Shown here in pieces: positions 1 to 64,000 of a stretch of 64,000 bases of DNA; position 1 is the first letter of the stretch; the number at the start of each line of letters is the position of its first letter. Source of the DNA: Blastopirellula retiformator. Its GTDB lineage: Bacteria > Planctomycetota > Planctomycetia > Pirellulales > Pirellulaceae. A model generated the notes under the pieces. It was given only the letters and a program-made list of their open reading frames with translations, searched no databases and was not told the DNA's origin. A program made the translations under genes and the position numbers. The stretch is taken from positions 434,001-498,000 of the forward strand of contig NZ_SJPF01000001.1 in assembly GCF_007859755.1 (NCBI RefSeq). Direction: 5' to 3'.

Positions 1-942
1 GAAGGTAACTTCGTCGGCGTCGGCATCGAACTGAAGACGCAAGACGAAGCGCTGCTGATTGTTCGTTCGATCCCCGGCAGCCCCGCCGACAAAGCGGGCA
101 TTCGCGACGGCGAACGCATCATCGCTTTGGAAGGCCGGACCGTCAGTCAGTTGGGTGGCGAAAAAGCGGCCGACATGTTGAAGGGCCCGATCGGCAGTTC
201 GATCACCGTGACCATCGCCGACGCTCAACAGAACGCTCGCGACATCGTCGTCACGCGTGATCGCATTGAAGTGCCGAGCGTCGACGTCGTCAAAATGCTC
301 GATCCCGCTTCCGGCGTCGCCTACCTGCGTATCGCCAGCTTCCAGAAGACGACCACCCGCGACCTGACCGCCGCCTTGTGGAACATGCACCGTCAAGGGA
401 TGCAGGCCTTGGTGATCGACCTCCGCGGCAACCCGGGCGGTTTGCTGACCGCTTCAGTCGAAATCGCCGACTTGTTCCTTGATCGCGGCACGATCGTTTC
501 GACCCGCGGCCGCAGCGCTGGCGAAGACTTCGACTACACCGCGCATCAGGCCGGCACCTGGCGGATGCCGCTGGTCGTGCTGATCGATGAGAACTCGGCC
601 AGCGCCAGCGAGATCTTCGCCGGTGCGATGCATGACAACGGTCGCGGCACGATCGTCGGTACGCGGAGCTACGGCAAAGGCTCGGTTCAGGGGATCTTCC
701 CGCTGGGCGTCGCCAAAGCTGGTCTACGTCTGACCACCGCCAAGTTTTACTCTCCCAGCGGTCAAGCGATCAGCAATCGCGGCGTGACGCCGGACGTGGT
801 TGTCCGCAACGTCGCCAAACCGCTGGAAGGGGGCGCGATTCTGGAAAGCAAGACTGATGCCGCCCTGGACGCCGGTTTGCACGCGGCTCTGACGCAGCTG
901 CAACCGGCCCAGATCTCGAATCGAGCGATTGGCCAAAGATAG
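1..942 (+). CDS. C-terminal processing protease (S41 family), 5'-truncated by window edge
   Basis: Periplasmic or exported serine protease of the CtpA/tail-specific protease family, which cleaves proteins near their C-termini. The frame is open from base 1 (first codons EGNFVGVGIEL), so the true start lies upstream and the TTG at 127 is internal. A PDZ domain fills roughly the first 75 visible residues (GVGIEL binding loop, then SPADKAGIRDGE). The S41 core follows. The nucleophile Ser is in ENSASASEIF (codon 601-603) and the general-base Lys is in SYGKGSVQ (codon 676-678), 25 residues later as in CtpA. Both catalytic residues are therefore present and the visible part looks functional. A hairpin at 995-1028 follows the stop and probably terminates the transcript. 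The missing N-terminus should carry the signal peptide or membrane anchor. Confidence 0.93.
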   Translation, partial: EGNFVGVGIELKTQDEALLIVRSIPGSPADKAGIRDGERIIALEGRTVSQLGGEKAADMLKGPIGSSITVTIADAQQNARDIVVTRDRIEVPSVDVVKMLDPASGVAYLRIASFQKTTTRDLTAALWNMHRQGMQALVIDLRGNPGGLLTASVEIADLFLDRGTIVSTRGRSAGEDFDYTAHQAGTWRMPLVVLIDENSASASEIFAGAMHDNGRGTIVGTRSYGKGSVQGIFPLGVAKAGLRLTTAKFYSPSGQAISNRGVTPDVVVRNVAKPLEGGAILESKTDAALDAGLHAALTQLQPAQISNRAIGQR

Positions 943-994
943 CCCATTCGAGGGAATAGGGTTGGCGTCGGTCCCCCTAGCTTAGTAAATTGCG

Positions 995-1030
995 AAACAG
1001 TCCGCATTCTTCCCAATGCGGACTGTTTTC
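995..1030 (+). terminator. Perfect 14-bp hairpin with T-rich tail after the S41 gene
   Basis: The arms 995-1008 (AAACAGTCCGCATT) and 1015-1028 are perfectly complementary around a 6-nt loop, and the right arm runs into TTTTCCTGTTT. This fits a rho-independent terminator for the protease gene. The right arm contains the first ATG (1016) of the following transporter frame. A related CAGTCCG hairpin lies at 5684-5710. Confidence 0.75.
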
Positions 1031-3628
1031 CTGTTTACCCCCAATGTTGCTTTGACATTCGAGCGTTTAGGCCAGCTGATCGCCCGTCGCTGGATGCTGA
1101 TCATTCCTCTCTGGATCATCCTGGCGGTGTGCGCGGTGCTTTCGCCGCCCCACTGGGACGATGTGACGCTCGACGGCGATCTGGCCTATCTACCGGCCAC
1201 CTCGCCGATGCTGATCGCCGAGCGAGAGATCACCGCCGCGTTCCCCGATCGGAAGGCGAAGAGCCAGATTGTGATCATCGCTTCGCGCCGCGACGAAGAG
1301 CCGCTGACCGACGACGAGTGGAAGACGATCGATCGTCTGGCGTCTCCCTTTCAAAACGCCCAAGGGATCGAATGGCTGCGGCAGGCCGAAGCGGCGGAAG
1401 GAGCGTCGCAAGAGGCGCTCTTCAAACGGGCCGAAGCGACTTTGACCGAAGCGGAACTGCTGGACTACGACGCCGCCGAGCCAGTCTGGAACCTGGCGGC
1501 GCTCGCCAAGGCGGAAGATCGCGGCGAGATTGAAGTCGAGCGGCTGAAGGCCCAAGCGATCGCGCTCGACCCCAGCTTGGAACAAGCGACGAGCCCAACC
1601 TTGCCGGCCGATGCGCCCGACTGGAAGTTGTTTGACGTCTGGACGCGGCATACGCCGGTGGTTGGCAAGATGTTGGTTGACCCCGACAAGCGGGCCGGCT
1701 TGATTATCCTTCATCTGACCAACGAACTGGCGGCGACCGACAACATCCGGATCGTCAGTCAGATCGAAACGTTGGTCGACAAGTGGCGAGAAGAGATCCA
1801 CGACTCCGGCGACGATCAACTGCAGATCGGCATTACCGGCAGCGCGGCGATCGGCGGCGATATGCTGTTGGCGGCTAAAGAGAGCATCGCCAGCACCGAG
1901 TTCTACACGATCGCCCTGGTGATCGTTATTCTGCTGGTCGTCTATCGGGCGCCGCTATTGGCGATGGCGCCGCTACTGGCGATTGCGATTTCGTTTTGCG
2001 TCGCCACCTGGTTGGTCGCTTCGCTGACGCTGGTCGATCAGATCCCCGGTTTCGGCTGGTGGAACTTCGAGGTCTTCAAGACTTCCAAGATCTTTGTTGT
2101 GGTGATCCTGTTTGGCGCCGGAACCGACTTCTGCCTCTTTCTGATTTCGCGCTACAAAGAAGAGTTGGCGGACTGTGGCGATCCCGGCGAAGCGGTCGCC
2201 AAAGCGCTCGGCGGAACGGCGTCGGCGATCTGCGGTAGTGCGCTCACCACGATCGTCGGCTTGGGAATGATGTTCTTCGCCGAGTTCGGCAAGTTTCGAA
2301 ATAGCGGACCGGCGATCGCGCTCTGCTTGTTGGTCACGTTGGCGGTTTGTCTGACGTTTGCGCCGGCGCTGCTGCGGATGCTGGGGCGAAAAACCTTTTG
2401 GCCGATGTCGGTCGATTCTTTAACGCAGCGCACCAATGACGGCCGCGGCAACTTTTGGGAGTTGATCGCCGCGCTCGTCAGCAAGCGGCCGGCGCTGCTG
2501 TTGGCGCTGACGGTCTCGCTGCTGCTCGTCCCCGCCTGGCGTCCGATCTGGCTGCGCGTGACGACCGGTTACGCGGTTGACGTCTCGTATGACCTGCTCA
2601 ACGATCTGCCGAGCGACCGCCCGGCGAAACAGGGCGCCAATCAGCTGGCCAAGTACTTTCCGCTGGGGCAAGCCAATCCGGTCGCGGTGATGGTGCGGAC
2701 CAACGCCGGCGACTTTGAGTCGAAGGAAGGGGGCGCCGCGATCGCGCAGCTGACCAAGGTGTTGTTCAACGCCGATCCGCACGTCGCGCGGGTCTACAGC
2801 AGCGAAAATCCGCTGGGACATCGCCCTGGCCGGATCTCACTGTTGACCTCGGAAGTCTTCCTCAAGAACCATATTCGGACCCGCGAGCAGTTTCTGCCGC
2901 AGACGCCGGAGATGAAAGGGAAAGCGGCACTCTTTCGCGTTGTGGTCGACGAGAACCCGTTTTCGCTTGATGCGATTGCGGCGGTACAGCACATTGAGGA
3001 GGCGCTCGAAGCATATCGGGCCAACGCCTCTGGCAATTTAACCGACCTGCAAATCTACGTCTCGGGCGCTACGGCCGGCGTGCGTGATCTGCGGAGCGTC
3101 ACCAAGAGCGATACGCAGCGGATTGAAGTGCTGGTGGTGCTGGGCGTCGCCGCCGTCTTGTTGATCATCCTGCGGCGACCGGTCGTCTGTGCGTACATGA
3201 TCGCGTCGGTCTTGCTCAGCTACTACGCGACGCTCGGAATGACCGAGTGGTTCTTCGCCGCGATGTTCCCCGACAGCTATCAAGGACTCGATTGGAAGGC
3301 GCCGCTATTCTTGTTTGTGATCCTGATCGCCGTCGGGCAGGACTACAACATTTACCTGGCGACCCGCGTCTTTGAAGAACAACGCAAGCATGGCGCCATC
3401 GCCGGCATGCGAGTCGCCATTCGACATACCGGCGGCATAATCTCGAGCTGCGGCGTGATCATGGCCGGCACCTTCGTCGCGATGTGCTTTGGCCAACTGC
3501 TGGCGATCGTCGAGATCGGCTTCTCGCTGACGGTCGGCATCTTGGTCGATACGTTCATCGTGCGCACCGTCATGATGCCCTGCTTTTTGACCCTCTGGAC
3601 CCGGCGCAGCGATCCGCCGCCGTCGTAG
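1016..3628 (+). CDS. MMPL/RND-superfamily membrane transporter
   Basis: Large inner-membrane exporter of the MMPL (hydrophobe/amphiphile RND) type, energised by the proton gradient; the substrate cannot be read from sequence. It has the two-fold RND layout: one N-terminal helix (about residues 27-45), a large extracytoplasmic loop, a five-helix block (about 295-455) with the family motif TDFCLFLISRYKEE near 370, a second loop, and a second five-helix block (about 705-860) with the matching GQDYNIYLATRVFEE. The 870-residue length is normal for the family. The start is uncertain. The ATG at 1016 sits in the right arm of the upstream terminator hairpin and has no Shine-Dalgarno. The TTG at 1052 (before TFERLGQLIARRW) or the ATG at 1094 are alternatives. 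It is preceded by the S41 protease and followed by convergent genes. Confidence 0.9.
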   Translation: MRTVFLFTPNVALTFERLGQLIARRWMLIIPLWIILAVCAVLSPPHWDDVTLDGDLAYLPATSPMLIAEREITAAFPDRKAKSQIVIIASRRDEEPLTDDEWKTIDRLASPFQNAQGIEWLRQAEAAEGASQEALFKRAEATLTEAELLDYDAAEPVWNLAALAKAEDRGEIEVERLKAQAIALDPSLEQATSPTLPADAPDWKLFDVWTRHTPVVGKMLVDPDKRAGLIILHLTNELAATDNIRIVSQIETLVDKWREEIHDSGDDQLQIGITGSAAIGGDMLLAAKESIASTEFYTIALVIVILLVVYRAPLLAMAPLLAIAISFCVATWLVASLTLVDQIPGFGWWNFEVFKTSKIFVVVILFGAGTDFCLFLISRYKEELADCGDPGEAVAKALGGTASAICGSALTTIVGLGMMFFAEFGKFRNSGPAIALCLLVTLAVCLTFAPALLRMLGRKTFWPMSVDSLTQRTNDGRGNFWELIAALVSKRPALLLALTVSLLLVPAWRPIWLRVTTGYAVDVSYDLLNDLPSDRPAKQGANQLAKYFPLGQANPVAVMVRTNAGDFESKEGGAAIAQLTKVLFNADPHVARVYSSENPLGHRPGRISLLTSEVFLKNHIRTREQFLPQTPEMKGKAALFRVVVDENPFSLDAIAAVQHIEEALEAYRANASGNLTDLQIYVSGATAGVRDLRSVTKSDTQRIEVLVVLGVAAVLLIILRRPVVCAYMIASVLLSYYATLGMTEWFFAAMFPDSYQGLDWKAPLFLFVILIAVGQDYNIYLATRVFEEQRKHGAIAGMRVAIRHTGGIISSCGVIMAGTFVAMCFGQLLAIVEIGFSLTVGILVDTFIVRTVMMPCFLTLWTRRSDPPPS

Positions 3629-3770
3629 CAAGCCTCAAGTTGCCCGCGGTGGGAGTCGAAGGAGCGTGTTGCGCCACGAGAAGCGATCAGCGCCAGATTG
3701 GGGCAGGAAATCCGGAGCTTGCTTCATCATGGCCACAAACGACGCTCCCCCCGACTCGCAACGCTTACAG

Positions 3771-3792
3771 GGTAGGGCAGGCCGTGCCTGCC
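3771..3792. repeat. GTAGGG-type palindromic intergenic repeat
   Basis: The 209-bp gap between the convergent MMPL and SseB-like genes (3629-3837) holds no convincing gene. It contains GGTAGGGCAGGC-CGT-GCCTGCC, a 7-bp stem on a 3-nt loop preceded by GGTAG. The same layout (GGTAGGG followed by a palindrome) recurs at 21639-21662, which suggests a REP-like element family. It may also act as a terminator between the two convergent genes. Confidence 0.5.
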
Positions 3793-3837
3793 GAATGCCA
3801 ACGCTCGCAAGGAAAGCGGCGGTTCGCCCAACGCCAC

Positions 3838-4302
3838 TTACATCGTAACCGGCCGAATGCCAAAGTCGCGGCGAAGATTCAAGACGCCGTAGCCGGGAAT
3901 CGTCAGGCTGATCGGGGAGCCGGGGTTCAAGACGACGCCGTGCCCTGCAGGAACTTGCTCCAGCACCTGCGATCCCTGCAAAGGGAGCAACAGCGGCGCT
4001 TGTTCGCGATAGCGCAGCGCATGGTCACTGGAGGAAAACACGGCGATCATCCGCCCTTGTTCCGGATCGTGAAGCGCCAGCGGAAAGACCGGCGAGTCTT
4101 TTGCTTGCGGCTGAGCGGCGATCTCGTAGACCTCGCTATGTACGAAGATCTTAAACAGCTCACGCTGGTCTAGGCGGCCGCTCTCGGCTGCGGCTAAGGC
4201 TCGTTCCAGGTCATTGGTCGGGGAAGACGTCAGGTCCATTTCCGGAGGGTTGGTCGGGACATGCGGGGACTGGTCGTGCTGTTCATCAAAGCGGTTCGAC
4301 AT
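3838..4302 (-). CDS. SseB N-terminal-domain protein
   Basis: Small soluble protein of about 154 residues with an SseB N-terminal-type domain (core FKIFVHSEVYEIAA... FPLALHDPEQGRMIAVFSS); the family has no firmly established biochemical role. The start is placed at the ATG of MSNRFDEQHD, because the longer frame reaching 4389 would run into the end of the upstream YHYH gene. This start lies 7 nt beyond that gene's stop, with a GGAG about 12 nt upstream. The first 50 residues are polar and probably disordered. It is co-transcribed with the YHYH protein gene at 4310-5305. Confidence 0.72.
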   Translation of the reverse strand: MSNRFDEQHDQSPHVPTNPPEMDLTSSPTNDLERALAAAESGRLDQRELFKIFVHSEVYEIAAQPQAKDSPVFPLALHDPEQGRMIAVFSSSDHALRYREQAPLLLPLQGSQVLEQVPAGHGVVLNPGSPISLTIPGYGVLNLRRDFGIRPVTM

Positions 4303-4309
4303 CTTCCGT

Positions 4310-5305
4310 TTATCTCCGCGGCGGTGGAGGAAAGCCGCCGGGACCACGGCCGGGACCGCGACCACGCGGGCCGTTCTCACCAGGACCACTTCCGCCGGGA
4401 CCGCGGCGAAAATCGTCGGAGGGCGTACCGCGATAGGCCCGCGGAATGACCGGCCAGTGCTGCGTCAGGAAATAGGCGTAGGTCCCTTCGGGAAACTCTG
4501 GCGTGACGCAAAAGCGGCCGTTGCACTCGTCCAGGTCTCCCTTGCCGGAGACGAACTCGTAGTCGGCGACGAACGTGCCGTCGTACGTTCCACCAGGATC
4601 TTGATTGCCGTTGGGTCGCCTACCTTTTTTCAGTTGGTAGCTCGAGTCGAGCTCGACGATCTCACTGCCGGCGTCTTGCGGATCTTGGTAGCCGTACATC
4701 GCATAGATTGGAAATCCATCCGCCGCCCAGCCGATCAGCGGCGAGTGACTGTTGCGGTTGACGTTCAGCTCTTTCAGGAAGCCGCTCGGCAGGCCGTGAT
4801 AGTGATAGGCGCCATTGGGTTGAACATGGGCGTAGTTGCCGTCGATGCCTAGCGGCACAGCGCCCGAGAGCGGTTCGTATTGCCAACCGCCGCGACGGTC
4901 TCCCTTGTACCATTCGGCGGCGCCCGGATCGAAGGGAACGCCGTTCAGGCCAAGGCCAAAGTTCTGCAATCCCAGCGGCGTGATGCGGGGCGCCGGTTGC
5001 GGCTTAGCCGGAATGCGAAAGACATAATGCTGCTGGACTAGTGCGTTGGGATTGCCGCGGTTGGGGAACTGGCCGACCTTGTGCTCTGGAATGCCGTTGG
5101 AGGTGATCACGCGGTCATTGCCGACCACTTCGATCTGCACCCGATTACGTTCTCGCGGCTGTTGATTGGCCGGAACCAAATCCAACTTGCCTGACTGATT
5201 GGTCAACATCCGGCGCATCGGCGGCCCAAACTGGGCGACCGCCAAGCCGGCGACCAACAGCAGGGAGCAGAGGGGCAAGATTGTCAGAAAGCGTTTTCTA
5301 AGCAT
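4310..5305 (-). CDS. Secreted YHYH-domain protein
   Basis: Exported protein of 331 residues. An N-terminal signal peptide (MLRKRFLTILPLCSLLLVAG, with probable cleavage near AVAQ) is followed by a YHYH domain. The name-giving motif GAYHYHGLP lies near residue 166. Conserved flanks are visible: a GWAADGFPIY segment, a Gly-Thr-Tyr stretch (DPGGTYDGTFVADYEF) and LDECNGRFCVTPEFPEGTYAY. The domain is common in marine bacteria, often in large secreted proteins, and its activity is not established. The last 30 residues are rich in Gly, Pro and Arg and look disordered. It heads a two-gene unit with the SseB-like gene. Confidence 0.85.
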   Translation of the reverse strand: MLRKRFLTILPLCSLLLVAGLAVAQFGPPMRRMLTNQSGKLDLVPANQQPRERNRVQIEVVGNDRVITSNGIPEHKVGQFPNRGNPNALVQQHYVFRIPAKPQPAPRITPLGLQNFGLGLNGVPFDPGAAEWYKGDRRGGWQYEPLSGAVPLGIDGNYAHVQPNGAYHYHGLPSGFLKELNVNRNSHSPLIGWAADGFPIYAMYGYQDPQDAGSEIVELDSSYQLKKGRRPNGNQDPGGTYDGTFVADYEFVSGKGDLDECNGRFCVTPEFPEGTYAYFLTQHWPVIPRAYRGTPSDDFRRGPGGSGPGENGPRGRGPGRGPGGFPPPPRR

Positions 5306-5469
5306 CGGAACACTGGGGGCAAAAACAGAGTCGGCAGCCCGCTACTGTTTTTGCAGTATATCGTCCAGGTAACGATCGAGCGACAGAAAAGCTGCCTGAA
5401 ATCGGCGATTTTTTTGCATGTTGCGGCGAGCAATCCCAGAATAGGCCTGTTTTTTGGAGCCAACAGCAA

Positions 5470-5643
5470 AGAGCGACGGCGCGATTCACTTTCGATAACG
5501 GCGTCGAGCTGCGCGCCCGTGGCTATTGGGAGTTTTACGCTCGGCGGTACGGGATCCAGCGTACGACGGCGAGCTACGAAGACCATCCAATGGTGGGGCA
5601 GAAAATCGTCGATAATCATTGCGCGTTCCCTCGAAGCATTTAA
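5470..5643 (+). pseudogene. Possible gene fragment without a start codon
   Basis: In the 435-bp gap 5306-5740, one forward frame is open from 5302 to the TAA at 5641-5643 but contains no ATG or GTG. From about 5470 it reads like a real protein: FTFDNGVELRARGYWEFYAR, then RYGIQRTTASYEDHPMVGQ. Third codon positions there are mostly G or C, whereas the preceding 70 bases are AT-rich and low-complexity. I do not recognise the family. The best guess is the 3' remnant of a decayed gene, or a chance frame. The rest of the gap shows nothing except the hairpin at 5684. Confidence 0.3.
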
Positions 5644-5683
5644 GCCTGGTTTGAAAACGCCCGGAAGCTGATGCCTTTCCTAA

Positions 5684-5710
5684 CAGTCCGTTGATTTTCT
5701 CAACGGACTG
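5684..5710. terminator. CAGTCCG hairpin at the 3' end of the reverse-strand gene pair
   Basis: Arms CAGTCCGTTGA (5684-5694) and TCAACGGACTG (5700-5710) pair perfectly around a 5-nt loop. It lies just after the stop of the reverse-strand gene ending at 5741. It shares the CAGTCCG arm with the terminator at 995-1028, but no long U-tract follows on either strand, so termination is inferred from position. Confidence 0.5.
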
Positions 5711-5740
5711 CTAGTTGTCACTCGACTGGGGATCCCAGCG

Positions 5741-6322
5741 CTACGGCTTCGTCGGCAGTTGATTCAGATACTGCTCCAGCGTCATCTCGACTGGCTTCTC
5801 GGGATGGTCGCGCTGTCGAATAAGAAACGACTCGGCCGCTGCTGGATCGCGCTCGATCAAGTTACTGGCTCGCTCAGCAAGCTCGTTCGCCGTGAGCAGG
5901 GAAGGGTCGTCCAGCGGTACTAGCAGCAACCGATGTTCGACGCAGATCAGTTCGTATTGCGGCGGCTCGCCTGGCAGGCGAATCGCAAAGATGTCGCTTT
6001 GCTTCGCGCTGGGGTCGAGCGACTCTTTGAAGATCGAGCTGATTCCCTCCGGCGTGTAGAACTGGCGTCGACTAAGAATCGTTTTCCAAGTTTCCTCCGG
6101 CGTAGCATCGGCAAACGGAGAGCCCTCATCTTCGTGCTGGCCTCGAACCGCCAGGCTGATTTGATAAAGGCGGCCGATATTGGCGCTGATTCTCGTCGCA
6201 CGTCGCACTTGCAGAAAAATCTGGACGAAAAGAATCAGTCCGACGATGACGGCGGTAGTGCAGACGATTCGAATTCCCCAGCGCACGCCAAACAAGATTT
6301 TTCGATTGTCCCTACCAGGCAT
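5741..6322 (-). CDS. Hypothetical single-pass membrane protein
   Basis: Protein of 193 residues with one N-terminal membrane helix (VRWGIRIVCTTAVIVGLILF, about residues 13-35) after a basic start, which implies an extracytoplasmic body. The rest is polar with no cysteines of note and no motif I recognise. The segment RISANIGRLYQISLAVRGQ after the helix resembles the conserved helix of planctomycete pseudopilin-like proteins only loosely. Its ATG directly follows the TGA of the upstream gene (6323-6325), so the two are probably translationally coupled. Confidence 0.6.
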   Translation of the reverse strand: MPGRDNRKILFGVRWGIRIVCTTAVIVGLILFVQIFLQVRRATRISANIGRLYQISLAVRGQHEDEGSPFADATPEETWKTILSRRQFYTPEGISSIFKESLDPSAKQSDIFAIRLPGEPPQYELICVEHRLLLVPLDDPSLLTANELAERASNLIERDPAAAESFLIRQRDHPEKPVEMTLEQYLNQLPTKP

Positions 6323-6688
6323 TCACTTTTCCCCCGGCGGAAGTTGTTTTGCTGGCGGCGACGAGTCGGTCACTCGAATGGTTCCTCGGAAGAAAGGATA
6401 GCTAGGGTACCAACACCCGGCAAAGCGATTTGTCATCCAACGGTACATCCGGGGATGGTGGCAGTCGGACGGGGCAAAGTGCCGGCGATCAGGCTCCGCC
6501 AAACCGTACACCCGTAACTCTTCGTCGATCGGGATGCCGAATAGCCGAACCTGCAGAATATCGAGTGAACGCGAACAATCGGGGCAACTCTCTACCCACC
6601 AGCACGAATTGACGGCGGTCATCCAGAACGCGCCCAGACACACGATCGCAATCGTCGGAACGAGGAAAAGAGATTTCCAGCGGAGCAT
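6323..6688 (-). CDS. Hypothetical membrane-anchored Cys-rich protein
   Basis: Small protein of about 121 residues if started at MLRWKSLFLVP; a longer start at 6742 is possible. One hydrophobic helix (SLFLVPTIAIVCLGAFWM) is followed by a region with four cysteines, including SCWWVESCPDCSR, and an aromatic C-terminal half (HHPRMYRWMTNRFAGCWYPS). This suggests an exported domain with disulfides or a bound metal, but no family was recognised. Its TGA abuts the ATG of the gene at 5741-6322. The 160-bp gap before the divergent glnA shows nothing distinctive. Confidence 0.55.
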   Translation of the reverse strand: MLRWKSLFLVPTIAIVCLGAFWMTAVNSCWWVESCPDCSRSLDILQVRLFGIPIDEELRVYGLAEPDRRHFAPSDCHHPRMYRWMTNRFAGCWYPSYPFFRGTIRVTDSSPPAKQLPPGEK

Positions 6689-6906
6689 TTCTCGTAATTT
6701 TTCGGCAAAGAGAGAGACCAGGATTGCGAACTTGCGCTGCAATCACATTACCTTTTTCTGCAGTCGCCAGCCACAATTTGGCGCTGCGTCCAGATGACCT
6801 CCCGATCCTCAAGTGGTACAAAGAACAGTAGCCCAGCGGACGCCAGGCTGCGACCGGCGGAAGTCGCACGGAACTGGGTTCTTTTTCAGGCAAAGGGGAA
6901 ATTGAC

Positions 6907-8316
6907 GTGACGCCAAAAGAAGTACTCGCGCTCTGTCGCGAGAAGGATGTGAAAGCGGTCGATTTCCGCTTTATGGACTTCCCCGGACTCTGGCAGCATA
7001 CGACCATTCCGGTCGGCAAACTGACCGAAGACATCTTTGAAGATGGGCTCGGTTTCGACGGCTCCAGCATTCGCGGCTGGCAGGCGATCAACGAGAGCGA
7101 CATGTTGATCGTGCCGCAGGCCGACACCGCGTTCATCGACCCGTTTTGCATGTTGCCGACGCTGGTTTTGATCTGCAACATTCAAGATCCGATCACCCGC
7201 GAAGATTACTCGCGCGACCCGCGAAACGTCGCCCGCAAGTCGGTCAACTATCTCCGTTCGACCGGCATCGCCGACAAGGCGTTCTTTGGCCCCGAGGCCG
7301 AGTTCTTCGTCTTTGACGACGTCCGCTTTGATCAAAACGCCCACCAAGGTTTTTACTTCCTCGATAGCGTCGAAGGAGAGTGGAACCGCGGCCGTGACGA
7401 AGGCCCCAACCTTGGCTACAAGCTGCGGCACAAAGAAGGCTACTTCCCGGTCCCACCGTCGGACCAGATGATGGACATCCGCAACGAGATGATGCAGACG
7501 ATGATCGAGTGCGGACTCGACGTCGAATGCCAACATCACGAAGTCGCCACCGGCGGCCAATGCGAGATTGACTTGAAGTTTCAAGAGATGGTCAAAATGG
7601 CGGACCAGATGTTGATCTACAAGTACATCGTCAAGAACGTCGCCAAGAAGTATGGCAAGACCGCGACCTTTATGCCGAAGCCGATGTTCGGCGACAACGG
7701 CAGCGGCATGCATACGCACCTGTCGTTCTGGAAAGACGACACGCTGATGGCCGGCAGCGGTTACGCCGGGCTCAGCGAAACGGCCCTCTACATGATCGGC
7801 GGCATCTTGCGGCATGCCCCGGCGCTGTTGGCCTTCACCAACCCGACCACCAACAGCTACAAGCGCTTGGTGCCTGGTTATGAAGCGCCAGTCAACCTGG
7901 CCTACTCGCAGCGGAATCGTTCGGCGTCGTGCCGCATTCCGATGTACAGTCCCAGCCCGAAGGCGAAGCGCATCGAGTTCCGCTGCCCCGATCCCAGCTG
8001 CAATCCGTATCTCGCCTTCGCCGCGCTCACGATGGCGGCGATCGACGGCATTCAGAACAAGATCGATCCCGGCGATCCGCTCGACAAAGACATCTACGAC
8101 CTGCCGCCTGAAGAAATGGCCGCTGTGCCGAAGACGCCTGGCAGTTTGGAAGACGCCCTGGTGGCGCTGGCCGACGATCACGACTTCCTGCTGAAGGGAG
8201 ACGTCTTTACGCAGGATGTGGTCGATACCTGGATCGCGTACAAGAAGAAGAACGAATCGGACGCAATCCGCCTGCGACCGCACCCGTACGAGTTCTGCAT
8301 GTACTACGACATCTAA
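6907..8316 (+). CDS. glnA: Glutamine synthetase, type I
   Basis: ATP-dependent ligation of ammonia to glutamate, the main ammonium assimilation step, by a cytoplasmic dodecamer. The 469-residue length is typical. Visible landmarks are the N-terminal loop FDGSSIRGW, the metal-binding [11 protein letters not shown], the ATP-site loop [15 protein letters not shown], the [18 protein letters not shown] flap region and the RIEFRCPD arginines. The adenylylation site [10 protein letters not shown] has its Tyr at residue 397, exactly the canonical position, so this is the GSI-beta class that adenylyltransferase can control. Translation starts at GTG 6907, after an A/G-rich stretch (GGCAAAGGGGAAATTGAC). 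A strong terminator follows at 8382-8415. No glnB or ntrBC is nearby. Confidence 0.97.
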
Positions 8317-8381
8317 AAGCGGAAAGCGAAACATCGTAACCAGAGGCGCAAGCCGAGGGAATGCGTTCGCAAACATCAAAG

Positions 8382-8415
8382 GCACGCCGGTCCAACCGAT
8401 CGGCGTGCTTTTTTT
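8382..8415 (+). terminator. Rho-independent terminator of glnA
   Basis: GCACGCCG (8382-8389) pairs with CGGCGTGC (8401-8408) across an 11-nt loop and is followed by seven T residues (8409-8415). It lies 66 bp after the glnA stop and before the next forward gene. Confidence 0.88.
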
Positions 8416-8509
8416 GCGCCACCAAATTCTTCATGGCGACCGCTCGCCACGTGCGCTACAATAGCGATCTCCTTATCGCAAAGCCCCTCTCCCGAACAAG
8501 GAACACCGG

Positions 8510-9829
8510 ATGGCGGATCTGCAAGATGGCGAATCGGTTGAGATGAAAGGTTCCGGCGCCAAGCCCTATGTTTTGAAGAACATCGGCGGCGTCTACTCGT
8601 GCAGCTGCCCGGCATGGCGGAATCAATCGGTCGCGATCGAGACCCGCACTTGCAAGCACCTGCGGAAGCTCCGCGGCGACGATGCCGAACTGGCCCGGAT
8701 TGGCGGCGCGCTGCCGGCCAAGCCGGTCAAAGCGGCCAGCGGCAAAGAAGGCCCGCCGATCTTGCTCGCCCAATCATGGGACAATGCCGCCGACCTATCC
8801 GACTGGTGGATGAGCGAAAAGCTGGACGGCGTTCGCGCCTACTGGGATGGCGAGAAGTTTCTCTCGCGGCAGGGGAACGAGTATCACGCCCCCGACTGGT
8901 TTGTCGCCGGTTTTCCCCAGACGCCGCTCGATGGCGAGTTGTGGATCGACCGAGGAAAGTTTCAGCGCACGGTCAGCGTCGTGCGGCGGCAAGACAAGAG
9001 CGACCATTGGCGCGAGGTTCGCTTTCTGGCCTTCGACGCCCCGGCGATCGACGCCCCGTTTGAAGAGCGCCTGGAGTATCTGCACGAAAAGCTGCGGGCC
9101 GAGACGCACGAGTTCGCCGCGGTGCACGCCCATCAGAAGTGCACCGGCGCTAGCCATCTGCAAGAAGAGCTGGCCCGCGTGAATGCGCTCGGCGGCGAAG
9201 GGCTGATGCTGCGTGAGCCTGGGTCGAAGTACGAGATCGGCCGCTCCTTCACGCTGCTGAAGGTGAAGACGTTTCACGACGCCGAGGCGGTCGTCATCGC
9301 CCATCAGCCTGGCAAAGGGAAGCACAAGGGAAGGCTTGGCGCGCTGACCGTGCAGATGCCCGACGGAACCGAGTTCTCGGTCGGCACCGGCTTTTCGGAC
9401 GCCCAGCGATCGGCGCCGCCGCAGCTGGGCAGCGTGATCACTTATCGCTATCAGGAACTTTCCGACGGCGGCGTCCCCCGGTTCCCGTCGTTCATTCGGC
9501 AGAGCGAAGACCAGCAGGCCGCCGTCAAAATCGATCCGCCAGCGAAGAAGAGCGCGAAAGCGAAACCGGCGGCAAAGCCCAAGCCCGCCCCGGCGGCCAT
9601 CGCCACGAGTGCTGGCTGCGGAGAGAAGCGATACTTTGAATTTGTCGACGCCAAGTCGAGCAAGTTCTGGGAGATCGAAGTGGCGGGCGCATCGGTCAGC
9701 GTCCGCTACGGCAAGCTCGGCGCCGCCGGAACGACGAAGGTCAAAGAGTTCGCCGATAGCGCAGCGGCCGAAAAACATGCCGAGAAGCTGGTCGCCGAGA
9801 AGACGGGGAAAGGGTATGAAGAGAAGTAG
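8510..9829 (+). CDS. SWIM - ATP-dependent DNA ligase - WGR fusion protein
   Basis: ATP-dependent polynucleotide ligase with DNA-binding modules at both ends (439 residues). Residues 24-52 form a SWIM zinc finger with the pattern C31-x-C33...C48-x-H50. Residues about 83-240 are the adenylation domain, with the lysine that becomes adenylated in SEKLDGVRAYWDG (Lys104), then FLSRQGNEY, PLDGELW and GEGLMLREP. An OB-fold follows (LLKVKTFHDAEAVV to about 330). A Lys/Ala/Pro linker leads to a C-terminal WGR-type domain (about 360-439, FWEIEVAGASVSVRYGKLG). The ligase core resembles minimal ATP-dependent ligases; joining or repair of nicks is inferred. The start is ATG 8510 with GGA just upstream. It stands alone, with no Ku or polymerase gene beside it. 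Confidence 0.9.
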   Translation: MADLQDGESVEMKGSGAKPYVLKNIGGVYSCSCPAWRNQSVAIETRTCKHLRKLRGDDAELARIGGALPAKPVKAASGKEGPPILLAQSWDNAADLSDWWMSEKLDGVRAYWDGEKFLSRQGNEYHAPDWFVAGFPQTPLDGELWIDRGKFQRTVSVVRRQDKSDHWREVRFLAFDAPAIDAPFEERLEYLHEKLRAETHEFAAVHAHQKCTGASHLQEELARVNALGGEGLMLREPGSKYEIGRSFTLLKVKTFHDAEAVVIAHQPGKGKHKGRLGALTVQMPDGTEFSVGTGFSDAQRSAPPQLGSVITYRYQELSDGGVPRFPSFIRQSEDQQAAVKIDPPAKKSAKAKPAAKPKPAPAAIATSAGCGEKRYFEFVDAKSSKFWEIEVAGASVSVRYGKLGAAGTTKVKEFADSAAAEKHAEKLVAEKTGKGYEEK

Positions 9830-9867
9830 ATCTTCATTCCCGTTCACTTTTAGCCTGACCGATTCCC

Positions 9868-10275
9868 ATGGATCTCACCGCGCCGGCCGTCCTGTTTCCT
9901 GCGATCTCGCTGCTGTTGCTCGCCTACACCAATCGTTTTTTAGCGCTGGCGACGCTGATTCGCAACTTGCATGATCGTCATATCGCCAATCCCGACGAAC
10001 TGATCATCGCCCAGATCAGCAACCTGCGGCGGCGAGTGCTGTTGATTCGCAACATGCAGGCCTGCGGCGCGTTCAGCCTACTGCTTTGCACCGTCTGCAT
10101 GTTTGTCCTCTTCTTCGACATGCTCTTATTCGGCCAGGTAACGTTCGGATTCAGCCTGCTGCTGATGGCGATCTCGCTGGCGATTTCGATCTACGAAATC
10201 CAAATCTCGGTCGACGCCCTCAACCTGCAACTGAGCAGCCTAGAAGATTGCGACCCGAGCCGGCGGAAGCCTTGA
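9868..10275 (+). CDS. DUF2721-family membrane protein
   Basis: Integral membrane protein of 135 residues that matches the DUF2721 pattern: an N-terminal hydrophobic segment (APAVLFPAISLLLLAYTNRF), an amphipathic middle with NLRRRVLLIRNMQ, and two closely spaced C-terminal helices (ACGAFSLLLCTVCMFVLFF and FGFSLLLMAISLAISIYEI), ending in the typical ALNLQLSSLED. The function of the family is unknown. It lies 38 bp after the ligase gene, possibly in the same transcript, and faces the convergent GroES-like gene across the hairpin at 10331-10355. Confidence 0.75.
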   Translation: MDLTAPAVLFPAISLLLLAYTNRFLALATLIRNLHDRHIANPDELIIAQISNLRRRVLLIRNMQACGAFSLLLCTVCMFVLFFDMLLFGQVTFGFSLLLMAISLAISIYEIQISVDALNLQLSSLEDCDPSRRKP

Positions 10276-10330
10276 GGGTTTGTTTTCGCTTCCGTGTTCC
10301 ATTCTTCAAGAGGAACCCAAGAAACAAAAC

Positions 10331-10355
10331 AAGACGCGCTTGGCGGGCGCGTCTT
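10331..10355 (-). terminator. Terminator between convergent genes
   Basis: AAGACGCGC (10331-10339) pairs with GCGCGTCTT (10347-10355), loop 7 nt. Read on the reverse strand the stem is followed by GTTTTGTTTC, so it mainly terminates the GroES-like gene. It may also stop the forward transcript. Confidence 0.75.
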
Positions 10356-10378
10356 GGGGATGCAGCTCTGGCGGTCGA

Positions 10379-10735
10379 CTAATCTTCGTCGTCGGCCGCT
10401 TTCCGTTTTTTGGTGTCGGCGGCGTCGCGGCGGAAGACGGCGACGACATCCTCGATCGGAATCACGAATAGCTGATTGTCTGACTCAAAGTCGACCGGAA
10501 TCGCGTCCTTGGGGTGGAACAAGATCTTGTCGTATTGCCGCAACGGGAAGTCGGTGTTGTTCTCGATCTGGGTCGAGATGGCGACGATCCGGCCGGTGAT
10601 GGTCGGAATCTCGGCCTGGTCGGGCAGGGCGATCCCCCCTTTGGTTTCCCGCTTTGGTTCGTCCTTGCGAACCAGAACCCGGGCGCCGATCGGCTCGACA
10701 TACTCGATGACTTTGCTGCGTGTTTTTCCGGGCAT
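10379..10735 (-). CDS. GroES-like co-chaperonin (Cpn10)
   Basis: Protein of 118 residues with the Cpn10 fold: VIEYVEPIGARVLVRKDEPK at the start of the barrel, the mobile-loop region ETKGGIALPDQA, then GRIVAIST and the closing strands YDKILFHPKDAIPVDFE. It should cap a GroEL ring. No groEL lies beside it, so it is probably an extra copy rather than the main groES. The C-terminal tail (RRDAADTKKRKAADDED) is charged and longer than in E. coli GroES. The start is chosen as ATG 10735; GTG 10741 is two codons earlier. The 337-bp gap after its start (10742-11078) holds only the likely tRNA promoter. Confidence 0.85.
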   Translation of the reverse strand: MPGKTRSKVIEYVEPIGARVLVRKDEPKRETKGGIALPDQAEIPTITGRIVAISTQIENNTDFPLRQYDKILFHPKDAIPVDFESDNQLFVIPIEDVVAVFRRDAADTKKRKAADDED

Positions 10736-10992
10736 ATGCACTAGTTCGAAGGATCTTTGGCGGCAAACGCTTCACGTTAATTCTTTTCCAATCCGACAGC
10801 AAGGCAACCGGCCGCCGTAAGTTGGGGCAAAACCGAACCTATCTGCCCCAAATCGGGTCTGAAAAACTGGAAAACATCGCTGCCGCCCGCTTTTCGGCCA
10901 AAATGGGGGCGGGCGACGTATCCAATTGATACAAAGCGACTTACCAAGACCGGCAGCAGAAGAAAAAGCAACAATTCGCCCCCGCCGGCCAC

Positions 10993-11022
10993 TTGACGAG
11001 GCCGCAAGGCAAATCCTAAACT
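10993..11022 (+). promoter_or_regulatory. Candidate promoter of the tRNA-Val gene
   Basis: TTGACG (10993-10998) and TAAACT (11017-11022) are spaced by 18 nt and lie about 57 bp before the tRNA, a reasonable sigma-70-type arrangement. This is read by eye only. Confidence 0.35.
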
Positions 11023-11078
11023 GGTTGACTTCCAAGCGGCATTCCGATCTCACTAGAGAGGACTGTCAGTCTTGATCC

Positions 11079-11152
11079 GGGCGGTTAGCTCAGTTGGCTA
11101 GAGCGTTACGTTGACATCGTAGAGGTCACAGGTTCGAGCCCTGTACCGCCCA
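11079..11152 (+). tRNA. tRNA-Val (anticodon GAC)
   Basis: A complete 74-nt cloverleaf. Acceptor GGGCGGT/ACCGCCC with discriminator A, D-arm GCTC...GAGC, anticodon arm TTACG-TTGACAT-CGTAG (anticodon GAC), and T-arm ACAGG-TTCGAGC-CCTGT. CCA is not encoded. The genomic island starts directly downstream, so the 3' end of this tRNA is the likely integration site. Confidence 0.96.
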
Positions 11153-11342
11153 CTCCTGTTGAGGCCTGTTTTCACCGCGAAAACGGGCTCCTGAAAAGAT
11201 AGTTCGTCTTTTGGCGATTCGCCGGAAGACGACGCGAAGTCCGACAGCCTCGGTATCCAACGCTTACGGCGATTGGTGTGTCAGCCGAGACTGTCGGGCT
11301 TTCCTTCTGGAAGTAACTCTCAGGTAGTCTTATAATTGGAGC

Positions 11343-11582
11343 ATGATCCAGATGCAATTAGATACCGTCGAAAGTCTCCAACGCAGCTTGAAGCCAAGCC
11401 AAGCGGCGAAGCTCGCAAGGGTCTCGGTAGATCGAATCTATCAGTTCTGCAAGGAGGAGCCGCAGCGTTTTCATGCGGTCAAAGTTGGAAGCACTTGGTA
11501 CATCGATCCCGATACATTCAAAGAGTTTGCAGCGCAAGAGCGACAGGCGGGCAATCCCAATTTCAAGAAACTTGACGACTAG
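11343..11582 (+). CDS. Excisionase-like helix-turn-helix protein
   Basis: Small DNA-binding protein of 79 residues with a MerR/excisionase-type HTH: LKPSQAAKLARVSVDRIYQF, then a wing ending in KVGSTWYIDPDTFKEFAAQER. Such proteins help the integrase excise the element or act as small regulators. It is the first gene of the island after the tRNA. The start is ATG 11343; MQLDT at 11352 is an alternative. A gene-free stretch follows (11583-11973), with small stems and the terminator at 11857. Confidence 0.75.
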   Translation: MIQMQLDTVESLQRSLKPSQAAKLARVSVDRIYQFCKEEPQRFHAVKVGSTWYIDPDTFKEFAAQERQAGNPNFKKLDD

Positions 11583-11856
11583 GGCTTGCACAACTCTCAG
11601 GAGTGCTGATAATAGCCGGCGACACACCAATCGTCGGCCATCTGAAAAGTTAGCCGGCAACTTCAACGCCGGCGTCTCGCCTGATTCTCAGGCCCGATGC
11701 TCTCCAACTGTTTTCGAGAGCGAAGCTTACTGGTCGCATGCCTAGTCCCATGCGCTTGGTCGGTTTCTCTTCTCACCCCAGGGCCAAGTCAATTCGGCAG
11801 GACACCGAGGATCCGTCTGCTTGTGGTGGCATGAGCGGCGTCGTTTCTCGTTAGCG

Positions 11857-11895
11857 CCGGCGCGTCGCTATGGCCCAGCGATGCGCCGGTTTTTT
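11857..11895 (+). terminator. Strong intrinsic terminator in the island
   Basis: A 13-bp stem with one G-T pair (11857-11869 with 11877-11889), a 7-nt loop ATGGCCC and six T residues (11890-11895). It separates the excisionase-like gene from the next small gene. Confidence 0.82.
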
Positions 11896-11973
11896 CTTGC
11901 ACTGATCGCATTTTGGCGCCGCACGGCGTCTGCGGTCGCTGCTTGAATTTTGCGAACTACACGGAGCTGGGCC

Positions 11974-12288
11974 ATGGCTGAGGAAATCGAACGACGGCGG
12001 CTGGAGCCGGGGGAATTCGTGAATACGATCTCGCGCCTCGGAGGTACGGCCCTGCTGCGCGTCGTGCGGGATGAATACGAGGAAAGCGACGAAGGACGCT
12101 TCATCCAGCTTAAGCGGCTCGACGACAAGCCGATCCTCGAAATGCGCTGCAACGTATTCGCCGCAGACGAGCGTGAGCTGCTCAAAGTCGCCTGGTTTTC
12201 GACGTGGAACGCGGAGCAGATCGAGAGAGAGTTGGCGGCAAAGAAACAACCAGGTCGGAAGCGCCGGCCCACCAAACTAAATGCGTAG
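11974..12288 (+). CDS. Hypothetical island protein
   Basis: Protein of 104 residues, MAEEIERRRLEPGEFVNTIS at the start, charged throughout and with no membrane segment. The C-terminus is basic (AAKKQPGRKRRPTKLNA). No family was recognised. The start is ATG 11974, preceded by ACACGGAGCTGGGCC. The very similar leader ACGGAGCTGGCC precedes the gene at 14481, so the two may share an origin or a translation signal. The strong terminator at 11857-11895 precedes it. Confidence 0.55.
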   Translation: MAEEIERRRLEPGEFVNTISRLGGTALLRVVRDEYEESDEGRFIQLKRLDDKPILEMRCNVFAADERELLKVAWFSTWNAEQIERELAAKKQPGRKRRPTKLNA

Positions 12289-12355
12289 TCCATCGGGACT
12301 CTAACCGATTCTCCCGTGCGAAGGTTACGGGCGTTGGCCGGATCGAACACCGGCG

Positions 12356-12418
12356 GATGCGGCATGGCGCTAGCCGGTTGATCCGGCAAGTCGCGGGTTC
12401 GATTCCCGCACCGCGTCT
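12356..12418 (+). other. tRNA-like structure (degenerate or D-arm-less)
   Basis: The 3' part has a perfect T-arm, GCGGG-TTCGATT-CCCGC, that matches the tRNA B-box consensus. A stem GCCGG-TTGAT-CCGGC sits five bases earlier at the anticodon-arm position, and GATGCGG can pair with CCGCGTC (six pairs plus G-T) as an acceptor. Only about ten bases lie where the D-arm should be, and the loop bases do not give a credible anticodon. It may be a tRNA fragment left by integration, a tRNA-like regulatory RNA, or chance. A second GCCGG/CCGGC hairpin lies at 12337-12354. Confidence 0.35.
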
Positions 12419-12449
12419 TTTGAGGTTTCACCTGTTCATGGAGGTAGCG

Positions 12450-12593
12450 ATGTCCAACGAATCGGAACCGTACGACGACGTCGACCGCGAAGACTCGGAC
12501 AGCTGGGGATGCTTCCTGGTCATTTTGGCGTTTCTCGGTTTGGTCGCCATCGGCTGGATCTGTGAAACGATCGTGGCCGTCTACGGCCGCTAA
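12450..12593 (+). CDS. Small single-pass membrane protein
   Basis: A 47-residue protein: an acidic N-terminus (MSNESEPYDDVDREDSDSWG) and one membrane helix (CFLVILAFLGLVAIGWICE). The start is ATG 12450, with an ideal GGAGG at 12440-12444. Small membrane proteins like this in mobile elements can be holins, toxins or exclusion factors, but nothing here decides between them. It is followed at a 32-bp distance by the next gene. Confidence 0.62.
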   Translation: MSNESEPYDDVDREDSDSWGCFLVILAFLGLVAIGWICETIVAVYGR

Positions 12594-12625
12594 CTCATCC
12601 CAATCACCAAGCACGGAGGCCTTCC

Positions 12626-13033
12626 ATGTCGCTCAAAACGCGGCTCATGCTGTTCGCTTTTGCCTGGGATCCGGACGTCGCTTTTGAACCGACGGTCGAG
12701 AACGTGATCTGCCTCGAAGCGTCGGGCGCCAATGCCTGGTCGATCTTTGGCGAGTTCGCCCCTGGCGAGTCGCTCGCCGGGGTTCTCTACGATTCGCCGA
12801 TCGGCGGCGACGAAGACCAACTCGGCAAGTTTGGCGACGCCTTGATGCCGCCGGACGCCGGCGTCTGGGGCGCCGAGTTCAACGGCAGCGCCGATCCGCC
12901 GCAGATCGTCGGCGACGTCGAGTGGATCCACCTGGCGCCGCCGCTGGCCGATCTCGACCAATGGGAAGTCTCGCTGCAGCTGCAGCGGCCAATCATCGGG
13001 GCGATTCCGCCGGGAGGCGCCCATGCTTCCTAG
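12626..13033 (+). CDS. Hypothetical island protein
   Basis: Protein of 135 residues, acidic and rich in Gly/Asp/Trp, with no membrane segment and no recognised family. It starts at ATG 12626 behind GGAGG (12616-12620); that Shine-Dalgarno falls in the palindrome GGAGGCCTTCC and could be partly masked. Its end overlaps the start of the next gene by 11 bp (ATG 13023), which suggests translational coupling. Confidence 0.55.
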   Translation: MSLKTRLMLFAFAWDPDVAFEPTVENVICLEASGANAWSIFGEFAPGESLAGVLYDSPIGGDEDQLGKFGDALMPPDAGVWGAEFNGSADPPQIVGDVEWIHLAPPLADLDQWEVSLQLQRPIIGAIPPGGAHAS

Positions 13034-13238
13034 CAAGCTGGTCGCCTGGGCACTTCGGTTTCGGCACGTCGAGATCTACTTGGCGATCGGCGTCGCGCCG
13101 ATCTGGGAGGTGTGGCTGATGCACCACGGCAAGAAACGCTTGCGGCTCTTGTCATGCGAAGACAAGCAAACGCTGATCGACATCGTGCGGCAAGCCAAAC
13201 GGGACGCCACCTGGGGAGCCCAGTATGTCGCCGCCTAG
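13023..13238 (+). CDS. Hypothetical basic island protein
   Basis: Protein of 71 residues, basic, with tryptophans in its first half (WALRFRHVEIYLAIGVAPIW) and a charged second half (EDKQTLIDIVRQAKRDATWG). It is probably DNA- or membrane-associated; the family is unknown. It overlaps the previous gene by 11 bp with GGGAGG as Shine-Dalgarno, so the two are likely coupled. No clear gene fills 13239-13405 between it and the integrase. Confidence 0.5.
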   Translation: MLPSKLVAWALRFRHVEIYLAIGVAPIWEVWLMHHGKKRLRLLSCEDKQTLIDIVRQAKRDATWGAQYVAA

Positions 13239-13405
13239 CAACTACCATCAACACACGGACGTCACGGCGAACGGAGCCGGCCATCACGAGTTGGCCGAAA
13301 TCGCCGAAGCAAGAAACGCCCAGGGATGTGGGCGGGTTTCGAGGTGGCCAGGTCTGCTGGAGAGGATGCCGGTAGGCCTGGCCTTTGGAATGATTGAGGC
13401 CTGCC

Positions 13406-14359
13406 ATGGAACGGCCGCGGAAGCTCTCCCCTTCGTCTCGCCTGCGCGATCTCTGGGAGCTGCACTACTTGCCGCAGTGCATCGCCAATCCGAATTCGCG
13501 GGCCGTCGAAGGCTACTTGCGGGCGATCGCCCTCTGGGAAGAGCTGACGCCGAATCGGCCGCTCAAGAAGATCCGGTCCGAAGACTTGGGGTGGTTCAAA
13601 GAGCGACTGTTGCAGATGACCTGGCGGGGGAAGATGATCAGCGCCAACACGGTCCGCAAGCACCTGGAGCATATCGGCTGGCTGCTGAACCAGGCGGGGC
13701 CGAAAGCGAACTACAAGTCGCTGAAGACAGCCAAGGGGCTGGTCGACGACGTGCCGTTTACGCGGCTGCCGCCTTACAAAAGATCGTATCGGGCCGAAGC
13801 CAAAGAGGAACATGTCGCCGCCCTGCTGGCGGTTGTCGACGCCGCCAGGTTTCCGCAGCTGGAGGGCGTGCGGCCAGGCGATTTGTGGCGGGCGCTGCTG
13901 CTGACGATGCTTTCGACCAGTTTGCGGATTGGGCAGTGCGTCGCGCTGCCATCGCAAGCGGTCGACTGGCCCGAGCAGCTGCTGATCGCGCCGGCCGAGA
14001 TCTGCCAGAAGAGCAAGATGGACGAACCGAAGCCGCTCCACGAAGCGGCGGTGCGGGCGCTACTGCACGCGAAGGCGCACCGCCGCGAATTGCTCCTGCC
14101 GTTTTTTCCGCGGCCGCATGCGAAGTCGACGATCTACGACGAGCTGCATCGCTTGCAGCGGATCGCTGGCGTCCCGCGGTTCGGCTTTCATGCGATCCGC
14201 CGGCATGTCATCACCACGCTGTCGATCGACTCGCCGGCGGCGGCCCAGTTGGCGGCCGGGCACCAGGACTACAAGACGACGCAAGGCTACCAGACGGTGC
14301 GCCTGCTGCGTCAAGCCGTCGACCGCATGACGATCTTCGACACGATTCAATCCAACTAG
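13406..14359 (+). CDS. int: Tyrosine recombinase / integrase
   Basis: Site-specific recombinase of 317 residues that should integrate and excise the island. It has an N-terminal SAM-like core-binding domain (about 5-110, LRDLWELHYLPQC...) and a C-terminal catalytic domain. The active-site set is complete: Arg174 in STSLRIGQCVAL, His262-x-x-Arg265 in FHAIRRHVIT, His286 in AAGHQDYKTT, and the nucleophile Tyr295 in TQGYQTV, nine residues after His286 as in XerD. The start is ATG 13406 with GAGG upstream; ATG 13394 is possible. Unlike many islands, the integrase lies 2.3 kb from the tRNA rather than next to it. It is followed by a terminator. Confidence 0.9.
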   Translation: MERPRKLSPSSRLRDLWELHYLPQCIANPNSRAVEGYLRAIALWEELTPNRPLKKIRSEDLGWFKERLLQMTWRGKMISANTVRKHLEHIGWLLNQAGPKANYKSLKTAKGLVDDVPFTRLPPYKRSYRAEAKEEHVAALLAVVDAARFPQLEGVRPGDLWRALLLTMLSTSLRIGQCVALPSQAVDWPEQLLIAPAEICQKSKMDEPKPLHEAAVRALLHAKAHRRELLLPFFPRPHAKSTIYDELHRLQRIAGVPRFGFHAIRRHVITTLSIDSPAAAQLAAGHQDYKTTQGYQTVRLLRQAVDRMTIFDTIQSN

Positions 14360-14434
14360 TCGCCCCGGGCCGCGCAACCAGGCCCACAAGCCGCGTAGCG
14401 AGAATCGTCGCGGCAGCGACCTTCAAGAAGCAAC

Positions 14435-14463
14435 GCGGCGGCGCTTCAGCCGCCGCAGTTTTT
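14435..14463 (+). terminator. Terminator after the integrase gene
   Basis: GCGGCGG (14435-14441) pairs with CCGCCGC (14450-14456); a further C-G pair closes a small loop, and five T residues follow (14459-14463). The next gene's Shine-Dalgarno follows within about 10 bp, a layout repeated in the island. Confidence 0.75.
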
Positions 14464-14480
14464 CTCTTACGGAGCTGGCC

Positions 14481-14915
14481 ATGACAACCAGAGCGGAGCG
14501 AATTCAAGCGAGGTTTCGGCGCGTGATTGACGCGGCGAAACAGGGGAAATCGTACGCCGAGCAGGCTCAGGCGGAACGAGACCAGAGGCATGTCGAGGAA
14601 GCCTGCCGCGCGCTAATGCCGTTGATTTCCCGCGTCAACATATCGAACGCGTCGGCGCAGGTCGTGGATCAATTGCTGCACGAGTTAGTCGCTGAGTTTT
14701 GCGTGCCGATCGGGCTGGAAGAGTTGCAGGCCGCCGTGGCGGCGAGGACTGGTGGAGCGCCTCCCTTTCCGCTTCCTTCGCAACAAATCACGAACGCGAT
14801 CAGCGAACAGACGGCGATCCTCCTGGAAGCGCTACGTGCGGCGCTGCAGGAAGCGAAGAAGACGGCCGACTCCGCTAGGTCGGCCTACATTCGCGACCTG
14901 AGAGATCGGAACTAA
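14481..14915 (+). CDS. Hypothetical helical island protein
   Basis: Protein of 144 residues, mainly alpha-helical and charged (MTTRAERIQARFRRVIDAAK...), with a C-terminal stretch likely to form a coiled coil (EQTAILLEALRAALQEAKKT). No family was recognised. The start is ATG 14481 behind ACGGAGCTGGCC. It ends 4 bp before the next gene, so the two are co-transcribed. Confidence 0.55.
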   Translation: MTTRAERIQARFRRVIDAAKQGKSYAEQAQAERDQRHVEEACRALMPLISRVNISNASAQVVDQLLHELVAEFCVPIGLEELQAAVAARTGGAPPFPLPSQQITNAISEQTAILLEALRAALQEAKKTADSARSAYIRDLRDRN

Positions 14916-14919
14916 CGTC

Positions 14920-15423
14920 ATGCCACCCATCGCTCGTCCTTGTCAAGTTTGCGGCGGAAGAGCCTACGGCCGCTTCTGCAGCTACGCCTGCTACCGAGTC
15001 GCCGAGTTAGACCTGGCGACTCAGCCAAACGTGATGGTCGAGCTGCACGCGCCTTCCGGGCTGCTAACGGAAGCCTCGGAAGGCGCGTGCAGCTTGGCCA
15101 ACGAAACCAGTGCCGTCGCCCAGCGCAAATGTGTGGCGTGCGGTGGGAGTGGACGCAATAGCAAGGGCGGTCCTTGCTTCCCCTGCAGTCGCCCGCGAAC
15201 GACTGCAGGGGGTTTTTCCTTGGCGACTGAGCCATGCGTGGTGGCGGAGTCGTCTGCGCCTTCCATGGGTGGGGCGGCGGATGCGTGGCCTGATTTTTCG
15301 GAACCAGGTCACGTGCTGATCGAATTGCCGCCCAGCGATTCCCGGCCGAAAGACGCAAACAGCTCGGCGACTGCGACCCGCGACGTCGCCTCGTCAAGAA
15401 GAGATCAGCGGACTTTGTTTTAG
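14920..15423 (+). CDS. Double zinc-knuckle island protein with internal RNA hairpins
   Basis: Protein of 167 residues with two Cys clusters, CQVCGGRAYGRFCSYAC (about 8-24) and CVACGGSGRNSKGGPCFPC (about 71-89), probably two zinc ribbons. Each is followed by a related segment (LATQPNVMVELHAPS and LATEPCVVAESSAPS), so the gene contains an internal duplication of a Zn-knuckle plus tail unit. The nucleotide sequence is unusual for a coding region: it holds a perfect 18-bp inverted repeat (15041-15094) and a textbook intrinsic terminator (15180-15217). The stretch may encode two shorter proteins, or an RNA, rather than one protein. Confidence 0.5.
   Translation: MPPIARPCQVCGGRAYGRFCSYACYRVAELDLATQPNVMVELHAPSGLLTEASEGACSLANETSAVAQRKCVACGGSGRNSKGGPCFPCSRPRTTAGGFSLATEPCVVAESSAPSMGGAADAWPDFSEPGHVLIELPPSDSRPKDANSSATATRDVASSRRDQRTLF
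15041..15094 (+). repeat. Long perfect hairpin with ACGGA loop
   Basis: AGCTGCACGCGCCTTCCG (15041-15058) is perfectly complementary to 15077-15094. Four more inner pairs (GGCT/AGCC) follow a one-base bulge and leave the loop GCTAACGGA, which contains ACGGA, an A-N-GGA motif of the kind bound by CsrA. It sits inside the zinc-knuckle gene, 360 bp before the tandem CsrA gene. Confidence 0.7.
15180..15217 (+). terminator. Terminator-like hairpin inside the zinc-knuckle frame
   Basis: CCCCTGCAGTCG (15180-15191) pairs perfectly with CGACTGCAGGGG (15200-15211), an 8-nt loop, then G and five T residues (15213-15217). By shape it is a strong intrinsic terminator, although the surrounding frame stays open. 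Confidence 0.7.
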
Positions 15424-15436
15424 GTTCTGTTTGAAA

Positions 15437-15451
15437 AGCAAAGGAGTTGCT
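15437..15451 (+). promoter_or_regulatory. GGA hairpin holding the Shine-Dalgarno of the tandem CsrA gene
   Basis: AGCAA (15437-15441) pairs with TTGCT (15447-15451), leaving the loop AGGAG that is the Shine-Dalgarno of the gene starting at 15453. A GGA in a loop over the ribosome site is the classic CsrA operator, so this could mediate autorepression. The stem is short (5 bp). Confidence 0.45.
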
Positions 15452-15452
15452 C

Positions 15453-15848
15453 ATGGCTTTGATACTAACGCGAAAAAAAGGGGAATCGATTCAGTTCGAC
15501 GACGACGTGATCGTGACGGTTGACTGGATCCGCAAGCGAAAGGTGCGGTTTCTGGTCAAAGCGCCGGAGACGACGCGGGTCGTGCGGGCCGAGATCGTCG
15601 ACCAGCCGGCGCCGGAGTCAAGTCGCGAGCGGCGGCGGAAGGACTATCCGACGCCGATGCTGATCCTCGTCCGGAAGCAATGGGAATCGATCCGGATCGG
15701 TGACGATGTGATCCTGACAGTCGATCGAATCGACGCTGGCCGGATCCAAGTGGCGATCATCGCGCCGACGGAGACGATCGCCCTGCGCACCGAGCTGCTC
15801 AACCGGCCGCCGAGCGAATCGCAGCCGCAACAAAAAGCGACCGCCTAA
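15453..15848 (+). CDS. Tandem two-domain CsrA-family RNA-binding regulator
   Basis: CsrA/RsmA proteins bind GGA motifs in mRNA leaders and block or alter translation. They normally act as dimers of one about 60-residue chain. This 131-residue protein has two CsrA domains in one chain. Domain 1 (about 2-51) reads ALILTRKKGESIQFDDDVIV, with VVRAEI at its end. Domain 2 (about 69-121) starts MLILVRKQWESIRIGDDVIL and ends ALRTEL. The RNA-contacting arginine equivalent to Arg44 is kept in both (Arg45 and Arg112, each the 44th residue of its domain). The chain could fold as an intramolecular pseudo-dimer. The start is ATG 15453 with AAGGAG six bases upstream; an in-frame TTG at 15447 is disfavoured. 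It is one of two CsrA-like genes on the island. Confidence 0.85.
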   Translation: MALILTRKKGESIQFDDDVIVTVDWIRKRKVRFLVKAPETTRVVRAEIVDQPAPESSRERRRKDYPTPMLILVRKQWESIRIGDDVILTVDRIDAGRIQVAIIAPTETIALRTELLNRPPSESQPQQKATA

Positions 15849-15901
15849 GAAGGCGGAGAATTCTCACCACCCAGAACGACACTTTCGCCCCGTCAAAAAG
15901 C

Positions 15902-17056
15902 ATGGAAGAGCAAGAGAATTACAAACGGCTGCTGGTCGCGCTGGAAGCGTGGCCGCAGATGAACCTGCCGGCGTTCACCGTTTATCGGCGTCTGTGGGAC
16001 GCCCTCGGCGCCGAACCAGGTTCGATCGACATCGCGGTGACGCAGGACGCAGGGAAGTATCATCTCACCCCGCAAAGCCTACGGCGAGCGCTGGCCAAAC
16101 TCGAATCGATCGGCCTGGTAAAGCGGGAAATGGCGTTCGAAGACGAGTTTCAGGTGAAACAAATCCGCTACGCGGTCTACGACGCCTTGGCGATCCGGGA
16201 GAGGCCGAACGCCACGCGGGCCGAAGTCAAAGTCACGCAGGCTACGCAGTCCGCCGCGCCGAAAGTGGCGCGAGCGCCGATATCGGATCCAGCGCCGGAA
16301 TCGGCTCCGATTTCGAAATCGGTTCCAGCGCCGAAAGTGGCGCTAGCGCCGGAATCGGTTTCCGCGCCGAATTCGGCGCTACCTCCGCCGGGTGGCGCAA
16401 ATCAAGAACGGCACGAAAGTTGCGCCACGCCCGACGACCACAAACAACCGGCCGAGAGCGAAGCGTCGAGGCCCATGGAAATCCCCCCGGGTGGCGCACA
16501 AGAACAAGAGAACAAGAAACTCTCTCCTACTTCAATCTCAAACTCAAGAACCAAGTCAACCCAAGTTCAAGAACCAAGACCGTCGCCAGCGCGCACAGGG
16601 CCGCCGGACGTGCCGATCGCTCGCGCCGACGACGATTGGTCCGAATTTGGCGATGCGAAGCCGCTGGCGGCCGCGATCGAAAAGTTCGCCGAGCAGCTCG
16701 AAGACCCGGCGAAGATCGAGCGGCAACGGGAACGGCGGATCCAGGCCCTGGCGACGAAGATCCTCCGGTCGATCCGGACGGCCGAGGATCTGTGCGGCAC
16801 GCGGGAGAGCGACCTGATGGACCGGAGCGTCGCCGAGAAGGCGGCCGCCTGGTGGCACGAGCTGGAAACGAATCAGGCGGGCGACGGTCACGACCGCCAG
16901 GTGATCGCCAAGCAGTTCGAGAACGTGCTGCGGCGGATCGATCAACTCGGACGTGAGCGGTCTCTGAAGAAGCCGGGCGCCTACCTGAACACCTCGATCG
17001 GCAAGATCGTCGCCAAAGCGGGCGGCGTCTGGGCCGAGCCGAAACCGGAGTTTTGA
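15902..17056 (+). CDS. O-like replication initiator candidate
   Basis: Protein of 384 residues in three parts. Residues about 1-95 look like a winged-helix DNA-binding domain (LPAFTVYRRLWDALG, then YHLTPQSLRRALAKLESIGL). Residues about 110-235 are a Pro/Ala/Ser-rich linker with short repeats (APKVA, APES, PPGGA). Residues about 240-384 are a charged helical domain. The layout resembles phage replication initiators such as lambda O, whose origin iterons lie inside the linker coding region; here too a cluster of repeats and palindromes lies at 16256-16379. The function is inferred from architecture, not from a named family match. The start is ATG 15902, with no strong Shine-Dalgarno visible. 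Confidence 0.5.
   Translation: MEEQENYKRLLVALEAWPQMNLPAFTVYRRLWDALGAEPGSIDIAVTQDAGKYHLTPQSLRRALAKLESIGLVKREMAFEDEFQVKQIRYAVYDALAIRERPNATRAEVKVTQATQSAAPKVARAPISDPAPESAPISKSVPAPKVALAPESVSAPNSALPPPGGANQERHESCATPDDHKQPAESEASRPMEIPPGGAQEQENKKLSPTSISNSRTKSTQVQEPRPSPARTGPPDVPIARADDDWSEFGDAKPLAAAIEKFAEQLEDPAKIERQRERRIQALATKILRSIRTAEDLCGTRESDLMDRSVAEKAAAWWHELETNQAGDGHDRQVIAKQFENVLRRIDQLGRERSLKKPGAYLNTSIGKIVAKAGGVWAEPKPEF
16256..16379 (+). repeat. Iteron-like repeats and palindromes inside the initiator gene
   Basis: Within 124 bp there are two exact copies of GCGCCGAAAGTGGCGC (16256-16271, 16328-16343), two of AGCGCCGGAATCGG (16291-16304, 16345-16358), and the perfect palindromes CCGATATCGG (16277), CCGATTTCGAAATCGG (16307-16322) and GCGCCGAATTCGGCGC (16364-16379). 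The spacings are multiples of three, so the same DNA also encodes the Ala-Pro repeats of the linker. It may be an origin of replication or only a protein repeat. Confidence 0.6.
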
Positions 17057-17060
17057 AATC

Positions 17061-17255
17061 ATGCCGCGCTGCAAGTTCTGCAAATTCAAATCGGACGATC
17101 CGCGGCTGATGCACTGGCATCTGCGGTGGTCGCACGCTCGCAATCAGCGCAGCGCGTCGCAGTTCGTGCGGTGGTGGTTCTTCAAGCCAAAAGCCAAAAG
17201 CCAAAAGCCAAAAGCGGAAAGCGGAAAGCGGAAAGCGGAAAGCGGAAAGGAGTGA
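17061..17255 (+). CDS. C2H2-type zinc-finger miniprotein with repetitive tail
   Basis: Protein of 64 residues. Residues 4-25 form a C2H2 finger (CKFCKFKSDDPRLMHWHLRWSH), a fold used for DNA or RNA binding. After RSASQFVRWWFFKP the C-terminus is a basic repeat (KAKSQKP, KAESGKR, KAESGKE) encoded by nine heptanucleotide repeats at 17184-17246. Because the unit is 7 bp, gain or loss of one copy would shift the frame of the tail. It starts 4 bp after the initiator gene. Its stop overlaps the Shine-Dalgarno of the following gene. Confidence 0.62.
   Translation: MPRCKFCKFKSDDPRLMHWHLRWSHARNQRSASQFVRWWFFKPKAKSQKPKAESGKRKAESGKE
17184..17246 (+). repeat. Nine tandem heptanucleotide repeats
   Basis: Four copies of AAGCCAA (17184-17211) are followed by five copies of AAGCGGA (17212-17246), all perfect. 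The last copy runs into AAGGAG (17247-17252), the Shine-Dalgarno of the gene at 17259. Copy number could change by slippage, which would alter the tail of the zinc-finger protein and the leader of the next gene. Confidence 0.92.
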
Positions 17256-17258
17256 TTT

Positions 17259-17495
17259 GTGTCCAACGTTTGTCCCGTCGAGCGGTGTGACAACCGGAAG
17301 CAGGAAAACCAGGTGGCGTGCGCCCATCACTGGTATAAGCTGCCAAGCGAACTTCGAGCGAGAATCTGGCGGCTGTTTCGCAACGAGCGCGGCAGCGCCG
17401 CTCACCTGCAGGCGATACGTGAATCGATCCAGCTGTTGAACTTACGAGCCAAACCGAAAGGAGAAAGCGATGTCGACGATCACCGAGACGCCTGA
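17259..17495 (+). CDS. Cys/His-rich island protein
   Basis: Protein of 78 residues with an N-terminal metal-binding pattern, CPVERCDNRKQENQVACAHH (Cys5, Cys10, Cys21, His23, His24), and a helical remainder. It may be a small zinc protein; the family was not recognised. It starts at GTG 17259, seven bases after AAGGAG, which is generated by the edge of the heptanucleotide repeat. Its end overlaps the next gene by 26 bp. Confidence 0.55.
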   Translation: MSNVCPVERCDNRKQENQVACAHHWYKLPSELRARIWRLFRNERGSAAHLQAIRESIQLLNLRAKPKGESDVDDHRDA

Positions 17496-17721
17496 ACTGC
17501 CGCCTGAGACGATCGCGGTTTTGAACAACGCTCGCGCGGCGGTTCGCGAGGCCAAACGAGTCGCTCCTGGCGTTCGCGTTCATGCCCTGCATAGCCAGAT
17601 GCACGGCGTGCAGATGCACATCGATTCGATCGTGCGCGACAACAACCAAGCGGCCCTGAGTCGTCTGCCTCACTACGTCAAGCAACTACGCCAAACGCTG
17701 GCGCAGATCCGCGGAGTTTAA
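17470..17721 (+). CDS. Hypothetical helical island protein
   Basis: Protein of 83 residues, predicted all-helical, with a His/Met-rich centre (VHALHSQMHGVQMHIDSIV). No family was recognised. The start is ATG 17470 with AAAGGAG upstream. It overlaps the end of the previous gene in another frame, so coupling is likely. Confidence 0.5.
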   Translation: MSTITETPELPPETIAVLNNARAAVREAKRVAPGVRVHALHSQMHGVQMHIDSIVRDNNQAALSRLPHYVKQLRQTLAQIRGV

Positions 17722-17797
17722 CTTGGCAGTTTGCGGGTTGTTGCAAAATAGCTTTGCACGCTCGCCGTCCGATTTTTCATGGAGGAAGTCGCGAAGG

Positions 17798-18277
17798 ATG
17801 AAACCACGAAAGAATCTACCGCCGCTCGGCCTAGGTGCGGCAGTCTATTTTCTGCATCACAAGGGAATCGCTCGCGGCAAGATCGTGCATGCCAGCGACC
17901 CCAAGCATTGGGTCTATACGGTCGAAACCAACGTCCGGACGGCGCTCGATCGACGGCACGTCTCCGCGATTCGGGAGAAGATATGGGGCATGGGCGAGCT
18001 TGCCGACCTGGCCGAGCGGCTGCGGCATGAGATCAAGGTCGCCAATCGGATGCTCGCCAGCGTGCTGCGGGCGGCGGAGAAAGAGGGAACCGAGATCCCC
18101 ACGCCGCCAACCGCCGACGGATCGCCGCCACTCAAGATGGCCGAGATCCAGCGTCAGGCGGTCGAAGAGGCGCTGCGCCGCTGCGGCGGCGACAAACCGA
18201 CCGCGGCCAAGCAGCTGGGCGTTAGCGTGAAGACGATTTACAACTGGCTGGCGGAAGCAGAAGAGGCGAAGCGATGA
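17798..18277 (+). CDS. Fis-type HTH regulator
   Basis: Protein of 159 residues. Its C-terminal 40 residues (AEIQRQAVEEALRRCGGDKP, then TAAKQLGVSVKTIYNWL) form a Fis/NtrC-type helix-turn-helix. No AAA+ domain precedes it; instead an N-terminal SH3-like stretch (GAAVYFLHHKGIARGKIVHA) and a helical middle are seen. It is probably a small transcription regulator of the island. The start is taken at MKPRKNLPPLG with GAAGG just upstream; a longer start at 17723 has no support. It overlaps the next gene by 4 bp (ATGA). Confidence 0.68.
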   Translation: MKPRKNLPPLGLGAAVYFLHHKGIARGKIVHASDPKHWVYTVETNVRTALDRRHVSAIREKIWGMGELADLAERLRHEIKVANRMLASVLRAAEKEGTEIPTPPTADGSPPLKMAEIQRQAVEEALRRCGGDKPTAAKQLGVSVKTIYNWLAEAEEAKR

Positions 18278-18705
18278 GCGAATATCAACCGATTTCGGTC
18301 GAATTAGCGAAGCAGATCGCGGACGACTACTCCAAGGACGTCGTCGTGATCTGCGCCGGCGACGAGAAGCATGACCGGCTTCATTTTACGTCGTTCGGAC
18401 GCGATCCGATCGACAAGCTGGCTGGAGCGCGAATGGCGGAGATGTTCGCCGAGCAGCTTGGATCGTACGCCGATTCGCAACAAACGACCCACGAAGATTT
18501 TCGCGACGTGCCGGCGGCGAATTCGCGTCGACATGTTGAACTTCTGGTCGACGCGGCGAGGCGGGCGTTGCCGCTGCTCCAGGCAATTCAAAAGCGGCCT
18601 GGTAATCGCAACTATGATCCCGAGCGGGCGACCAATATTCAAACGGCGATCGATCAGTTGCAGCAGGCGATCGCCTGGCAACCGAAGGAGGCGGCGAGTG
18701 AGTAA
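18274..18705 (+). CDS. Hypothetical island protein
   Basis: Protein of 143 residues, start MSEYQPISVELAKQIADDYS, soluble and acidic in its first half. The C-terminal half is helical (VELLVDAARRALPLLQAIQK). It has no motif I can name. The ATGA overlap with the HTH gene and the 8-bp overlap with the next gene place it inside a coupled operon. Confidence 0.55.
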   Translation: MSEYQPISVELAKQIADDYSKDVVVICAGDEKHDRLHFTSFGRDPIDKLAGARMAEMFAEQLGSYADSQQTTHEDFRDVPAANSRRHVELLVDAARRALPLLQAIQKRPGNRNYDPERATNIQTAIDQLQQAIAWQPKEAASE

Positions 18706-18928
18706 CGAACCTGATTTGAAGCCGGGACCGGCAAACGTATCGGTCGAATTTTACAACGACGTGAGGAAGCTGCTAAATCATCGCCACCCAGGTCGAGAGA
18801 TTTCGACCAATTTCCATTTGCAACTCGTCATTCACTTGTCGGCGATCGATCGCGTCTACCAGGAATTGCCGCTGGAGACGCCGAAGAAGTCGGCTGGATT
18901 CGCCGCCGCTAAGCGAGGGGAAACATGA
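18698..18928 (+). CDS. Hypothetical island protein
   Basis: Protein of 76 residues starting at GTG 18698 (VSNEPDLKPGPANVSVEFYN) with an excellent AAGGAGG Shine-Dalgarno seven bases upstream. It is soluble with no cysteines, and no family was recognised. It is the last gene of the overlapping set 17259-18928. The following 208 bp hold no clear gene. Confidence 0.52.
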   Translation: MSNEPDLKPGPANVSVEFYNDVRKLLNHRHPGREISTNFHLQLVIHLSAIDRVYQELPLETPKKSAGFAAAKRGET

Positions 18929-19136
18929 TCAACTTCATCGGCGGTTCACACTCCCGCGCCATCGAGTGACCAAACGTGTCACTCGAAACAACTTCGGATG
19001 TCCGCAGATGACCGGTTATACGGCCTCACTTGCGGGGAACTTTGACGAAAACAGAGCGAAATCGCTTGCCGAAACCGATAATGCTTGCGTATCGTGTACG
19101 GGCAGGAAGCGCAAGCAACAACGCAAGGTAACTAGC

Positions 19137-19370
19137 ATGGCGTGCACGGTTTACACGCTCGGACATCGCCATTCGCTGCTGATTGGCGAAGCCCGAATCG
19201 TCAACCTCGGCCGCAAGAAGTCGAAGATTTTGTACTTGGGAGACGCCGCCAACGTGCGCGTTGACCATACGCCGTTTCCTGACAACGACGCAGGCGCCAC
19301 GCCTGCGGATTCCTCCGACGCCGACTCTCTGGCGTCAGCAGCGACTGCTGCCAATGACCTGGCCCCTTAG
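19137..19370 (+). CDS. CsrA-like small protein with disordered tail
   Basis: Protein of 77 residues. Residues 8-46 (LGHRHSLLIGEARIVNLGRK, then KSKILYLGDAANVRVDH) follow the CsrA strand pattern: the LIG turn, LG-x-K, then G-x-A-x-x-V-x-V before the end. Asp-His replaces the usual His-Arg at the RNA-binding site, so it may be a non-binding or altered-specificity homologue. Residues 48-77 are an Asp/Ala/Ser-rich tail. The start is chosen as ATG 19137 behind AAGGTAAC; longer forms have no Shine-Dalgarno. The putative GGA-hairpin RNA follows 60 bp downstream. Family membership is by eye only. Confidence 0.42.
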   Translation: MACTVYTLGHRHSLLIGEARIVNLGRKKSKILYLGDAANVRVDHTPFPDNDAGATPADSSDADSLASAATAANDLAP

Positions 19371-19429
19371 TTGAATCGCCCCGCACGAATGCGTTGATTC
19401 ACTCTCGGCCGTAACTCCCTACACCTAAC

Positions 19430-19547
19430 CAGAGACGCTTGCGCAAAGGAATGCGCACTCCGCAACGGCAGGGATTGCCGCGTCTCTGATTTGGGCCGGA
19501 GCGACGCCTGGTTGAATCCGTGCCAGGCGTCGCTTCCGGTTTTTTTG
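19430..19547 (+). ncRNA. Putative CsrA-binding small RNA with intrinsic terminator
   Basis: CAGAGACG (19430-19437) pairs with CGTCTCTG (19481-19488) and closes a three-way junction. Hairpin A is TGCGCA-AAGGAA-TGCGCA (19440-19457), and hairpin B is CGGC-AGGGATT-GCCG (19466-19480). Both loops expose A-N-GGA, and hairpin B contains CAGGGAT, the core of the published CsrA consensus. A very strong terminator follows: a 12-bp stem 19500-19511/19523-19534, extended by CCGG, then seven T residues to 19547. This is the layout of a miniature CsrB/RsmZ-type sponge RNA. It may be processed from the upstream gene's transcript, as no clear promoter is seen. Confidence 0.6.
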
Positions 19548-19600
19548 GCTGTCGCTGACGCGCCGTTAGGGCTAACGCGGTCCGAGCGTTTGCGGCGAAC

Positions 19601-19618
19601 AGAAGAAAGGAAGCTTCT
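19601..19618 (+). promoter_or_regulatory. GGA hairpin at the ribosome site of the gene at 19620
   Basis: AGAAG (19601-19605) pairs with CTTCT (19614-19618), leaving AAAGGAAG in the loop, two bases before the ATG at 19620. It has the form of a CsrA operator. The stem is AT-rich and only 5 bp long. Confidence 0.38.
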
Positions 19619-19619
19619 C

Positions 19620-20120
19620 ATGGGACTGGCTCAAAAGCTGCTGACGGCGATTCTCTGGGCGACTCTCGAAAAGGCGGGCAAGGCGTTTGCCGTTCGCGAC
19701 GACTTGAAGGAGGGCGCCAAGCACGACGTGCAGCTTCACGTCTACGGCACGATCGACGGCTGCAAAGTCGACCAGCCGATCTCCGGAACCTTCTCGGTCG
19801 CCGTCGGCAAGAAGGCGGCGGCCAATAAGAATCTGGCGGCCGATCAATCGCTCGCCTGGGTGCTGCAGTCGGTCGACGCCGAGATGGCGGCCAAGATCGA
19901 AGAGCGTCTGCTGGCCGACGCCAAGAAGCTCGAAGCGCGGGCGAAGCGGAAAAACAAAGATCTCAAAGAGGGCGAGCCGACTCGGACCCTGCATCTCGAA
20001 GTTGACGACGCGACCGATCAAAAGTCGAAGGACGCCGCCAAACGGATCCTCCAGCGATACATGCTGACCGGCACGAAAAGTACCGCCGGCGCCACTTCCT
20101 ACAAACCCGCGGCGGCCTAG
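19620..20120 (+). CDS. Hypothetical island protein
   Basis: Protein of 166 residues, start MGLAQKLLTAILWATLEKAG, lysine-rich and soluble. The segment HDVQLHVYGTIDGCKVDQPI suggests a beta-strand region; the C-terminal half is helical (AEMAAKIEERLLADAKKLEA). No family was recognised, though it could be a single-strand DNA-binding or structural protein. The start at ATG 19620 has AAAGGAAG in a hairpin loop just upstream. The terminator at 20109-20133 overlaps its stop codon. Confidence 0.55.
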   Translation: MGLAQKLLTAILWATLEKAGKAFAVRDDLKEGAKHDVQLHVYGTIDGCKVDQPISGTFSVAVGKKAAANKNLAADQSLAWVLQSVDAEMAAKIEERLLADAKKLEARAKRKNKDLKEGEPTRTLHLEVDDATDQKSKDAAKRILQRYMLTGTKSTAGATSYKPAAA

Positions 20121-20133
20121 GTCGCCGCTTTTT
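20109..20133 (+). terminator. Terminator overlapping the stop codon
   Basis: GCGGCGGC (20109-20116) pairs with GTCGCCGC (20121-20128, one G-T pair) around a CTAG loop, then five T residues. The TAG stop of the preceding gene lies in the loop. Confidence 0.7.
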
Positions 20134-20166
20134 CCCTGCCCCTCCTTTGCGAAAGGTTTTGTCGCG

Positions 20167-20499
20167 ATGACCTATTTCCAATTCCTCCACCTGGTCGGCA
20201 GCAATCTCGACGTCGTCGAGCCGCTCGCTGGTTTGATCCAACATCGACAAACGGTCAGCGGCATCCAGGCTCGCTGGAACGTCGACAAGGAGATCGGCGA
20301 CCTGCTCGTTCCGCGGATCGCCCAGCTGCAGCGCGAGTCCGAGTCGGTCACGGCCGCCGAGGCGCCGGACGAAACGACTGCCGAGACGGTGCTGCTCGAA
20401 AAGCTGGCGAAACGGCCGAGCGCCCAGGCCTGGGACGGTTCGCGACTGCGGCGACTGTTTGAAATCGCGATGCCGATCGTCGACCTTTTCGTGCGGTAA
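20167..20499 (+). CDS. Hypothetical island protein
   Basis: Protein of 110 residues, start MTYFQFLHLVGSNLDVVEPL, helical and acidic in the middle (ESVTAAEAPDETTAETVLLE), ending in RLFEIAMPIVDLFVR, which could be an amphipathic or membrane-touching helix. No family was recognised. The start is ATG 20167 with AAAGG about 13 bases upstream. A hairpin at 20518-20546 follows. Confidence 0.5.
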   Translation: MTYFQFLHLVGSNLDVVEPLAGLIQHRQTVSGIQARWNVDKEIGDLLVPRIAQLQRESESVTAAEAPDETTAETVLLEKLAKRPSAQAWDGSRLRRLFEIAMPIVDLFVR

Positions 20500-20517
20500 A
20501 TCGGACCGCATCCATAC

Positions 20518-20553
20518 CGCCGCTGCGTCTGACTCGCCCAGCGGCGCTCTTTT
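20518..20553 (+). terminator. Probable terminator
   Basis: CGCCGCTG (20518-20525) pairs with CAGCGGCG (20539-20546) across a 13-nt loop, followed by CTCTTTT. The U-tract is weaker than in the other island terminators. Confidence 0.55.
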
Positions 20554-20577
20554 CCGCGAAGTGTGATTGGACGCAAC

Positions 20578-20757
20578 ATGCGAGAGTTCATCACGGTATT
20601 GATCGGCCTGCTCGGCTCCGTGGTGATTTTGTTCGTCGTAGTCGTACTCGCCTGCGTCGCGTCGACGTTTGTCGTGTTGGCCATACGCCACGCTTCGCAG
20701 CCCAACATCGAAGTTCAATCGATCGAACCGCCCCTATCCAGCGAGATCCCGCAATGA
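20578..20757 (+). CDS. Small single-pass membrane protein
   Basis: Protein of 59 residues with one long membrane helix (FITVLIGLLGSVVILFVVVV, continuing to about residue 36) and a short polar C-terminus (RHASQPNIEVQSIEPPLSSE). It could be a holin-like or anchoring protein; nothing decides. The start is ATG 20578, with GTG 20563 five codons earlier as an alternative. It overlaps the next gene by 4 bp (ATGA). Confidence 0.5.
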   Translation: MREFITVLIGLLGSVVILFVVVVLACVASTFVVLAIRHASQPNIEVQSIEPPLSSEIPQ

Positions 20758-21222
20758 TCGCTAACGACAAGTTTTTTGCCCTGCCGCCGGTCCATCGCAG
20801 TCCGTTCACGATTCGCAAGTCGTCGGACGAATTTCCGTACCACCTCGCCGACCCAGGCTGGCCCGAAATCCGGAAGCGCTCAGGCGCCGGCGAGGGCATC
20901 AAGGTTGGCGTCGTCGATACCGGCGTCGACGAGACGCATCCGGAAGTCCAAGAGTCGCTGGTCGACGCGCGCGATTTCAGCGGCAGCCGCTCGGGCCCGG
21001 TCGACGTCGATGGTCACGGCACGCACGTCGCCAGCACGATCGCCGGCAAGCATGTCGGCGTCGCGCCCCGCGCCAAGCTCTACATCGCCAAGGCGCTGGG
21101 GGACAACGGCAGCGGTTCCGATCGAGCGGTCGCCAATGCGATTTTCTGGCTGATTGACCAGGGGGTCGACATCATCAACATGTCGCTCGGCTCGCCTTCG
21201 CCGTCGCCGGCGAGCCAGCCTG
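20754..21222 (+). pseudogene. Truncated subtilisin-like protease (S8)
   Basis: N-terminal two thirds of a subtilase. The catalytic Asp is in GVVDTGVDETHP (about residue 55), the catalytic His is in DVDGHGTHVASTIAGKHVGV (about residue 88), and the helix-strand region DIINMSLGSPSP is recognisable. The GTSMA segment with the nucleophile Ser is absent: homology stops near 21200-21222, and the frame then runs to 21341 across transposase-derived sequence in a different frame. No signal peptide is seen. It cannot be an active protease. It may have been intact cargo of the island before the IS event. A short fusion protein of 195 residues could still be made. Confidence 0.75.
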
Positions 21223-21390
21223 ACGATGATGTTCAAGCTGGCCCAATCGGCCGCGAAGAAATGGAGAAAACTGAACTGCTGCGAAAAGCTCTCCCTCGTG
21301 CTGGAAGGACGTTCCTTCCAAGACGGAATCCTGCAGGATAAGGCCGCCTAGTTCAGGAATTCAGAACACGACATTTGACAATAGCTCGGG
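21223..21390 (+). mobile_element. IS256-type transposase 3' remnant and terminal repeat
   Basis: From 21223 another forward frame reads TMMFKLAQSAAKKWRKLNCC and then EKLSLVLEGRSFQDGILQDK, ending AA and stop (21349-21351). This resembles the C-terminus of IS256-family transposases (pattern FKLAQ...A-x-K-x-WR-x-L...G-x-x-F-x-DG). About 10 bp later comes AGAACACGACATTTGACAAT, similar to the terminal repeats of that family. Only the last ~40 codons remain. The family assignment is from memory of the motif pattern. Confidence 0.6.
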
Positions 21391-21638
21391 TCTTCGTTGC
21401 CTGCTCGCTTGTGCATCGTTGTTAAGGACGTTGCTTGTTTCGGCGTACGCGCGCTGCGAGATGGGAGGCGTTTCTGGCAAAGATCGCTGAGTGGAACGAA
21501 AGGCTTGTCGTGGGAAGAGGTTGCGTCGATTTTCGCCCGCAGACGGGCTGACGGGCAGAAAAAAAAGTGTGCGGCGTGAGTCCATTACGTTTGAAAAAAC
21601 GAAACGGTCCAGTCCAGTCGTTGCGGAAAAATGATCCG

Positions 21639-21752
21639 AGGTAGGGTGCGTCGGGACGCACCGAGAGCCTGCCGTTGCGCTTTGCGTTGCCACGCGAATC
21701 TGGGAAACGGCGGAAGCGGCAGGGTCGTGGTGCGTCTCGACGCACCCTACCT
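21639..21752. repeat. Inverted GTAGGG palindromic repeats
   Basis: A 24-bp unit at 21639-21662 (AGGTAGGGTGCGTC... with its own GTGCGTC/GACGCAC palindrome) recurs inverted at 21729-21752 with one mismatch. This gives a REP-like pair about 66 bp apart in the gene-free region 21391-22180. Confidence 0.8.
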
Positions 21753-21799
21753 AAGAAAAAAAGTCGCAGTCCGGTCCAGTCGGCAGCCCCGAGGGGGCG

Positions 21800-21989
21800 C
21801 CCTAACCTAGCCTGGGGCGAAGTCGACCACCGGGCGACGCAGCCCCAGGAGAGTGCGCCTCTATGATCGAAAGCCCCGGAGGGGCGATCCAAAAAAGAAG
21901 AACGGTCCGGTCCAGCGTCAACGATTGATTGAATCGCATCAACCTGGGGCTGCGTCGCGTGGCGCGACTGCGCCCCAGGCTAGGTTGGG
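21800..21989. repeat. Large imperfect inverted repeat
   Basis: An arm of about 50 bp at 21800-21849 (CCCTAACCTAGCCTGGGGCG...GCAGCCCCAGG) recurs inverted at 21943-21989 with a few mismatches. Each arm also folds on itself through CCTGGGGC/GCCCCAGG. Related short words (GGTCCGGTCCAGT, GGTCCAGTCG) are scattered at 21606, 21770, 21905 and 22158. The region 21352-22180 has no convincing gene. Confidence 0.75.
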
Positions 21990-22180
21990 ATGGCCCTCCG
22001 GGCCTGGGAGATTGGTGGTAATTGGGGATTGCGTGGTGATTGGTGATTGGGGCGTTTGTTGAAGAGTCAACCGAATGGTGAGGCATCTTGTTGCTGCGCA
22101 ACCCGCCCGGGGATGCCGGACGGGTCGCCCTGCGTTTGAAAAAAACGATCCTTGCGGTCCAGTCGTGGGCTGGGTCAGGT

Positions 22181-25100
22181 TTACGCTGGCCAGTTGGCCA
22201 GGACGTCGTCGACCAGGTCGATGTACGTGGCTTCGCTGATCAAGTTGGCGATCGTCGTGCCGAACAGGGCCGCCGAATCGTAGTTTTCGGCGGTGATGAT
22301 CCGGCCGTCGACCACGACGTCGTCGGTGGCGGTGCTGGGATCGCCGACGCTGGAGGAATCGACCATCGTTGCGCCGTTCGCTTCAATCTGCGACCGGGTG
22401 CTGACGGTGACTCCGCCGGCGCTGGGCGCCGTCTGGCCCCAGGCCGAGACGGTATGGCCGGCGATCGGGCTGGCGCCGTCGACCCGGGCATAGGCCAACA
22501 CCGAGACGCCGTGGCAGATCGCGGTGACGTATTTGTCCTGCGCGACGAAGTCATTGATCAGGAGGTTGGTCGTATCGTGCAAGGCGGTCGAGCCGTTGTA
22601 GGCGCTGTGATCGTACGTTCCTTCATAGGCGTACTGGTACTGCGACGAACCCCAGCCGCCGACAAAGACGATGGTCGAGTAGTCGACCGCCGAAGCGTCG
22701 AACAGCGTCAGGTCAGGCTGCACCAGTCCGCCGTCGGGGCCTTCGCCCGAGCCGGAGTGGGGCGTGGCGATGTCCATAGTGGCGGCCGCCACGACGACCG
22801 AGATGCCGGCCGCTTCGAGCGATGCCCGGGTGTCGGCATACTCTTGGTAGTAGAAGTCCTGGTTGGCGATCACCATCAAGACCGGTAGCGGCTCGGCGGC
22901 GGCTTGGGGCTCGGTCACTTCGACGCTGACGATTTGCGACTGGGTGTTCACGCCGTCGAAGACGCTGACTTCCAGCTCAAACGTGCCGATGAACCCGGCC
23001 GGATCGATCGACAGCGTCGATCCGGTCATCATCACGCTGACCGGCAACGACTGCGGATCGGCGAGCAGGTTGGGATTGTCGTAGTAGGAGGTATCAAAGC
23101 TGGCCAGGTGCTCGCTGCTGCCGAAGTCGCCGGTCCAGCGATAGAAATCGCCGCTTGGTAAAAAGTAAAACCACGAGCCGTCGGCCGCCTGCAGCCACTT
23201 TTCGTTCTGGCCGGCAAAGTTGAGATGGAAGTCGGCGGCGACTTGCAGGTCGTACTGCTGATCGATTTGCTCCGCCTCCGATCCGACTAGCTGCGCTGAG
23301 TAAACCAGCTGTTCGGCCGGCAGCGGACTGACGGCGGAGATCTCCATTTGAAACAGGCTGTCCGATTCGATTTGCAGGTCAGCGATCGGATCGAGCGATA
23401 GCTCGGTGTTGGTTACTTCAACGGCGAACTGCGTTATGACTGGTTCCATGCCATCGGTCGCAGTGACCATCACCTCGAACGTGCCAAAGTAGTCGTCGGC
23501 CGGATTGATGACCAGCTGATCACCGACGATGGAAAGGGCGACTGGCAATGCTTCAGCTTCGGTCAGGAGTGCAGGATCGTTGTAGAAGGAGGGATCAAAC
23601 TGAGCCAAGAGCGGGCTGGTTGCAAACGAGCCGTCCCACTGGTGCAGGCTACCGTCGGGCAATAGGTAAAGCCATTGGCCGGCGGCGCCTTGCAGCCAAC
23701 GTTCGTTTTGGCCGGCCCGGTTGTCGTGGTAGTCGGCGGTTAGCGGCAGTTGGAACTGCTGGTCGATTTGATAGGCGAGCGACTCGACGACCGCGACGTT
23801 CCAAGCGATCGGATCGCCATCGGCATCGGTCGCCGCCAGGGGGACGAAGATCTCGTCGACCAGCCGCGACATCGACTGGTCGGCGATCGGATCGACGACC
23901 GGCGCCGAGTTGGCGACCGTGACGACGATCGACTTCGACGCTACGACCGGATCGGCGACGCTGCCGAGATGGATCGCAATGTCGAGCTGAATGTCTCCCA
24001 GGAAGCCGGCGACCGGGGTGACGGTTAGTTCGTTACCACTGACGCTAGCCATGGCCGTAGGGGCGACGTCGAACAGGAGGGTCGGATCATCGTAAACCGC
24101 CGAGTCGAGCTGCGCCAGTTCGACGCTCGCTTCAAACGTTTCGTTCCACTCAAAAAGTTGCCCCGTCGGCAGCAGGAAGAACCAGTCCGAGCCATTGCCA
24201 TGAATCCATTTTTCGTCGTGGCCGCCCCAGTCTTGGTGATAGCTGGCCTCGGCGTAGAAATCGTATTGCTGATCAAGTTGGTACTCCTCGCCGCCGATCA
24301 CGGTCGCCGAGTAGGCGAGCGTCGTGCCGTCGGCCAGCGACGCCGGCAGGGGAACGATCAGCGAACCTTGGCTGGCGCTCATGGTCTGATTGGTAATTGC
24401 CGCGAGTGCTTCCGTCAGATCGGCCGGATCTTCCGGCGTGGGGTCAGGCGTCGCATGAGCGTTGTCGCCGAGAAAGGAGAGGAGCTGTTGGGTGGTCGCG
24501 ACATTGACCAGGTCGACCCCTTCCAGTTCGGTCGGCAGTTGCGGGCGAGCGTAGCGGGCATACTCGAACCCGGCTGTGAGATCGGGGTCGAACGCTTCGC
24601 CGGGCGTTGGATCGGTGATGCCGCCGGGGACCAGCACGCTGCTGTTATGGGTGAAGGGATCGAAGTCGGACGCCTTTTCCCAGTTGGTGTAGGTGACCAG
24701 ACCGACTTGGAGCGTTTCGGGCATATCGTCACGGGTGTAGCGACGATGTACCTGCCAATCTTCGCCGGGCAAGCGAACCAGCGCGATCACCGAATTGCCG
24801 ATGCGGGCAATTTGCAGCTCCGCCGTGTTCGAGCCGATCGGCGTCAGTTCCAACTGCGAGTCGCTGTTGCGGGTGGTCTTCACTTCCAGGGAGAAATTGT
24901 TGCCGCCGTTGCCGTAGCCCATCGAAAGGAAGACGTAGTTCTCGCCGTCGTTGGTACCGTCGTCCGCCATCGAGCCAGGCTGCCAATCGGTGGTCGGATC
25001 GACGATGTCGCGGGGCGTGCGGATCATGACGCCGCCAAGCGAGAATTGCCCGTCGCCGGGGATGTCGTCGCCGTCACTGCCGCCGATGTCGTCACGATCG

Positions 25101-25465
25101 GTGATGTGGACTTGGGTAGTAAAGACGAAGTCGCCGGTCACATCCTTGTAGGTCATCGGACCGCGCCAGTCTTGGTACCAGACGACGGTGTGGGGCTGCA
25201 TCACCATGCGACCATCTTGCGTCTGATCGATGTCCCACAGGTTGAGCTGGTCGGCGTTCCAGTTCTCGGTTTCGTTCAGACGGCTCCACTCGGTGAGGGC
25301 GCCGCTGTCGTCAAACTCGTCGCTAAGGCCTGCCAGATCGTCAACGAGGTCGGCGGCCATCAATTGCCGCGCCTCGAGCGACTCGAGCCGCGCTCGCTGG
25401 TGGGCGTTACGTTTCGATTTGCGTTTCCGATTTTTGCTGGACGAGAAGTGAGAAAAGGTAGACAT
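22181..25465 (-). CDS. Giant exported protein with repeats and a C-terminal DJ-1/PfpI domain
   Basis: Exported protein of 1094 residues. The N-terminus is basic (SSSKNRKRKSKRNAHQRAR) and followed by LESLEARQLMAAD, the planctomycete signature that marks large secreted proteins. Residues about 45-300 look like a beta-sandwich of the DUF1349/concanavalin type (NLWDIDQTQDGRMVMQPHT...). Three copies of an about 85-residue module follow (near 400, 560 and 730), each with (Y/I)QxDQQ(Y/F), N/DEKWLQ, a W-x-(Y/F)-x-LP strand and a Y-x-(D/N)P-x-LL end, alternating with cadherin-like stretches. Residues about 850-1090 are a DJ-1/PfpI domain, with the nucleophile-elbow Cys984 in TAICHGVSVLAY. The role is unknown; cell-envelope stress or carbonyl chemistry is a guess. 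A 160-bp gap precedes it. Confidence 0.8.
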   Translation of the reverse strand: MSTFSHFSSSKNRKRKSKRNAHQRARLESLEARQLMAADLVDDLAGLSDEFDDSGALTEWSRLNETENWNADQLNLWDIDQTQDGRMVMQPHTVVWYQDWRGPMTYKDVTGDFVFTTQVHITDRDDIGGSDGDDIPGDGQFSLGGVMIRTPRDIVDPTTDWQPGSMADDGTNDGENYVFLSMGYGNGGNNFSLEVKTTRNSDSQLELTPIGSNTAELQIARIGNSVIALVRLPGEDWQVHRRYTRDDMPETLQVGLVTYTNWEKASDFDPFTHNSSVLVPGGITDPTPGEAFDPDLTAGFEYARYARPQLPTELEGVDLVNVATTQQLLSFLGDNAHATPDPTPEDPADLTEALAAITNQTMSASQGSLIVPLPASLADGTTLAYSATVIGGEEYQLDQQYDFYAEASYHQDWGGHDEKWIHGNGSDWFFLLPTGQLFEWNETFEASVELAQLDSAVYDDPTLLFDVAPTAMASVSGNELTVTPVAGFLGDIQLDIAIHLGSVADPVVASKSIVVTVANSAPVVDPIADQSMSRLVDEIFVPLAATDADGDPIAWNVAVVESLAYQIDQQFQLPLTADYHDNRAGQNERWLQGAAGQWLYLLPDGSLHQWDGSFATSPLLAQFDPSFYNDPALLTEAEALPVALSIVGDQLVINPADDYFGTFEVMVTATDGMEPVITQFAVEVTNTELSLDPIADLQIESDSLFQMEISAVSPLPAEQLVYSAQLVGSEAEQIDQQYDLQVAADFHLNFAGQNEKWLQAADGSWFYFLPSGDFYRWTGDFGSSEHLASFDTSYYDNPNLLADPQSLPVSVMMTGSTLSIDPAGFIGTFELEVSVFDGVNTQSQIVSVEVTEPQAAAEPLPVLMVIANQDFYYQEYADTRASLEAAGISVVVAAATMDIATPHSGSGEGPDGGLVQPDLTLFDASAVDYSTIVFVGGWGSSQYQYAYEGTYDHSAYNGSTALHDTTNLLINDFVAQDKYVTAICHGVSVLAYARVDGASPIAGHTVSAWGQTAPSAGGVTVSTRSQIEANGATMVDSSSVGDPSTATDDVVVDGRIITAENYDSAALFGTTIANLISEATYIDLVDDVLANWPA

Positions 25466-25627
25466 GGGCCGCTCCTACTGGTTCCGTAAATTCGATGAGA
25501 TAGCGATCTCGGTACGGATAAATGGCGAGCGAGACGGCGACCTTTCAGAAGCGGCCAATTATTTTGACAATTTCAGCGCGGAGTGAGACGGTGGTGGCGT
25601 TAAGTGCTTTGTTAGAAGCGTGTTGCG

Positions 25628-27553
25628 CTAATTCGAGAGGTTGCGAATGCGGATCTTGTGGAAGACCGTTTTGCAGTCGTAGGCGCCGATTCCGAGAGAC
25701 GGCTGCGGCATCCGCCAGAGTTCGAGCATGCTTAGGTTTGCGCCATCCCCCAGGTAGGTCGCCACCAGGTCATCGTTAAGAAAGGCCTCGACGCGGTCAC
25801 GGCGGACGCGGATGGTTGCCCGGTAGCGCTCGCCATTGACTAGCGCGTGGCGAGTGACGCCGGTGCGATTCTGGTTCATATTGCGGCCGTCGATGTTTTG
25901 GATCCCGACCAGATGTTCCCCCCAGCCGTCGATGTCGTAGGCCGCTTCGCCTTCGCCATCGACAAACAGCAGCGCGATCGACTGCGTGCCGGTCAGCCGC
26001 GTAAAAGAGACTTCCAGTTCGTACTCGCGGGGAGGCTGATAGGGAAGCGTCAGCCGGGCGCCCTCCATCGGTTCGACGCGCAATCCCTCGGGCGTTCGCT
26101 CCCACGCCCCGGCGACGATGTCGGAGTCGAGATTGACCTGCGGCGTCAGGTTAATCCAAGCCTGATCGTCGCTGGCGGCCAACGGCGGGTTAGGGCGGGG
26201 GACGACATCGGGCGTTGAAGTGGATGATCCCTCTCGCGTTAGGAAGTAGATCAACGCGAGGAGCGCGACGACGCCGCCTCCCATGGCAAGCAGGGGCCAG
26301 TAGTTCGCTCCAGGTTTGGGGGAGCGTCCTTTGACACGCTTTGACGAAGTGGGTTGGGCGGGCGGTTGAATCGTCAGGTCGATCGGCGCGGGAGACTTGG
26401 TTTGTATTGTCGATGTAGATGGTATCGAGAGCGTTTTCCCGGTGAGCGTGTTCGCATCGTCTTTGCTGGCCTGAGAGTCGGGACGGCCGAAGGGGCGGAG
26501 CGCCTCGACCAGTTCGGCCGGCGTTTGGAAACGCTGGGCGGGATCTTTGGCCATCATCCGCTCGACGATTTGGGCTACTTCGAGCGGCAAGTCGGGACGA
26601 AGCTGCATCAAGGCCGTTGGTTGGCGTTCGCTGTGGGAGATTACCTTGTCGAGCGACGTGCCATTGGGGAAGGGAACTTGACCAGCGAGCAAATAGTAGA
26701 GCGTGCAGCCAAGGCTGTAGATGTCAGAGCGAATGTCGGCGCTCTTCGAGTCGTGTGCCTGTTCGGGAGCGATATAGTCAGGCGTGCCGAGCGTGGCGAA
26801 GTCTTCGGTCAAACGGCCGTCGCCGGTCTCCTTTTCGGCAAGTCGCGCGAGACCAAAGTCCAAGATTTTGATCACGCCGCGGGAGGTGCGCATCATGTTT
26901 TGCGGCTTGATATCGCGATGGACCATTCCTTGCTGGCGGGCGTGCTCTAGGCCTTGCGCCGCTTGCAGGGCGAAGTTGCAGGCATGCAGCAGCGACAGTC
27001 GGCCGCGGCGTTTGACGATGTCGGCCAGGCTGACGCCGTCGATGTATTCCATCACCAGGAAGTGGAGATCGCCGGCCTGTTCGGCGTCGTAGGCGGCGAC
27101 GATGTTGCGATGCGACAGACGGGCGGCCGCTTTCACTTCCATGCGAAACCGCTCGACCGCGATCTCGTTGCTGACCAGCTGACCGTGAATGACCTTCAGC
27201 GCGACCGGCCGCTCCATCAGTCGATGTTCGGCTTCGAAGACGACCCCCATGCCGCCGGCGCCAAGTCGACGAACGATTCGGTAGCGGGCATGATCGGCGA
27301 GCTGGGCGGGGACTTGCAGCGGCGCCGATGCGACGGTCGACTGGTGTCGGGGAGCAGGATCAACAAGCGTCGAATGTGCGGCATGCACCCGCTCGGCCAG
27401 AGCGTCGAGCGGCGTCTTCCGCAGGACGTCGCAGCACTGGTCGCACTGGGCGACGTGATCTTCGATCAACTGACGCTGGTCTTCGGGCAGCGTGCCATGG
27501 AGGAACGCTTCGAGCTGTTCGCGAGTAGGATGCAGCGGGGCGACCTCGGACAT
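25628..27553 (-). CDS. Membrane Ser/Thr protein kinase with zinc-finger and sugar-binding-like ends
   Basis: Protein of 641 residues. Residues 13-45 form an anti-sigma-type zinc finger (FLHGTLPEDQRQLIEDHVAQ, then CDQCC). Residues about 91-355 are a complete Hanks-type kinase: glycine loop GAGGMGVVFEA, Lys120 in VALKV, Glu139, catalytic VHRDIKPQN (Asp214), DFG at 232-234 and APE in YIAPEQ. A linker and one membrane helix (LLAMGGGVVALLALIYFLT) lead to an extracytoplasmic DUF1080/LamG-like domain (about 470-641). It should phosphorylate cytoplasmic targets in response to an outside signal. It lies 40 bp after the ECF sigma gene, a pairing common in planctomycetes, and could control that sigma factor. 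Confidence 0.92.
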   Translation of the reverse strand: MSEVAPLHPTREQLEAFLHGTLPEDQRQLIEDHVAQCDQCCDVLRKTPLDALAERVHAAHSTLVDPAPRHQSTVASAPLQVPAQLADHARYRIVRRLGAGGMGVVFEAEHRLMERPVALKVIHGQLVSNEIAVERFRMEVKAAARLSHRNIVAAYDAEQAGDLHFLVMEYIDGVSLADIVKRRGRLSLLHACNFALQAAQGLEHARQQGMVHRDIKPQNMMRTSRGVIKILDFGLARLAEKETGDGRLTEDFATLGTPDYIAPEQAHDSKSADIRSDIYSLGCTLYYLLAGQVPFPNGTSLDKVISHSERQPTALMQLRPDLPLEVAQIVERMMAKDPAQRFQTPAELVEALRPFGRPDSQASKDDANTLTGKTLSIPSTSTIQTKSPAPIDLTIQPPAQPTSSKRVKGRSPKPGANYWPLLAMGGGVVALLALIYFLTREGSSTSTPDVVPRPNPPLAASDDQAWINLTPQVNLDSDIVAGAWERTPEGLRVEPMEGARLTLPYQPPREYELEVSFTRLTGTQSIALLFVDGEGEAAYDIDGWGEHLVGIQNIDGRNMNQNRTGVTRHALVNGERYRATIRVRRDRVEAFLNDDLVATYLGDGANLSMLELWRMPQPSLGIGAYDCKTVFHKIRIRNLSN

Positions 27554-27593
27554 GGGACCAACGTAGAATCGTGGTTTCGGCTACTGCCCGCGA

Positions 27594-28178
27594 CTACTCG
27601 TCGAGGAGCCCTGCGCCTTGTTTCCGCAAACAGGACATGACCCGCGACTTGGCGATGAAGACGGCGTTGACCGAGATGCCGAGTTCCTGGCTCACCTCGT
27701 CGGCCGACTTGCCTTCCAGGGCGAAACGCTCAAAGGCTCGCCAGGTTTGCGGGGTGAAGTTCGAGCGAACTTCTTCCAGCAGGTATTGTATCACGTATTG
27801 ATCGTGTTCTCGATTCCAAAGTTGGCTGACGCCGCTGTGCGGATCTTCGAGCTGGTCGATCATTTGCACAAACTCGCTACCGCCGACGGCCGGGGCTCGG
27901 CGATTCGCTTTCCGCCAATGATCGCGGAGACAATTGGCGGCGATCGTGCGGAGCCAACTGCGAAAGGCGCCGGCTCGCGGCTGGCGTTCGAATTCCGGCA
28001 AGCGAAGAAAGACGACCGTCAGCACTTCCTGGGTAACGTCATCGACGTCATCGGCCGCGGCGCCAAAGCGGCGGAGCCAACCGCGGATCAACGGCGAGTA
28101 GAGCCCGACCAGGCGATTCCACGCTTCGTCGTCCGAAACCAGTTGGAGCGAATTGAGGAAACTGGCGGACGTATCCAT
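27594..28178 (-). CDS. ECF-type RNA polymerase sigma factor
   Basis: Sigma-70 family factor of 194 residues. Region 2 covers LVGLYSPLIRGWLRRFG and the DDVDDVTQEVLTVVFLRLP signature (promoter melting and -10 recognition). Region 4 is the C-terminal HTH (GKSADEVSQELGISVNAVFI). It belongs to the planctomycete ECF groups linked to protein kinases, judging by its neighbour at 25628-27553. The start is chosen at MDTSASFLNS; the 25 upstream residues of a longer frame do not look conserved. No separate anti-sigma gene is present; the kinase's zinc finger may fill that role. Confidence 0.9.
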   Translation of the reverse strand: MDTSASFLNSLQLVSDDEAWNRLVGLYSPLIRGWLRRFGAAADDVDDVTQEVLTVVFLRLPEFERQPRAGAFRSWLRTIAANCLRDHWRKANRRAPAVGGSEFVQMIDQLEDPHSGVSQLWNREHDQYVIQYLLEEVRSNFTPQTWRAFERFALEGKSADEVSQELGISVNAVFIAKSRVMSCLRKQGAGLLDE

Positions 28179-28354
28179 GGGGAGCGATCGATTGCCCAGA
28201 TTGGAGCGACTGCGAAGGACCTGATTTTCGACGGGATCGTCCGTCGCTCGCATATCTTATCGGGCCGCTCGCGACGTTCCCAGCCCCGCCGAGCTTGACG
28301 GTCGGCTTCCAGCGCGGAAAGAAGGCCATTTGCCCGTCACGATTCAGACAATCT

Positions 28355-28879
28355 TTATGATGAATGCGCGAAAGTCAAATACGTGCGACTTGATGTCGGC
28401 AGCCTATTAGATGGCTTGTCGCGTTTTGATGAAGGGGCTAACGAGAGGCGTGTCAGCGCTACGCCGAAGTTGGTGGGAACTTGTCTTCCAAAAATTAGCG
28501 AAGCGCGAAGCGTAACGTAATCTTGATGGTTCATCTGCAGCAATTCGACCGTGGTGCGGCCAATACTTGTGATGCCATGAATTAGTGCGCCGTCGAGCGT
28601 GAAGTGATCATCCCAGCGGTCATCGCGAGGATGAAATAGGCGAGTAAGGATTTGACTTTGCGGGGCGATGCCGGCGCTGTTCGGTCCCTTGTCGCTGTTG
28701 TAGCGGACGCACGATAGCGCCAAATTCTCCAACACCGTCTCACCGCCATGTTGTCTGGCGATGATGTGATCAACGGGAAAGGTGAGGACATGAGCCGATT
28801 GCGGCATGCGGCAATATTCGCAAATATTCGCAACAGGCTCCGGCACGTCGACGAACGGCGACGAGGATCGCGGAATCAA
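28355..28879 (-). CDS. HNH endonuclease
   Basis: Protein of 174 residues with an HNH nuclease core in its first 65 residues: CEYCRMPQS (first Cys pair), the catalytic PVDHIIARQHGG, then ENLALSCVRYNSDKG with the second metal-binding part. The remaining residues form a C-terminal domain common to this planctomycete group (LFHPRDDRWDDHF, GRTTVELLQMN). It cuts DNA in a metal-dependent way; the target is unknown. It starts at TTG 28879, which abuts the TGA of the upstream small gene, so the two are translationally coupled. Confidence 0.85.
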   Translation of the reverse strand: MIPRSSSPFVDVPEPVANICEYCRMPQSAHVLTFPVDHIIARQHGGETVLENLALSCVRYNSDKGPNSAGIAPQSQILTRLFHPRDDRWDDHFTLDGALIHGITSIGRTTVELLQMNHQDYVTLRASLIFGRQVPTNFGVALTRLSLAPSSKRDKPSNRLPTSSRTYLTFAHSS

Positions 28880-29165
28880 TCACGGATGACGAAGCGAACG
28901 ACGCGTTTGCGAGTGCCAGAGCGAGAGCAGGTCTGCGACGTGATTCAGGTTGTCAAGTTCTTCGCGTTCCGCCTCAGAGAGGGCGTCCGCTGCGTTCTTT
29001 TCCAGCAGAGCATGCACTCGCTCTTGATCGGCGTCGGTGATCTGGAGTGAGAGAATGTACTCCGCGAGTTCTTTGGAGAGGGCGCCCGAACGTTCCACGA
29101 CACGGCCAAAAATCGCCGCTTCCGAATAGGAATTTAGAACCAGATGGGTAGGAAAGTTCGCTCAT
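28880..29165 (-). pseudogene. HNH partner protein with an apparent frameshift
   Basis: The good start is ATG 29165 (MSELSYPSGS) with GGAG eight bases upstream. The sequence that resembles the family lies in the +1 frame, LNSYSEAAIFGRVVERSGAL, then SKELAEYILSLQITDADQER and on to WHSQTRRSL. Removing one A of the AAA at 29133-29135 (T on the forward strand) would join them as MSELSYPSGSNSYSEAAIFG. The gene is therefore frameshifted, a sequencing error is present, or translation begins internally at GTG 29098 to give 72 residues. It would be a small helical partner coupled to the HNH nuclease. The function is unknown. Confidence 0.6.
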
Positions 29166-29193
29166 TGAGAGGTCTCCAAGATTCGTGTACCTT

Positions 29194-29751
29194 CTATTTT
29201 ATCTCAGGATACGCCGGCGAGTCCAGATTTTCTTTCGGCTCGGTCGATTTAGGTTTAGAACCTTCGTCGATCTTCTCCCGCAATATGAACAGCGCCACTA
29301 GCGCCACCGGCAACAGCAGCATCCACCCCGCCGTTTGCCAATCGCTGTGGGCCTTGGCGGCGGTGATTTCAAAGTTGAGGTCGACTGTGGCTTCGCCGGC
29401 GATCTCGGCTTCGACTTGCCAGACGCCTGCTTCTGGCAGCACAAACTTGGCCGACTGCAGCAGCTTGTTGGTGGCGGTTGCCTGCGAGACCGGCGGAGTT
29501 AGGATCGCGCCCGACTCGCTTGTCAGCTGTAGCTCTATCTGAACGTCGCTGGCGACTTGGCCTTCCGCGTCTTGCACCAACACGCTGATGTCGACCGGGC
29601 CGGCTCGCAGCGGCGTGGGGGAGGTGAAGATCGTTAGCTGGTACGGATCCATCTGGCGGCGCAGCTGGACCTTGCCTCCATCGGCCAGCGCGGCTTGTTG
29701 GTATGCGATCCCCAGGATCACGGCGACGATTATCTTACAGGCCGGCGACAT
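29194..29751 (-). CDS. Exported membrane-anchored protein of the respiratory operon
   Basis: Protein of 185 residues: a signal peptide (MSPACKIIVAVILGIAYQQA), a beta-rich domain (about 28-130; LTIFTSPTPLRAGPVDISVL resembles YtkA/FixH-type folds), a C-terminal membrane helix (TAGWMLLLPVALVALFILRE) and a charged tail. FixH/YtkA-like proteins often accompany oxidase assembly genes, and this is the last gene of the oxidase operon, overlapping the CtaG-NapH gene by 17 bp. A role in copper or heme delivery is inferred from context only. Confidence 0.6.
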   Translation of the reverse strand: MSPACKIIVAVILGIAYQQAALADGGKVQLRRQMDPYQLTIFTSPTPLRAGPVDISVLVQDAEGQVASDVQIELQLTSESGAILTPPVSQATATNKLLQSAKFVLPEAGVWQVEAEIAGEATVDLNFEITAAKAHSDWQTAGWMLLLPVALVALFILREKIDEGSKPKSTEPKENLDSPAYPEIK

Positions 29752-32002
29752 AGGCGCCTCGCATTTCCATCGGTTGCAGCAAGACCCAGACGCACGCCAG
29801 GAAGAACAGCACCAAGAAGATGCCCCACGGTGCGAAGGTCCGCAGCACTAGCTGCGGCGCAATCCGCTGGGCGATGCGATAGGCGGCCCACAGCGACAGG
29901 CAAAGGCCGATGTCAAGCAACAGCAGCTCCAGCGGCAAGAGCCAAGCGACCGAACTGGCGGTGCAGCAACTGCACTCTCCACCGCCGATCAAAAATTCGG
30001 TCGCCAGGCGATCGTTCGCCATTCGCTCGGTCGCCCACAGCAGCGAGTCGGCGCTAGTGAAGAAGTGAAATGTGTAGTGCGCGGTCCACATGCCCAGGCC
30101 GAGCGGGATCAGTGCCGGGGCGAATCGCATCACATTGGCTCGCCACGAAACGTCGGGCGAAGTCGCTTTGCCGACTGCCTGCATCAACAGCCAGGGAAGA
30201 GCGAGTAGGCCGAGCAACATTCCCACGGTCACCGTCGGCAGTCGTCCCCAACCCAGCCAAGTTGTCAGCGACTCTTCGACGCCGACCAGCGGCACCGTCA
30301 TCCAGGCCGCGTTCAGCAGCGCCGCAAAAAACAAGACCACGATCAATGCCGCCAGATCGGTTCGCTGCGAGTAGCTGCCGACGCCAGAGCGCTGGGGATC
30401 GATCACCAGGTCCGAGCCAATCCGCAGCGGCACTATCGTAATGTTCTGATGCGGACAGGCATCAGCGCAGTCGAGACAGAATGTGCAGTCGAGATTTCCC
30501 TGCTTCTTGGGCACGAACAGCGACAGCTGACAGCCGGGCGAATTGGCGCTTCCGGCCAGGCAGTCACGAGTTCGACAGCCGGCGCAGACGTCCGTTGAGC
30601 GTGCGGCGACCTGGCTGGGCGAGACGAGCGACTGCACGAAGTTGAATTGGCCGATCGGGCAAACGTATTTACAAAAGGGCGCCTGGGCGAAGAGCAGGTC
30701 GAACGCCAGTGCGACGACGAAGAAGCCGAGAATGATGGCGGCCGTCCAGGCGGGACGGTCCCACAGCGAGAACGCTTCGTAGGCCCAAAAGAAAATGGCG
30801 AGCAACGCGACGGCCGGCCATTTGTTCTGCAGCCATTTTGGAAACGTGTAGTTGAGACGAAAGCGTCGAGCCAATCCGCGCAGCGCGGTAAAGGGACAGA
30901 CTGCGCAAAAGAAATTGCCGCCGACGATTAGCGTGATTACCAGGATGGCCCGCCAATGAATCCAGGGGGCGACGCCAGCCAGATTGAGCGGCGAGATCTG
31001 CGGCCCGGTCAGACCATCAAGGATGACGATCGCGGCCAGCGCGAACATCGTCCAACGCAGGGTGACGCGCACGGCCCGCGGTTGTAACAGCGACGCCCAA
31101 AGCGATGGCTGCGGACCGGTTGGCTTGTCAGATCGCCGGGGGACGGCGATCGGGCGAGGACGGACTTGCCGGCGAGCAGTCGCGTGGTTGCTCGACATTT
31201 GCTCGGCGACGATCCAAAAAAGAGCGGCGACGTAGGCGAGCGACGTCGGAATCCACATCAGCGCTCCGGCCAACGATTGGTCGTCGAGCGGCGAGATGTG
31301 CCACAGGTTCGGCGCTGCGTCGTAGTGGGGATACAGAACGCGGGGAGAGAAGCAGAGGATGCCGGAGAGGATTGTCCCCTGGACGCCTGCCAAAAACAGA
31401 TACGGAATCAACAGCCACCGCGAGTAGGTCGTCCGGTGCGGAAATGGCTGGATCACCGGATGCCAAAACAGCAGCGACGCGGCCAGGAACATTGCATGCT
31501 CGACCCGATGCCAGAACTCGCTTTCGAGCGCCAGTTGATAGCAGCCGGGGGCGTGCCAGATCCAGAGCGTCGCCGTATAGAGGACCAGCGCAACTTGCGG
31601 GCGAAACAGCCAGTCGAGCGCGGTGCGCAGTTGACGCGTGCGGGCGAACGGACGGATCCACTCGTCGCGGAACCATTTCGGCATGCCGGCCAGCATCGGC
31701 AACTCGGGCGCCGCCAGCCAAACGAGCGGCGGCGTCACCAACATCAAGAGCAGATGCTGCACCATGTGGATCTGCAGCGAGAACGAGGCGAGCGAATCGA
31801 TTGGCGATTGCAAGGCGAGCGAGATCGACAGTAAGGCGGCGAGGAAGCAGACGAGTCGCCAGACTGGAAAGCGAGTTGAGCCGCGCTCACGTAACGTTCG
31901 CCAGCCGCGTATGTAGATCGTTCCGCTGACGATAAGTGCGAGTAGGACCCCGGGCGCCAGTTGCCACGAGCTGCCAATCGCACTCCAAAAGTCGGCGTTC
32001 AC
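29735..32002 (-). CDS. CtaG-like oxidase assembly protein fused to a NapH/CcoG-like ferredoxin
   Basis: Polytopic membrane protein of 755 residues with two parts. Residues about 10-275 match the caa3-type oxidase assembly factor CtaG (PF09678 type): IHMVQHLLLMLVTPPLVWLA, HRVEHAMFLAASLLFWHPV and multiple helices; this family serves copper centres. Residues about 330-755 are NapH/CcoG-like, with membrane helices and cysteine clusters FFCAVCPF, FCKYVCPIGQ and CTFCLDCADACPH, the last being a 4Fe-4S site. A Cys pair in GGECSCCTASS lies near the end. Joining the two in one chain is unusual. Role: assembly of, or electron supply to, the adjacent aa3-type oxidase. It overlaps the cytochrome b gene by 4 bp. 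Confidence 0.82.
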   Translation of the reverse strand: MNADFWSAIGSSWQLAPGVLLALIVSGTIYIRGWRTLRERGSTRFPVWRLVCFLAALLSISLALQSPIDSLASFSLQIHMVQHLLLMLVTPPLVWLAAPELPMLAGMPKWFRDEWIRPFARTRQLRTALDWLFRPQVALVLYTATLWIWHAPGCYQLALESEFWHRVEHAMFLAASLLFWHPVIQPFPHRTTYSRWLLIPYLFLAGVQGTILSGILCFSPRVLYPHYDAAPNLWHISPLDDQSLAGALMWIPTSLAYVAALFWIVAEQMSSNHATARRQVRPRPIAVPRRSDKPTGPQPSLWASLLQPRAVRVTLRWTMFALAAIVILDGLTGPQISPLNLAGVAPWIHWRAILVITLIVGGNFFCAVCPFTALRGLARRFRLNYTFPKWLQNKWPAVALLAIFFWAYEAFSLWDRPAWTAAIILGFFVVALAFDLLFAQAPFCKYVCPIGQFNFVQSLVSPSQVAARSTDVCAGCRTRDCLAGSANSPGCQLSLFVPKKQGNLDCTFCLDCADACPHQNITIVPLRIGSDLVIDPQRSGVGSYSQRTDLAALIVVLFFAALLNAAWMTVPLVGVEESLTTWLGWGRLPTVTVGMLLGLLALPWLLMQAVGKATSPDVSWRANVMRFAPALIPLGLGMWTAHYTFHFFTSADSLLWATERMANDRLATEFLIGGGECSCCTASSVAWLLPLELLLLDIGLCLSLWAAYRIAQRIAPQLVLRTFAPWGIFLVLFFLACVWVLLQPMEMRGAYVAGL

Positions 32003-33480
32003 GGAGCTACTTGAGCGGTGGCGAGCGGCTCGACCGATGCGGAAGGCACAGCCGCCGGCGCAAACCCTTCGGGCCGCATCTTGACCAGGAAGGCGACCAG
32101 CGCGGCGACTTCGGCGCTGTTCATTTGCTGTGCGTAGGCGGGCATATTGCCGCCACCTTGCACAACTTGGCGGACCATCGCGTCGGGATTCATGCGGATG
32201 CCGACGTCGGTCAGGTCAGGGCCGCGATGCCCGCCAGAGCCTTCGAGCGCGTGGCAGTTGCGGCAGCATTTGTTTTGGAAGACGATCGCCCCTTGCAGTT
32301 CGACCGGCGAAAGCTCGGCGACGATGTTTTGCGGAACCGGGGCGTTGCTCCAGGCCTGCATCTCCGGCGACCAGGGAGAGGTCGCGCCATACCAGCCGAG
32401 GATCATGAACGTGACGAACGAAACCAGCACCACCAGCACCGCGACCGGACGACGGCGAGCGCTTCGTTCGCCGGTTCCTGCGACGAAGGGGACGGCCAAA
32501 AGCGCGAAAACGCCGATGACCGGCAGGCCGAGCATCAGGAAAGCTTCCATCGATGGCGGCGACAACGCGGCCATTGCAAAGACCGGCAGGAAGTACCAAT
32601 CGGGACGCGGTTCGGCATGGATCAGCGTTGGGTCGGGAATCTCGCCGGGACCTTTCGGACCGACGATCACCGCCAGGGCGACGACCACCAGCACGCCGAT
32701 CGCACAGGCGACGCCATCGCGATACAGGGCGTGCGGAAAGAAGGGGATTCCCTTCTCAAGCAGCTTCTCGTATTGCTGGTGATAGGTCGCTTTGTCGACT
32801 GGCTCGCCGGGCGTCGGCGGTTCCGAAATTCCTCGTTTCACCACCAGGTACAAGTGCACCGCCAGCAGCGCAAACAAGATGCCCGGCAAGATGAAGACGT
32901 GCAGCGTAAAGAAGCGGCTGAGCGTTTCGCTGCCGATGTACTCGCCGCCGAGGATGAAATGGACGATCGAGGGACCAATCCAGGGGACGCGGCCCGCGGC
33001 GGCGACCGCCACGCTGACGCCCCAGTACGAGTCGCCATCGTAACGCAAGACCTGACCCGAGAACGCCAGGCCCAGCGTCATCAACAGCAGGCCAACGCCA
33101 ACCATCCAGGTCAATTCTCGTGGGTACTTGTAGGCGCCCATCAAGAAGACTTGCGACATATGGACGAACAGCATCACCACCATGCCGGTCGCCGACCAGT
33201 AGTGGATGCCCCGCATCAGCCAACCGAACGGCGCTTCGTAGTTGAGGTATTCGAGACTGGCGTAGGCGTCGGCGGCGGTTGGCTGGTAGACCATCGCCAG
33301 GCAGATGCCGGTCACGATCTGGAGCATCAGAAAGGTCAGCGTCATGCTGCCGAAGACGTACCACCAGCCGACCGGCTTGGCGAGCGCCGCGGGAACCGGG
33401 TGACGCATCACCGGCCAGAGCGAATCGCGCAACTCGAGCCGATGTTCGAGCCAGTCCCAGACTTGCTTGATCGTATTCAT
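31999..33480 (-). CDS. Cytochrome b with C-terminal heme-c domain
   Basis: Quinol-oxidising core subunit of a cytochrome bc-type complex (493 residues). The N-terminal four-helix part has heme-ligand histidines in GIHYWSATGMVVMLFVHMSQ and GSETLSRFFTLHVFILPGIL, with the Qo-site segment before it. The b6/IV-like C-terminal part has PDWYFLPVFAM. Residues about 398-493 add a monoheme cytochrome c domain: CCRNCHALEG is the CxxCH site, and the Met in GGNMPAYAQQM is a probable axial ligand. Such a fusion passes electrons straight towards the oxidase. It lies 12 bp after the Rieske gene and overlaps the CtaG-NapH gene. Confidence 0.9.
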   Translation of the reverse strand: MNTIKQVWDWLEHRLELRDSLWPVMRHPVPAALAKPVGWWYVFGSMTLTFLMLQIVTGICLAMVYQPTAADAYASLEYLNYEAPFGWLMRGIHYWSATGMVVMLFVHMSQVFLMGAYKYPRELTWMVGVGLLLMTLGLAFSGQVLRYDGDSYWGVSVAVAAAGRVPWIGPSIVHFILGGEYIGSETLSRFFTLHVFILPGILFALLAVHLYLVVKRGISEPPTPGEPVDKATYHQQYEKLLEKGIPFFPHALYRDGVACAIGVLVVVALAVIVGPKGPGEIPDPTLIHAEPRPDWYFLPVFAMAALSPPSMEAFLMLGLPVIGVFALLAVPFVAGTGERSARRRPVAVLVVLVSFVTFMILGWYGATSPWSPEMQAWSNAPVPQNIVAELSPVELQGAIVFQNKCCRNCHALEGSGGHRGPDLTDVGIRMNPDAMVRQVVQGGGNMPAYAQQMNSAEVAALVAFLVKMRPEGFAPAAVPSASVEPLATAQVAP

Positions 33481-33492
33481 GCGACTTGTGCG

Positions 33493-34017
33493 TTAACCAG
33501 GTTGCTGAAGGGTCGGCAGGTGTCCCAGCTTTACCAGCAGGTCCCCTTTTTCCAGGCGATGTTCGTACTGATAAAGTCCTCGCGGCGGCGGCCCCGACGC
33601 GTGAGATCCATCTTCGTAGTAGACGCCGCCATGACAGGGGCACATAAACAGTCCGGCGTCGGCCAGCCAATTGACGGGACAGCCGAGATGCGTGCAGTTG
33701 ATCGCAAAGATCTGGAAGGTCGCCTCGTCGGCGCGGCGGACATAAATCGCGATCTTGCCGGCGTCGCCATCTCCCAGGCTATGCAGCGGATTTTGTAAAT
33801 CGACCAGGCGGGTCTTGCCCACGGGGAACTCATCTACCTTGCCGGCAGTCGTCCATTGGTCGTCCCGTTTGCGCAAGGGGCCGAACAAAAAGCCGACGAT
33901 CGGAATGCCGGCGGCGGCCGACGCCAGGCCGCCCAGCAAGATGGCGGTCCACTTCAGCAAGCCACGACGTTCTTCGTCAGTAGAATTCGAGTTGGATGTC
34001 GCGTGTTTCATGGTCAA
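33493..34017 (-). CDS. Rieske iron-sulfur protein
   Basis: 2Fe-2S subunit of the bc-type complex (174 residues). The N-terminal membrane anchor (AILLGGLASAAAGIPIVGFL) is preceded by a polar stretch with an arginine pair, so Tat export is likely. The cluster ligands are in CTHLGCPVNW and CPCHGGVYYEDG (C-x-H...C-x-x-H). It transfers electrons from quinol to the heme c of cytochrome b or to the diheme cytochrome. Its start abuts the stop of the cytochrome c gene (34018). Confidence 0.95.
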   Translation of the reverse strand: MTMKHATSNSNSTDEERRGLLKWTAILLGGLASAAAGIPIVGFLFGPLRKRDDQWTTAGKVDEFPVGKTRLVDLQNPLHSLGDGDAGKIAIYVRRADEATFQIFAINCTHLGCPVNWLADAGLFMCPCHGGVYYEDGSHASGPPPRGLYQYEHRLEKGDLLVKLGHLPTLQQPG

Positions 34018-34776
34018 TCAGTTGGCGGTTTCTTGGTCGACTTGACGCTGGGCGGCGACGGCGCCTGGCTTTTGCAGCGAGCGGACGTAGGCGGTGATGT
34101 CGGAAATTTGCTCCGACGTGAAGGGCTCGCCGGTGTGCGATTGCTTGCCCATCGTGGCGAAGTCGGGCATTTTTAGATCGGGACGGCCGGTGATGATGAA
34201 TCGACGCAGTTCGATATCGCTCATCAAACGAGCCAGGGACGGATCGTCGAGCGGACCGGCGCCATCTTCTTCACCAACGCCAGCGTCGCCGTGACATTTG
34301 GCGCAGGACGTGTGGAACAGCTCTTTGCCGCTGGCGACGTCAGCGTTCCTCAGGCCAGCCGGATCATCGGCCGAAACTTGGTACGGGGGAAGGTTACTGG
34401 AAAAGGCGTCGCTCGCCTTCCAGGTCTCCCGGATTCCGGCGACTACGATCTTCACTTGCTCCGGCGTCAGGGCGCCGCCGTTGCTGTTGGCGAAGGCCGG
34501 CATCAGCGTGTTCGGGCGACCGTTGGCGATTGTGTCGTGCAGTTGCTCATCGCTGACGATCGCTTGGAACAGCGAGTCATTCAGCGGCGGGGCAGGGCCC
34601 ATCTCGCCTTCCGCGCCATGACAGCCAGAGCAATTGGTTTGGAACAGTTTGACGAAGTCGGTGACTTCATCTGGACGGACGTAGCGATCGGTCGGGTCAG
34701 GTTTGCCGCAACCAACTATCGCTGCTGTGGAGAGCAGCAGGGCGGCGAGCGCTTGAGTGATGTTTGTTTTAGGCAT
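34018..34776 (-). CDS. Diheme cytochrome c lipoprotein
   Basis: Electron carrier of 252 residues with two heme-binding motifs, CSGCHGAEG (about residue 52) and CAKCHGDAG (about residue 160), each followed by a cytochrome-c domain with a candidate Met ligand (NTLMPAF, LKMPDFATM). The N-terminus has a lipobox, LLLSTAAIVGCGKPD, so the protein is probably lipid-anchored outside the membrane. It should link the bc part to the oxidase. It overlaps the upstream membrane protein by 8 bp. Confidence 0.9.
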   Translation of the reverse strand: MPKTNITQALAALLLSTAAIVGCGKPDPTDRYVRPDEVTDFVKLFQTNCSGCHGAEGEMGPAPPLNDSLFQAIVSDEQLHDTIANGRPNTLMPAFANSNGGALTPEQVKIVVAGIRETWKASDAFSSNLPPYQVSADDPAGLRNADVASGKELFHTSCAKCHGDAGVGEEDGAGPLDDPSLARLMSDIELRRFIITGRPDLKMPDFATMGKQSHTGEPFTSEQISDITAYVRSLQKPGAVAAQRQVDQETAN

Positions 34777-35590
34777 CGCGAGGCTCCTGATCGCCGAGCG
34801 GCGTCAGTCGAGCGGCCGAGACTTTCTCAGACCGGACGACGACCATGCCCATGACGATGCCAAAGGCAAACTGCGATGCGATAAACCAGGGCCAACTGAC
34901 GAACTGGCTCATCACCGGGTTCAGCACGCCCATGAAGGCGTAGATCAATGCGGACCAGAGGAGCGGGCCAACGACGCCTCCCCAGAACACCGGCGAGTTG
35001 GGAAGCGTTGGCAACAGCACGCCGAAGAAGAGCCCGACCATCAGTGAAGTCGCCAGGTGAATAACGACGCCGATGATGAGCGCCGCCATGCTGAACTGGG
35101 CAAGTTCTGCGACAGTGTTATCGGCAAAGCCGGGCAAGATCATCGCGGCCAGCAGATTGATCGGGTACCAGAAACCTCGTCCGCTGAACAAACCATACAG
35201 CGATGCGACGACCGCCATGACGGCGCCGCCGGCGAGTCCTCCTTTGATGCCGGCCGAGTAAGGGTGAACCTTCTCGGGAAGCTCCAGTCGCTGTCCTGGC
35301 GAGGGAGCAAGTACGCGCTTGCGCGACGGCTGGATCGGCTTGGCTCGCAGTTCCGGCGCGACTAGCGGCTCTTCCACTTCCGCGTCTTCGGTCAGCAGTT
35401 GTCCGAACCAGCCGAACAGCGCGGTGATGATGATGCCGACGCCGACCAGCGAAAAGACGAAGTTGGTCGGGATTCCCAGCGCCAACAGTCCGACGCCGGC
35501 GGCCAGCGCCATTGGCCACGCGGTCGGCCGAGGCATCGCGATCGACTCGGGATGCGGCGAGGTTTCGGAATTGGAAGACGATTCAGACAT
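34769..35590 (-). CDS. Polytopic membrane protein of the respiratory operon
   Basis: Protein of 273 residues with about six membrane helices: an N-terminal pair (PMALAAGVGLLALGIPTNFV, VGVGIIITALFGWFGQLL), a cytoplasmic loop rich in Pro/Arg, then a C-terminal set starting at GGLAGGAVMAVVASLYGLFS. No redox motif is seen. By position, between oxidase subunit III and the diheme cytochrome, it is a likely accessory subunit of the bc-oxidase assembly, but I do not recognise a named family. Confidence 0.6.
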   Translation of the reverse strand: MSESSSNSETSPHPESIAMPRPTAWPMALAAGVGLLALGIPTNFVFSLVGVGIIITALFGWFGQLLTEDAEVEEPLVAPELRAKPIQPSRKRVLAPSPGQRLELPEKVHPYSAGIKGGLAGGAVMAVVASLYGLFSGRGFWYPINLLAAMILPGFADNTVAELAQFSMAALIIGVVIHLATSLMVGLFFGVLLPTLPNSPVFWGGVVGPLLWSALIYAFMGVLNPVMSQFVSWPWFIASQFAFGIVMGMVVVRSEKVSAARLTPLGDQEPRDA

Positions 35591-35599
35591 GGTGGCTCG

Positions 35600-36202
35600 T
35601 TACGTTCCCATCCAATAGACGACGCCAAAGATGACGATCCAAACTGCGTCGACAAAGTGCCAATACCATGAGACCAGCTCTGGGGCCTCGGCGTCAGGCG
35701 AAATCCGCCCGGCCCGCTCTAGGCAGGTGATGATCGTTAGCAAGATCAATCCGACGGTGACGTGAAAGGCGTGAAAACCAATCAGCGTATAGAACGTGGT
35801 GCCGAACAGGTTGCGGCCGATCGTCAGGCCATCTTTGTAGATCAGCTCTTCCCACTCGTAGGCGGTGCCGACCAAAAACAGCACGCCGAGCGTAATCGTG
35901 AGGAACATCCAGATGCTGAACCCGCTCAGGCTGTTCGCCTTACGAGCGTTCATCGCCAGCATGATCGTGCCGCTGCTGCCGAGCAGGAAAGCGCTGTTGA
36001 TTACGGCGCGGGTCAGACTGAGCGACTCGGCTGGCGTCGGCCCACTTTGATCTTCGCCCAGGTAAATCAAATAGGCGACGACCAGCGTGCTGAAGAACGC
36101 CGCCTCGGAGCAGAGGAATGCCGTCATCCCGACTTGCGCCGTCGTCAGCGGAAATTCGCTGCTCTCGATCGGCGGAAGTTCGTCGGCGGTGGAGTTACTC
36201 AT
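35600..36202 (-). CDS. ctaE: Cytochrome c oxidase subunit III
   Basis: Membrane subunit of the heme-copper oxidase (200 residues, the short bacterial form with about five helices). Typical segments are GMTAFLCSEAAFFSTLVVAY near the N-terminus (the conserved F-x-x-S-E-x-x-F-F pattern), TFYTLIGFHAFHVTVGLILL, and the C-terminal SWYWHFVDAVWIVIFGVVYW. It stabilises proton uptake in subunit I. It overlaps the subunit I gene by 8 bp. Confidence 0.94.
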   Translation of the reverse strand: MSNSTADELPPIESSEFPLTTAQVGMTAFLCSEAAFFSTLVVAYLIYLGEDQSGPTPAESLSLTRAVINSAFLLGSSGTIMLAMNARKANSLSGFSIWMFLTITLGVLFLVGTAYEWEELIYKDGLTIGRNLFGTTFYTLIGFHAFHVTVGLILLTIITCLERAGRISPDAEAPELVSWYWHFVDAVWIVIFGVVYWMGT

Positions 36203-37859
36203 ATTTCCAGTCCGGATCTTCCGGATGTTTCAGGTCCCAAAGCGGGCGCCGGCTGCGGACCGCCAGGATTTGTTCAAAGTTGTACGACGGCGGCGGGCTG
36301 CTGGTCGCCCATTCCAGCGTCCAGGCGTCCCAAGGATCGTCGCCCGCTTTTTTGCCAGAGCGAAGCGAAACGGCGATGTTGATGAAGAAGAACAGAATGC
36401 CGAAGCCCATGACGAAGGCGCCGATGGTCGAAATCTGATTCCAGATCTCCCAGCCTTGTCCCGCTTCGTAGGTGTAAACGCGACGCGGCATCCCCAGGAT
36501 GCCCGCGATGTGCATTGGGCCAAACAGCAGGTTGAAGCCGATAAACAGCAGCCAGAAGTGCCACAGCCCCAGCTTCTCGCTCAGCATCTTGCCGGTCGCT
36601 TTCGGGAACCAGTAGTAGCAACCTCCCATTAGCGCGAACAGGCTTCCGCCGAACAACACATAGTGGAAGTGAGCGACCAGGAAGTAGCTGTCGGAAACCT
36701 GCCAATCGACCGGAACGGTCGCCAGCATGATGCCGGTCAAACCGCCGATCAAGAACATGCTGAGAAAGCCAAGGGCGAACAGCATCGGGGTGCGCATCTT
36801 CAGCCGACCGCCATACAACGTCGCCGTCCAGTTGAAGACCTTGATGCCGGTTGGTACCGCGATCAAAAAACTCGCTGCCGAGAAATAAGCGTCGAGCCGA
36901 TCGTCTAAACCAACGGTGAACATGTGGTGCGCCCACACGCCTAGGCTGATCAAGCCGATGGCCGCGGTCGCCGCCGCCATCGACGCGTAGCCGAAGATCA
37001 CTTTACGAGAAAAGACTGGGATGATCTCGGAAATAATTCCAAACGCCGGCAACACCATGATGTAGACCTCCGGATGTCCGAAGAACCAGAACAGGTGTTG
37101 CCACAACAGGGCCGAGCCGCCGCTTTGCGTGTCAAAGAAATGCGCCCCAGCGTAGCGATCGAGAATCAGCATGATCTGGGCGGCGGTCAGCGGAGGAAAT
37201 GCGACCAGGATCAGCCACGAGTCGATCAGCATCATCCAGACGAACAGCGGAACCTGGTTCAGCTTCATGCCGGGCGCCCGCATCGTCAGGATGGTGGCGA
37301 TCAGGTTGACGGCGAAGGTTAACGCGCCGACGCCGCTGACCGAAGTTCCCAAGATCCAGTAGTCGACCGCGCCGCCGCGGGCATACGCCGGGGAGGTGAG
37401 CGGCGCGTAGGCGAACCAACCGACGTCGGGCGCCGATCCCATGCCGTACAGCGCGTCGCCGGTAAAGTAACAGGTGTAAAGGATGCAGCCGCCGAACAAG
37501 GAGAGCCAAAAGCCGAGCGCGTTCAAACGCGGAAACGCGACATCGCGGCAACCGATCATCAGCGGCACCATGTAATTGGCGAAGCCGGTCAGCATTGGCA
37601 TCACGACGAAGAAGATCATCGTCGTGCCGTGCATCGTAAAGAGCTGGTTGAAGGTGTCGGGGCCGATCAGCGTATTGTCGGGAACCCACAATTGCAGGCG
37701 AATCAGCAGCGCCTCGATACCTCCCACGACCAGAAATAGAAAGCTCATCAGGATGTACATGATCCCGATCCGCTTGTGGTCGACGGTGGTCACCCAGCCG
37801 TGCAGCTGCGTGACCAGCGGCAACGGTGCGCTCGATTGTTCCGCTTCGGCGATCGCCAT
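36195..37859 (-). CDS. ctaD: Cytochrome c oxidase subunit I
   Basis: Catalytic heme-copper subunit (554 residues, 12 helices) that reduces oxygen to water and pumps protons. The CuB site and the cross-linked His-Tyr lie in WFFGHPEVYIMVLPAFG. Heme ligands are in FTMHGTTMIFFVVMP and VAHFHYVLFGG, and the Tyr marks an A-type oxidase (K-channel). The start MAIAEAEQSS lies 2 bp after the subunit II stop. The C-terminal extension (EWATSSPPPSYNFEQILAV) is typical of cyanobacterial- and planctomycete-like aa3 enzymes. Confidence 0.97.
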   Translation of the reverse strand: MAIAEAEQSSAPLPLVTQLHGWVTTVDHKRIGIMYILMSFLFLVVGGIEALLIRLQLWVPDNTLIGPDTFNQLFTMHGTTMIFFVVMPMLTGFANYMVPLMIGCRDVAFPRLNALGFWLSLFGGCILYTCYFTGDALYGMGSAPDVGWFAYAPLTSPAYARGGAVDYWILGTSVSGVGALTFAVNLIATILTMRAPGMKLNQVPLFVWMMLIDSWLILVAFPPLTAAQIMLILDRYAGAHFFDTQSGGSALLWQHLFWFFGHPEVYIMVLPAFGIISEIIPVFSRKVIFGYASMAAATAAIGLISLGVWAHHMFTVGLDDRLDAYFSAASFLIAVPTGIKVFNWTATLYGGRLKMRTPMLFALGFLSMFLIGGLTGIMLATVPVDWQVSDSYFLVAHFHYVLFGGSLFALMGGCYYWFPKATGKMLSEKLGLWHFWLLFIGFNLLFGPMHIAGILGMPRRVYTYEAGQGWEIWNQISTIGAFVMGFGILFFFINIAVSLRSGKKAGDDPWDAWTLEWATSSPPPSYNFEQILAVRSRRPLWDLKHPEDPDWKYE

Positions 37860-37861
37860 GG

Positions 37862-38875
37862 TTATTCCAACGTCATCAGATAATCGACCAACTGCTTCAC
37901 TTCCGTTGGGCTAAGCCGCATGTTGGGCATGTGGCTGCCGGGCTTGGCGTTGTCAGGATCGGCCAGCCAGTCGGAGAGGTTCTCGCGATTGTTTTCCAGC
38001 ACGCCGGCGGCGATTGTGGTGCGGCTCATCAAGTGGGTCAGGTCCGGGCCGAACTTGCCAACTGCCGGTTCACCCCGAATGGTGTGGCAGTTGGCGCAGG
38101 CCTGAGCCATGAAGATCTGCCGACCTTCGTCAACGCCGGGAGCGACCACCGCGTTCTTCTTCTGATTTTCAGCCCAAGCATCAAATTCGGCCTGCGAGAC
38201 GGCGGTGACCTGGATCAGCATCCGGGCATGTTGAGTTCCGCAATATTCGGCACAGCGGCCTTCATAGATGCCAGGGGTATCGGCCTGCAGTCGCATGCGA
38301 TTGGTCTGCGCCGGCACCAGGTCGGTCTTGCCGGCCAGTTTGGGGACCCAAAAGCTGTGAATGACGTCGGCCGACTCCAGCTGCATGAAGACCGGCTTCT
38401 CGGCGTCTTCCTCGGAGGTGGGGATGACCAGTTGGTTAGCGGTAGTGAAGCCGAGATCGGGGTATTCAAACTCCCACCACCACTGATGGCCGACGGCGCG
38501 AACGCGAAGTTCGCCGGCAACCGGCGTTTCGGAACGCATCGCAATCACCGAGCGAATCACCACCAGGCTGAGGACCAAGACGATCAGCGTGGGCGCAAGC
38601 GTCCAGGCGATCTCGATCGGTTGACTGCCATAGATTTGCGGCGGTTCCGAATCGTCGCGCGGGGCGCCGGGGGGATCTCGAAAGCGAATGATGAAGTAGG
38701 CGAGCGCTCCGCCGACCAGCAGAAAGATGATCGCCGAGATCGCCAGGACCAAGTAGAACAGCTCGCGAATCTCGGTAGCGTCGGGACTCGCAGGATTGAA
38801 CATGTCAGGCGTCTGGGCGTTTGCCCACAGCGGAAACGCGACGACCAGCGCCAAAGCAAGAAGCCAGCGCGTCAT
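37862..38875 (-). CDS. ctaC: Cytochrome c oxidase subunit II with fused cytochrome c
   Basis: Electron-entry subunit (about 337 residues). It has a signal peptide (MTRWLLALALVVAFPLWANA), two membrane helices, a cupredoxin domain with the CuA ligands in CAEYCGTQHARM and the aromatic WWWEFEYPD, and a C-terminal cytochrome c domain with CANCHTIRG and a Met in GSHMPNM. This is the caa3-type arrangement. The start is chosen at ATG 38875 so that the signal peptide begins the protein; ATG 38920 would add 15 residues. It is the first gene of the reverse-strand respiratory operon, which runs to 29194. Confidence 0.95.
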   Translation of the reverse strand: MTRWLLALALVVAFPLWANAQTPDMFNPASPDATEIRELFYLVLAISAIIFLLVGGALAYFIIRFRDPPGAPRDDSEPPQIYGSQPIEIAWTLAPTLIVLVLSLVVIRSVIAMRSETPVAGELRVRAVGHQWWWEFEYPDLGFTTANQLVIPTSEEDAEKPVFMQLESADVIHSFWVPKLAGKTDLVPAQTNRMRLQADTPGIYEGRCAEYCGTQHARMLIQVTAVSQAEFDAWAENQKKNAVVAPGVDEGRQIFMAQACANCHTIRGEPAVGKFGPDLTHLMSRTTIAAGVLENNRENLSDWLADPDNAKPGSHMPNMRLSPTEVKQLVDYLMTLE

Positions 38876-39083
38876 GCCGCGGCATGCCTGGCGAAATCTT
38901 TCCTTGCGCAAACTTCGCATTCGCCTCGTCCAGTCGGGTGCAATCGTCCATGTTGAGCATCGATCGCACTACATTCGCTTGTTAGGCGGGGTGCTGTCAA
39001 CTCTTCTCTGCAAAATGTTGCGAAGCGAGCGCGTTCAAACTCGCCAAGGCTACCTATTGTGACGCAACAGGGACGTCGATGCA

Positions 39084-39716
39084 TCAGCGCAGGTCGTAGC
39101 GTTGCAAAGGATAGGTCTCGCCGTCGATGACCCGGTAGTGCGTGACGCTGCTGCAAACAGCGCTGCCGGTGGGCGGACGAAGGAGAAGCGAATCGGCAAC
39201 TTGTTTCCAATCGGACAGGCGGATCGAAGCGATCATGAAGCGCGGCTGCCATGACGGACCGCAGAAGGGAAAACCAACCTGCTCGATCGCGTCGCGTTCG
39301 GCCGCGGAGAAGTTCGCCAGCGCATTTTGGTAGTGCAGCAGGGTCGCTTCTCGATCCCGTTGTTCGCTGATCGCGGCAATGATTTGCGACTGCAGTTGTT
39401 GAAGCGAGCCTTGGGCCGCGGCGCCGACAGGAATCGTGAGTGCACGTTCGCCGGTCCAGGGATCGGCCTCCATGACGTGCCAGCCTTCAAATTCAATGGC
39501 GATCGGAGAGAACTGACCGGCGACTTCGGCGATCGTCTCGTCGATTTCGACGCCCTCGGCAAACTTGGCCTGATAGGCGGAAATGTGGGGGGGATCGTCA
39601 AGATAGGCTTGATCTCCCACCAGCTGACGCACGTCATCTTTGTAGGCGCGCAGTTTTACCGCCCATTCTGGGCTGGGGTCGATCGAGACGAAGTCGGTAA
39701 CGAAGTTTCGAGCCAT
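39084..39716 (-). CDS. 2H-phosphoesterase-like protein
   Basis: Protein of about 210 residues resembling the 2'-5' RNA ligase/2H phosphoesterase superfamily: a first H-x-S motif in PPHISAYQAKF (about residue 52) and the expected second strand in QPRFMIASIRLSDW, where the usual His is missing. Loss of one of the two catalytic histidines makes normal activity doubtful. The start is chosen at MARNFVTDFVS (39716); ATG 39743 is possible. It stands alone, with a 160-bp gap to the oxidase operon and 209 bp to the pentapeptide gene. Confidence 0.55.
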   Translation of the reverse strand: MARNFVTDFVSIDPSPEWAVKLRAYKDDVRQLVGDQAYLDDPPHISAYQAKFAEGVEIDETIAEVAGQFSPIAIEFEGWHVMEADPWTGERALTIPVGAAAQGSLQQLQSQIIAAISEQRDREATLLHYQNALANFSAAERDAIEQVGFPFCGPSWQPRFMIASIRLSDWKQVADSLLLRPPTGSAVCSSVTHYRVIDGETYPLQRYDLR

Positions 39717-39925
39717 AGCGGGCGGATCATGTTGGCCGGTCAATCAAGCTTGAAATCAGAGTGGAACAAATCCGCCCCTCGATGACAACAGCGAATGGGG
39801 AATCTGGGCAGAGTCAGTCAGCGCCGATAAGCAGGCAAACCGCGAAAACCCCCCTCTTTTCACCAGAAACCAGGGACTCTTCTGATATTCGTTGGCCCGA
39901 CCCGCTTGGGACTGAGATTTCCGGG

Positions 39926-41635
39926 CTACATGCCGAGATACGCCATCGCGGCCCAGCGAAGCCAGACAAATGCGATCAGCGTGAAGCAAGTCCAGATCAG
40001 CAGGCGGTTGACTCGATGCATTCGATAGATGCCAAACACGACCGCCAACGACGCCGGAGGAGGCGTCTTCGCCCAGTCGGGCAGCACTTTGTTCCAGAGC
40101 CGTTTCCAGCGCGAAAGCAGCGCGTGAATCCAGGAAGGCAGGGCCAGCACCCGAAAAGGACGAAACCGGACGATGTCGCCCCCGGTCATCTTCACGCGCT
40201 CGGTCAGATGCCCTTCCAGCCAATAGTAGATGGCGGCGGTCGCGCCTCCCTCGTCTTCTTCGCTGTTGCTGTGGAACTGACCGCAATACTCGGCGGCGGA
40301 TGGGGTGCGGCGAAACATCTTCGCCTTCCGCCGGAGTCGCGAGACATAGTGATTGAGGATGGCCCGTTGCCACAAGGCGGCCACGATGACGATCATACCG
40401 AGCCAAAAAATTAACCCTTCGACGCCTCCCAAGACCAGCCAAAACTGCATCGGCGCCGATTCGGCCGAGTGAATCCGCGGGAGCAGTGCGTAATAGCGCT
40501 CGGTGGTGAACCGCTCGAACTCGGGCGAACTGAGCGAGAGCCGGGTTGCCGCTTCCTGCAGTTGCAAAAAGCTGGCGTCCGGCTGCGGTTCGATCATCTG
40601 CTGTGGGGTCGGTACCGAAGGGCGAATCGCAAACGGCACTAAGAAAAGCGTCATCCAGGCCGCCATGATTAGCCAGCGCGGCCAGGTGTACGTCGAAAGT
40701 AGGCGGTTCCAGGGATCGGAAGCTTGGGAGGTAAACTCGTCGCCGGCCAGAAAGGTTTCGTCCAGCAGCAGTCCATAGACCGGCGTCAGTTGACACCGAC
40801 CGAGATTGGCCTGGCGCAAGATCGCGCCATGAAAACTGGCTTGGGTGAAATCGGCGCCCAGGCAACTGGCGCCCGACAGATCGGCGTCATCAAGTTTGGC
40901 GCCGCAGAAGTTGGCGTGGTGACCATTGGCGTAATGGAGATTCGCCGCTTGCAGATTGGCGGCGGACAAATTGGCGCTCTCGAGGGTCGCTTCCTCCAGA
41001 TTCGCGTGGTGCAGCAGAGCCCCGCTGGCATCGGCGTCGGTCAGGATGATGTGGGGAGCGCGGATTTTGGTCAGGGTCGCGCCGGTCAGTCGACTCTCGC
41101 GGCAATCGGCTTCGTCCAGATCGGCGCCGGTTAGATCGGCCTGGCTTAGGTTTACGCCAACCGCGATCACCCCAATCAGGCTGGCGTCGTGCAGTTGGGC
41201 GCCGGTCAGATCGGCGCGCGAGAGGTCGGCTCGGGCCAGGTTGGCGGCATGAAAGTCGGTTCGTTTGCCGCTGACGTCCCGCAGGTCGGCGCCGGCTAAT
41301 TCGGCCTGGCAGAAAAAGGCGCCGTCGAGGTTGGCGCCCCGAAAATCCGCTCTCCGGAGGGAGGCGCCCTCAAGATGGACCGGCTCAAAGCGGGGATTGT
41401 CGACCGCTGGTTGCTCCAATCGCCAACGGTTCCAGCGCTCAAATCGGCCTGCCGAACCAGCCTCGATCGCCAGTTCGGCCTCGAGCCGGGCCAGATGGGC
41501 CCAGTCGCCGCTGAAGCTCGGATGCCGCACGCGCAGCTTGTCCAATCGCTCCGGCGCCAGCGCCGCATCATTGTAGGGCGCTCTGGACGCTCGGCGAGAT
41601 TCGGTGAAAATAGCGCCTCCGGGCTGAGAATTCAT
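39926..41635 (-). CDS. Pentapeptide-repeat membrane protein
   Basis: Protein of about 569 residues. The N-terminal half (about 95-290) consists of some 35 pentapeptide repeats of the A(D/N)Lxx type (for example ADLSRADLTGAQLHDASLIG), which should form a right-handed quadrilateral beta-helix. The C-terminal half carries about four membrane helices (WLIMAAWMTLFLVPFAI, LVLGGVEGLIFWLGMIVIVA, and a final pair) with cytoplasmic loops. The function is unknown; such helices often serve in protein-protein contacts. The start is placed at MNSQPGGAIF; a 598-residue form from 41722 is possible. Confidence 0.75.
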   Translation of the reverse strand: MNSQPGGAIFTESRRASRAPYNDAALAPERLDKLRVRHPSFSGDWAHLARLEAELAIEAGSAGRFERWNRWRLEQPAVDNPRFEPVHLEGASLRRADFRGANLDGAFFCQAELAGADLRDVSGKRTDFHAANLARADLSRADLTGAQLHDASLIGVIAVGVNLSQADLTGADLDEADCRESRLTGATLTKIRAPHIILTDADASGALLHHANLEEATLESANLSAANLQAANLHYANGHHANFCGAKLDDADLSGASCLGADFTQASFHGAILRQANLGRCQLTPVYGLLLDETFLAGDEFTSQASDPWNRLLSTYTWPRWLIMAAWMTLFLVPFAIRPSVPTPQQMIEPQPDASFLQLQEAATRLSLSSPEFERFTTERYYALLPRIHSAESAPMQFWLVLGGVEGLIFWLGMIVIVAALWQRAILNHYVSRLRRKAKMFRRTPSAAEYCGQFHSNSEEDEGGATAAIYYWLEGHLTERVKMTGGDIVRFRPFRVLALPSWIHALLSRWKRLWNKVLPDWAKTPPPASLAVVFGIYRMHRVNRLLIWTCFTLIAFVWLRWAAMAYLGM

Positions 41636-41818
41636 GTTCGCTGTGGTGCGTTCCGCCCGACGAGTGAGCCTGCTCCCCTCGCCGTGTTCCGTTCGTGTTC
41701 CTGCCTCCAAAGAAATGGGCAAAGTTAGGATACGGCGGTTCCACCATCTTGGGTAGGTTCGAGCTCGTTAAGAATTGGTTAGCATTCTTTCATTTTTTTC
41801 TGTCGAGATCGAAGCGCC

Positions 41819-43621
41819 GTGACTCCGCTGATCCAGATTCAAAATGCCGTTAAACGTTTTGGCCACAAAGTGCTGCTCGACGGAGCGTGCGTCTCGCTGG
41901 TCGAAGGGCAAAAAGTAGGCATGATCGGGCGGAATGGCGCCGGCAAGTCGACCCTTTGCCGGGCAATTCTGGGGGACGAAGATCTGGAGAAGGGGGAGGT
42001 CGTCCTCCATCCCAAGCTTCGGCTTGGCTATCTGCGGCAGCACGATCCGTTTGAAGAAGGGGAAACGGTCGTCGGTTTCCTGATGCGCGACAGTGGGCAG
42101 CCTGATTGGAAGTGTGGCGAAATCGCCGGGCAGTTCGAAATCAAAGGGGCGATGCTCGAGTCGCCGGTCCGCCAGCTCTCGGGCGGTTGGCAGACCCGCG
42201 TGAAGCTGACGGCGCTATTGCTGCAAGATCCCAATTACCTGCTGCTGGACGAACCGACGAACTTTCTCGACCTGCGGACGCAGATGCTGCTGGAGCGGTT
42301 CTTGCTCGATTTCCGTGGCGGCGTGATGGTCGTTTCCCACGATCGAGCGTTTCTTAAACAAACCTGCACGCACACGCTGGAACTTTCCCGCGGCAAGCTG
42401 CAGATGTTTCCCGGCGATGTCGACGCCTACCTGGTGGTTCAGGAAGAGCGGAAAGAACACGACCAACGCGTCAATCAGGCGACCAAAGCGAAGCAAAAGC
42501 AGCTGCAACGGTTCATCGAAAAGAATCGCGCTCAGGCCAACACCGCCAGTCAGGCCCGTAGCAAAGCGAAGCAGTTGGATCGTTTGCAACTGATCGAGAT
42601 CGAAGACGACGAGGCGTCGGCCTACGTCCGCGTGCCGATGGTCGAGAAACGGAAGGGAACGGTCGTTCGCTGCGACAACATGACGATCGGCTATCCGACC
42701 AAAAAGATCGCCGACGAGGTGACGCTCGACATCGAGCATGGCGGACGGATCGGAGTGGTCGGCGACAATGGCCAAGGCAAGACGACGCTACTTCGGACGT
42801 TGGTTGGGTCGATCGATCCGCTCGAAGGAGACGTGAAGTGGGGACATCACGCCGACGTCGGCGTTTACGCTCAACACGTCTATACGACGCTGCCCGGCAA
42901 CGAGACTTGCGAAGAATATCTGCGGACCGCGGCCGACCCCGACGTGAGCACGCAACAGGTGCTGAACGTGGCCGGTAGCTTCTTGTTCCGCGGCGACGAC
43001 GTGCGGAAGAAGATCAAGGTTCTAAGCGGCGGCGAGCGGGCTCGTCTTTGTTTGGCGGGTTTGCTGTTGGGCAAGCACAACGTGCTGATTCTCGACGAAC
43101 CGGGTAACCATTTGGACGTCGAAACGGTCGAGTCGCTGGTTCGTGCCCTGGAGACGTACAACGGCACCGTCATCTTCACGAGCCACGATCGCTACTTCAT
43201 GAAGAGTGTGGCGACCAACGTCGTGGAAGTTCGGGATGGCCGCGTCGTTCATTTTCCTGACGACTACGATCACTACGTCTATCGCTTGAACCAGGAAATC
43301 GACGAAGAAGGGGGAGGCGTCAAAAGCGGCGGCTCATCCGGGGGCGGCGATCATCAGGGCGGTGGTGGAGACAAAGGAGATCGTCGCGATCGCAACAAGC
43401 AGTTGCGGACCATGCGCAAGGACCTGAAGAAGATCGAAGCCAAGATCGCCGAGATGGACGCCGAGAAAAAGGGGATCAACGACAAGTTGATGAAGCTGAC
43501 CGATCCCAAGGAAGCCGAGAAAACGCACGAGCAACTGCTGACCGTTTCCAAAGAGCTGGAGCAGTTGGAAGAACAGTGGCTAGAGCTGAACGAAGAGCTG
43601 ATGGAAGCGGACGGATACTAA
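41819..43621 (+). CDS. ABC-F family ATPase (Uup/EttA type)
   Basis: Cytoplasmic protein of 600 residues with two ABC ATPase domains and no membrane part; ABC-F proteins act on ribosomes to relieve stalls. Domain 1 has Walker A GRNGAGKST, signature LSGGW and Walker B LLLDEPTNFLD. A linker of about 80 residues (EERKEHDQRVNQATKAKQKQ...) is the ribosome-reaching PtIM. Domain 2 has GDNGQGKTT, LSGGERAR and LILDEPGNHLD (Gly instead of the usual Thr before NHLD). A Gly-rich linker leads to a C-terminal coiled coil (about 515-600), as in Uup. The start is GTG 41819, with no clear Shine-Dalgarno. Confidence 0.93.
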   Translation: MTPLIQIQNAVKRFGHKVLLDGACVSLVEGQKVGMIGRNGAGKSTLCRAILGDEDLEKGEVVLHPKLRLGYLRQHDPFEEGETVVGFLMRDSGQPDWKCGEIAGQFEIKGAMLESPVRQLSGGWQTRVKLTALLLQDPNYLLLDEPTNFLDLRTQMLLERFLLDFRGGVMVVSHDRAFLKQTCTHTLELSRGKLQMFPGDVDAYLVVQEERKEHDQRVNQATKAKQKQLQRFIEKNRAQANTASQARSKAKQLDRLQLIEIEDDEASAYVRVPMVEKRKGTVVRCDNMTIGYPTKKIADEVTLDIEHGGRIGVVGDNGQGKTTLLRTLVGSIDPLEGDVKWGHHADVGVYAQHVYTTLPGNETCEEYLRTAADPDVSTQQVLNVAGSFLFRGDDVRKKIKVLSGGERARLCLAGLLLGKHNVLILDEPGNHLDVETVESLVRALETYNGTVIFTSHDRYFMKSVATNVVEVRDGRVVHFPDDYDHYVYRLNQEIDEEGGGVKSGGSSGGGDHQGGGGDKGDRRDRNKQLRTMRKDLKKIEAKIAEMDAEKKGINDKLMKLTDPKEAEKTHEQLLTVSKELEQLEEQWLELNEELMEADGY

Positions 43622-43682
43622 TTTGCTTTCGCGGCGCGGCGGCGGCAGCGTAGAATAGAAGGATCGCAAACCGGAGATTCCC

Positions 43683-43944
43683 ATGGCGACCGACTTGACG
43701 CATGAACTGCAGCAGCTTCATCAATTTCATCGGCAAGCTCTTAGAGAGCGGCTCCAAGATGAGCGTTGCAGAAGCGGTTACGGAGTTTCAGCTTTATAAG
43801 GAAGAATTGGATCAGCTGCGCGAAACGTTGCAAGAGAGCGAAGAACGGTTGCAACAGGGTGAGTATGTCGAAATCGACGCCGAAGCGTTGAAACGAGAAG
43901 CCCAACAGCGTTGGAAGTCCAGCGTGAACGGAGAGAATGCGTGA
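43683..43944 (+). pseudogene. Antitoxin gene with an apparent 1-nt frameshift
   Basis: ATG 43683 opens MATDLTHELQQLHQF, but the frame then ends early. The natural continuation lies one base over: IGKLLESGSKMSVAEAVTEF, then QLYKEELDQLRETLQESEER. Deleting one base of TTTC at 43725-43728 joins them into an 86-residue antitoxin-like helical protein. Either the gene is inactivated, there is a sequence error, or a shorter protein starts at ATG 43759 (MSVAEAV). Its stop overlaps the toxin start (GTGA), the usual toxin-antitoxin arrangement. Confidence 0.62.
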
Positions 43945-44241
43945 GTGGTCGCGTATTCTGGGATTCGCAAGCGGATCATGACGTCAATTCGATCATTGAC
44001 TACATCGCGATTGAGCAGCAGAGTCCACAGAACGCGATTGCCCCCTTCGATGAGATTTACGAGAAGGCGTACTTGTACGCGTCAGCTCCTCTCTTGGGAG
44101 AACTCCGCGAAGACATCTGGCCAGGCGTCCGTGTGTTTTCCGTTCACTCCTGCGTTGTGATCTATTCAGACAGATGTCGCGGAAGGAATCGTGATACGAC
44201 GTGTTATGCATGGCGCTCGCGATTTCAAACGGCTCTTTTGA
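43941..44241 (+). pseudogene. ParE/RelE-type toxin gene with an apparent frameshift
   Basis: Begins at GTG 43941 (VSGRVFWDSQADHDVNSIID) and follows the ParE pattern through ELREDIWPGVRVFSVHSCVV. At about 44169-44175 the homology changes frame: the next base register reads VAEGIVIRRVMHGARDFKRL, F and stop (44241), the standard ParE C-terminus. In the original frame the end is unrelated (to 44249). The toxin is therefore probably inactive, like its partner, unless both reflect base-calling errors. Confidence 0.68.
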
Positions 44242-44280
44242 GTCGCTAACCGCAGTTTGTTCGAGAAGGCTCGCGGATTC

Positions 44281-46716
44281 CTAGCTCAACCCCGCCATCC
44301 TCTCAATCAACTGCACGATCTTCGACCGCTGATCGCTCAGAATCGCCAGCGAAGCTAAGACGCTATCGGCGAGTTGGCGGTTCTTTTCTAGGAGAAGCGA
44401 CTCTTCGTCCTCGTTGACTTCATTGATGCTGTCGATGGAGTCCTCGAGCGTCGACTTCAGGCCGGTCAGCAGTGCGGAGCTCGATGCGACCGCGCCATCG
44501 GCGAAGGCGTCGACGCGACCTTCGATCAACGTCAACTCGGCCAGCGCTTCATCGACCACGCGGATCGCCGCCGAGGTGTTTCCGCCCAAGCCGGCGAATA
44601 GTCCCCCGGTTCGCAGGTCCGCCAACACGCCGCTGAATCCGCCGAGCCGGGACGTCGTCGCCGCCGGAAGGGCCAGCGTTGTGATATCGCCAATGGCGGT
44701 CGACAGATTGAACTTTAGCGTCGGGGCGTCGCTGAGTCGAATCGTCTGGAAGTCGCCGGAGAAGCCGCCAGTGAATTCGATCGTGAAGCTGTTCCCGTTG
44801 TCGTTGACATAGAAGCGGTTGCCATCGACCGCGTACAGGTTGGTCACCTCGTTCTGGCCGGCGACGGTGATTTGCTGGTCGACCCCGGTGGCGATCAGGT
44901 CGACGTCGCCGCCGGTCGTGTCGAACGTGCCGCTATTGATGTCGAGGTCGACGAAGGCGTCGGTGCCAAATTCGACGCTGTAGATGACCAGCTGATCGCC
45001 AACCGCTCTGGCCGCCACGCCGGTGTTGAGCGTCTCTTGATTGACCTTCTGAGCGACCGACGACAAGGTATCTCCGGCCGCGATGACGATCGACGCCGAT
45101 GTCGTTCCGTCGAGGCCAGTCAAGTCAAACGAGGCGGCGTCGGTTGCACGGCCATCGGCGCCTTCATAGATCAATTCGGCCTGTTGGGCGGCGACATAGC
45201 TGGTAGCGGTCGCTTCTTCGTCGACGGTCAGGTCGAATTCTCCGTCGGTTACTTCCAAATCGATCGTCGCGCCGGCGCCTTGCGCTACGCTCTCGAGAAC
45301 CAGATCAAAACCATCGGTAGATACGCTGGCTGCGATGCCGGTGACTCCGGATTGCAAGTTGATCGCCGAGGCGAGCGTCGCCAGCGCATCGCCATTGTTA
45401 AAGCTGAAGGCGAAAGACCCAAGATCGCCGGTCAGGGTGAAGTCGACGTCCCCCTGCAATTGACCGCTGAGTTCGGTATGAGTGATCGCTGCGGCTGTCG
45501 CCGCCTGATTGCCGGAGATCACCTTGCCGTTGATTTCCGCTACGGCGTTGGTCCCTTGGGCGGTTCCGTCCCCATTGCCGCCGGTGACGCCAAAGGCGCC
45601 GCTGTCGACGACCACGGCGACCGTCGCGCTGGTTCCGTAGTTAATGCTGGTGAGGTTCAGGTCGTCGCCATCGACGTCGGCAAGCACTCCGGTCGCGTGG
45701 CTTTGGGCGTTGATTCGGTCGGCGACTTCGCTGAGCGTCTCGCCATTGGTGACCGAGATGCTGGCGGCGCCGGTCGCGCCGGTAAGCGTGAAGGAGGCGT
45801 CAGCGGTGATCAGTCCGCCGGCGCCGGCGTAGGTGAGCGAACCTTGCGTCGCCGCTTCCAGTACGGTTCCGGCGATCGATGGTTGGGACGCCAACAGGCC
45901 GTCGCTTCCCTGGGCGGTTCCGTCGCCGTTTCCGCCGGTGACGCCGAAGGCGCCGGAGTTCACCGCAACCGCGATCGAGGCCGCGTCGCCGTTGAAGATC
46001 GATTCGAGCGAGAGCTCGTTGTCCGACGCCGTCGCTCGAATGCCGGTGATCGAGGTGCGGGCGTTGATCTCGGCGGCGGCCGATTGCAGCGACTGATCTT
46101 GCGTCAGTTCGATCGTGGCGCTGCCGAAGGCGCCGGTGAGCGTGATATTGGCGTCGGCCGAAATGGCGCGGTTCGATCCGGTGTACGTCAGTTCGGCCGG
46201 CTTGGCCGATGTGAGCGACGTCGGTGCGCCAAGGGAGTAGACGTCGACGCTACGTACCTGGCCGGTCAGTTGTCCGCTGACGCGGAAGTCGCTCGAGCCG
46301 TCTAAAATCCGCCGGCCGTTGACTTCGGTTCCCGAAAGACGATCGATTTCCTGAAGCGCCGAGTCGATGGCCAGCTGCTTGTCGGACCGCTCGGTCGGGG
46401 TGAGCGAAAGATCTTCGTCCTCGAGCAGCGTGCTGCGAATTACGTCAATCTGCGTCCGAATCAGGTCGAGCGCCAACTGCGATTCGGCGGCGATCGAGGA
46501 TGCTTTATCGACCTGCACCAACGTACTGTTGACCACTTTCAGACGCGTCTCAAAACCGCTGAGCGCGAAAAAGGCGGCGGGGTCGTCACTGGGATAGTTG
46601 ACGTTTTTGCCCGTCGACAGCCGCAGTGCATTTTGCGCGGCCGCGGTGTTCGCCTTGTTAAGGTTGTTCAGGAGCGTACGCTCCAATCCGTTCAGTTGTG
46701 CCCCAATTCGGATCAT
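44281..46716 (-). CDS. Flagellin/FlgL-like protein with hook-IN repeats
   Basis: Protein of 811 residues. The N-terminus (GAQLNGLERTLLNNLNKANT... NALRLSTGKNVNYPSDDPAA) and C-terminus (LAILSDQRSKIVQLIERMAG) are the paired helical domains of flagellin and FlgL that form the filament core. The middle (about 165-640) holds four to five beta repeats of 90-100 residues of the flagellin hook-IN type, each with an ITLTG(A/T)xGSA strand, an L-x-x-(A/V)A-x-x-IN helix and GVTGGNGDGTAQG loops. It should be an exported filament or hook-junction protein. No other flagellar gene is in the window. It is followed upstream by an HD/GGDEF gene on the same strand. Confidence 0.82.
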   Translation of the reverse strand: MIRIGAQLNGLERTLLNNLNKANTAAAQNALRLSTGKNVNYPSDDPAAFFALSGFETRLKVVNSTLVQVDKASSIAAESQLALDLIRTQIDVIRSTLLEDEDLSLTPTERSDKQLAIDSALQEIDRLSGTEVNGRRILDGSSDFRVSGQLTGQVRSVDVYSLGAPTSLTSAKPAELTYTGSNRAISADANITLTGAFGSATIELTQDQSLQSAAAEINARTSITGIRATASDNELSLESIFNGDAASIAVAVNSGAFGVTGGNGDGTAQGSDGLLASQPSIAGTVLEAATQGSLTYAGAGGLITADASFTLTGATGAASISVTNGETLSEVADRINAQSHATGVLADVDGDDLNLTSINYGTSATVAVVVDSGAFGVTGGNGDGTAQGTNAVAEINGKVISGNQAATAAAITHTELSGQLQGDVDFTLTGDLGSFAFSFNNGDALATLASAINLQSGVTGIAASVSTDGFDLVLESVAQGAGATIDLEVTDGEFDLTVDEEATATSYVAAQQAELIYEGADGRATDAASFDLTGLDGTTSASIVIAAGDTLSSVAQKVNQETLNTGVAARAVGDQLVIYSVEFGTDAFVDLDINSGTFDTTGGDVDLIATGVDQQITVAGQNEVTNLYAVDGNRFYVNDNGNSFTIEFTGGFSGDFQTIRLSDAPTLKFNLSTAIGDITTLALPAATTSRLGGFSGVLADLRTGGLFAGLGGNTSAAIRVVDEALAELTLIEGRVDAFADGAVASSSALLTGLKSTLEDSIDSINEVNEDEESLLLEKNRQLADSVLASLAILSDQRSKIVQLIERMAGLS

Positions 46717-46733
46717 CGTACGTTCCCCGCCTA

Positions 46734-48974
46734 CTATCGCCGATCGTCGGCTGGAGGCTGATTGAATTGCGCAGTCAGGCGGTCCCAGAAGCTAGGCGCT
46801 TCTTTTTCTTCGCCGACGACTCCTTCGCTGAAGTCGTGCACCATCAGGTAGGACTGCAAGCTCGCCATCAATTGGCGGGCCCGCTGTAGCGCATCACTAC
46901 GGCGGCGATCGCGACTCCGACGCGGCGCGACCGACACTTCGATGACGGTCGTCGTCAGGCCTTTGTCGTCCTGCTGTTCGCGAGGACGAATCGTCATGAC
47001 CAAAGCGGCGCCGCGATCGTTGGTTCGTCGCGCCAGTCCGAACGAATCGCCGTCGAAGGCGAGCGTCAGTTGTTGTTCGCTGGTTTCGATCACCTCGGCG
47101 ACGTGGTCGGTCAAGAAGCCGCGCATCTTTTCCCAGACCATCTTCAGCGGCGCTCGGGTGGTCATCGTTCGTTCGACGAGCGCGCCGGGGGAACGATGCG
47201 TAAACCAAGAACTCCACCAGTTGCGGCGTTCTCGTTTTTCGTTATCGTCGCGACCCGAACCAAGCTGGATCACCATGTTACGGCCCAGCTCTTTGGCCTG
47301 CAGCAGGGCGCGGTCGGCGCGATTGAGCATCGATTCCGGAGTATCGCCGGCTTGTAGTTCGGTAACGCCAAAGCTGGCGGTCAAGTTCTTGCCGCCCAGC
47401 GAAGGCTGCGCGGTCGAAGCGACTTCCTGACGGATCGCTTCGGCCCGTTGGGCGGCCGTTTTCATGTCGCAGTGCCCGCAGACGAGCACAAACTCTTCGC
47501 CGCCATAGCGGGCCGCCACGTCTCCGGGCAGTGCATGGCGTTTCATATGCGAAGCGAAGCTGACCAACGCGTCGTCGCCAGCCGGGTGACCGTAGTTGTC
47601 GTTGATTCTTTTGAAGAAGTCGATGTCGCAGATGATTAAGCTGCAGGGACGGTTCGACTGGTTGTGCTTGCGAACCAATTCATGCAGCGCGCGATCGAGT
47701 TCGGCGCGGTTGGCCAAGCTGGTCAGCGGATCGCGGGTCGCTTTGACGTGCAGCGAGCGAAGTTGCTCTTCTAGCCGCTGGATGCCGCTCGCGTCACACA
47801 ACTGCAGCGTAGCGCCGCGGCCGATGCCATCTTCGGTAATGACCGGCGAGATGTGGGCGGTGATCGCTGAGTATTCGCCTTGGGCGTCCCGAATCGTCAG
47901 CCGCAGGACCGATTGCAGGCCGTTTTGAATGGCGGCATGCAGCGGATCTTCGCGCTCGGCCAAGAATCGCCCCGAGGCGTCTCCCATGCCAACGAGTTTG
48001 GGGGACCAGCTGCGATTAAGCACCGACTCGGCCGAGAGCCCGGTCAGGGTTTCAGCGGCGTGGTTCCAGCGCAAGATCTTGAGATCGGCGCCGACGTAGA
48101 TCAGGCCGTCATGGACGTTGCGGAACAGGTTCTCGTGGAACAGGTTGAGCAGCTGGTTCGGCCGAGCGACTCGCTGCGGGATGACGTGATCCCAGTGCGA
48201 GTTGGCCTGCGTCGGCGACAAATCGCGCAGCCATTGCTGCGCGACGTCATGCTGCAGTTTGTTGGAGAACCGCATTTGGAAGGTGCAGAAGTCGCTGACC
48301 AGTTCTGGATCGAATTGCGTGCCGGCATAGGCGAACAACTCGGCCAAGGCGCGATCTTTGCTGCGAGCGCGACGATAAACCTGATCGGTCGTCATCGAAT
48401 CGAATGCGTCGACGATCGCCAGCATCCGGGCGCCGCGGGGGATGTCGTCGCCGCAGAGCGGAAACGTCCTTCTGCTGCCGTCGAACCAGGCGCCAGCGTG
48501 GCGGATGACCGACATAATGCCGGCGTCAGAGCAGCAGTGTTCGATGATTTCGACGCCGGCCGCATGATGTTCTTCCATCAGGGCCTGTTCGTCTTCGTTC
48601 AATTTGCCCGGCTTGGCCAGCAAATAATCGGGGACCGCCAGCTTGCCGATATCGTGCAGCAGGGCGGCGACTTCCAGTTCGTCGCGTTCCGAGTGGGAAT
48701 TTCCCCGGATCGCCGACCAGGTCGAAATGGTGGTGGCGACGCGCAGCGAATGGGCGGCGGTCGGCGGATGTTTCGCTTTCAGCGCCGTAAACAGACTGCT
48801 AGCCACGCCCAGGCGCACCTGAACCAACTGGTTCTGCTGCTCGAGAGCGGCAGCTACCAGCGCTTCGTCATCGAAATCCTCGGTGCGCAGCAGCAGTTGC
48901 TGCAACGCTCCAAAGCGATGATCGGCCGATTCTCCAGGATCGACGCCGAAGTTGGCGGATGAGTCAGTGTCCAT
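46734..48974 (-). CDS. HD-PAS-GGDEF signalling protein
   Basis: Protein of 746 residues. Residues about 65-230 are an HD domain with HSLRV, ALLHDIGKLAVPDYLLAKPG and EEHHAAGVEI; the GYP part is altered (WFDGSRRTFPL), so it is not a standard HD-GYP. Residues about 275-400 look like a PAS domain (DGLIYVGADLKILRWNHAAE). Residues about 420-580 are a diguanylate cyclase domain with an intact active site, ARYGGEEFVLV, and the LTSLANRAELDRAL start. The last about 150 residues form a further domain of unknown type. It probably makes cyclic di-GMP. It lies just upstream of the flagellin-like gene on the same strand, which fits motility control. Confidence 0.88.
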   Translation of the reverse strand: MDTDSSANFGVDPGESADHRFGALQQLLLRTEDFDDEALVAAALEQQNQLVQVRLGVASSLFTALKAKHPPTAAHSLRVATTISTWSAIRGNSHSERDELEVAALLHDIGKLAVPDYLLAKPGKLNEDEQALMEEHHAAGVEIIEHCCSDAGIMSVIRHAGAWFDGSRRTFPLCGDDIPRGARMLAIVDAFDSMTTDQVYRRARSKDRALAELFAYAGTQFDPELVSDFCTFQMRFSNKLQHDVAQQWLRDLSPTQANSHWDHVIPQRVARPNQLLNLFHENLFRNVHDGLIYVGADLKILRWNHAAETLTGLSAESVLNRSWSPKLVGMGDASGRFLAEREDPLHAAIQNGLQSVLRLTIRDAQGEYSAITAHISPVITEDGIGRGATLQLCDASGIQRLEEQLRSLHVKATRDPLTSLANRAELDRALHELVRKHNQSNRPCSLIICDIDFFKRINDNYGHPAGDDALVSFASHMKRHALPGDVAARYGGEEFVLVCGHCDMKTAAQRAEAIRQEVASTAQPSLGGKNLTASFGVTELQAGDTPESMLNRADRALLQAKELGRNMVIQLGSGRDDNEKRERRNWWSSWFTHRSPGALVERTMTTRAPLKMVWEKMRGFLTDHVAEVIETSEQQLTLAFDGDSFGLARRTNDRGAALVMTIRPREQQDDKGLTTTVIEVSVAPRRSRDRRRSDALQRARQLMASLQSYLMVHDFSEGVVGEEKEAPSFWDRLTAQFNQPPADDRR

Positions 48975-49191
48975 AAGGTGCGGGCGGCTCGCTGGCGAAA
49001 CGGGAATCGAGGCCTGGTACGTGTAGGTACAGACGGATTTTTAGGACTTTGCAGAAAACCTAGGTCGCAGAACGGCCACCGTCAAACTGCTAAACTAGGA
49101 GAGTCCGACGCATTGCCGGCGGCCCTGCGACGGGCTAGCTTAATCGACGCCGGCTGTAGCGGTTCTAGCGAATTTACTGGAGGCGATTCTC

Positions 49192-50046
49192 ATGCGACTG
49201 GTCACCTATCAAAGCGAAGCGGGTCCCCGTGCGGCGATTGCCAGAGGGGATGACTTCATCGACTTGCACCACACCGATCACACCCTGCCGACCGACATGA
49301 AGTCTTTGCTAGCGATGGGGCACGTCGTTCGCGACAAGGTGCTGGCGGCGGCCGAGCAGGGGGAACCGATTCCCCAGGGCTCGCGAATCTTGACCCCGAT
49401 CGTCAATCCGCAAAAAGTGATCTGCGTCGGTCTGAACTACGCCGACCACGCCAAAGAGACCGGCGGCAAGGTGGGGGACGAACCGGTGATCTTCAACAAG
49501 TTCCCCTCGGCCCTGATCGCCGACCATGATGAGATTCACCTCCCCCCCGAAAGCGACCAGGTCGACTACGAGGCGGAATTGGTCGTCGTGATTGGATCGC
49601 CCGGCAAGCACATTCCTCAAGGGGAAGCGATGAGCCACGTTGGCGGCTATTGCTGCGGCAACGACATCTCGGCTCGCGACTGGCAAAAGGGGAAACCGGG
49701 CAAGCAGTGGCTGTTGGGTAAAACGTTCGATACTTTCGCCCCCCTTGGTTCGGTGCTTTACACGCCGGACGAAATTGGCGATCCCCATAACTTGGCGATT
49801 CGGATGCGTCTCAATGGCGAGACGATGCAGGAGTCGTCGACCAGCCAGCTGATCTTCAAGATCGACTTCCTGATTTCGTACCTATCGAACGTGGTGATGC
49901 TGCAACCGGGAGACTTGATCTATACCGGAACGCCGCATGGCGTCGGCGTGGCCCGCGACCCGCAGGTCTTTTTGCAGCCGGGCGACCAGCTGGAGGTCGA
50001 TATCGAAGGGCTCGGCGTGTTGACCAACCGCGTGGCGATCCGCTAG
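49192..50046 (+). CDS. Fumarylacetoacetate hydrolase (FAH) family protein
   Basis: Metal-dependent hydrolase or isomerase of 284 residues. The C-terminal FAH core has VICVGLNYADHAKE, the metal ligands in VDYEAELVVVIG and GNDISARDWQ, then GKTFDTFAPLG and GDLIYTGTPHGVGVA. This family cleaves or decarboxylates 2-oxo acids in catabolism of aromatic or sugar acids; the exact substrate cannot be assigned. The start is ATG 49192 with GGAGG nine bases upstream. It is divergent from the HD/GGDEF gene; the 217-bp gap shows nothing distinctive. Confidence 0.92.
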   Translation: MRLVTYQSEAGPRAAIARGDDFIDLHHTDHTLPTDMKSLLAMGHVVRDKVLAAAEQGEPIPQGSRILTPIVNPQKVICVGLNYADHAKETGGKVGDEPVIFNKFPSALIADHDEIHLPPESDQVDYEAELVVVIGSPGKHIPQGEAMSHVGGYCCGNDISARDWQKGKPGKQWLLGKTFDTFAPLGSVLYTPDEIGDPHNLAIRMRLNGETMQESSTSQLIFKIDFLISYLSNVVMLQPGDLIYTGTPHGVGVARDPQVFLQPGDQLEVDIEGLGVLTNRVAIR

Positions 50047-50204
50047 CGACGCAGTTCAGGTTTGCGCGGATAAGTAAGAAAAAAGTTCATGCCGAGCCTT
50101 CCTTTAGAAGGCCCGGCCTGACTGCCGAAGTCCTATAAGTCAGGTCTCTCAACAGCGGCGGAAGGATCCGTCCTTGTCCACTTGCTAGCACAGCGTCAGG
50201 GAAG

Positions 50205-51896
50205 ATGGAATTCAGGCGGAACGCAACGCGCGACGATCGTCGTCGACGCGCCATTCTCGATGATCGCAACGCGGCCGGTCGTAAAGCTGGCGACGCGGAT
50301 GGAGACGATGGCGCCAATGGGAAGCGGCCTCGGCGTTATTCCGCGCAAGCTCTGCTGGAACGCCGCGTGCGCGTGGTCGATTTTATTCCGCTCCACTGGT
50401 TCTCGGTCTGCTCCTATTATCTGCTGGGAATCGTGCTGATTGGTCTGCTGGCGGCGCTGCACTACTATGCCAGCGAAAGGCTGCCGTTCGCCAATCTCGC
50501 CAGCGTCAATAGCTTGGGCGGTTGGCTGGCGATTATCGCATTTTGGACCGCCGCGCAAGGCGCCTTGGTCATCTATCGCATTCGCCGTCACCGCTTGGAC
50601 GACTACCGGGGACGCTATCACGTTTGGCTGTGGGGCGTCGCGTTCTTGGGAATCGCTGGCGTTGACCTGCTGGTCGACTTTCGGACCCCGATCGGCCAAG
50701 CGATCGAGCAGGCGAGCGGTCGCCAATTCGCAGAGCTGGAGCATGGATGGGCGATCCTGATCGCCACGCTCTTTTATGGAATCGCGTTGTTGCGAATTGT
50801 CTGGGAGATCCGCGCCAGTCGCGGCGCTTTGGCGGTTGCGGCCTTTTCGCTGCTCACGCTCGGAACGTTCGTCGCTTCGCAGGCGAATTTGATTCTCTGG
50901 CCTCCCCAACTCAACGCTCAACTGTCGACTTGCGTCCTCTACCTGGGCGGCGTTTGGTTGTTGTCGATGATGCTGATGCAATACGCTCGGTTCGTCTGGA
51001 TGGACGCGATCGGCTTGATCGCCCAACAGGCGGTTGTCGAAGCGACGGAAGAAGAAGCGACCGAAGAGGCGACTGCCGAGAAGACGTCGCGGCGGCGTCC
51101 CAAGATCGTGAAGAAGGACGAGGAAGAGACTACCCCGGACGAGTCCGAAGAAGAATCAGACTCCGGCTGGTTCTCGTGGGGCTCGAAGAAGTCGAAGCCT
51201 GTCGCCGAAGAGGAAGCGGCCAAAAAGGCCCCCGCGTCCAAACGCGCCGCCAAGCCGACAATCAAGACCTCCGCCAAGTCGGACGACGAAGCGGAAGCCC
51301 CGGCCGAGCCGAAACGAAGCTGGTTTGGATGGGGACGCAAGCGACAAGCCGAGGAAGAAGGAGAAGCGTCCGACCAGCAAGCCACTTCCAAGCCAGCTGC
51401 CAAGAAGCCCGCAGCTGCCAAGAAGCCCGCAGCCGCCAAGAAGGAAGCGGAGACCGACGAGAGCCCAGCGCCGAAACGCGGTTGGTTTGGTTTTGGCGGC
51501 AAGAAGGACGCGGCGACCGAGGTAGCGGCGAAAGAGAAGAAGCCGGTCAAGAAACAGTCTGCCGAGGAAGAGACGTCCGACAAGAAGCGAGGCTGGTTTG
51601 GCTTTGGCGGCAAAGCGAAGACGGAAGCGGAGCCGGAGCCGGCCGCAGAGAAGAAGTCGGGCGGTTCGCCGCTCGCCGCCAGCGCACGCCGGGCGGTCGT
51701 CAAGCAGCAGCAAGCCAATACCTCGGCCCCGCCCGAGACGATCAAGATGGATCCGTTGACGCTAGGCGGAAACGACAATGGCAACGACAGCGGCAATGAC
51801 GAAATCGCAGCGCTGGAAGCGAAGCCCGATCACATGCTGACCAAGGCCGAGCGTCGTCGTCTGAAGAAGCTGAAGCGGCGTGGCGCGGCGGCCTAG
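50205..51896 (+). CDS. Membrane protein with tryptophan-glycine repeats in a charged tail
   Basis: Protein of 563 residues. A basic N-terminus (about 60 residues) leads to about six membrane helices (residues 60-275; for example YYLLGIVLIGLLAALHYYAS). The C-terminal half is Lys/Glu/Ala-rich and disordered, interrupted by four copies of a short motif: SGWFSWGSKK, RSWFGWGRKR, RGWFGFGGKK and RGWFGFGGKA. The PAAKK repeats near residue 405 come from a tandem DNA duplication. The tail ends in a basic segment (LTKAERRRLKKLKRRG). The repeated W-F-G motifs look like docking sites for a partner; the function is unknown. The next gene is convergent, with a 1-bp gap. Confidence 0.68.
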   Translation: MEFRRNATRDDRRRRAILDDRNAAGRKAGDADGDDGANGKRPRRYSAQALLERRVRVVDFIPLHWFSVCSYYLLGIVLIGLLAALHYYASERLPFANLASVNSLGGWLAIIAFWTAAQGALVIYRIRRHRLDDYRGRYHVWLWGVAFLGIAGVDLLVDFRTPIGQAIEQASGRQFAELEHGWAILIATLFYGIALLRIVWEIRASRGALAVAAFSLLTLGTFVASQANLILWPPQLNAQLSTCVLYLGGVWLLSMMLMQYARFVWMDAIGLIAQQAVVEATEEEATEEATAEKTSRRRPKIVKKDEEETTPDESEEESDSGWFSWGSKKSKPVAEEEAAKKAPASKRAAKPTIKTSAKSDDEAEAPAEPKRSWFGWGRKRQAEEEGEASDQQATSKPAAKKPAAAKKPAAAKKEAETDESPAPKRGWFGFGGKKDAATEVAAKEKKPVKKQSAEEETSDKKRGWFGFGGKAKTEAEPEPAAEKKSGGSPLAASARRAVVKQQQANTSAPPETIKMDPLTLGGNDNGNDSGNDEIAALEAKPDHMLTKAERRRLKKLKRRGAAA

Positions 51897-51897
51897 C

Positions 51898-52731
51898 TTA
51901 CAGGTTAACGCAATCTTCCAGTCGGGTACCGTCGCCATCGGTGACCGCCATTTTCTTGTGGCCGCGAATGGCGACTCCGGCGTGGCGACCATCCTTGTGC
52001 AGCAGGAACAACTGAAGATTAGAGCGGTTTTCCTCCATCTGTATCGTTCTGACTGGTTGCGGCCGCGCTGGTCGGCGTTGACCTGCATCGACGAATCTTG
52101 AGGATTCGCCTGCTTCGGTCGCCTTGGCCAGCTTGCCTCACTAACGCCAGAAACGCTACAGCTATCAGAAAAACGCTCTAAAGTTGACTTCGCCTTTGTC
52201 GTTGCGCTCGTAGGGAGCGGCCCGTTTGGCGATAAACGCCAGCGTCTCGAGGCCGGCGTCGATGGGACTGGCGCCGCGTCCCGTTTGCTGCACGGCGTGA
52301 AAGCTGGAGCAATTGAGCAAGTTCGCTTCGCCATGCCCGATGCTGCCGCAGGTTCCCATCTCGTTGTCGACATAGAGGCCGGCGCCAAAGATGGCCGAGT
52401 CGCCTTCTTCGCAGAGCATCACCCGCCGCGTTTGCTCCATGACCAGTCGAGCTGCCTTGGTCGCGTGCCGGACGTTCTTCAGCCCGATTACGGAGCCGCC
52501 GCGATGCCGCGGTCCATCCATCACCGCCGCATCCAGCGTCACTTCGCCGTTGGCGTCGGGCAGACCGCCAAAGCCAACGGTCAACTCGTTGGGATCGTCT
52601 TCGACGATCGTCACGCCGTTGACGGCCGCATCCAGCGGAGGTTGGCCGGTTGAAAGTTGGTAATAGGCGAGCCGGGTCGCTTCGAGCCCATTGCCCGAAG
52701 CGATTACTTTTTGCAGCGATGCGGCGGTCAC
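51898..52731 (-). pseudogene. Glycosylasparaginase pseudogene (internal deletion plus MITE insertion)
   Basis: Remains of an N4-(beta-N-acetylglucosaminyl)-L-asparaginase (N-terminal-nucleophile hydrolase). The N-terminal part is clear: VIASGNGLEATRLAYYQL, DPNELTVGFGGLPD, LDAAVMDG. After VMLCEEG it jumps directly to DSAIFGAGLYVDNEMGTCGS, so roughly 90-110 residues are missing, including the self-cleavage HDT(I/V)GM site with its Thr nucleophile. The frame is then stopped (VNFRAFF) by a 161-bp insertion at 52020-52180. Beyond it the true C-terminus resumes, NLQLFLLHKDGRHAG up to LEDCVNL and stop at 51898. The start is GTG 52731 with GGGAG upstream. It cannot encode an active enzyme. Confidence 0.85.
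52020..52180. mobile_element. 161-bp MITE-like element with TA target duplication
   Basis: The ends are imperfect inverted repeats of about 35 bp. The left end reads TTAGAGCGGTTTTCC with CTGTATCGTT further in; the right end, reverse-complemented, reads TTAGAGCGTTTTTC with CTGTAGCGTT. It is flanked by TA at 52020-52021 and 52179-52180. Removing the element with one TA restores the frame of the host gene exactly (VNF-NLQLFLL). It has no coding capacity and contains the small palindrome CGAATC/GATTCG. TA targeting suggests mobilisation by an IS630/Tc1-type transposase. Confidence 0.85.
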
Positions 52732-52785
52732 AGAGAAGACTCCCGCTAGAGCGAACAGATGAGGCTGTCGCTTAGCCCACCAAGA

Positions 52786-54768
52786 TTACCAGCCGCCGCC
52801 TCCTCCGCCACCTCCGCCGCCGCCGGAAGAACCCCCTCCGCCGCTGCTGCCCCCTTTGCTGGGGCTGGTCGAAGAGGAAGAAACGGCGCCGCCAAGTGCG
52901 CCCGCGAGCGCCGCGCCGGTAAACATGCCGGGACGGGGACTGCCGACGCCAAACAGAGATCGCGTAGGGGAATGGTGGACGTTGCTTTGAAAGTGGCTCG
53001 CTTCGAGCACTCGCTCGCCCAGTTGTTGGTACCAACCGTCCGACAGGCCCAGCGCCATCGCCCAGGGAAGACGTTCATCGAACAACGTCGCCCCTTCCTC
53101 CGGAGTCGACGCATACTGCACCTGGCGAATGAACTCCCCTTCGAGCCAGATGCGATATCCGTCAAGCTCATCCAGCAGTACGCGCCCTTCGTGCGTAGGG
53201 CGTTTCATCAAGCGATAGAAGAGCCAACCGAGGATGACCAGTAGGATGACGCCAAACGGAATGAAGGGGCTAACTTCATGGGCGAAGATCCCCAGCACGA
53301 CCACCTCGGCAATGAAAAACGGCGTGGCGAATGCGGTGGAGAACAGGGCGGGAATCAACATCATGCCGCGCTGAATCGCCAGTCTGTTGCGGTCGAAAAC
53401 CGCTTTCCACGAAGTAATGACCATCGCGCCCAGGAAGAAGACCCCCATCGTCCAGAAGGAGAGCCAGAAGGTGAAGAACAAACCGATGGCGTAGTTGGGC
53501 GTCGACAGGATCGCCATCAACATACCGACGACCGAGATCGATACGCCCCACAGCGTCCACCAGATGTTCACCACAAAGTGCGTTCCCTTGTGGGCGGCGG
53601 CGAGCGTCGTTTTGAAGTTGTCGAGCGCAAACCGGATTTGCCGGTGGTTTGATTTGCGGAAGGTGATCTTGTCAGAGTCGTCGAACAAACCGAGCAACAG
53701 GACTTCGATGTCGGGCGGAAGGTGCGATAGATCGTAGTCTTTGGTTTTGGTGGCGCTGTAATCCCCGATCTGGCTGCGCCCCAGCTTGAGGGCGCCAAGC
53801 GTTTCGGCGTAGACGAGCGCCGTCGCCAGGCAGGTGTTGTCGAATCCCATCTGACTAACATAGCGGGCCGACGCAGGAGAAATCTCTGCCGGCGGACTAT
53901 CTTGCACCATCACCGCGCCAGGCGCCGGATCGCGACCCACCATGATCCAACCGACCACGTAGACGCCGATCGAGCAGACGATCGTCAGCAGCGTCAGCAT
54001 CAGGTCGGTGTTGGCGTCGAGAAGTTGGGCGTACATTTCGCTTGAGGGCGGAAAATGGATCGCGCCAGTCGGAAATTTGACCGAGACGGTCCAGCCTTCC
54101 TTCTTGGCGAGTGGGGCGGTCGTTTCGAGCTTGATCACTCCCTGCGGAGCGTCGAGTTGCCGCCAGGCCTGTTCGACTGCGCCGTCGGCGCCGGTCCAGG
54201 CTGCAGTCGTCACTTCGTCGGCCGGAAAATCGGCCGGCAGATGGATCGTGACGCTCGACCGCTCGATCGGAAAATTCCAGAAGTTTCCGGTAACGTTCCA
54301 ATAGAGTTCGTCGTCAACATTGCCGTGATAGAGCCAGTTGTCGGTGACGTACTCGATGGTGTAGCGATAGGTTCCCTTGTTCAGGTTGATCCCTGCATCG
54401 CCCAGATAAACACGATCGTCGTAGGGGCGATTTTCGTCCGGTTCTTCGACCCGAAACTTCTCGGGTTCGCCGTTGCGCGTGGCGCTGAGAACTTGCAACT
54501 CGTGTTTCTTACGTATACCGGGATACGGAAAGCTGTAGATCGGAACGTCACGAAAGATGCCCCGGCGGATGTCTCGTCCCAGCGCGGTGACTTCGATCGT
54601 TTCGATGACGCGCAGCTTCGAGTCTTCTTGAATATGGATCTCGACGTCGTAGCTGTGGATCGTTTCTTTGCTCGGCAGGTTGTCGTCGTCGGTCGCCTGC
54701 AACAGGAGCGGTGTCGCTGCGATGGCGATTGCGATCACGATCGCTCGAAAGGGTTGCCAGCCGTACAT
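52786..54768 (-). CDS. DUF2207-family membrane protein
   Basis: Protein of 660 residues. A signal peptide or first helix (FRAIVIAIAIAATPLLLQAT) is followed by the extracytoplasmic DUF2207 beta domain (about 38-250; SYDVEIHIQEDSKLRVIETI, GIFRDVPI, YWNVTGNFWNFPI). A membrane helix (LTLLTIVCSIGVYVVGWIMV), a cytoplasmic winged-helix-like segment (about 305-390), a pair of membrane helices near 410-510 and a C-terminal region follow. It ends in a Gly/Ser stretch (GGSSGGGGSSGGGG) typical of this family. The function is unknown. The 232-bp gap to the next gene contains the hairpin at 54948. Confidence 0.85.
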   Translation of the reverse strand: MYGWQPFRAIVIAIAIAATPLLLQATDDDNLPSKETIHSYDVEIHIQEDSKLRVIETIEVTALGRDIRRGIFRDVPIYSFPYPGIRKKHELQVLSATRNGEPEKFRVEEPDENRPYDDRVYLGDAGINLNKGTYRYTIEYVTDNWLYHGNVDDELYWNVTGNFWNFPIERSSVTIHLPADFPADEVTTAAWTGADGAVEQAWRQLDAPQGVIKLETTAPLAKKEGWTVSVKFPTGAIHFPPSSEMYAQLLDANTDLMLTLLTIVCSIGVYVVGWIMVGRDPAPGAVMVQDSPPAEISPASARYVSQMGFDNTCLATALVYAETLGALKLGRSQIGDYSATKTKDYDLSHLPPDIEVLLLGLFDDSDKITFRKSNHRQIRFALDNFKTTLAAAHKGTHFVVNIWWTLWGVSISVVGMLMAILSTPNYAIGLFFTFWLSFWTMGVFFLGAMVITSWKAVFDRNRLAIQRGMMLIPALFSTAFATPFFIAEVVVLGIFAHEVSPFIPFGVILLVILGWLFYRLMKRPTHEGRVLLDELDGYRIWLEGEFIRQVQYASTPEEGATLFDERLPWAMALGLSDGWYQQLGERVLEASHFQSNVHHSPTRSLFGVGSPRPGMFTGAALAGALGGAVSSSSTSPSKGGSSGGGGSSGGGGGGGGGGGW

Positions 54769-54947
54769 TCGCAGTGTTCCCCCAGAAGTAAGTAACGCTG
54801 CGTCCGTGCGAATCGCTTTGTCAGGTGGTTAAAACGGTATCGCGTTGCGGTCGCGTTAAGGTTTGTGGAAATCGTGGCCAGGTCGCCGTCGACGCTTGCA
54901 GACACAACCGGTCGTCGACAGAATCATTCTCGCTGTGAAACTCTCTG

Positions 54948-54986
54948 TCGCCGGAGCTTGCTCGTTGCAACTCCGGCGATTTTGTT
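54948..54986 (+). terminator. Terminator-shaped hairpin of uncertain owner
   Basis: TCGCCGGAG (54948-54956) pairs with CTCCGGCGA (54971-54979) and is followed by TTTTGTT on the forward strand. No forward gene precedes it, so either a small forward RNA ends here or it helps end the reverse-strand glycosyltransferase transcript, where no U-tract is seen. Confidence 0.35.
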
Positions 54987-55000
54987 TCTTGCCAGAAAAG

Positions 55001-56281
55001 CTAGGTTTCGGCCAGGGCGTCTTGGGCCAACAATCGCTCGATTTCGTCGGCGGTGCGGGTCACTCCCTGGGGATTCGCCAGTCGCGCCGAAATCTCGCGG
55101 CATGCCTGGTTGGTCTGGTCCGATTGCAACAGATGTTGCAGTTTTTCCGCAATTTTTCTAGCCCGGAATTGGCTCGGGTAGAGAGTCGCCCCGATGCCGA
55201 GCCGTTCGACCCGGTCCGCATTGTCTGGCTGATCATGACTTAGCGGCATGATCAAATGCGGAATTCCAGCGGCGCAAGCTTGCGAGAGCGTGCCGATCCC
55301 GCCGTGATAGACCAGCGCCGCCGCGTGGGGCAGCAGCTGCGACAAGGGGACGAACGAAAAGTGCCGGATCCCGCTGGGGAGCTGTGCGGGAAGCTGTTCC
55401 GGAAACCGGGTCAACAGAATCCCGCGACGGTCGAGCAGTTGGCAAGCGGCGATCGCTTCCTCGAAAAACTTGTGCCCATGCACCATGGCGGAGCCTGGCG
55501 TGAAGATGATCGGCGGATCTCCTGCGTCGAGAAACGCGCGAACATCGTTGTTCAACGCTCCCAGCTCCGACTCGTCCCAGAGCGGAAAGTCGGTCAGGAC
55601 CGTATTGGCGGGCCAGTCCGCTTGCGGCGGCGCGTACCACTCGGGAAACATCCCGATCACTCTTTGCGGCGAGTGCCACAGTTGCGTGATGCCACCTCGA
55701 ATCGGCGGTAGCCCCAGCTCGCGACGAAACGCGTTGGTCGGCCCCTTCAGGACTGGATCGATCATGATCCGTTCGGCCAAGCGATAGAGGCCGGCGTTCC
55801 ACCAACGCGGCATTCCAGGGCCGGTTGGCAATAGCCCCGTCACCTTCGGCGGATGGATGTTACTCCAGAGGACCGCCGGTTGCAGGTGAATCGTCGCCAG
55901 CGGAATTTGAAATGTCGCATGCGCCATCTGCAGGCCTTGCGAAAGCGCCGATCCAACCATCACCAGCGGAGCGTCGCCGCCGCGGGCGAGCGCTTGCGCA
56001 ACGATCTCGTAATGACGTCGCTGCCAGGGAAGGACGACGTTTCGTGCGACAGCGCCGATTCCACGCAACGGATGAAAGATGTCTGGGTCGTAGACCGCTT
56101 TCTTGTATTCCTCTTCGGTGTCGACGGCGAAATAGTCGATCTCAGCACGCTCCGCCAGCGAGCGAAAGTGTTCGCTGGTGTAGAGCGTTACTTGATGGTT
56201 GCGACGTTTCAGCTCGCCGGCGAGTCCGATAAACGGATGGACGTCGCCATAGCTGCCGACTGGGAAGAGGAGGATATTCAC
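55001..56281 (-). CDS. GT1-family glycosyltransferase (UGT/MGT-like)
   Basis: Glycosyltransferase of about 426 residues in the GT-B fold that moves a sugar from a nucleotide donor to a lipid or small-molecule acceptor. The N-terminus ILLFPVGSYGDVHPFIGLAG is the family's opening motif. The C-terminal donor-binding part has FTPGSAMVHG, FVPLSQLLPHAAALVYHGGI and GTLSQACAAGIPHLIMPLSH, followed by DQPDNADRVERLG, as in sterol and macrolide glucosyltransferases. The start is GTG 56281 (VNILLFP), 7 bp after the stop of the upstream vWA gene; a longer form to 56332 would overlap that gene. Confidence 0.88.
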   Translation of the reverse strand: MNILLFPVGSYGDVHPFIGLAGELKRRNHQVTLYTSEHFRSLAERAEIDYFAVDTEEEYKKAVYDPDIFHPLRGIGAVARNVVLPWQRRHYEIVAQALARGGDAPLVMVGSALSQGLQMAHATFQIPLATIHLQPAVLWSNIHPPKVTGLLPTGPGMPRWWNAGLYRLAERIMIDPVLKGPTNAFRRELGLPPIRGGITQLWHSPQRVIGMFPEWYAPPQADWPANTVLTDFPLWDESELGALNNDVRAFLDAGDPPIIFTPGSAMVHGHKFFEEAIAACQLLDRRGILLTRFPEQLPAQLPSGIRHFSFVPLSQLLPHAAALVYHGGIGTLSQACAAGIPHLIMPLSHDQPDNADRVERLGIGATLYPSQFRARKIAEKLQHLLQSDQTNQACREISARLANPQGVTRTADEIERLLAQDALAET

Positions 56282-56288
56282 GTTCGGG

Positions 56289-57911
56289 TTACGCTTCGGT
56301 CCATTGCCAGCCGATCGGATTCTCCAGCTCACGCCGGGCCAGTTCGGCCCAGGGGGAATCGGGGTTTTCGTCGATCACGCGTTGCAGCGATTCAACCGCC
56401 TGCTTCCGGACTTTCTCGAGTCGACTGCCCGCCTCGGACAGCGAGTCGGCCGGTTGCAAGATCCAGGTATCGTGACTGGGGTCCTCAAACTTGCGGCCAC
56501 CTTTTAGCAGCGCGAGCATCTGGTTGTAACCGTCGGTGCGGGCCTTCGCCGCGGCGGCGCGACCCAGGGCGAGATCAAAGCTGGCTCGCCACCGTGGGTC
56601 GGTGATCTTGTCGCGGTCTCCTTCGGCGTCGCTCAAACGGTTGTAGACCGCTTCGATCGGCGGAGCGAGTCGAGCCGGCAGTCGCTGGGCCGAATCGAGG
56701 CTCCGCTTTAACGCCGCTTCGTCACCGGCGCGGAAGTTGGTGGCCGGGGCGGTCAGGGCGCCACTTTGCGGCAGGTAAGCGACCGCGTCCAGCGCCGCCA
56801 GCGCCTTGTTTTCGGCCAGCATTTGCTGATACTGCTCGGCCGAGATGTATTGCGGCGGATACTTGCGGCGGTATTCGCTGCCGTAGACGTTGGCGTTGCC
56901 TGGCCACGAGCCGAGCGAACTGGAGCGGACGATCAAGTAGGCGCCGCCGGTCGCGCGACAAAGGTAGTTGAGGGCGAACGGTCCGAATCCGCTGTCGATT
57001 TCCTGCGAGCCAAATCCGGCCGACATGAAGTCGATGTTGGCCCGCTGCAACCGCCGGGTCTCGGGACCTTGGACGATCGCCGGCATGCCGTCGCGACGAT
57101 TTTCGGATGTCTGCATCGCTCCTGCGTTACGGCCAAAGGGCGCGGGAACGCCGATCGCATGGATCTTCACACCCAGCGGCTTCGCCTTCGCGATGACTGC
57201 GTCGACCTTGTCCTGGTCGTCGCCTGCCTCGTCGGTGACGATCACAACCGCAACTTCTCGGTTTTGCGATCGAAACTTGCCATACTTGTCGAGCGCTTGA
57301 TCAACGGCGGCGAAGATCGGCTCGGCGCCGCTGTCGTCGCTCGGGAGTTTGTTGATTTGATCGCGGACCGCGGCCAGATTCGAAGTCGGCGCGTCGATCA
57401 GGAACTGCGGCTGTGCGCCGCCAATCGCCACAACGGCCGAAGTTAGTTGGTCCGCTGACTTGCCGGCCAGCGCCGGTCCGAGGTCTTGGTACATCTTGGC
57501 GGCCGCTTCCTGGAAGCCCCGTTTCAAGGCCGAGGCCGATTGCGTGGTGTCGACCATCCACACCACCAGGGCTGGTGAATATTCGACCGTGTTCTTCAGG
57601 TCATCCCCGACGCGGGAGATAGCGTCGTGCACATCCAGGCGACTTTCCATGGCGCCGCCGCCCGACGTTTTGCCGCCGCGCATCGACGCGGTCCGAATCA
57701 TCGTGCCGCGAGCTTCCGCTTCACGAGCCTTTCGTGCGGCGACCGGATCGGGCTTTTTCGTACCCGGCGAAGCGGCTGGCTTCGGCGCGGCCGGTTGTTT
57801 GGCGACCGGGGCCGGTTTCGCGAACGGATTACGAATTCCCACGCCATCGCAGCCAACAAACAGGGCCAGACCAAGCGACAAGAGCCAGAAAGAGCAGCGG
57901 AACAGCGGCAT
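56289..57911 (-). CDS. vWA-domain lipoprotein
   Basis: Protein of 540 residues with a lipoprotein signal (FWLLSLGLALFVGCDG) and a Lys/Pro/Ala-rich linker. A von Willebrand A-type domain spans about 105-270: VVWMVDTTQSASALKRGFQE stands in for the MIDAS DxSxS (here D-x-T-x-S), and VVIVTDEAGDDQDK provides the second acidic loop. The rest is a planctomycete-specific region with NYLCRATGGAYLIVRSSS and a helical C-terminus. It is probably an exported adhesion or scaffolding protein. It is the first gene of a two-gene unit with the glycosyltransferase and divergent from the DUF1080 gene. Confidence 0.75.
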   Translation of the reverse strand: MPLFRCSFWLLSLGLALFVGCDGVGIRNPFAKPAPVAKQPAAPKPAASPGTKKPDPVAARKAREAEARGTMIRTASMRGGKTSGGGAMESRLDVHDAISRVGDDLKNTVEYSPALVVWMVDTTQSASALKRGFQEAAAKMYQDLGPALAGKSADQLTSAVVAIGGAQPQFLIDAPTSNLAAVRDQINKLPSDDSGAEPIFAAVDQALDKYGKFRSQNREVAVVIVTDEAGDDQDKVDAVIAKAKPLGVKIHAIGVPAPFGRNAGAMQTSENRRDGMPAIVQGPETRRLQRANIDFMSAGFGSQEIDSGFGPFALNYLCRATGGAYLIVRSSSLGSWPGNANVYGSEYRRKYPPQYISAEQYQQMLAENKALAALDAVAYLPQSGALTAPATNFRAGDEAALKRSLDSAQRLPARLAPPIEAVYNRLSDAEGDRDKITDPRWRASFDLALGRAAAAKARTDGYNQMLALLKGGRKFEDPSHDTWILQPADSLSEAGSRLEKVRKQAVESLQRVIDENPDSPWAELARRELENPIGWQWTEA

Positions 57912-58092
57912 GAAGGCTTCCTCAACAAATCGGTATACAATGGCGCAGAAGCGCCCCTTGGACCTTTTGGTATTCTACCTTTCCTTTCCGTTAGGTCGAG
58001 TCAAGTGCGCCGGAAGCTTGCATCCCCCTCCCTGGTAAAGGAGAATAAAGGGACTTCTCGCCCATTCCGCCCGTGCTCGGAGCCTCCGCCCC

Positions 58093-59091
58093 ATGTCACG
58101 CCTAATGCCATTTCGCGTCCTCTTTTCGTTGCTGTTGCTCACTTGCGTCTCGATCTTGCTGGCTGGACCTGCCTATACCGATACGGAAAAAGCAGGCGAA
58201 GACTATGACGTGCAAGGCGAATATGAAGGCGTGCTCGGACCTGACAAAGTGAAGATCGCCGCGCAGGTGATCGCCAAGGGGAAGGGAAAGTTTCATGCCA
58301 TCGGCATGCCTGGTGGGCTGCCGGGCGACGGACTGAAGCCCGACGAAAAGAAGGTCGAAGCGGATGGCGAGCGTGAAGGGGAGATGGTCGTCTTTCGCAC
58401 CACGACCGAAAACGGGGACGAAGTGCGGGCCGAAATCAAGGATGGCGTGATGACCGTCTTCGGCGGCGATAACCAGAAAGTGATGGAGCTGGCGAAGGTC
58501 TTTCGCGAAAGTCCAACCATCGGCGCCAAGCCGCCCATGGGCGCCGTCGTGTTGTTTGACGGAACGAACCTGGACGCCTGGATGAACGCCAAGATGACCG
58601 AAGATGGTCGGATGCAGCAAGGCGCCACCAGCAAGCAACTGTTCGACGATCACACGATCCATCTCGAATTCCTGCTCCCGTTCATGCCGGAAGATAACGG
58701 CCAGGCCCGCGGCAATAGCGGCCTGTATCTGCAAGGTCGGTACGAAGTGCAAATGCTCGACTCGTTTGGCCTCTCGGGCGAAAACAACGAATGCGGTGGG
58801 ATCTACGAATTGAAGAAGCCCGACGTCAACATGTGTCTGCCGCCGCTGCGGTGGCAAACCTACGACATCGACTTCACCGCCGCCAAGTACGGCGATGATG
58901 GGAAGGTGAAGAGTGCACCACGGATCACGGTCAAGCACAACGGCGTTCTGATCCATGACGACGTCCAGCTGCCTGCCGACAAGACGACGCGAGCCGCCCC
59001 AGTCGCCGCCGGCAAAGAGCCAGGCCCGGTCTATCTGCAGAACCACGGCAACCCGGTCCGCTATCGTAATATCTGGGTAAAGACCAAATAG
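58093..59091 (+). CDS. Secreted DUF1080 (3-keto-disaccharide hydrolase type) protein
   Basis: Exported protein of 332 residues: a signal peptide (LFSLLLLTCVSILLAGPAYT), an N-terminal domain of about 110 residues found in planctomycete homologues (GEYEGVLGPDKVKIAAQVIA), and the DUF1080 concanavalin-like domain from about 150 (VVLFDGTNLDAWM) to the end. Characteristic segments are FLLPFMPEDNGQARGNSGLY, LQGRYEVQMLDSFG and YLQNHGNPVRYRNIWVK. DUF1080 enzymes act on 3-keto-glycosides or bind sugars. The start is ATG 58093; a second Met at codon 5 is possible. It stands alone between divergent and small genes. Confidence 0.9.
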   Translation: MSRLMPFRVLFSLLLLTCVSILLAGPAYTDTEKAGEDYDVQGEYEGVLGPDKVKIAAQVIAKGKGKFHAIGMPGGLPGDGLKPDEKKVEADGEREGEMVVFRTTTENGDEVRAEIKDGVMTVFGGDNQKVMELAKVFRESPTIGAKPPMGAVVLFDGTNLDAWMNAKMTEDGRMQQGATSKQLFDDHTIHLEFLLPFMPEDNGQARGNSGLYLQGRYEVQMLDSFGLSGENNECGGIYELKKPDVNMCLPPLRWQTYDIDFTAAKYGDDGKVKSAPRITVKHNGVLIHDDVQLPADKTTRAAPVAAGKEPGPVYLQNHGNPVRYRNIWVKTK

Positions 59092-59118
59092 TGAGCGGCA
59101 GGCGTCGTTTCCACTAGA

Positions 59119-59679
59119 ATGGAACACATGGAATCTGACGCTTCGCAAAATCCGTTTGCTTCGCCTCACGCTTCGCAGAAGGCGCGTCACGATGTACCAA
59201 CCTACATCGAGGCGATGACCCCAATTGACGTGCGGGGCTATTGCTATGCCTGCGGCGGGGATGGTGAAGAGGAGTTCCAGCAGACGTTCTACCGGGGGCG
59301 GCTGCAGGTTAATTACACGCTCTGCCGCAGTTGTCGCTGGCGACTTCCTTGGCAGCGGGCGTCGCTGAGCGTGAACGCAGCGTTACCAGTCATGGCGCTG
59401 GCGTTCGGCGGATTCATCGCCACGTTTTTGCTGCTCGGCCGCCTGGTTTCGGTTTACCAAAATCCGCTGCAAGGTAATGACGATTTTCTCCTGGCGCTTT
59501 TTTTGATCGGGACGACGATGGCGATCTTTACCGGCGGGCTTGTCGTCGCGAATATCGTGTTGCGCCGGTTCGCCGTTTTTCATTGGTACCCGACCTCCAT
59601 CGGTAACCAGGTCTATCGTTTGACGGCGCTCAATCGTCAGTTTCGCCTGAACTATTTCAAGGCGGAGCAAGAGTCGTGA
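59119..59679 (+). CDS. Zinc-ribbon membrane protein, paralogue A
   Basis: Protein of 186 residues with the start motif NPFASPHAS common in planctomycete membrane proteins. A zinc-ribbon-like region has CYACGGDGEEE and CRSCRWRLPW (two CxxC pairs), followed by two membrane helices (AALPVMALAFGGFIATFLLL, FLLALFLIGTTMAIFTGGLV). The function is unknown. It forms a tandem pair with the next gene, which has the same layout, and overlaps it by 4 bp. The start is ATG 59119 or 59128. Confidence 0.65.
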   Translation: MEHMESDASQNPFASPHASQKARHDVPTYIEAMTPIDVRGYCYACGGDGEEEFQQTFYRGRLQVNYTLCRSCRWRLPWQRASLSVNAALPVMALAFGGFIATFLLLGRLVSVYQNPLQGNDDFLLALFLIGTTMAIFTGGLVVANIVLRRFAVFHWYPTSIGNQVYRLTALNRQFRLNYFKAEQES

Positions 59680-60245
59680 ACGAGCAGGAAGCGGAGAATC
59701 CGTACGCCTCGCCAAACGTCGATGAGATCGTCGAGGTTTTGCCCGATTCCGAAGAGGAAACCAATCGGGAGTTTCGATTGCGAGTCGGGAAGATCGTCGG
59801 CGATTCGCCCTTGTCGTTGCCGGAAGTTTGTCTGTACTGCGCGGACGATATCGTTGACGATTATTCGCGAAGGATGTGCGCGAAGTTTCATCGATTGCGA
59901 CTGCTGGAAGCGCTTCCTCCGCTCTCCTTTCGGGTCTACTATTCCATCTGCTCGAACTGCGTCATCAACGCTGATCTGTGGCGGCGCCGGCGTGACAAGG
60001 CCCTGTACTTTGTGATTGGATCGGGGGGCGGAGCGGTCGTGTTGCTTATCCTCTTTGGTCGTTTGGGAATGTTGGACGCAGGTTTTAGCCTGGTTGCCCT
60101 GTTGGGAATGGTAGCGGTTGGCTTTTTCTTTCGCATGGCGTATTGCGAGTCTTGCGTGCCGAAGCCTCCCGAGCTGGAGTCGTACGAAGAGCAGACGATG
60201 AAAATAGTCGGCCACGGTTGGAATTTCATCCAGCGATTTCGCTGA
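59676..60245 (+). CDS. Zinc-ribbon membrane protein, paralogue B
   Basis: Protein of 189 residues with the same plan as its neighbour: NPYASPNVDE near the start, CLYCADDIVDD and CSNCVIN as two CxxC pairs, then two membrane helices (ALYFVIGSGGGAVVLLILFG, AGFSLVALLGMVAVGFFFRM) and a C-terminal CVPKPPELESYEEQ. It starts at GTG 59676, overlapping the stop of paralogue A (GTGA), so the two are coupled. The pair probably arose by duplication. The function is unknown. Confidence 0.65.
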   Translation: MNEQEAENPYASPNVDEIVEVLPDSEEETNREFRLRVGKIVGDSPLSLPEVCLYCADDIVDDYSRRMCAKFHRLRLLEALPPLSFRVYYSICSNCVINADLWRRRRDKALYFVIGSGGGAVVLLILFGRLGMLDAGFSLVALLGMVAVGFFFRMAYCESCVPKPPELESYEEQTMKIVGHGWNFIQRFR

Positions 60246-60317
60246 CGGAAGAGCGCGTTACAATCGCAGGCAACGAGTGTACTACCCTGCGACGCATCCA
60301 GCAGCGAAGGCAAGTCT

Positions 60318-61121
60318 ATGCAAGGCCAGCGAATTCCGATCGGCGAAGTAACCCTGAATGTCGTCATCCAGGGAGAAGGAGAGCCTGTTCTGCTGGCCCA
60401 CGGGTTTCCGCTTGATCACTCGATGTGGGAAGCGCAGATCAACGTCTTGGCCGCGGAAGGGTACCAGGTGATTGCCCCTGACTTGCGCGGCTTTGGCAAG
60501 AGCGACCCCGCCAAAGACAAGACGACGATGAGCCAGTTCGCCGACGATTTGTCGCGGCTGCTCGCGAAACTGAACGTAACCAAGCCGGTCACCTTCTGCG
60601 GGCTCTCGATGGGGGGTTACATTGCCTGGCAGTTCTTCCTGCGGCATCGGGCTCGTCTGGCTCGCCTGATTTTGTGCGACACGCGGGCCAATGACGATGA
60701 CGAGAACGTGGCTCGCGGGCGATTGGTGATGGCGGCCGAAGTGGAACGGTTCGGGCTCGAGAAGGCGCCCGGCACGATGCTGCCGAAGCTACTGGGGCCG
60801 GTAACGCTCGAAAAGAACGAGGCGGTCGTCGAAGCGCTGCGAGCGACGATTTTACGGCAAGATCCGGCCGGCGTCGCCGCTGCGCAACGCGGAATGGCCG
60901 AACGTCAGAACGTGGTCGACGTGCTGCCGACGATTGACGTGCCGACGCTGCTAATCTGCGGTGACGCGGATGCAATCACGCCGCCGGAAGTGATGCAGGA
61001 AATGGCGGCCGCGATCCCCGGCGCCGAGTATGCCGAGATCGCCCATGCCGGCCACATGGCCCCGATGGAACGAGCGGTAGAGACCAACACGGCGATGCTC
61101 GACTTTTTGAAGTCGACTTAG
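60318..61121 (+). CDS. Alpha/beta-fold hydrolase
   Basis: Cytoplasmic hydrolase of 267 residues resembling 3-oxoadipate enol-lactonases and related esterases. The fold markers are LLAHGFPLDHSMWEAQI (oxyanion region), the nucleophile elbow CGLSMGGYIAWQF (Ser near residue 95), the acid in LLICGDADAITPP (Asp) and the catalytic His in IAHAGHMAPME. The substrate is unknown. The start is ATG 60318 (MQGQRIPIGEVTLN) with an AAGG about 11 bases upstream. Its 3' end overlaps the convergent PTS gene by 4 bp. Confidence 0.9.
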   Translation: MQGQRIPIGEVTLNVVIQGEGEPVLLAHGFPLDHSMWEAQINVLAAEGYQVIAPDLRGFGKSDPAKDKTTMSQFADDLSRLLAKLNVTKPVTFCGLSMGGYIAWQFFLRHRARLARLILCDTRANDDDENVARGRLVMAAEVERFGLEKAPGTMLPKLLGPVTLEKNEAVVEALRATILRQDPAGVAAAQRGMAERQNVVDVLPTIDVPTLLICGDADAITPPEVMQEMAAAIPGAEYAEIAHAGHMAPMERAVETNTAMLDFLKST

Positions 61122-62896
61122 CCGTCGGTGTCGAGCTTCGCGATATCAGGCGAGATGTCCTCCAGCTCCATTCGTAAGTAGCGTTTCACCTGATTGGTCG
61201 TCTTCATTTGCAGGGCGCGAGCCAGCATCGATTCGGTTCGCTCGATCGTCACCTGCGACGCCAGTTGTTTGATCGTCGGGATAAACGCGGGGCTCATGCT
61301 GAAGCTGCGTAGGCCCATGCCGAGCAACAAGATGAACGCCCGGGGTTGGCCCGCCATCTCGCCGCATAGCGTGACCGGCACGCGGGCCATGTTGCAAGCC
61401 CGGATTACGTCGTTCAGCGTATGGACGACGGCCGGAGCGAGCGGTTGGCAGAGACTGCTGACCTTCGGGTTGTCGCGATCAGCCGCCATTAGGTACTGCA
61501 CCAGATCGTTGGAGCCGATCGAGACGAAGTCGACCAGGTCGAGCATCGAGCGAATCACGATCGCGGCTGCCGGCACTTCCAGCATCATGCCGACTTTCAC
61601 TTGGCTGAACGGTTTACCTTCTTCGTCCAAGCGGCGCTGAGCGCGGCGGACGAAGCTGCGAACCTTGCGCAGTTCTTCGACCGTCGTGATCATAGGGAAC
61701 ATCATCCGGACTTCGCTTCCCTGGATGCTGGTGCCGGCTTGCAGGATCGCCCGGATTTGCGACATGAAGAACTCGGGATGCTCAAACGAGAGCCGGACGC
61801 TTCGCCAACCCATGAACGGGTTCGCTTCGTTGTGGTTGTGTCCCAAGTAGGCGACCGTCTTGTCGCCGCCGATGTCGAGCGTGCGGATCGTCACCTTCTT
61901 GTTGGGGCTCGACTCGATGACGTTGCGATAGATGTCGATCTGTTCCTTTTCGTCCGGAACGTTCTCATGCGTCAGGTAAAGGTACTCGGTGCGGTAGAGA
62001 CCCACGCCGTCAGCGCCCATCGCCGTGGCGGCCTCGGCGTCGTTGACGTTGTTGATGTTGGCCATCAATTCGATCGTTTGGGCGCAGGCGGTCAGCGAGG
62101 GGAGATCGCGATTGGCGGCCAGTTGGTCCTTCAGGTCGAAGAACTCGCGCTCCAACTTGCGATAGGCGGACAGCTCTTCCGCTTCGGGATTGACGACGAT
62201 GATCCCTTCGCTGCCGTTGACGACGATCGTGTCGCCCGTTTTGACCCGCGATGCAATGCCGGCGGCGCCGGAGACGGCCGGGATGCCGCGGCTGCGGGCA
62301 ATGATCGCCGCATGGCTGGTTTGACTGCCGCGATCGGTGACGATGCCATGGACGTCGGCGTCTCCCAGGGCGACGGCCTGAGAGGGGAGCAGTTCGTCGG
62401 CGACGACGATCAGCGGGCCATGCAGGCAACCGTCTCCACCATCAGCGTCATTGAGAACATCGGTGAGATAGGCGCTTAGGCGAACGATTACGTCGCGGAT
62501 ATCGTTCAGGCGTTCCTGCAGGTAGGGATCCGCCATCCGGGAGAAGAGCTGGGTATAGTCGTCCAACAAACGATGGAGGGCGCCTTGGGCGGTCATCCGC
62601 TCGTCGACGATCCAGTGACGGATTTTGTTGGTGAACGCGGGATCGCGAAGGATGGTGCGGTGGGCGGCGAAAATCGCCGCTTCGTCCATGCCGACCTGGC
62701 TTTCGACCTTCGATTGCAGGGCGCTGAGGTCCGACGAGGTTTGGTCCCGGGCCGTTTCGTACCGGGCCAACTCTTGGGTGATTTCGTGAGGTTCCAGCTT
62801 CGTCTTTTCAGGATTGACGAAAATCTCGAGAATGCAGTAGGCGGTGCCGACAGCGACTCCGGGGGAAACTGCGATCCCCTTGTGTAGGTCTGACAC
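61118..62896 (-). CDS. ptsI: Phosphoenolpyruvate-protein phosphotransferase (PTS enzyme I)
   Basis: Takes phosphate from PEP and passes it to HPr (592 residues, full length). The N-terminal part starts GIAVSPGVAVGTAYCI, the phosphorylated His is in TDRGSQTSHAAIIARSRG, and the C-terminal PEP-binding TIM barrel has GADGVGLYRTEYLYL, FPMITTVEELRKV, VGMMLEVPAAAI, GSNDLVQYLMAADRDN and the active-site Cys in VTLCGEMAGQP. No HPr or sugar permease lies in the window. In planctomycetes enzyme I may serve a regulatory phosphorelay rather than sugar import. It converges on the hydrolase gene. Confidence 0.95.
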   Translation of the reverse strand: MSDLHKGIAVSPGVAVGTAYCILEIFVNPEKTKLEPHEITQELARYETARDQTSSDLSALQSKVESQVGMDEAAIFAAHRTILRDPAFTNKIRHWIVDERMTAQGALHRLLDDYTQLFSRMADPYLQERLNDIRDVIVRLSAYLTDVLNDADGGDGCLHGPLIVVADELLPSQAVALGDADVHGIVTDRGSQTSHAAIIARSRGIPAVSGAAGIASRVKTGDTIVVNGSEGIIVVNPEAEELSAYRKLEREFFDLKDQLAANRDLPSLTACAQTIELMANINNVNDAEAATAMGADGVGLYRTEYLYLTHENVPDEKEQIDIYRNVIESSPNKKVTIRTLDIGGDKTVAYLGHNHNEANPFMGWRSVRLSFEHPEFFMSQIRAILQAGTSIQGSEVRMMFPMITTVEELRKVRSFVRRAQRRLDEEGKPFSQVKVGMMLEVPAAAIVIRSMLDLVDFVSIGSNDLVQYLMAADRDNPKVSSLCQPLAPAVVHTLNDVIRACNMARVPVTLCGEMAGQPRAFILLLGMGLRSFSMSPAFIPTIKQLASQVTIERTESMLARALQMKTTNQVKRYLRMELEDISPDIAKLDTDG

Positions 62897-63070
62897 GGTC
62901 GAAAAGTCCGCCCTTAAGCTGGGTTTTGGAAGCGATTAGTCCACGCGAAATTATAGTGGAGATTCCGTCTGGAAATAGCCTCTGTCTACATTTTCCCGTC
63001 TGTTGACGCAAAGCGAATTGGGGTACAGTTGGCATAGTCGCGCCCTGCTAAACAGCGATCTTTAATCAGC

Positions 63071-63099
63071 TTGTGACGTTTTTTTGGGGTGGCTATACT
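63071..63099 (+). promoter_or_regulatory. Candidate sigma-70 promoter upstream of the FabZ-like gene
   Basis: TTGTGA (63071-63076) and TATACT (63094-63099) are spaced by 17 nt, 64 bp before the ATG at 63163, in the divergent 266-bp gap after ptsI. The -10 box is a close consensus match. Confidence 0.5.
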
Positions 63100-63162
63100 A
63101 GTGAGCTTTGACATACGGCCCTGGCCGTTTCTAAGAAATGGATAGGAATTTAGGACGCCGGC

Positions 63163-63639
63163 ATGCGATTCACCCTGATTGATCGAATTACCGATCTGGT
63201 TCCGGGCGAGCGAATTGTCGCGACCAAGTGCCTGTCCCTCGCCGAAGAGTATTTGCAAGATCACTTTCCGCTCTTTCCGGTTATGCCGGGCGTGTTGATG
63301 CTGGAAGCGATGACGCAAACCAGTGCGTGGTTGATTCGCGCGTCGGAGGATTTCATGCATAGCGTGGTAATCCTGCACGAAGCGCGTAACGTCAAGTACG
63401 CCGACTTCGTCGAACCTGGGGAAGTATTGACGGTGACGTCAGAGCTGGTCAAGCAAGAAGGACGCTTGACCACCTTCAAAGTCAAAGGAACCGTGGCAGG
63501 CAACCCGGCGGTCAGCGCCAAGCTGGTGCTGGATCGCTACAACCTCGGCGGCGACGAGAAAAGCTCGTCGGACCGACACGCCATCGTCAACTCAAGAGAA
63601 TTATTCGACCTACTGTACCCTGAAGCGAGCCGCGTTTAG
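63163..63639 (+). CDS. FabZ-like 3-hydroxyacyl-ACP dehydratase
   Basis: Hotdog-fold protein of 158 residues with the FabZ active-site helix: YLQDHFPLFPVMPGVLMLEA, where the His (in DHFP) and Glu (in LEAM) are the expected catalytic pair. The C-terminal strands NVKYADFVEPGEVLTVTSEL fit as well. It would remove water from 3-hydroxyacyl-ACP in fatty-acid or polyketide-like synthesis. It lies directly before an acyl carrier protein gene, which supports this. The common FabZ text is HFPGHPVMPG; here Leu-Phe replaces Gly-His. The start is ATG 63163. Confidence 0.9.
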   Translation: MRFTLIDRITDLVPGERIVATKCLSLAEEYLQDHFPLFPVMPGVLMLEAMTQTSAWLIRASEDFMHSVVILHEARNVKYADFVEPGEVLTVTSELVKQEGRLTTFKVKGTVAGNPAVSAKLVLDRYNLGGDEKSSSDRHAIVNSRELFDLLYPEASRV

Positions 63640-63738
63640 AGCGGGTCGCTTTCGGCTAGCCGCGGTGCGGCAAGCGCAGATTTCGCCCACTTGGGGCGAA
63701 AGCCTATTTCCTGACTAAGCTTTGGAGAACGCATTCAG

Positions 63739-64000
63739 ATGCCGACGGAACAAGAAGTCTTCGAGAAGGTTCGCGAGGCCTTGGTCGACGCCCTGGGAGT
63801 TGATGAAGAAGAAGTGACTCCGGAAGCGACGATGGTCGGCGACCTCGGCGCGGAATCGATCGACTTCCTCGATATCGTCTTCCGGCTGGAGAAAGCGTTC
63901 GAAATCGAAATTCCGCGAGCCGAGCTCTTCCCGGAAGATATCCTGACCAGCGCCGAATACGTCAACGACGGCAAGGTCACCCCGGCCGGTCTGGCCGAAC
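63739..64000 (+). CDS. Acyl carrier protein, 3'-truncated by window edge
   Basis: The first 87 codons of an acyl carrier protein: MPTEQEVFEKVREALVDALG, then the phosphopantetheine-attachment segment DLGAESIDFLDIVFRLEKAF, with the modified Ser in AES. The frame stays open to the window end and extends beyond the usual 75-80 residues, so a C-terminal extension exists. It carries acyl chains for the neighbouring dehydratase. The start is ATG 63739, 99 bp after the dehydratase gene. Confidence 0.93.
   Translation, partial: MPTEQEVFEKVREALVDALGVDEEEVTPEATMVGDLGAESIDFLDIVFRLEKAFEIEIPRAELFPEDILTSAEYVNDGKVTPAGLAE

Follow-up and report, generated by a model that had tools for sequence, protein, structure and literature searches.

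A candidate CsrA-sponge RNA on an apparently truncated prophage of Blastopirellula retiformator and its probable relatives in temperate phages

Could a mobile element that encodes a CsrA regulator also encode an RNA that titrates it? This question was raised by a structured RNA candidate in a 64,000-nucleotide stretch of Blastopirellula retiformator DNA, hereafter the window, for which the initial annotation had proposed that a sponge RNA, csrA, GGA operators and a small CsrA-like protein share one mobile island. CsrA reads A-N-GGA in loops, and the plasmid-borne regulator RsmQ binds pieces of the host RNAs RsmY and RsmZ (available text of PMC9928087). Genes for csrA are known on phages and plasmids, being present in 30 of 2517 phage genomes, and CsrA has been argued to matter to mobile elements, with the purpose of these genes left open in the accessible part of that report (PMC7366521). 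Csr sRNAs occur in many Gammaproteobacteria, and protein antagonists of CsrA in some other organisms (PMC7652899, available text).

The candidate RNA consists of the following parts; R2 is a covariance model built from related RNAs, here called sister RNAs, and both are described below.

19430-19547, plus strand: candidate CsrA-sponge RNA, a three-way junction with an intrinsic terminator (fold z -5.4; R2 match at 19436-19543, 17.2 bits)
19440-19457, plus strand: hairpin 1, hexaloop AAGGAA at 19446-19451 (from the fold; aligned by R2 to sister hairpin 1)
19467-19479, plus strand: hairpin 2, loop AGGGAUU/GGGAU (from the fold; aligned by R2 to sister hairpin 2)
19495-19546, plus strand: terminator hairpin and a run of seven T (from the fold; the inner stretch GACGCCTGG..CCAGGCGTC is similar to sister hairpin 3)

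Folding of 19425-19550 with RNAfold reproduced the architecture first described for this RNA, a three-way junction presenting AAGGAA and AGGGAT loops ahead of a terminator. A closing stem of 9 bp (19430-19438/19480-19488) encloses hairpin 1, with a 6-bp stem and the hexaloop AAGGAA, and hairpin 2, with a 4-bp stem and a GGGAU loop that becomes AGGGAUU once an A-U pair opens; the terminator hairpin spans 19495-19540 and is followed by the T run. The minimum free energy (MFE) of the whole was -66.2 kcal/mol (z -5.4), and that of the junction without its terminator (19425-19494) gave z -3.9; in neither case was any of 200 shuffles equally stable. Two A-N-GGA hairpin loops in the MFE structure were matched by one dinucleotide shuffle in 1000, and two loops with any GGA by 30 in 1000. 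A scan of 440,016 strand-bases from this genome (the window and loci L024-L031) gave six pairs of A-N-GGA hairpins at most 40 nt apart, and a T-run lay within 110 nt of two of the six, the RNA locus among them. A geometric descriptor of the junction with GGA in both hairpins gave many matches, two of which, including the RNA, had a T-run within 80 nt. The terminator was absent from the listing of a simple terminator scan. Rfam gave no match to the RNA at gathering score and, at E<=5, a single antisense match to an unrelated family (E 1.2). In presenting two A-N-GGA hairpin loops, the RNA shows one feature of the Csr/Rsm sponge class; a terminator hairpin with its T run is present, and no promoter-like site was found.

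The element around the RNA carries these features.

11079-11153, plus strand: tRNA-Val, presumed insertion end
11343-11582: HTH gene (HTH_17, 26.8 bits, just below the cut-off of 27)
13394-14359, plus strand: tyrosine integrase (PF00589; 49-53% identity to four sister elements)
15453-15848, plus strand: two-domain csrA of the element (PF02599, E 4e-26, 91.1 bits against a cut-off of 27, in two stretches)
19137-19370, plus strand: csrL, conserved small gene preceding the RNA, without detectable similarity to CsrA
19601-19618, plus strand: GGA hairpin with loop AAAGGAAG over the Shine-Dalgarno sequence of p19620, putative CsrA operator
19620-20120, plus strand: p19620, conserved gene downstream of the RNA, with relatives in sister elements
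20754-21341, plus strand: S8 peptidase gene, presumed truncated element end (PF00082 profile positions 1-121 of 288 only)

The tandem CsrA that had been reported on the island was borne out by the two PF02599 stretches, and the gene lies two ORFs beyond the integrase. The small CsrA-like protein, in contrast, was not detectably CsrA. Pfam gave no match to csrL of the window at E<=1 nor to five members of its family at E<=10, hhalign assigned a probability of 9.7% to a relationship with CsrA, and Foldseek, run on an AlphaFold2 model of moderate confidence (pLDDT 75), returned nothing at E<=0.001, with CsrA absent from the best 50 of 76 matches; csrL as a CsrA paralogue was rejected on these four analyses. 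An inverted repeat, CCTATC..GATAGG, lies upstream of csrL in the sister elements (L068:18813-18850, L087 and L121; imperfect in L071), and the Shine-Dalgarno sequence of sister csrL adjoins its 3' arm, so that translational control of csrL by this repeat is possible. The other conserved neighbour, p19620, matched no PHROG at E<=0.01.

No second copy of the tRNA-Val 3' end of at least 13 nt, which would mark the far end of the element, was present elsewhere in the window. The element also lacks the late genes found in a related prophage (G213, below) and ends in a partial peptidase gene. We would call it a truncated prophage rather than an island.

Searches that started from the RNA of the window were uninformative. 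BLASTN against 147 relatives matched eight genomes including its own, the other seven over 22-57 query bases; none of these seven folded into the junction, ORFs were listed around two, and we regard them as chance-like. A covariance model made from this RNA alone found only itself among 296 genomes; a weak match that it gave in G213 (L071:10301-10418, E 0.008) covers no more than the 3' end of the RNA located there by R2 (10215-10359). Searches of genome and viral contigs with patterns from the window proteins gave no relative, and neither BLASTN of the G171 RNA nor tblastn of the integrase matched any of 50,697 phage records.

The integrase led to relatives among the 296 genomes, of which 32, the window's own included, matched at E<=1e-8. 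Nine genomes of one sister genus (g43) were covered, and four of them (G171, G196, G213 and G221) were among the 32, with integrase identities of 49-53%. Together with L167 (IMGVR_UViG_3300030233_000279), a viral contig found by a pattern scan, the prophage-like elements of these four genomes make up five relatives. Common to all five are an integrase, a csrA directly after it, which in the sister genus encodes a single domain, then csrL, and then an RNA of 140-149 nt with four motif hairpins. The sister-genus elements adjoin tRNA-Asp. Late genes were demonstrated for G213 only, which carries a terminase, portal, head protease/capsid and cement protein; its element is therefore a prophage. For G171 and G196, one contig carries the integrase and another the csrL-RNA part, and the order on L167 is partial integrase, csrA, csrL, small membrane ORF, RNA, p19620 and a gene common with G213. 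A 2258-aa repeat-rich ORF, RHS-like by eye, lies between csrA and csrL of G221 (L068:10689-17465). On G196 contig C6, a portal-like fragment was recognised by eye. Shortly downstream of this fragment and of the csrL-RNA genes there is a CRISPR-like array (L121:4680-8800) of at least 48 repeats, with a unit of 36 nt and a spacing of 71-77 nt.

Relatives of csrL and p19620 occur in the same order in G213, G221 and G171, and the RNA of the window sits between csrL and p19620 as it does in these three and in L167. Attenuators usually combine a structured domain with a terminator behind it, and the position of p19620 directly downstream in the window and in four of the five relatives would suit a cis-acting leader whose junction senses CsrA or another ligand and whose terminator attenuates transcription into p19620. 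G196, however, has csrL and keeps the RNA (R2, E 1.5e-36) with no p19620 match, which disfavours an attenuator of this gene; p19620 has a GGA hairpin of its own at its start, and the sister RNAs consist of several separate motif hairpins. We consider the leader interpretation highly improbable. A viral-contig search with the p19620 relatives returned the contig of L167 and one other, which is without the RNA region because it begins inside p19620. A more distant p19620 relative (E 3e-15) was seen in G045 (L086/L088), with no strong R2 match; it has two A-N-GGA sites upstream, one of them in a GGCC-AUGGAU-GGCC hairpin.

The sister RNAs share a distinctive anatomy. Hairpins 1, 2, 4 and 5 bear the motif, the last two of them within the terminator stem, and hairpin 3 (GCCTGG..CCAGGC) is without the motif. 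A-N-GGA is present in 18 of the 20 motif loops across the five, the exceptions being hairpin 4 of G221, with GGA only, and hairpin 4 of L167, where GGA is lost. Most motif loops are hexaloops (seven bases in G221 hairpin 2, five in G221 hairpin 4), and the loops of hairpin 2 vary (AAGGAU twice, AAGGAAU, AUGGAA, ACGGAA) in a way that spares A-N-GGA. GGA spacing is 23-25 nt between hairpins 1 and 2, and 18-19 nt between hairpins 4 and 5 in the four sisters with both GGAs. When the structure was applied to three sequences, 90.6% of cells were paired, compared to 36.5-54.7% when it was slid. Both partners differ in three pairs, a number that 20 of 500 shuffles also reach. Each of the four sisters tested had three or four A-N-GGA loops in its MFE structure, which none of 1000 shuffles equalled; for loops with any GGA the corresponding counts were 0, 0, 5 and 11 of 1000. 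Rfam RsmZ (RF00166) matched two of the five in the sense direction below its cut-off of 44 (18.7 bits, E 0.96; 17.7 bits, E 0.034), alongside sub-threshold matches to unrelated sRNA families, some of them above RsmZ in bits and one at 30.

Instead, csrL or a membrane ORF that precedes it in some sisters could have the RNA as its 3' UTR and terminator, acting as a sponge only once processed, or not at all. In the window the RNA begins 60 nt past the csrL stop, a search of 18800-20200 gave no sigma-70-like promoter, and a small membrane ORF extends into the 5' part of the RNA in G171, G196 and L167; for these last two reasons the RNA may be processed from the 3' end of a longer transcript. Sister csrL nevertheless ends in a separate terminator before the RNA starts, and the GGA loops are kept irrespective of the upstream neighbour. 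We judge the 3' UTR interpretation improbable.

We scanned 1,069,998 strand-bases (overlapping regions counted twice) for clusters of at least three A-N-GGA hairpins, with stems of at least 4 bp, in 170 nt. Of the five distinct places found, four were the slot between csrL and p19620 in the window, G221, G213 and G171, and the fifth (L081:9740) was unrelated. The RNA of the window itself has two motif hairpins, since the third one counted lies at the p19620 Shine-Dalgarno sequence.

R2 was built from the RNAs of G171, G213 and G221, and the window sequence was left out. Against 395 relatives it found the RNA of G196 (C6:1774-1921, E 1.5e-36), and it scored the RNA of L167 at 103.8 bits. Below the four strong matches the best E was 3.2e-4, and a further 56 of the 395 genomes had a match at E<=1; among 26 loci returned for the weak matches, only L099 (G337) had three A-N-GGA hairpins in 170 nt, lying within about 60 nt on the minus strand (1537-1597). 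In 392 genomes drawn from the phylum, two reached E<=0.001, G171 and G426 (2.7e-4). Viral loci were also collected by pattern. The sister-hairpin-3 pattern gave four loci, none with a GGA cluster. Loci from a second pattern, in which the scan is biased because the pattern itself contains a GGA hairpin, gave nine places with at least three hairpins, namely one family member (L167), three leaders of csrA-like ORFs and five unexplained places. The three leaders (L132:3574; L134, minus strand, 7049; L148:6339) have three or four A-N-GGA hairpins directly before an ORF that was read as csrA-like by eye; this suggests autoregulated viral csrA, in a sample biased by having been fetched with a GGA-hairpin pattern.

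Does the RNA of the window belong to this family? A covariance model from related elements had been proposed initially as a check, and R2, run unfiltered over the 64 kb, ranked this RNA first (19436-19543, 17.2 bits, E 9.2e-4), the next match scoring 11.6 bits and the best in a further 190,009 bases, 156,008 of them from the same genome, 11.8 bits; with default filters R2 missed it. Because 15.2 bits (E 0.0025) were reached elsewhere in L167 (13490-13694), these scores are not decisive alone. The R2 alignment pairs hairpins 1 and 2 of the window with sister hairpins 1 and 2, and the 24-nt GGA spacing between them agrees with the sisters. The inner terminator stem has GACGCCTGGTT in common with G196 and GTGCCAGGCG with G213, and R2 itself places this stem differently. 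Plain alignment was modest, as high a score being found in 44 of 10,426 background windows by the sum and in 335 by the best single score; one background window that outscored the RNA, L031:13567-13651, was taken for coding sequence by eye. Of the four motif hairpins that mark the family, the window RNA has hairpins 1 and 2 only. We take it as a reduced member on the R2 match together with synteny, with hairpins 4 and 5 missing, and conclude that it is probably a reduced, divergent member of the phage RNA family.

As the element appears truncated, this copy may be decaying. One can thus imagine a family of real CsrA sponges of which the window preserves a remnant without function: two of the four motif hairpins are gone, as are late genes of the G213 type, and the element stops in a partial peptidase gene. 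Against such decay, the two hairpins that are left are intact, as are the 24 nt between them and the terminator, and the reading frames of the two-domain csrA, csrL and p19620 are open. A functionless remnant seems to us unlikely.

Candidate targets for CsrA lie on the same elements. In all four sisters having p19620, the start codon of this gene is in or at an AAGGA hairpin; it is within a hairpin with the loop AAGGAU in G213, G221 and L167, and the loop in G171 is AAGGAAU. In the window it is the p19620 Shine-Dalgarno sequence that lies in the AAAGGAAG GGA hairpin loop. In longer folds of G213 the start hairpin competes with another pairing. The hairpin at the sister p19620 start is likely a CsrA operator. 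Leaders of the five single-domain csrA genes all have AAAGGAU(U) at the Shine-Dalgarno sequence, inside an MFE hairpin in four and paired in G221. Judged by motif and position, these leader and start hairpins would fit a CsrA that represses its own gene and p19620, with the sponge lifting this repression.

In the circuit that we propose, CsrA of the element or of the host would bind the GGA hairpins at the p19620 start and the csrA Shine-Dalgarno sequence and block translation; as the RNA accumulates, it would compete for CsrA and free both messages. With two A-N-GGA hairpins spaced by 24 nt, the window RNA would accommodate about one CsrA dimer, and the sister RNAs, with their second pair 18-19 nt apart, about two. 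Transcription, CsrA binding, stoichiometry and titration are what we infer for the RNA of the window.

Alternatively, the RNA might mainly titrate the many CsrA proteins of the host for the benefit of the phage, a variant that overlaps our preferred explanation. Across the host genome there are 13 CsrA-domain matches, including two within the island gene. The elements point inward instead, since all six (the window and its five relatives) carry csrA and operator-like hairpins in their own genes, which indicates an internal circuit; both readings may hold. We consider host titration as the main role rather unlikely, though clearly less so than any of the alternatives above. Several of the host CsrA-domain matches sit in long or two-domain open frames.

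The observed structure, motif arrangement, synteny and covariance match, and the presence of csrA on the same element, lead us to propose that the RNA of the window is a CsrA sponge of phage origin and belongs, as a small and divergent member, to an RNA family of this bacterial family's temperate phages (probability about 0.68). Most likely, it titrates CsrA within an element that has a csrA of its own. The initial proposal of sponge RNA, csrA and GGA operators on one mobile element thus gained comparative support from five relatives and R2, and lost its small CsrA-like protein.

The family resembles RsmZ, RsmY and RsmX and CsrB and CsrC of Gammaproteobacteria (RF00166 and relatives) in having several GGA loops, an intrinsic terminator and csrA in the genome, and differs from the RsmZ/CsrB class in lying below Rfam cut-offs, being phage-borne and belonging to another bacterial group. 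With phage csrA, CsrT of Legionella ICEs (PMC7366521) and plasmid RsmQ (PMC9928087) it shares a CsrA gene on a mobile element, whereas the available text of those reports describes no element-encoded sponge RNA, and RsmQ binds host RsmY/Z. FliW and CesT also relieve CsrA control, but they are proteins rather than RNA (PMC7652899, available text). No phage-encoded CsrA sponge RNA was among the matches listed by our literature search, made outside subscription papers and preprints, and the search found nothing on Csr control in this bacterial group.

Temperate phages of this group might carry a full Csr switch of their own, comprising csrA beside the integrase, operators at the csrA Shine-Dalgarno sequence and where a conserved gene upstream of the packaging genes begins, and, immediately before this conserved gene, a sponge RNA whose titration of CsrA would switch the phage programme. 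We advance this broader claim, a design of the CsrB/RsmZ type on a virus outside Gammaproteobacteria, tentatively and at slightly below even odds. The work supplies a covariance model and concrete candidate operators for Csr control in this bacterial group. If phage csrA is linked to an RNA family, the presence of csrA on phages would also gain a testable explanation, namely a post-transcriptional switch that acts in addition to host manipulation or in its place. Taken together, our data suggest that some bacterial viruses bring along a whole CsrA switch, protein and decoy alike.
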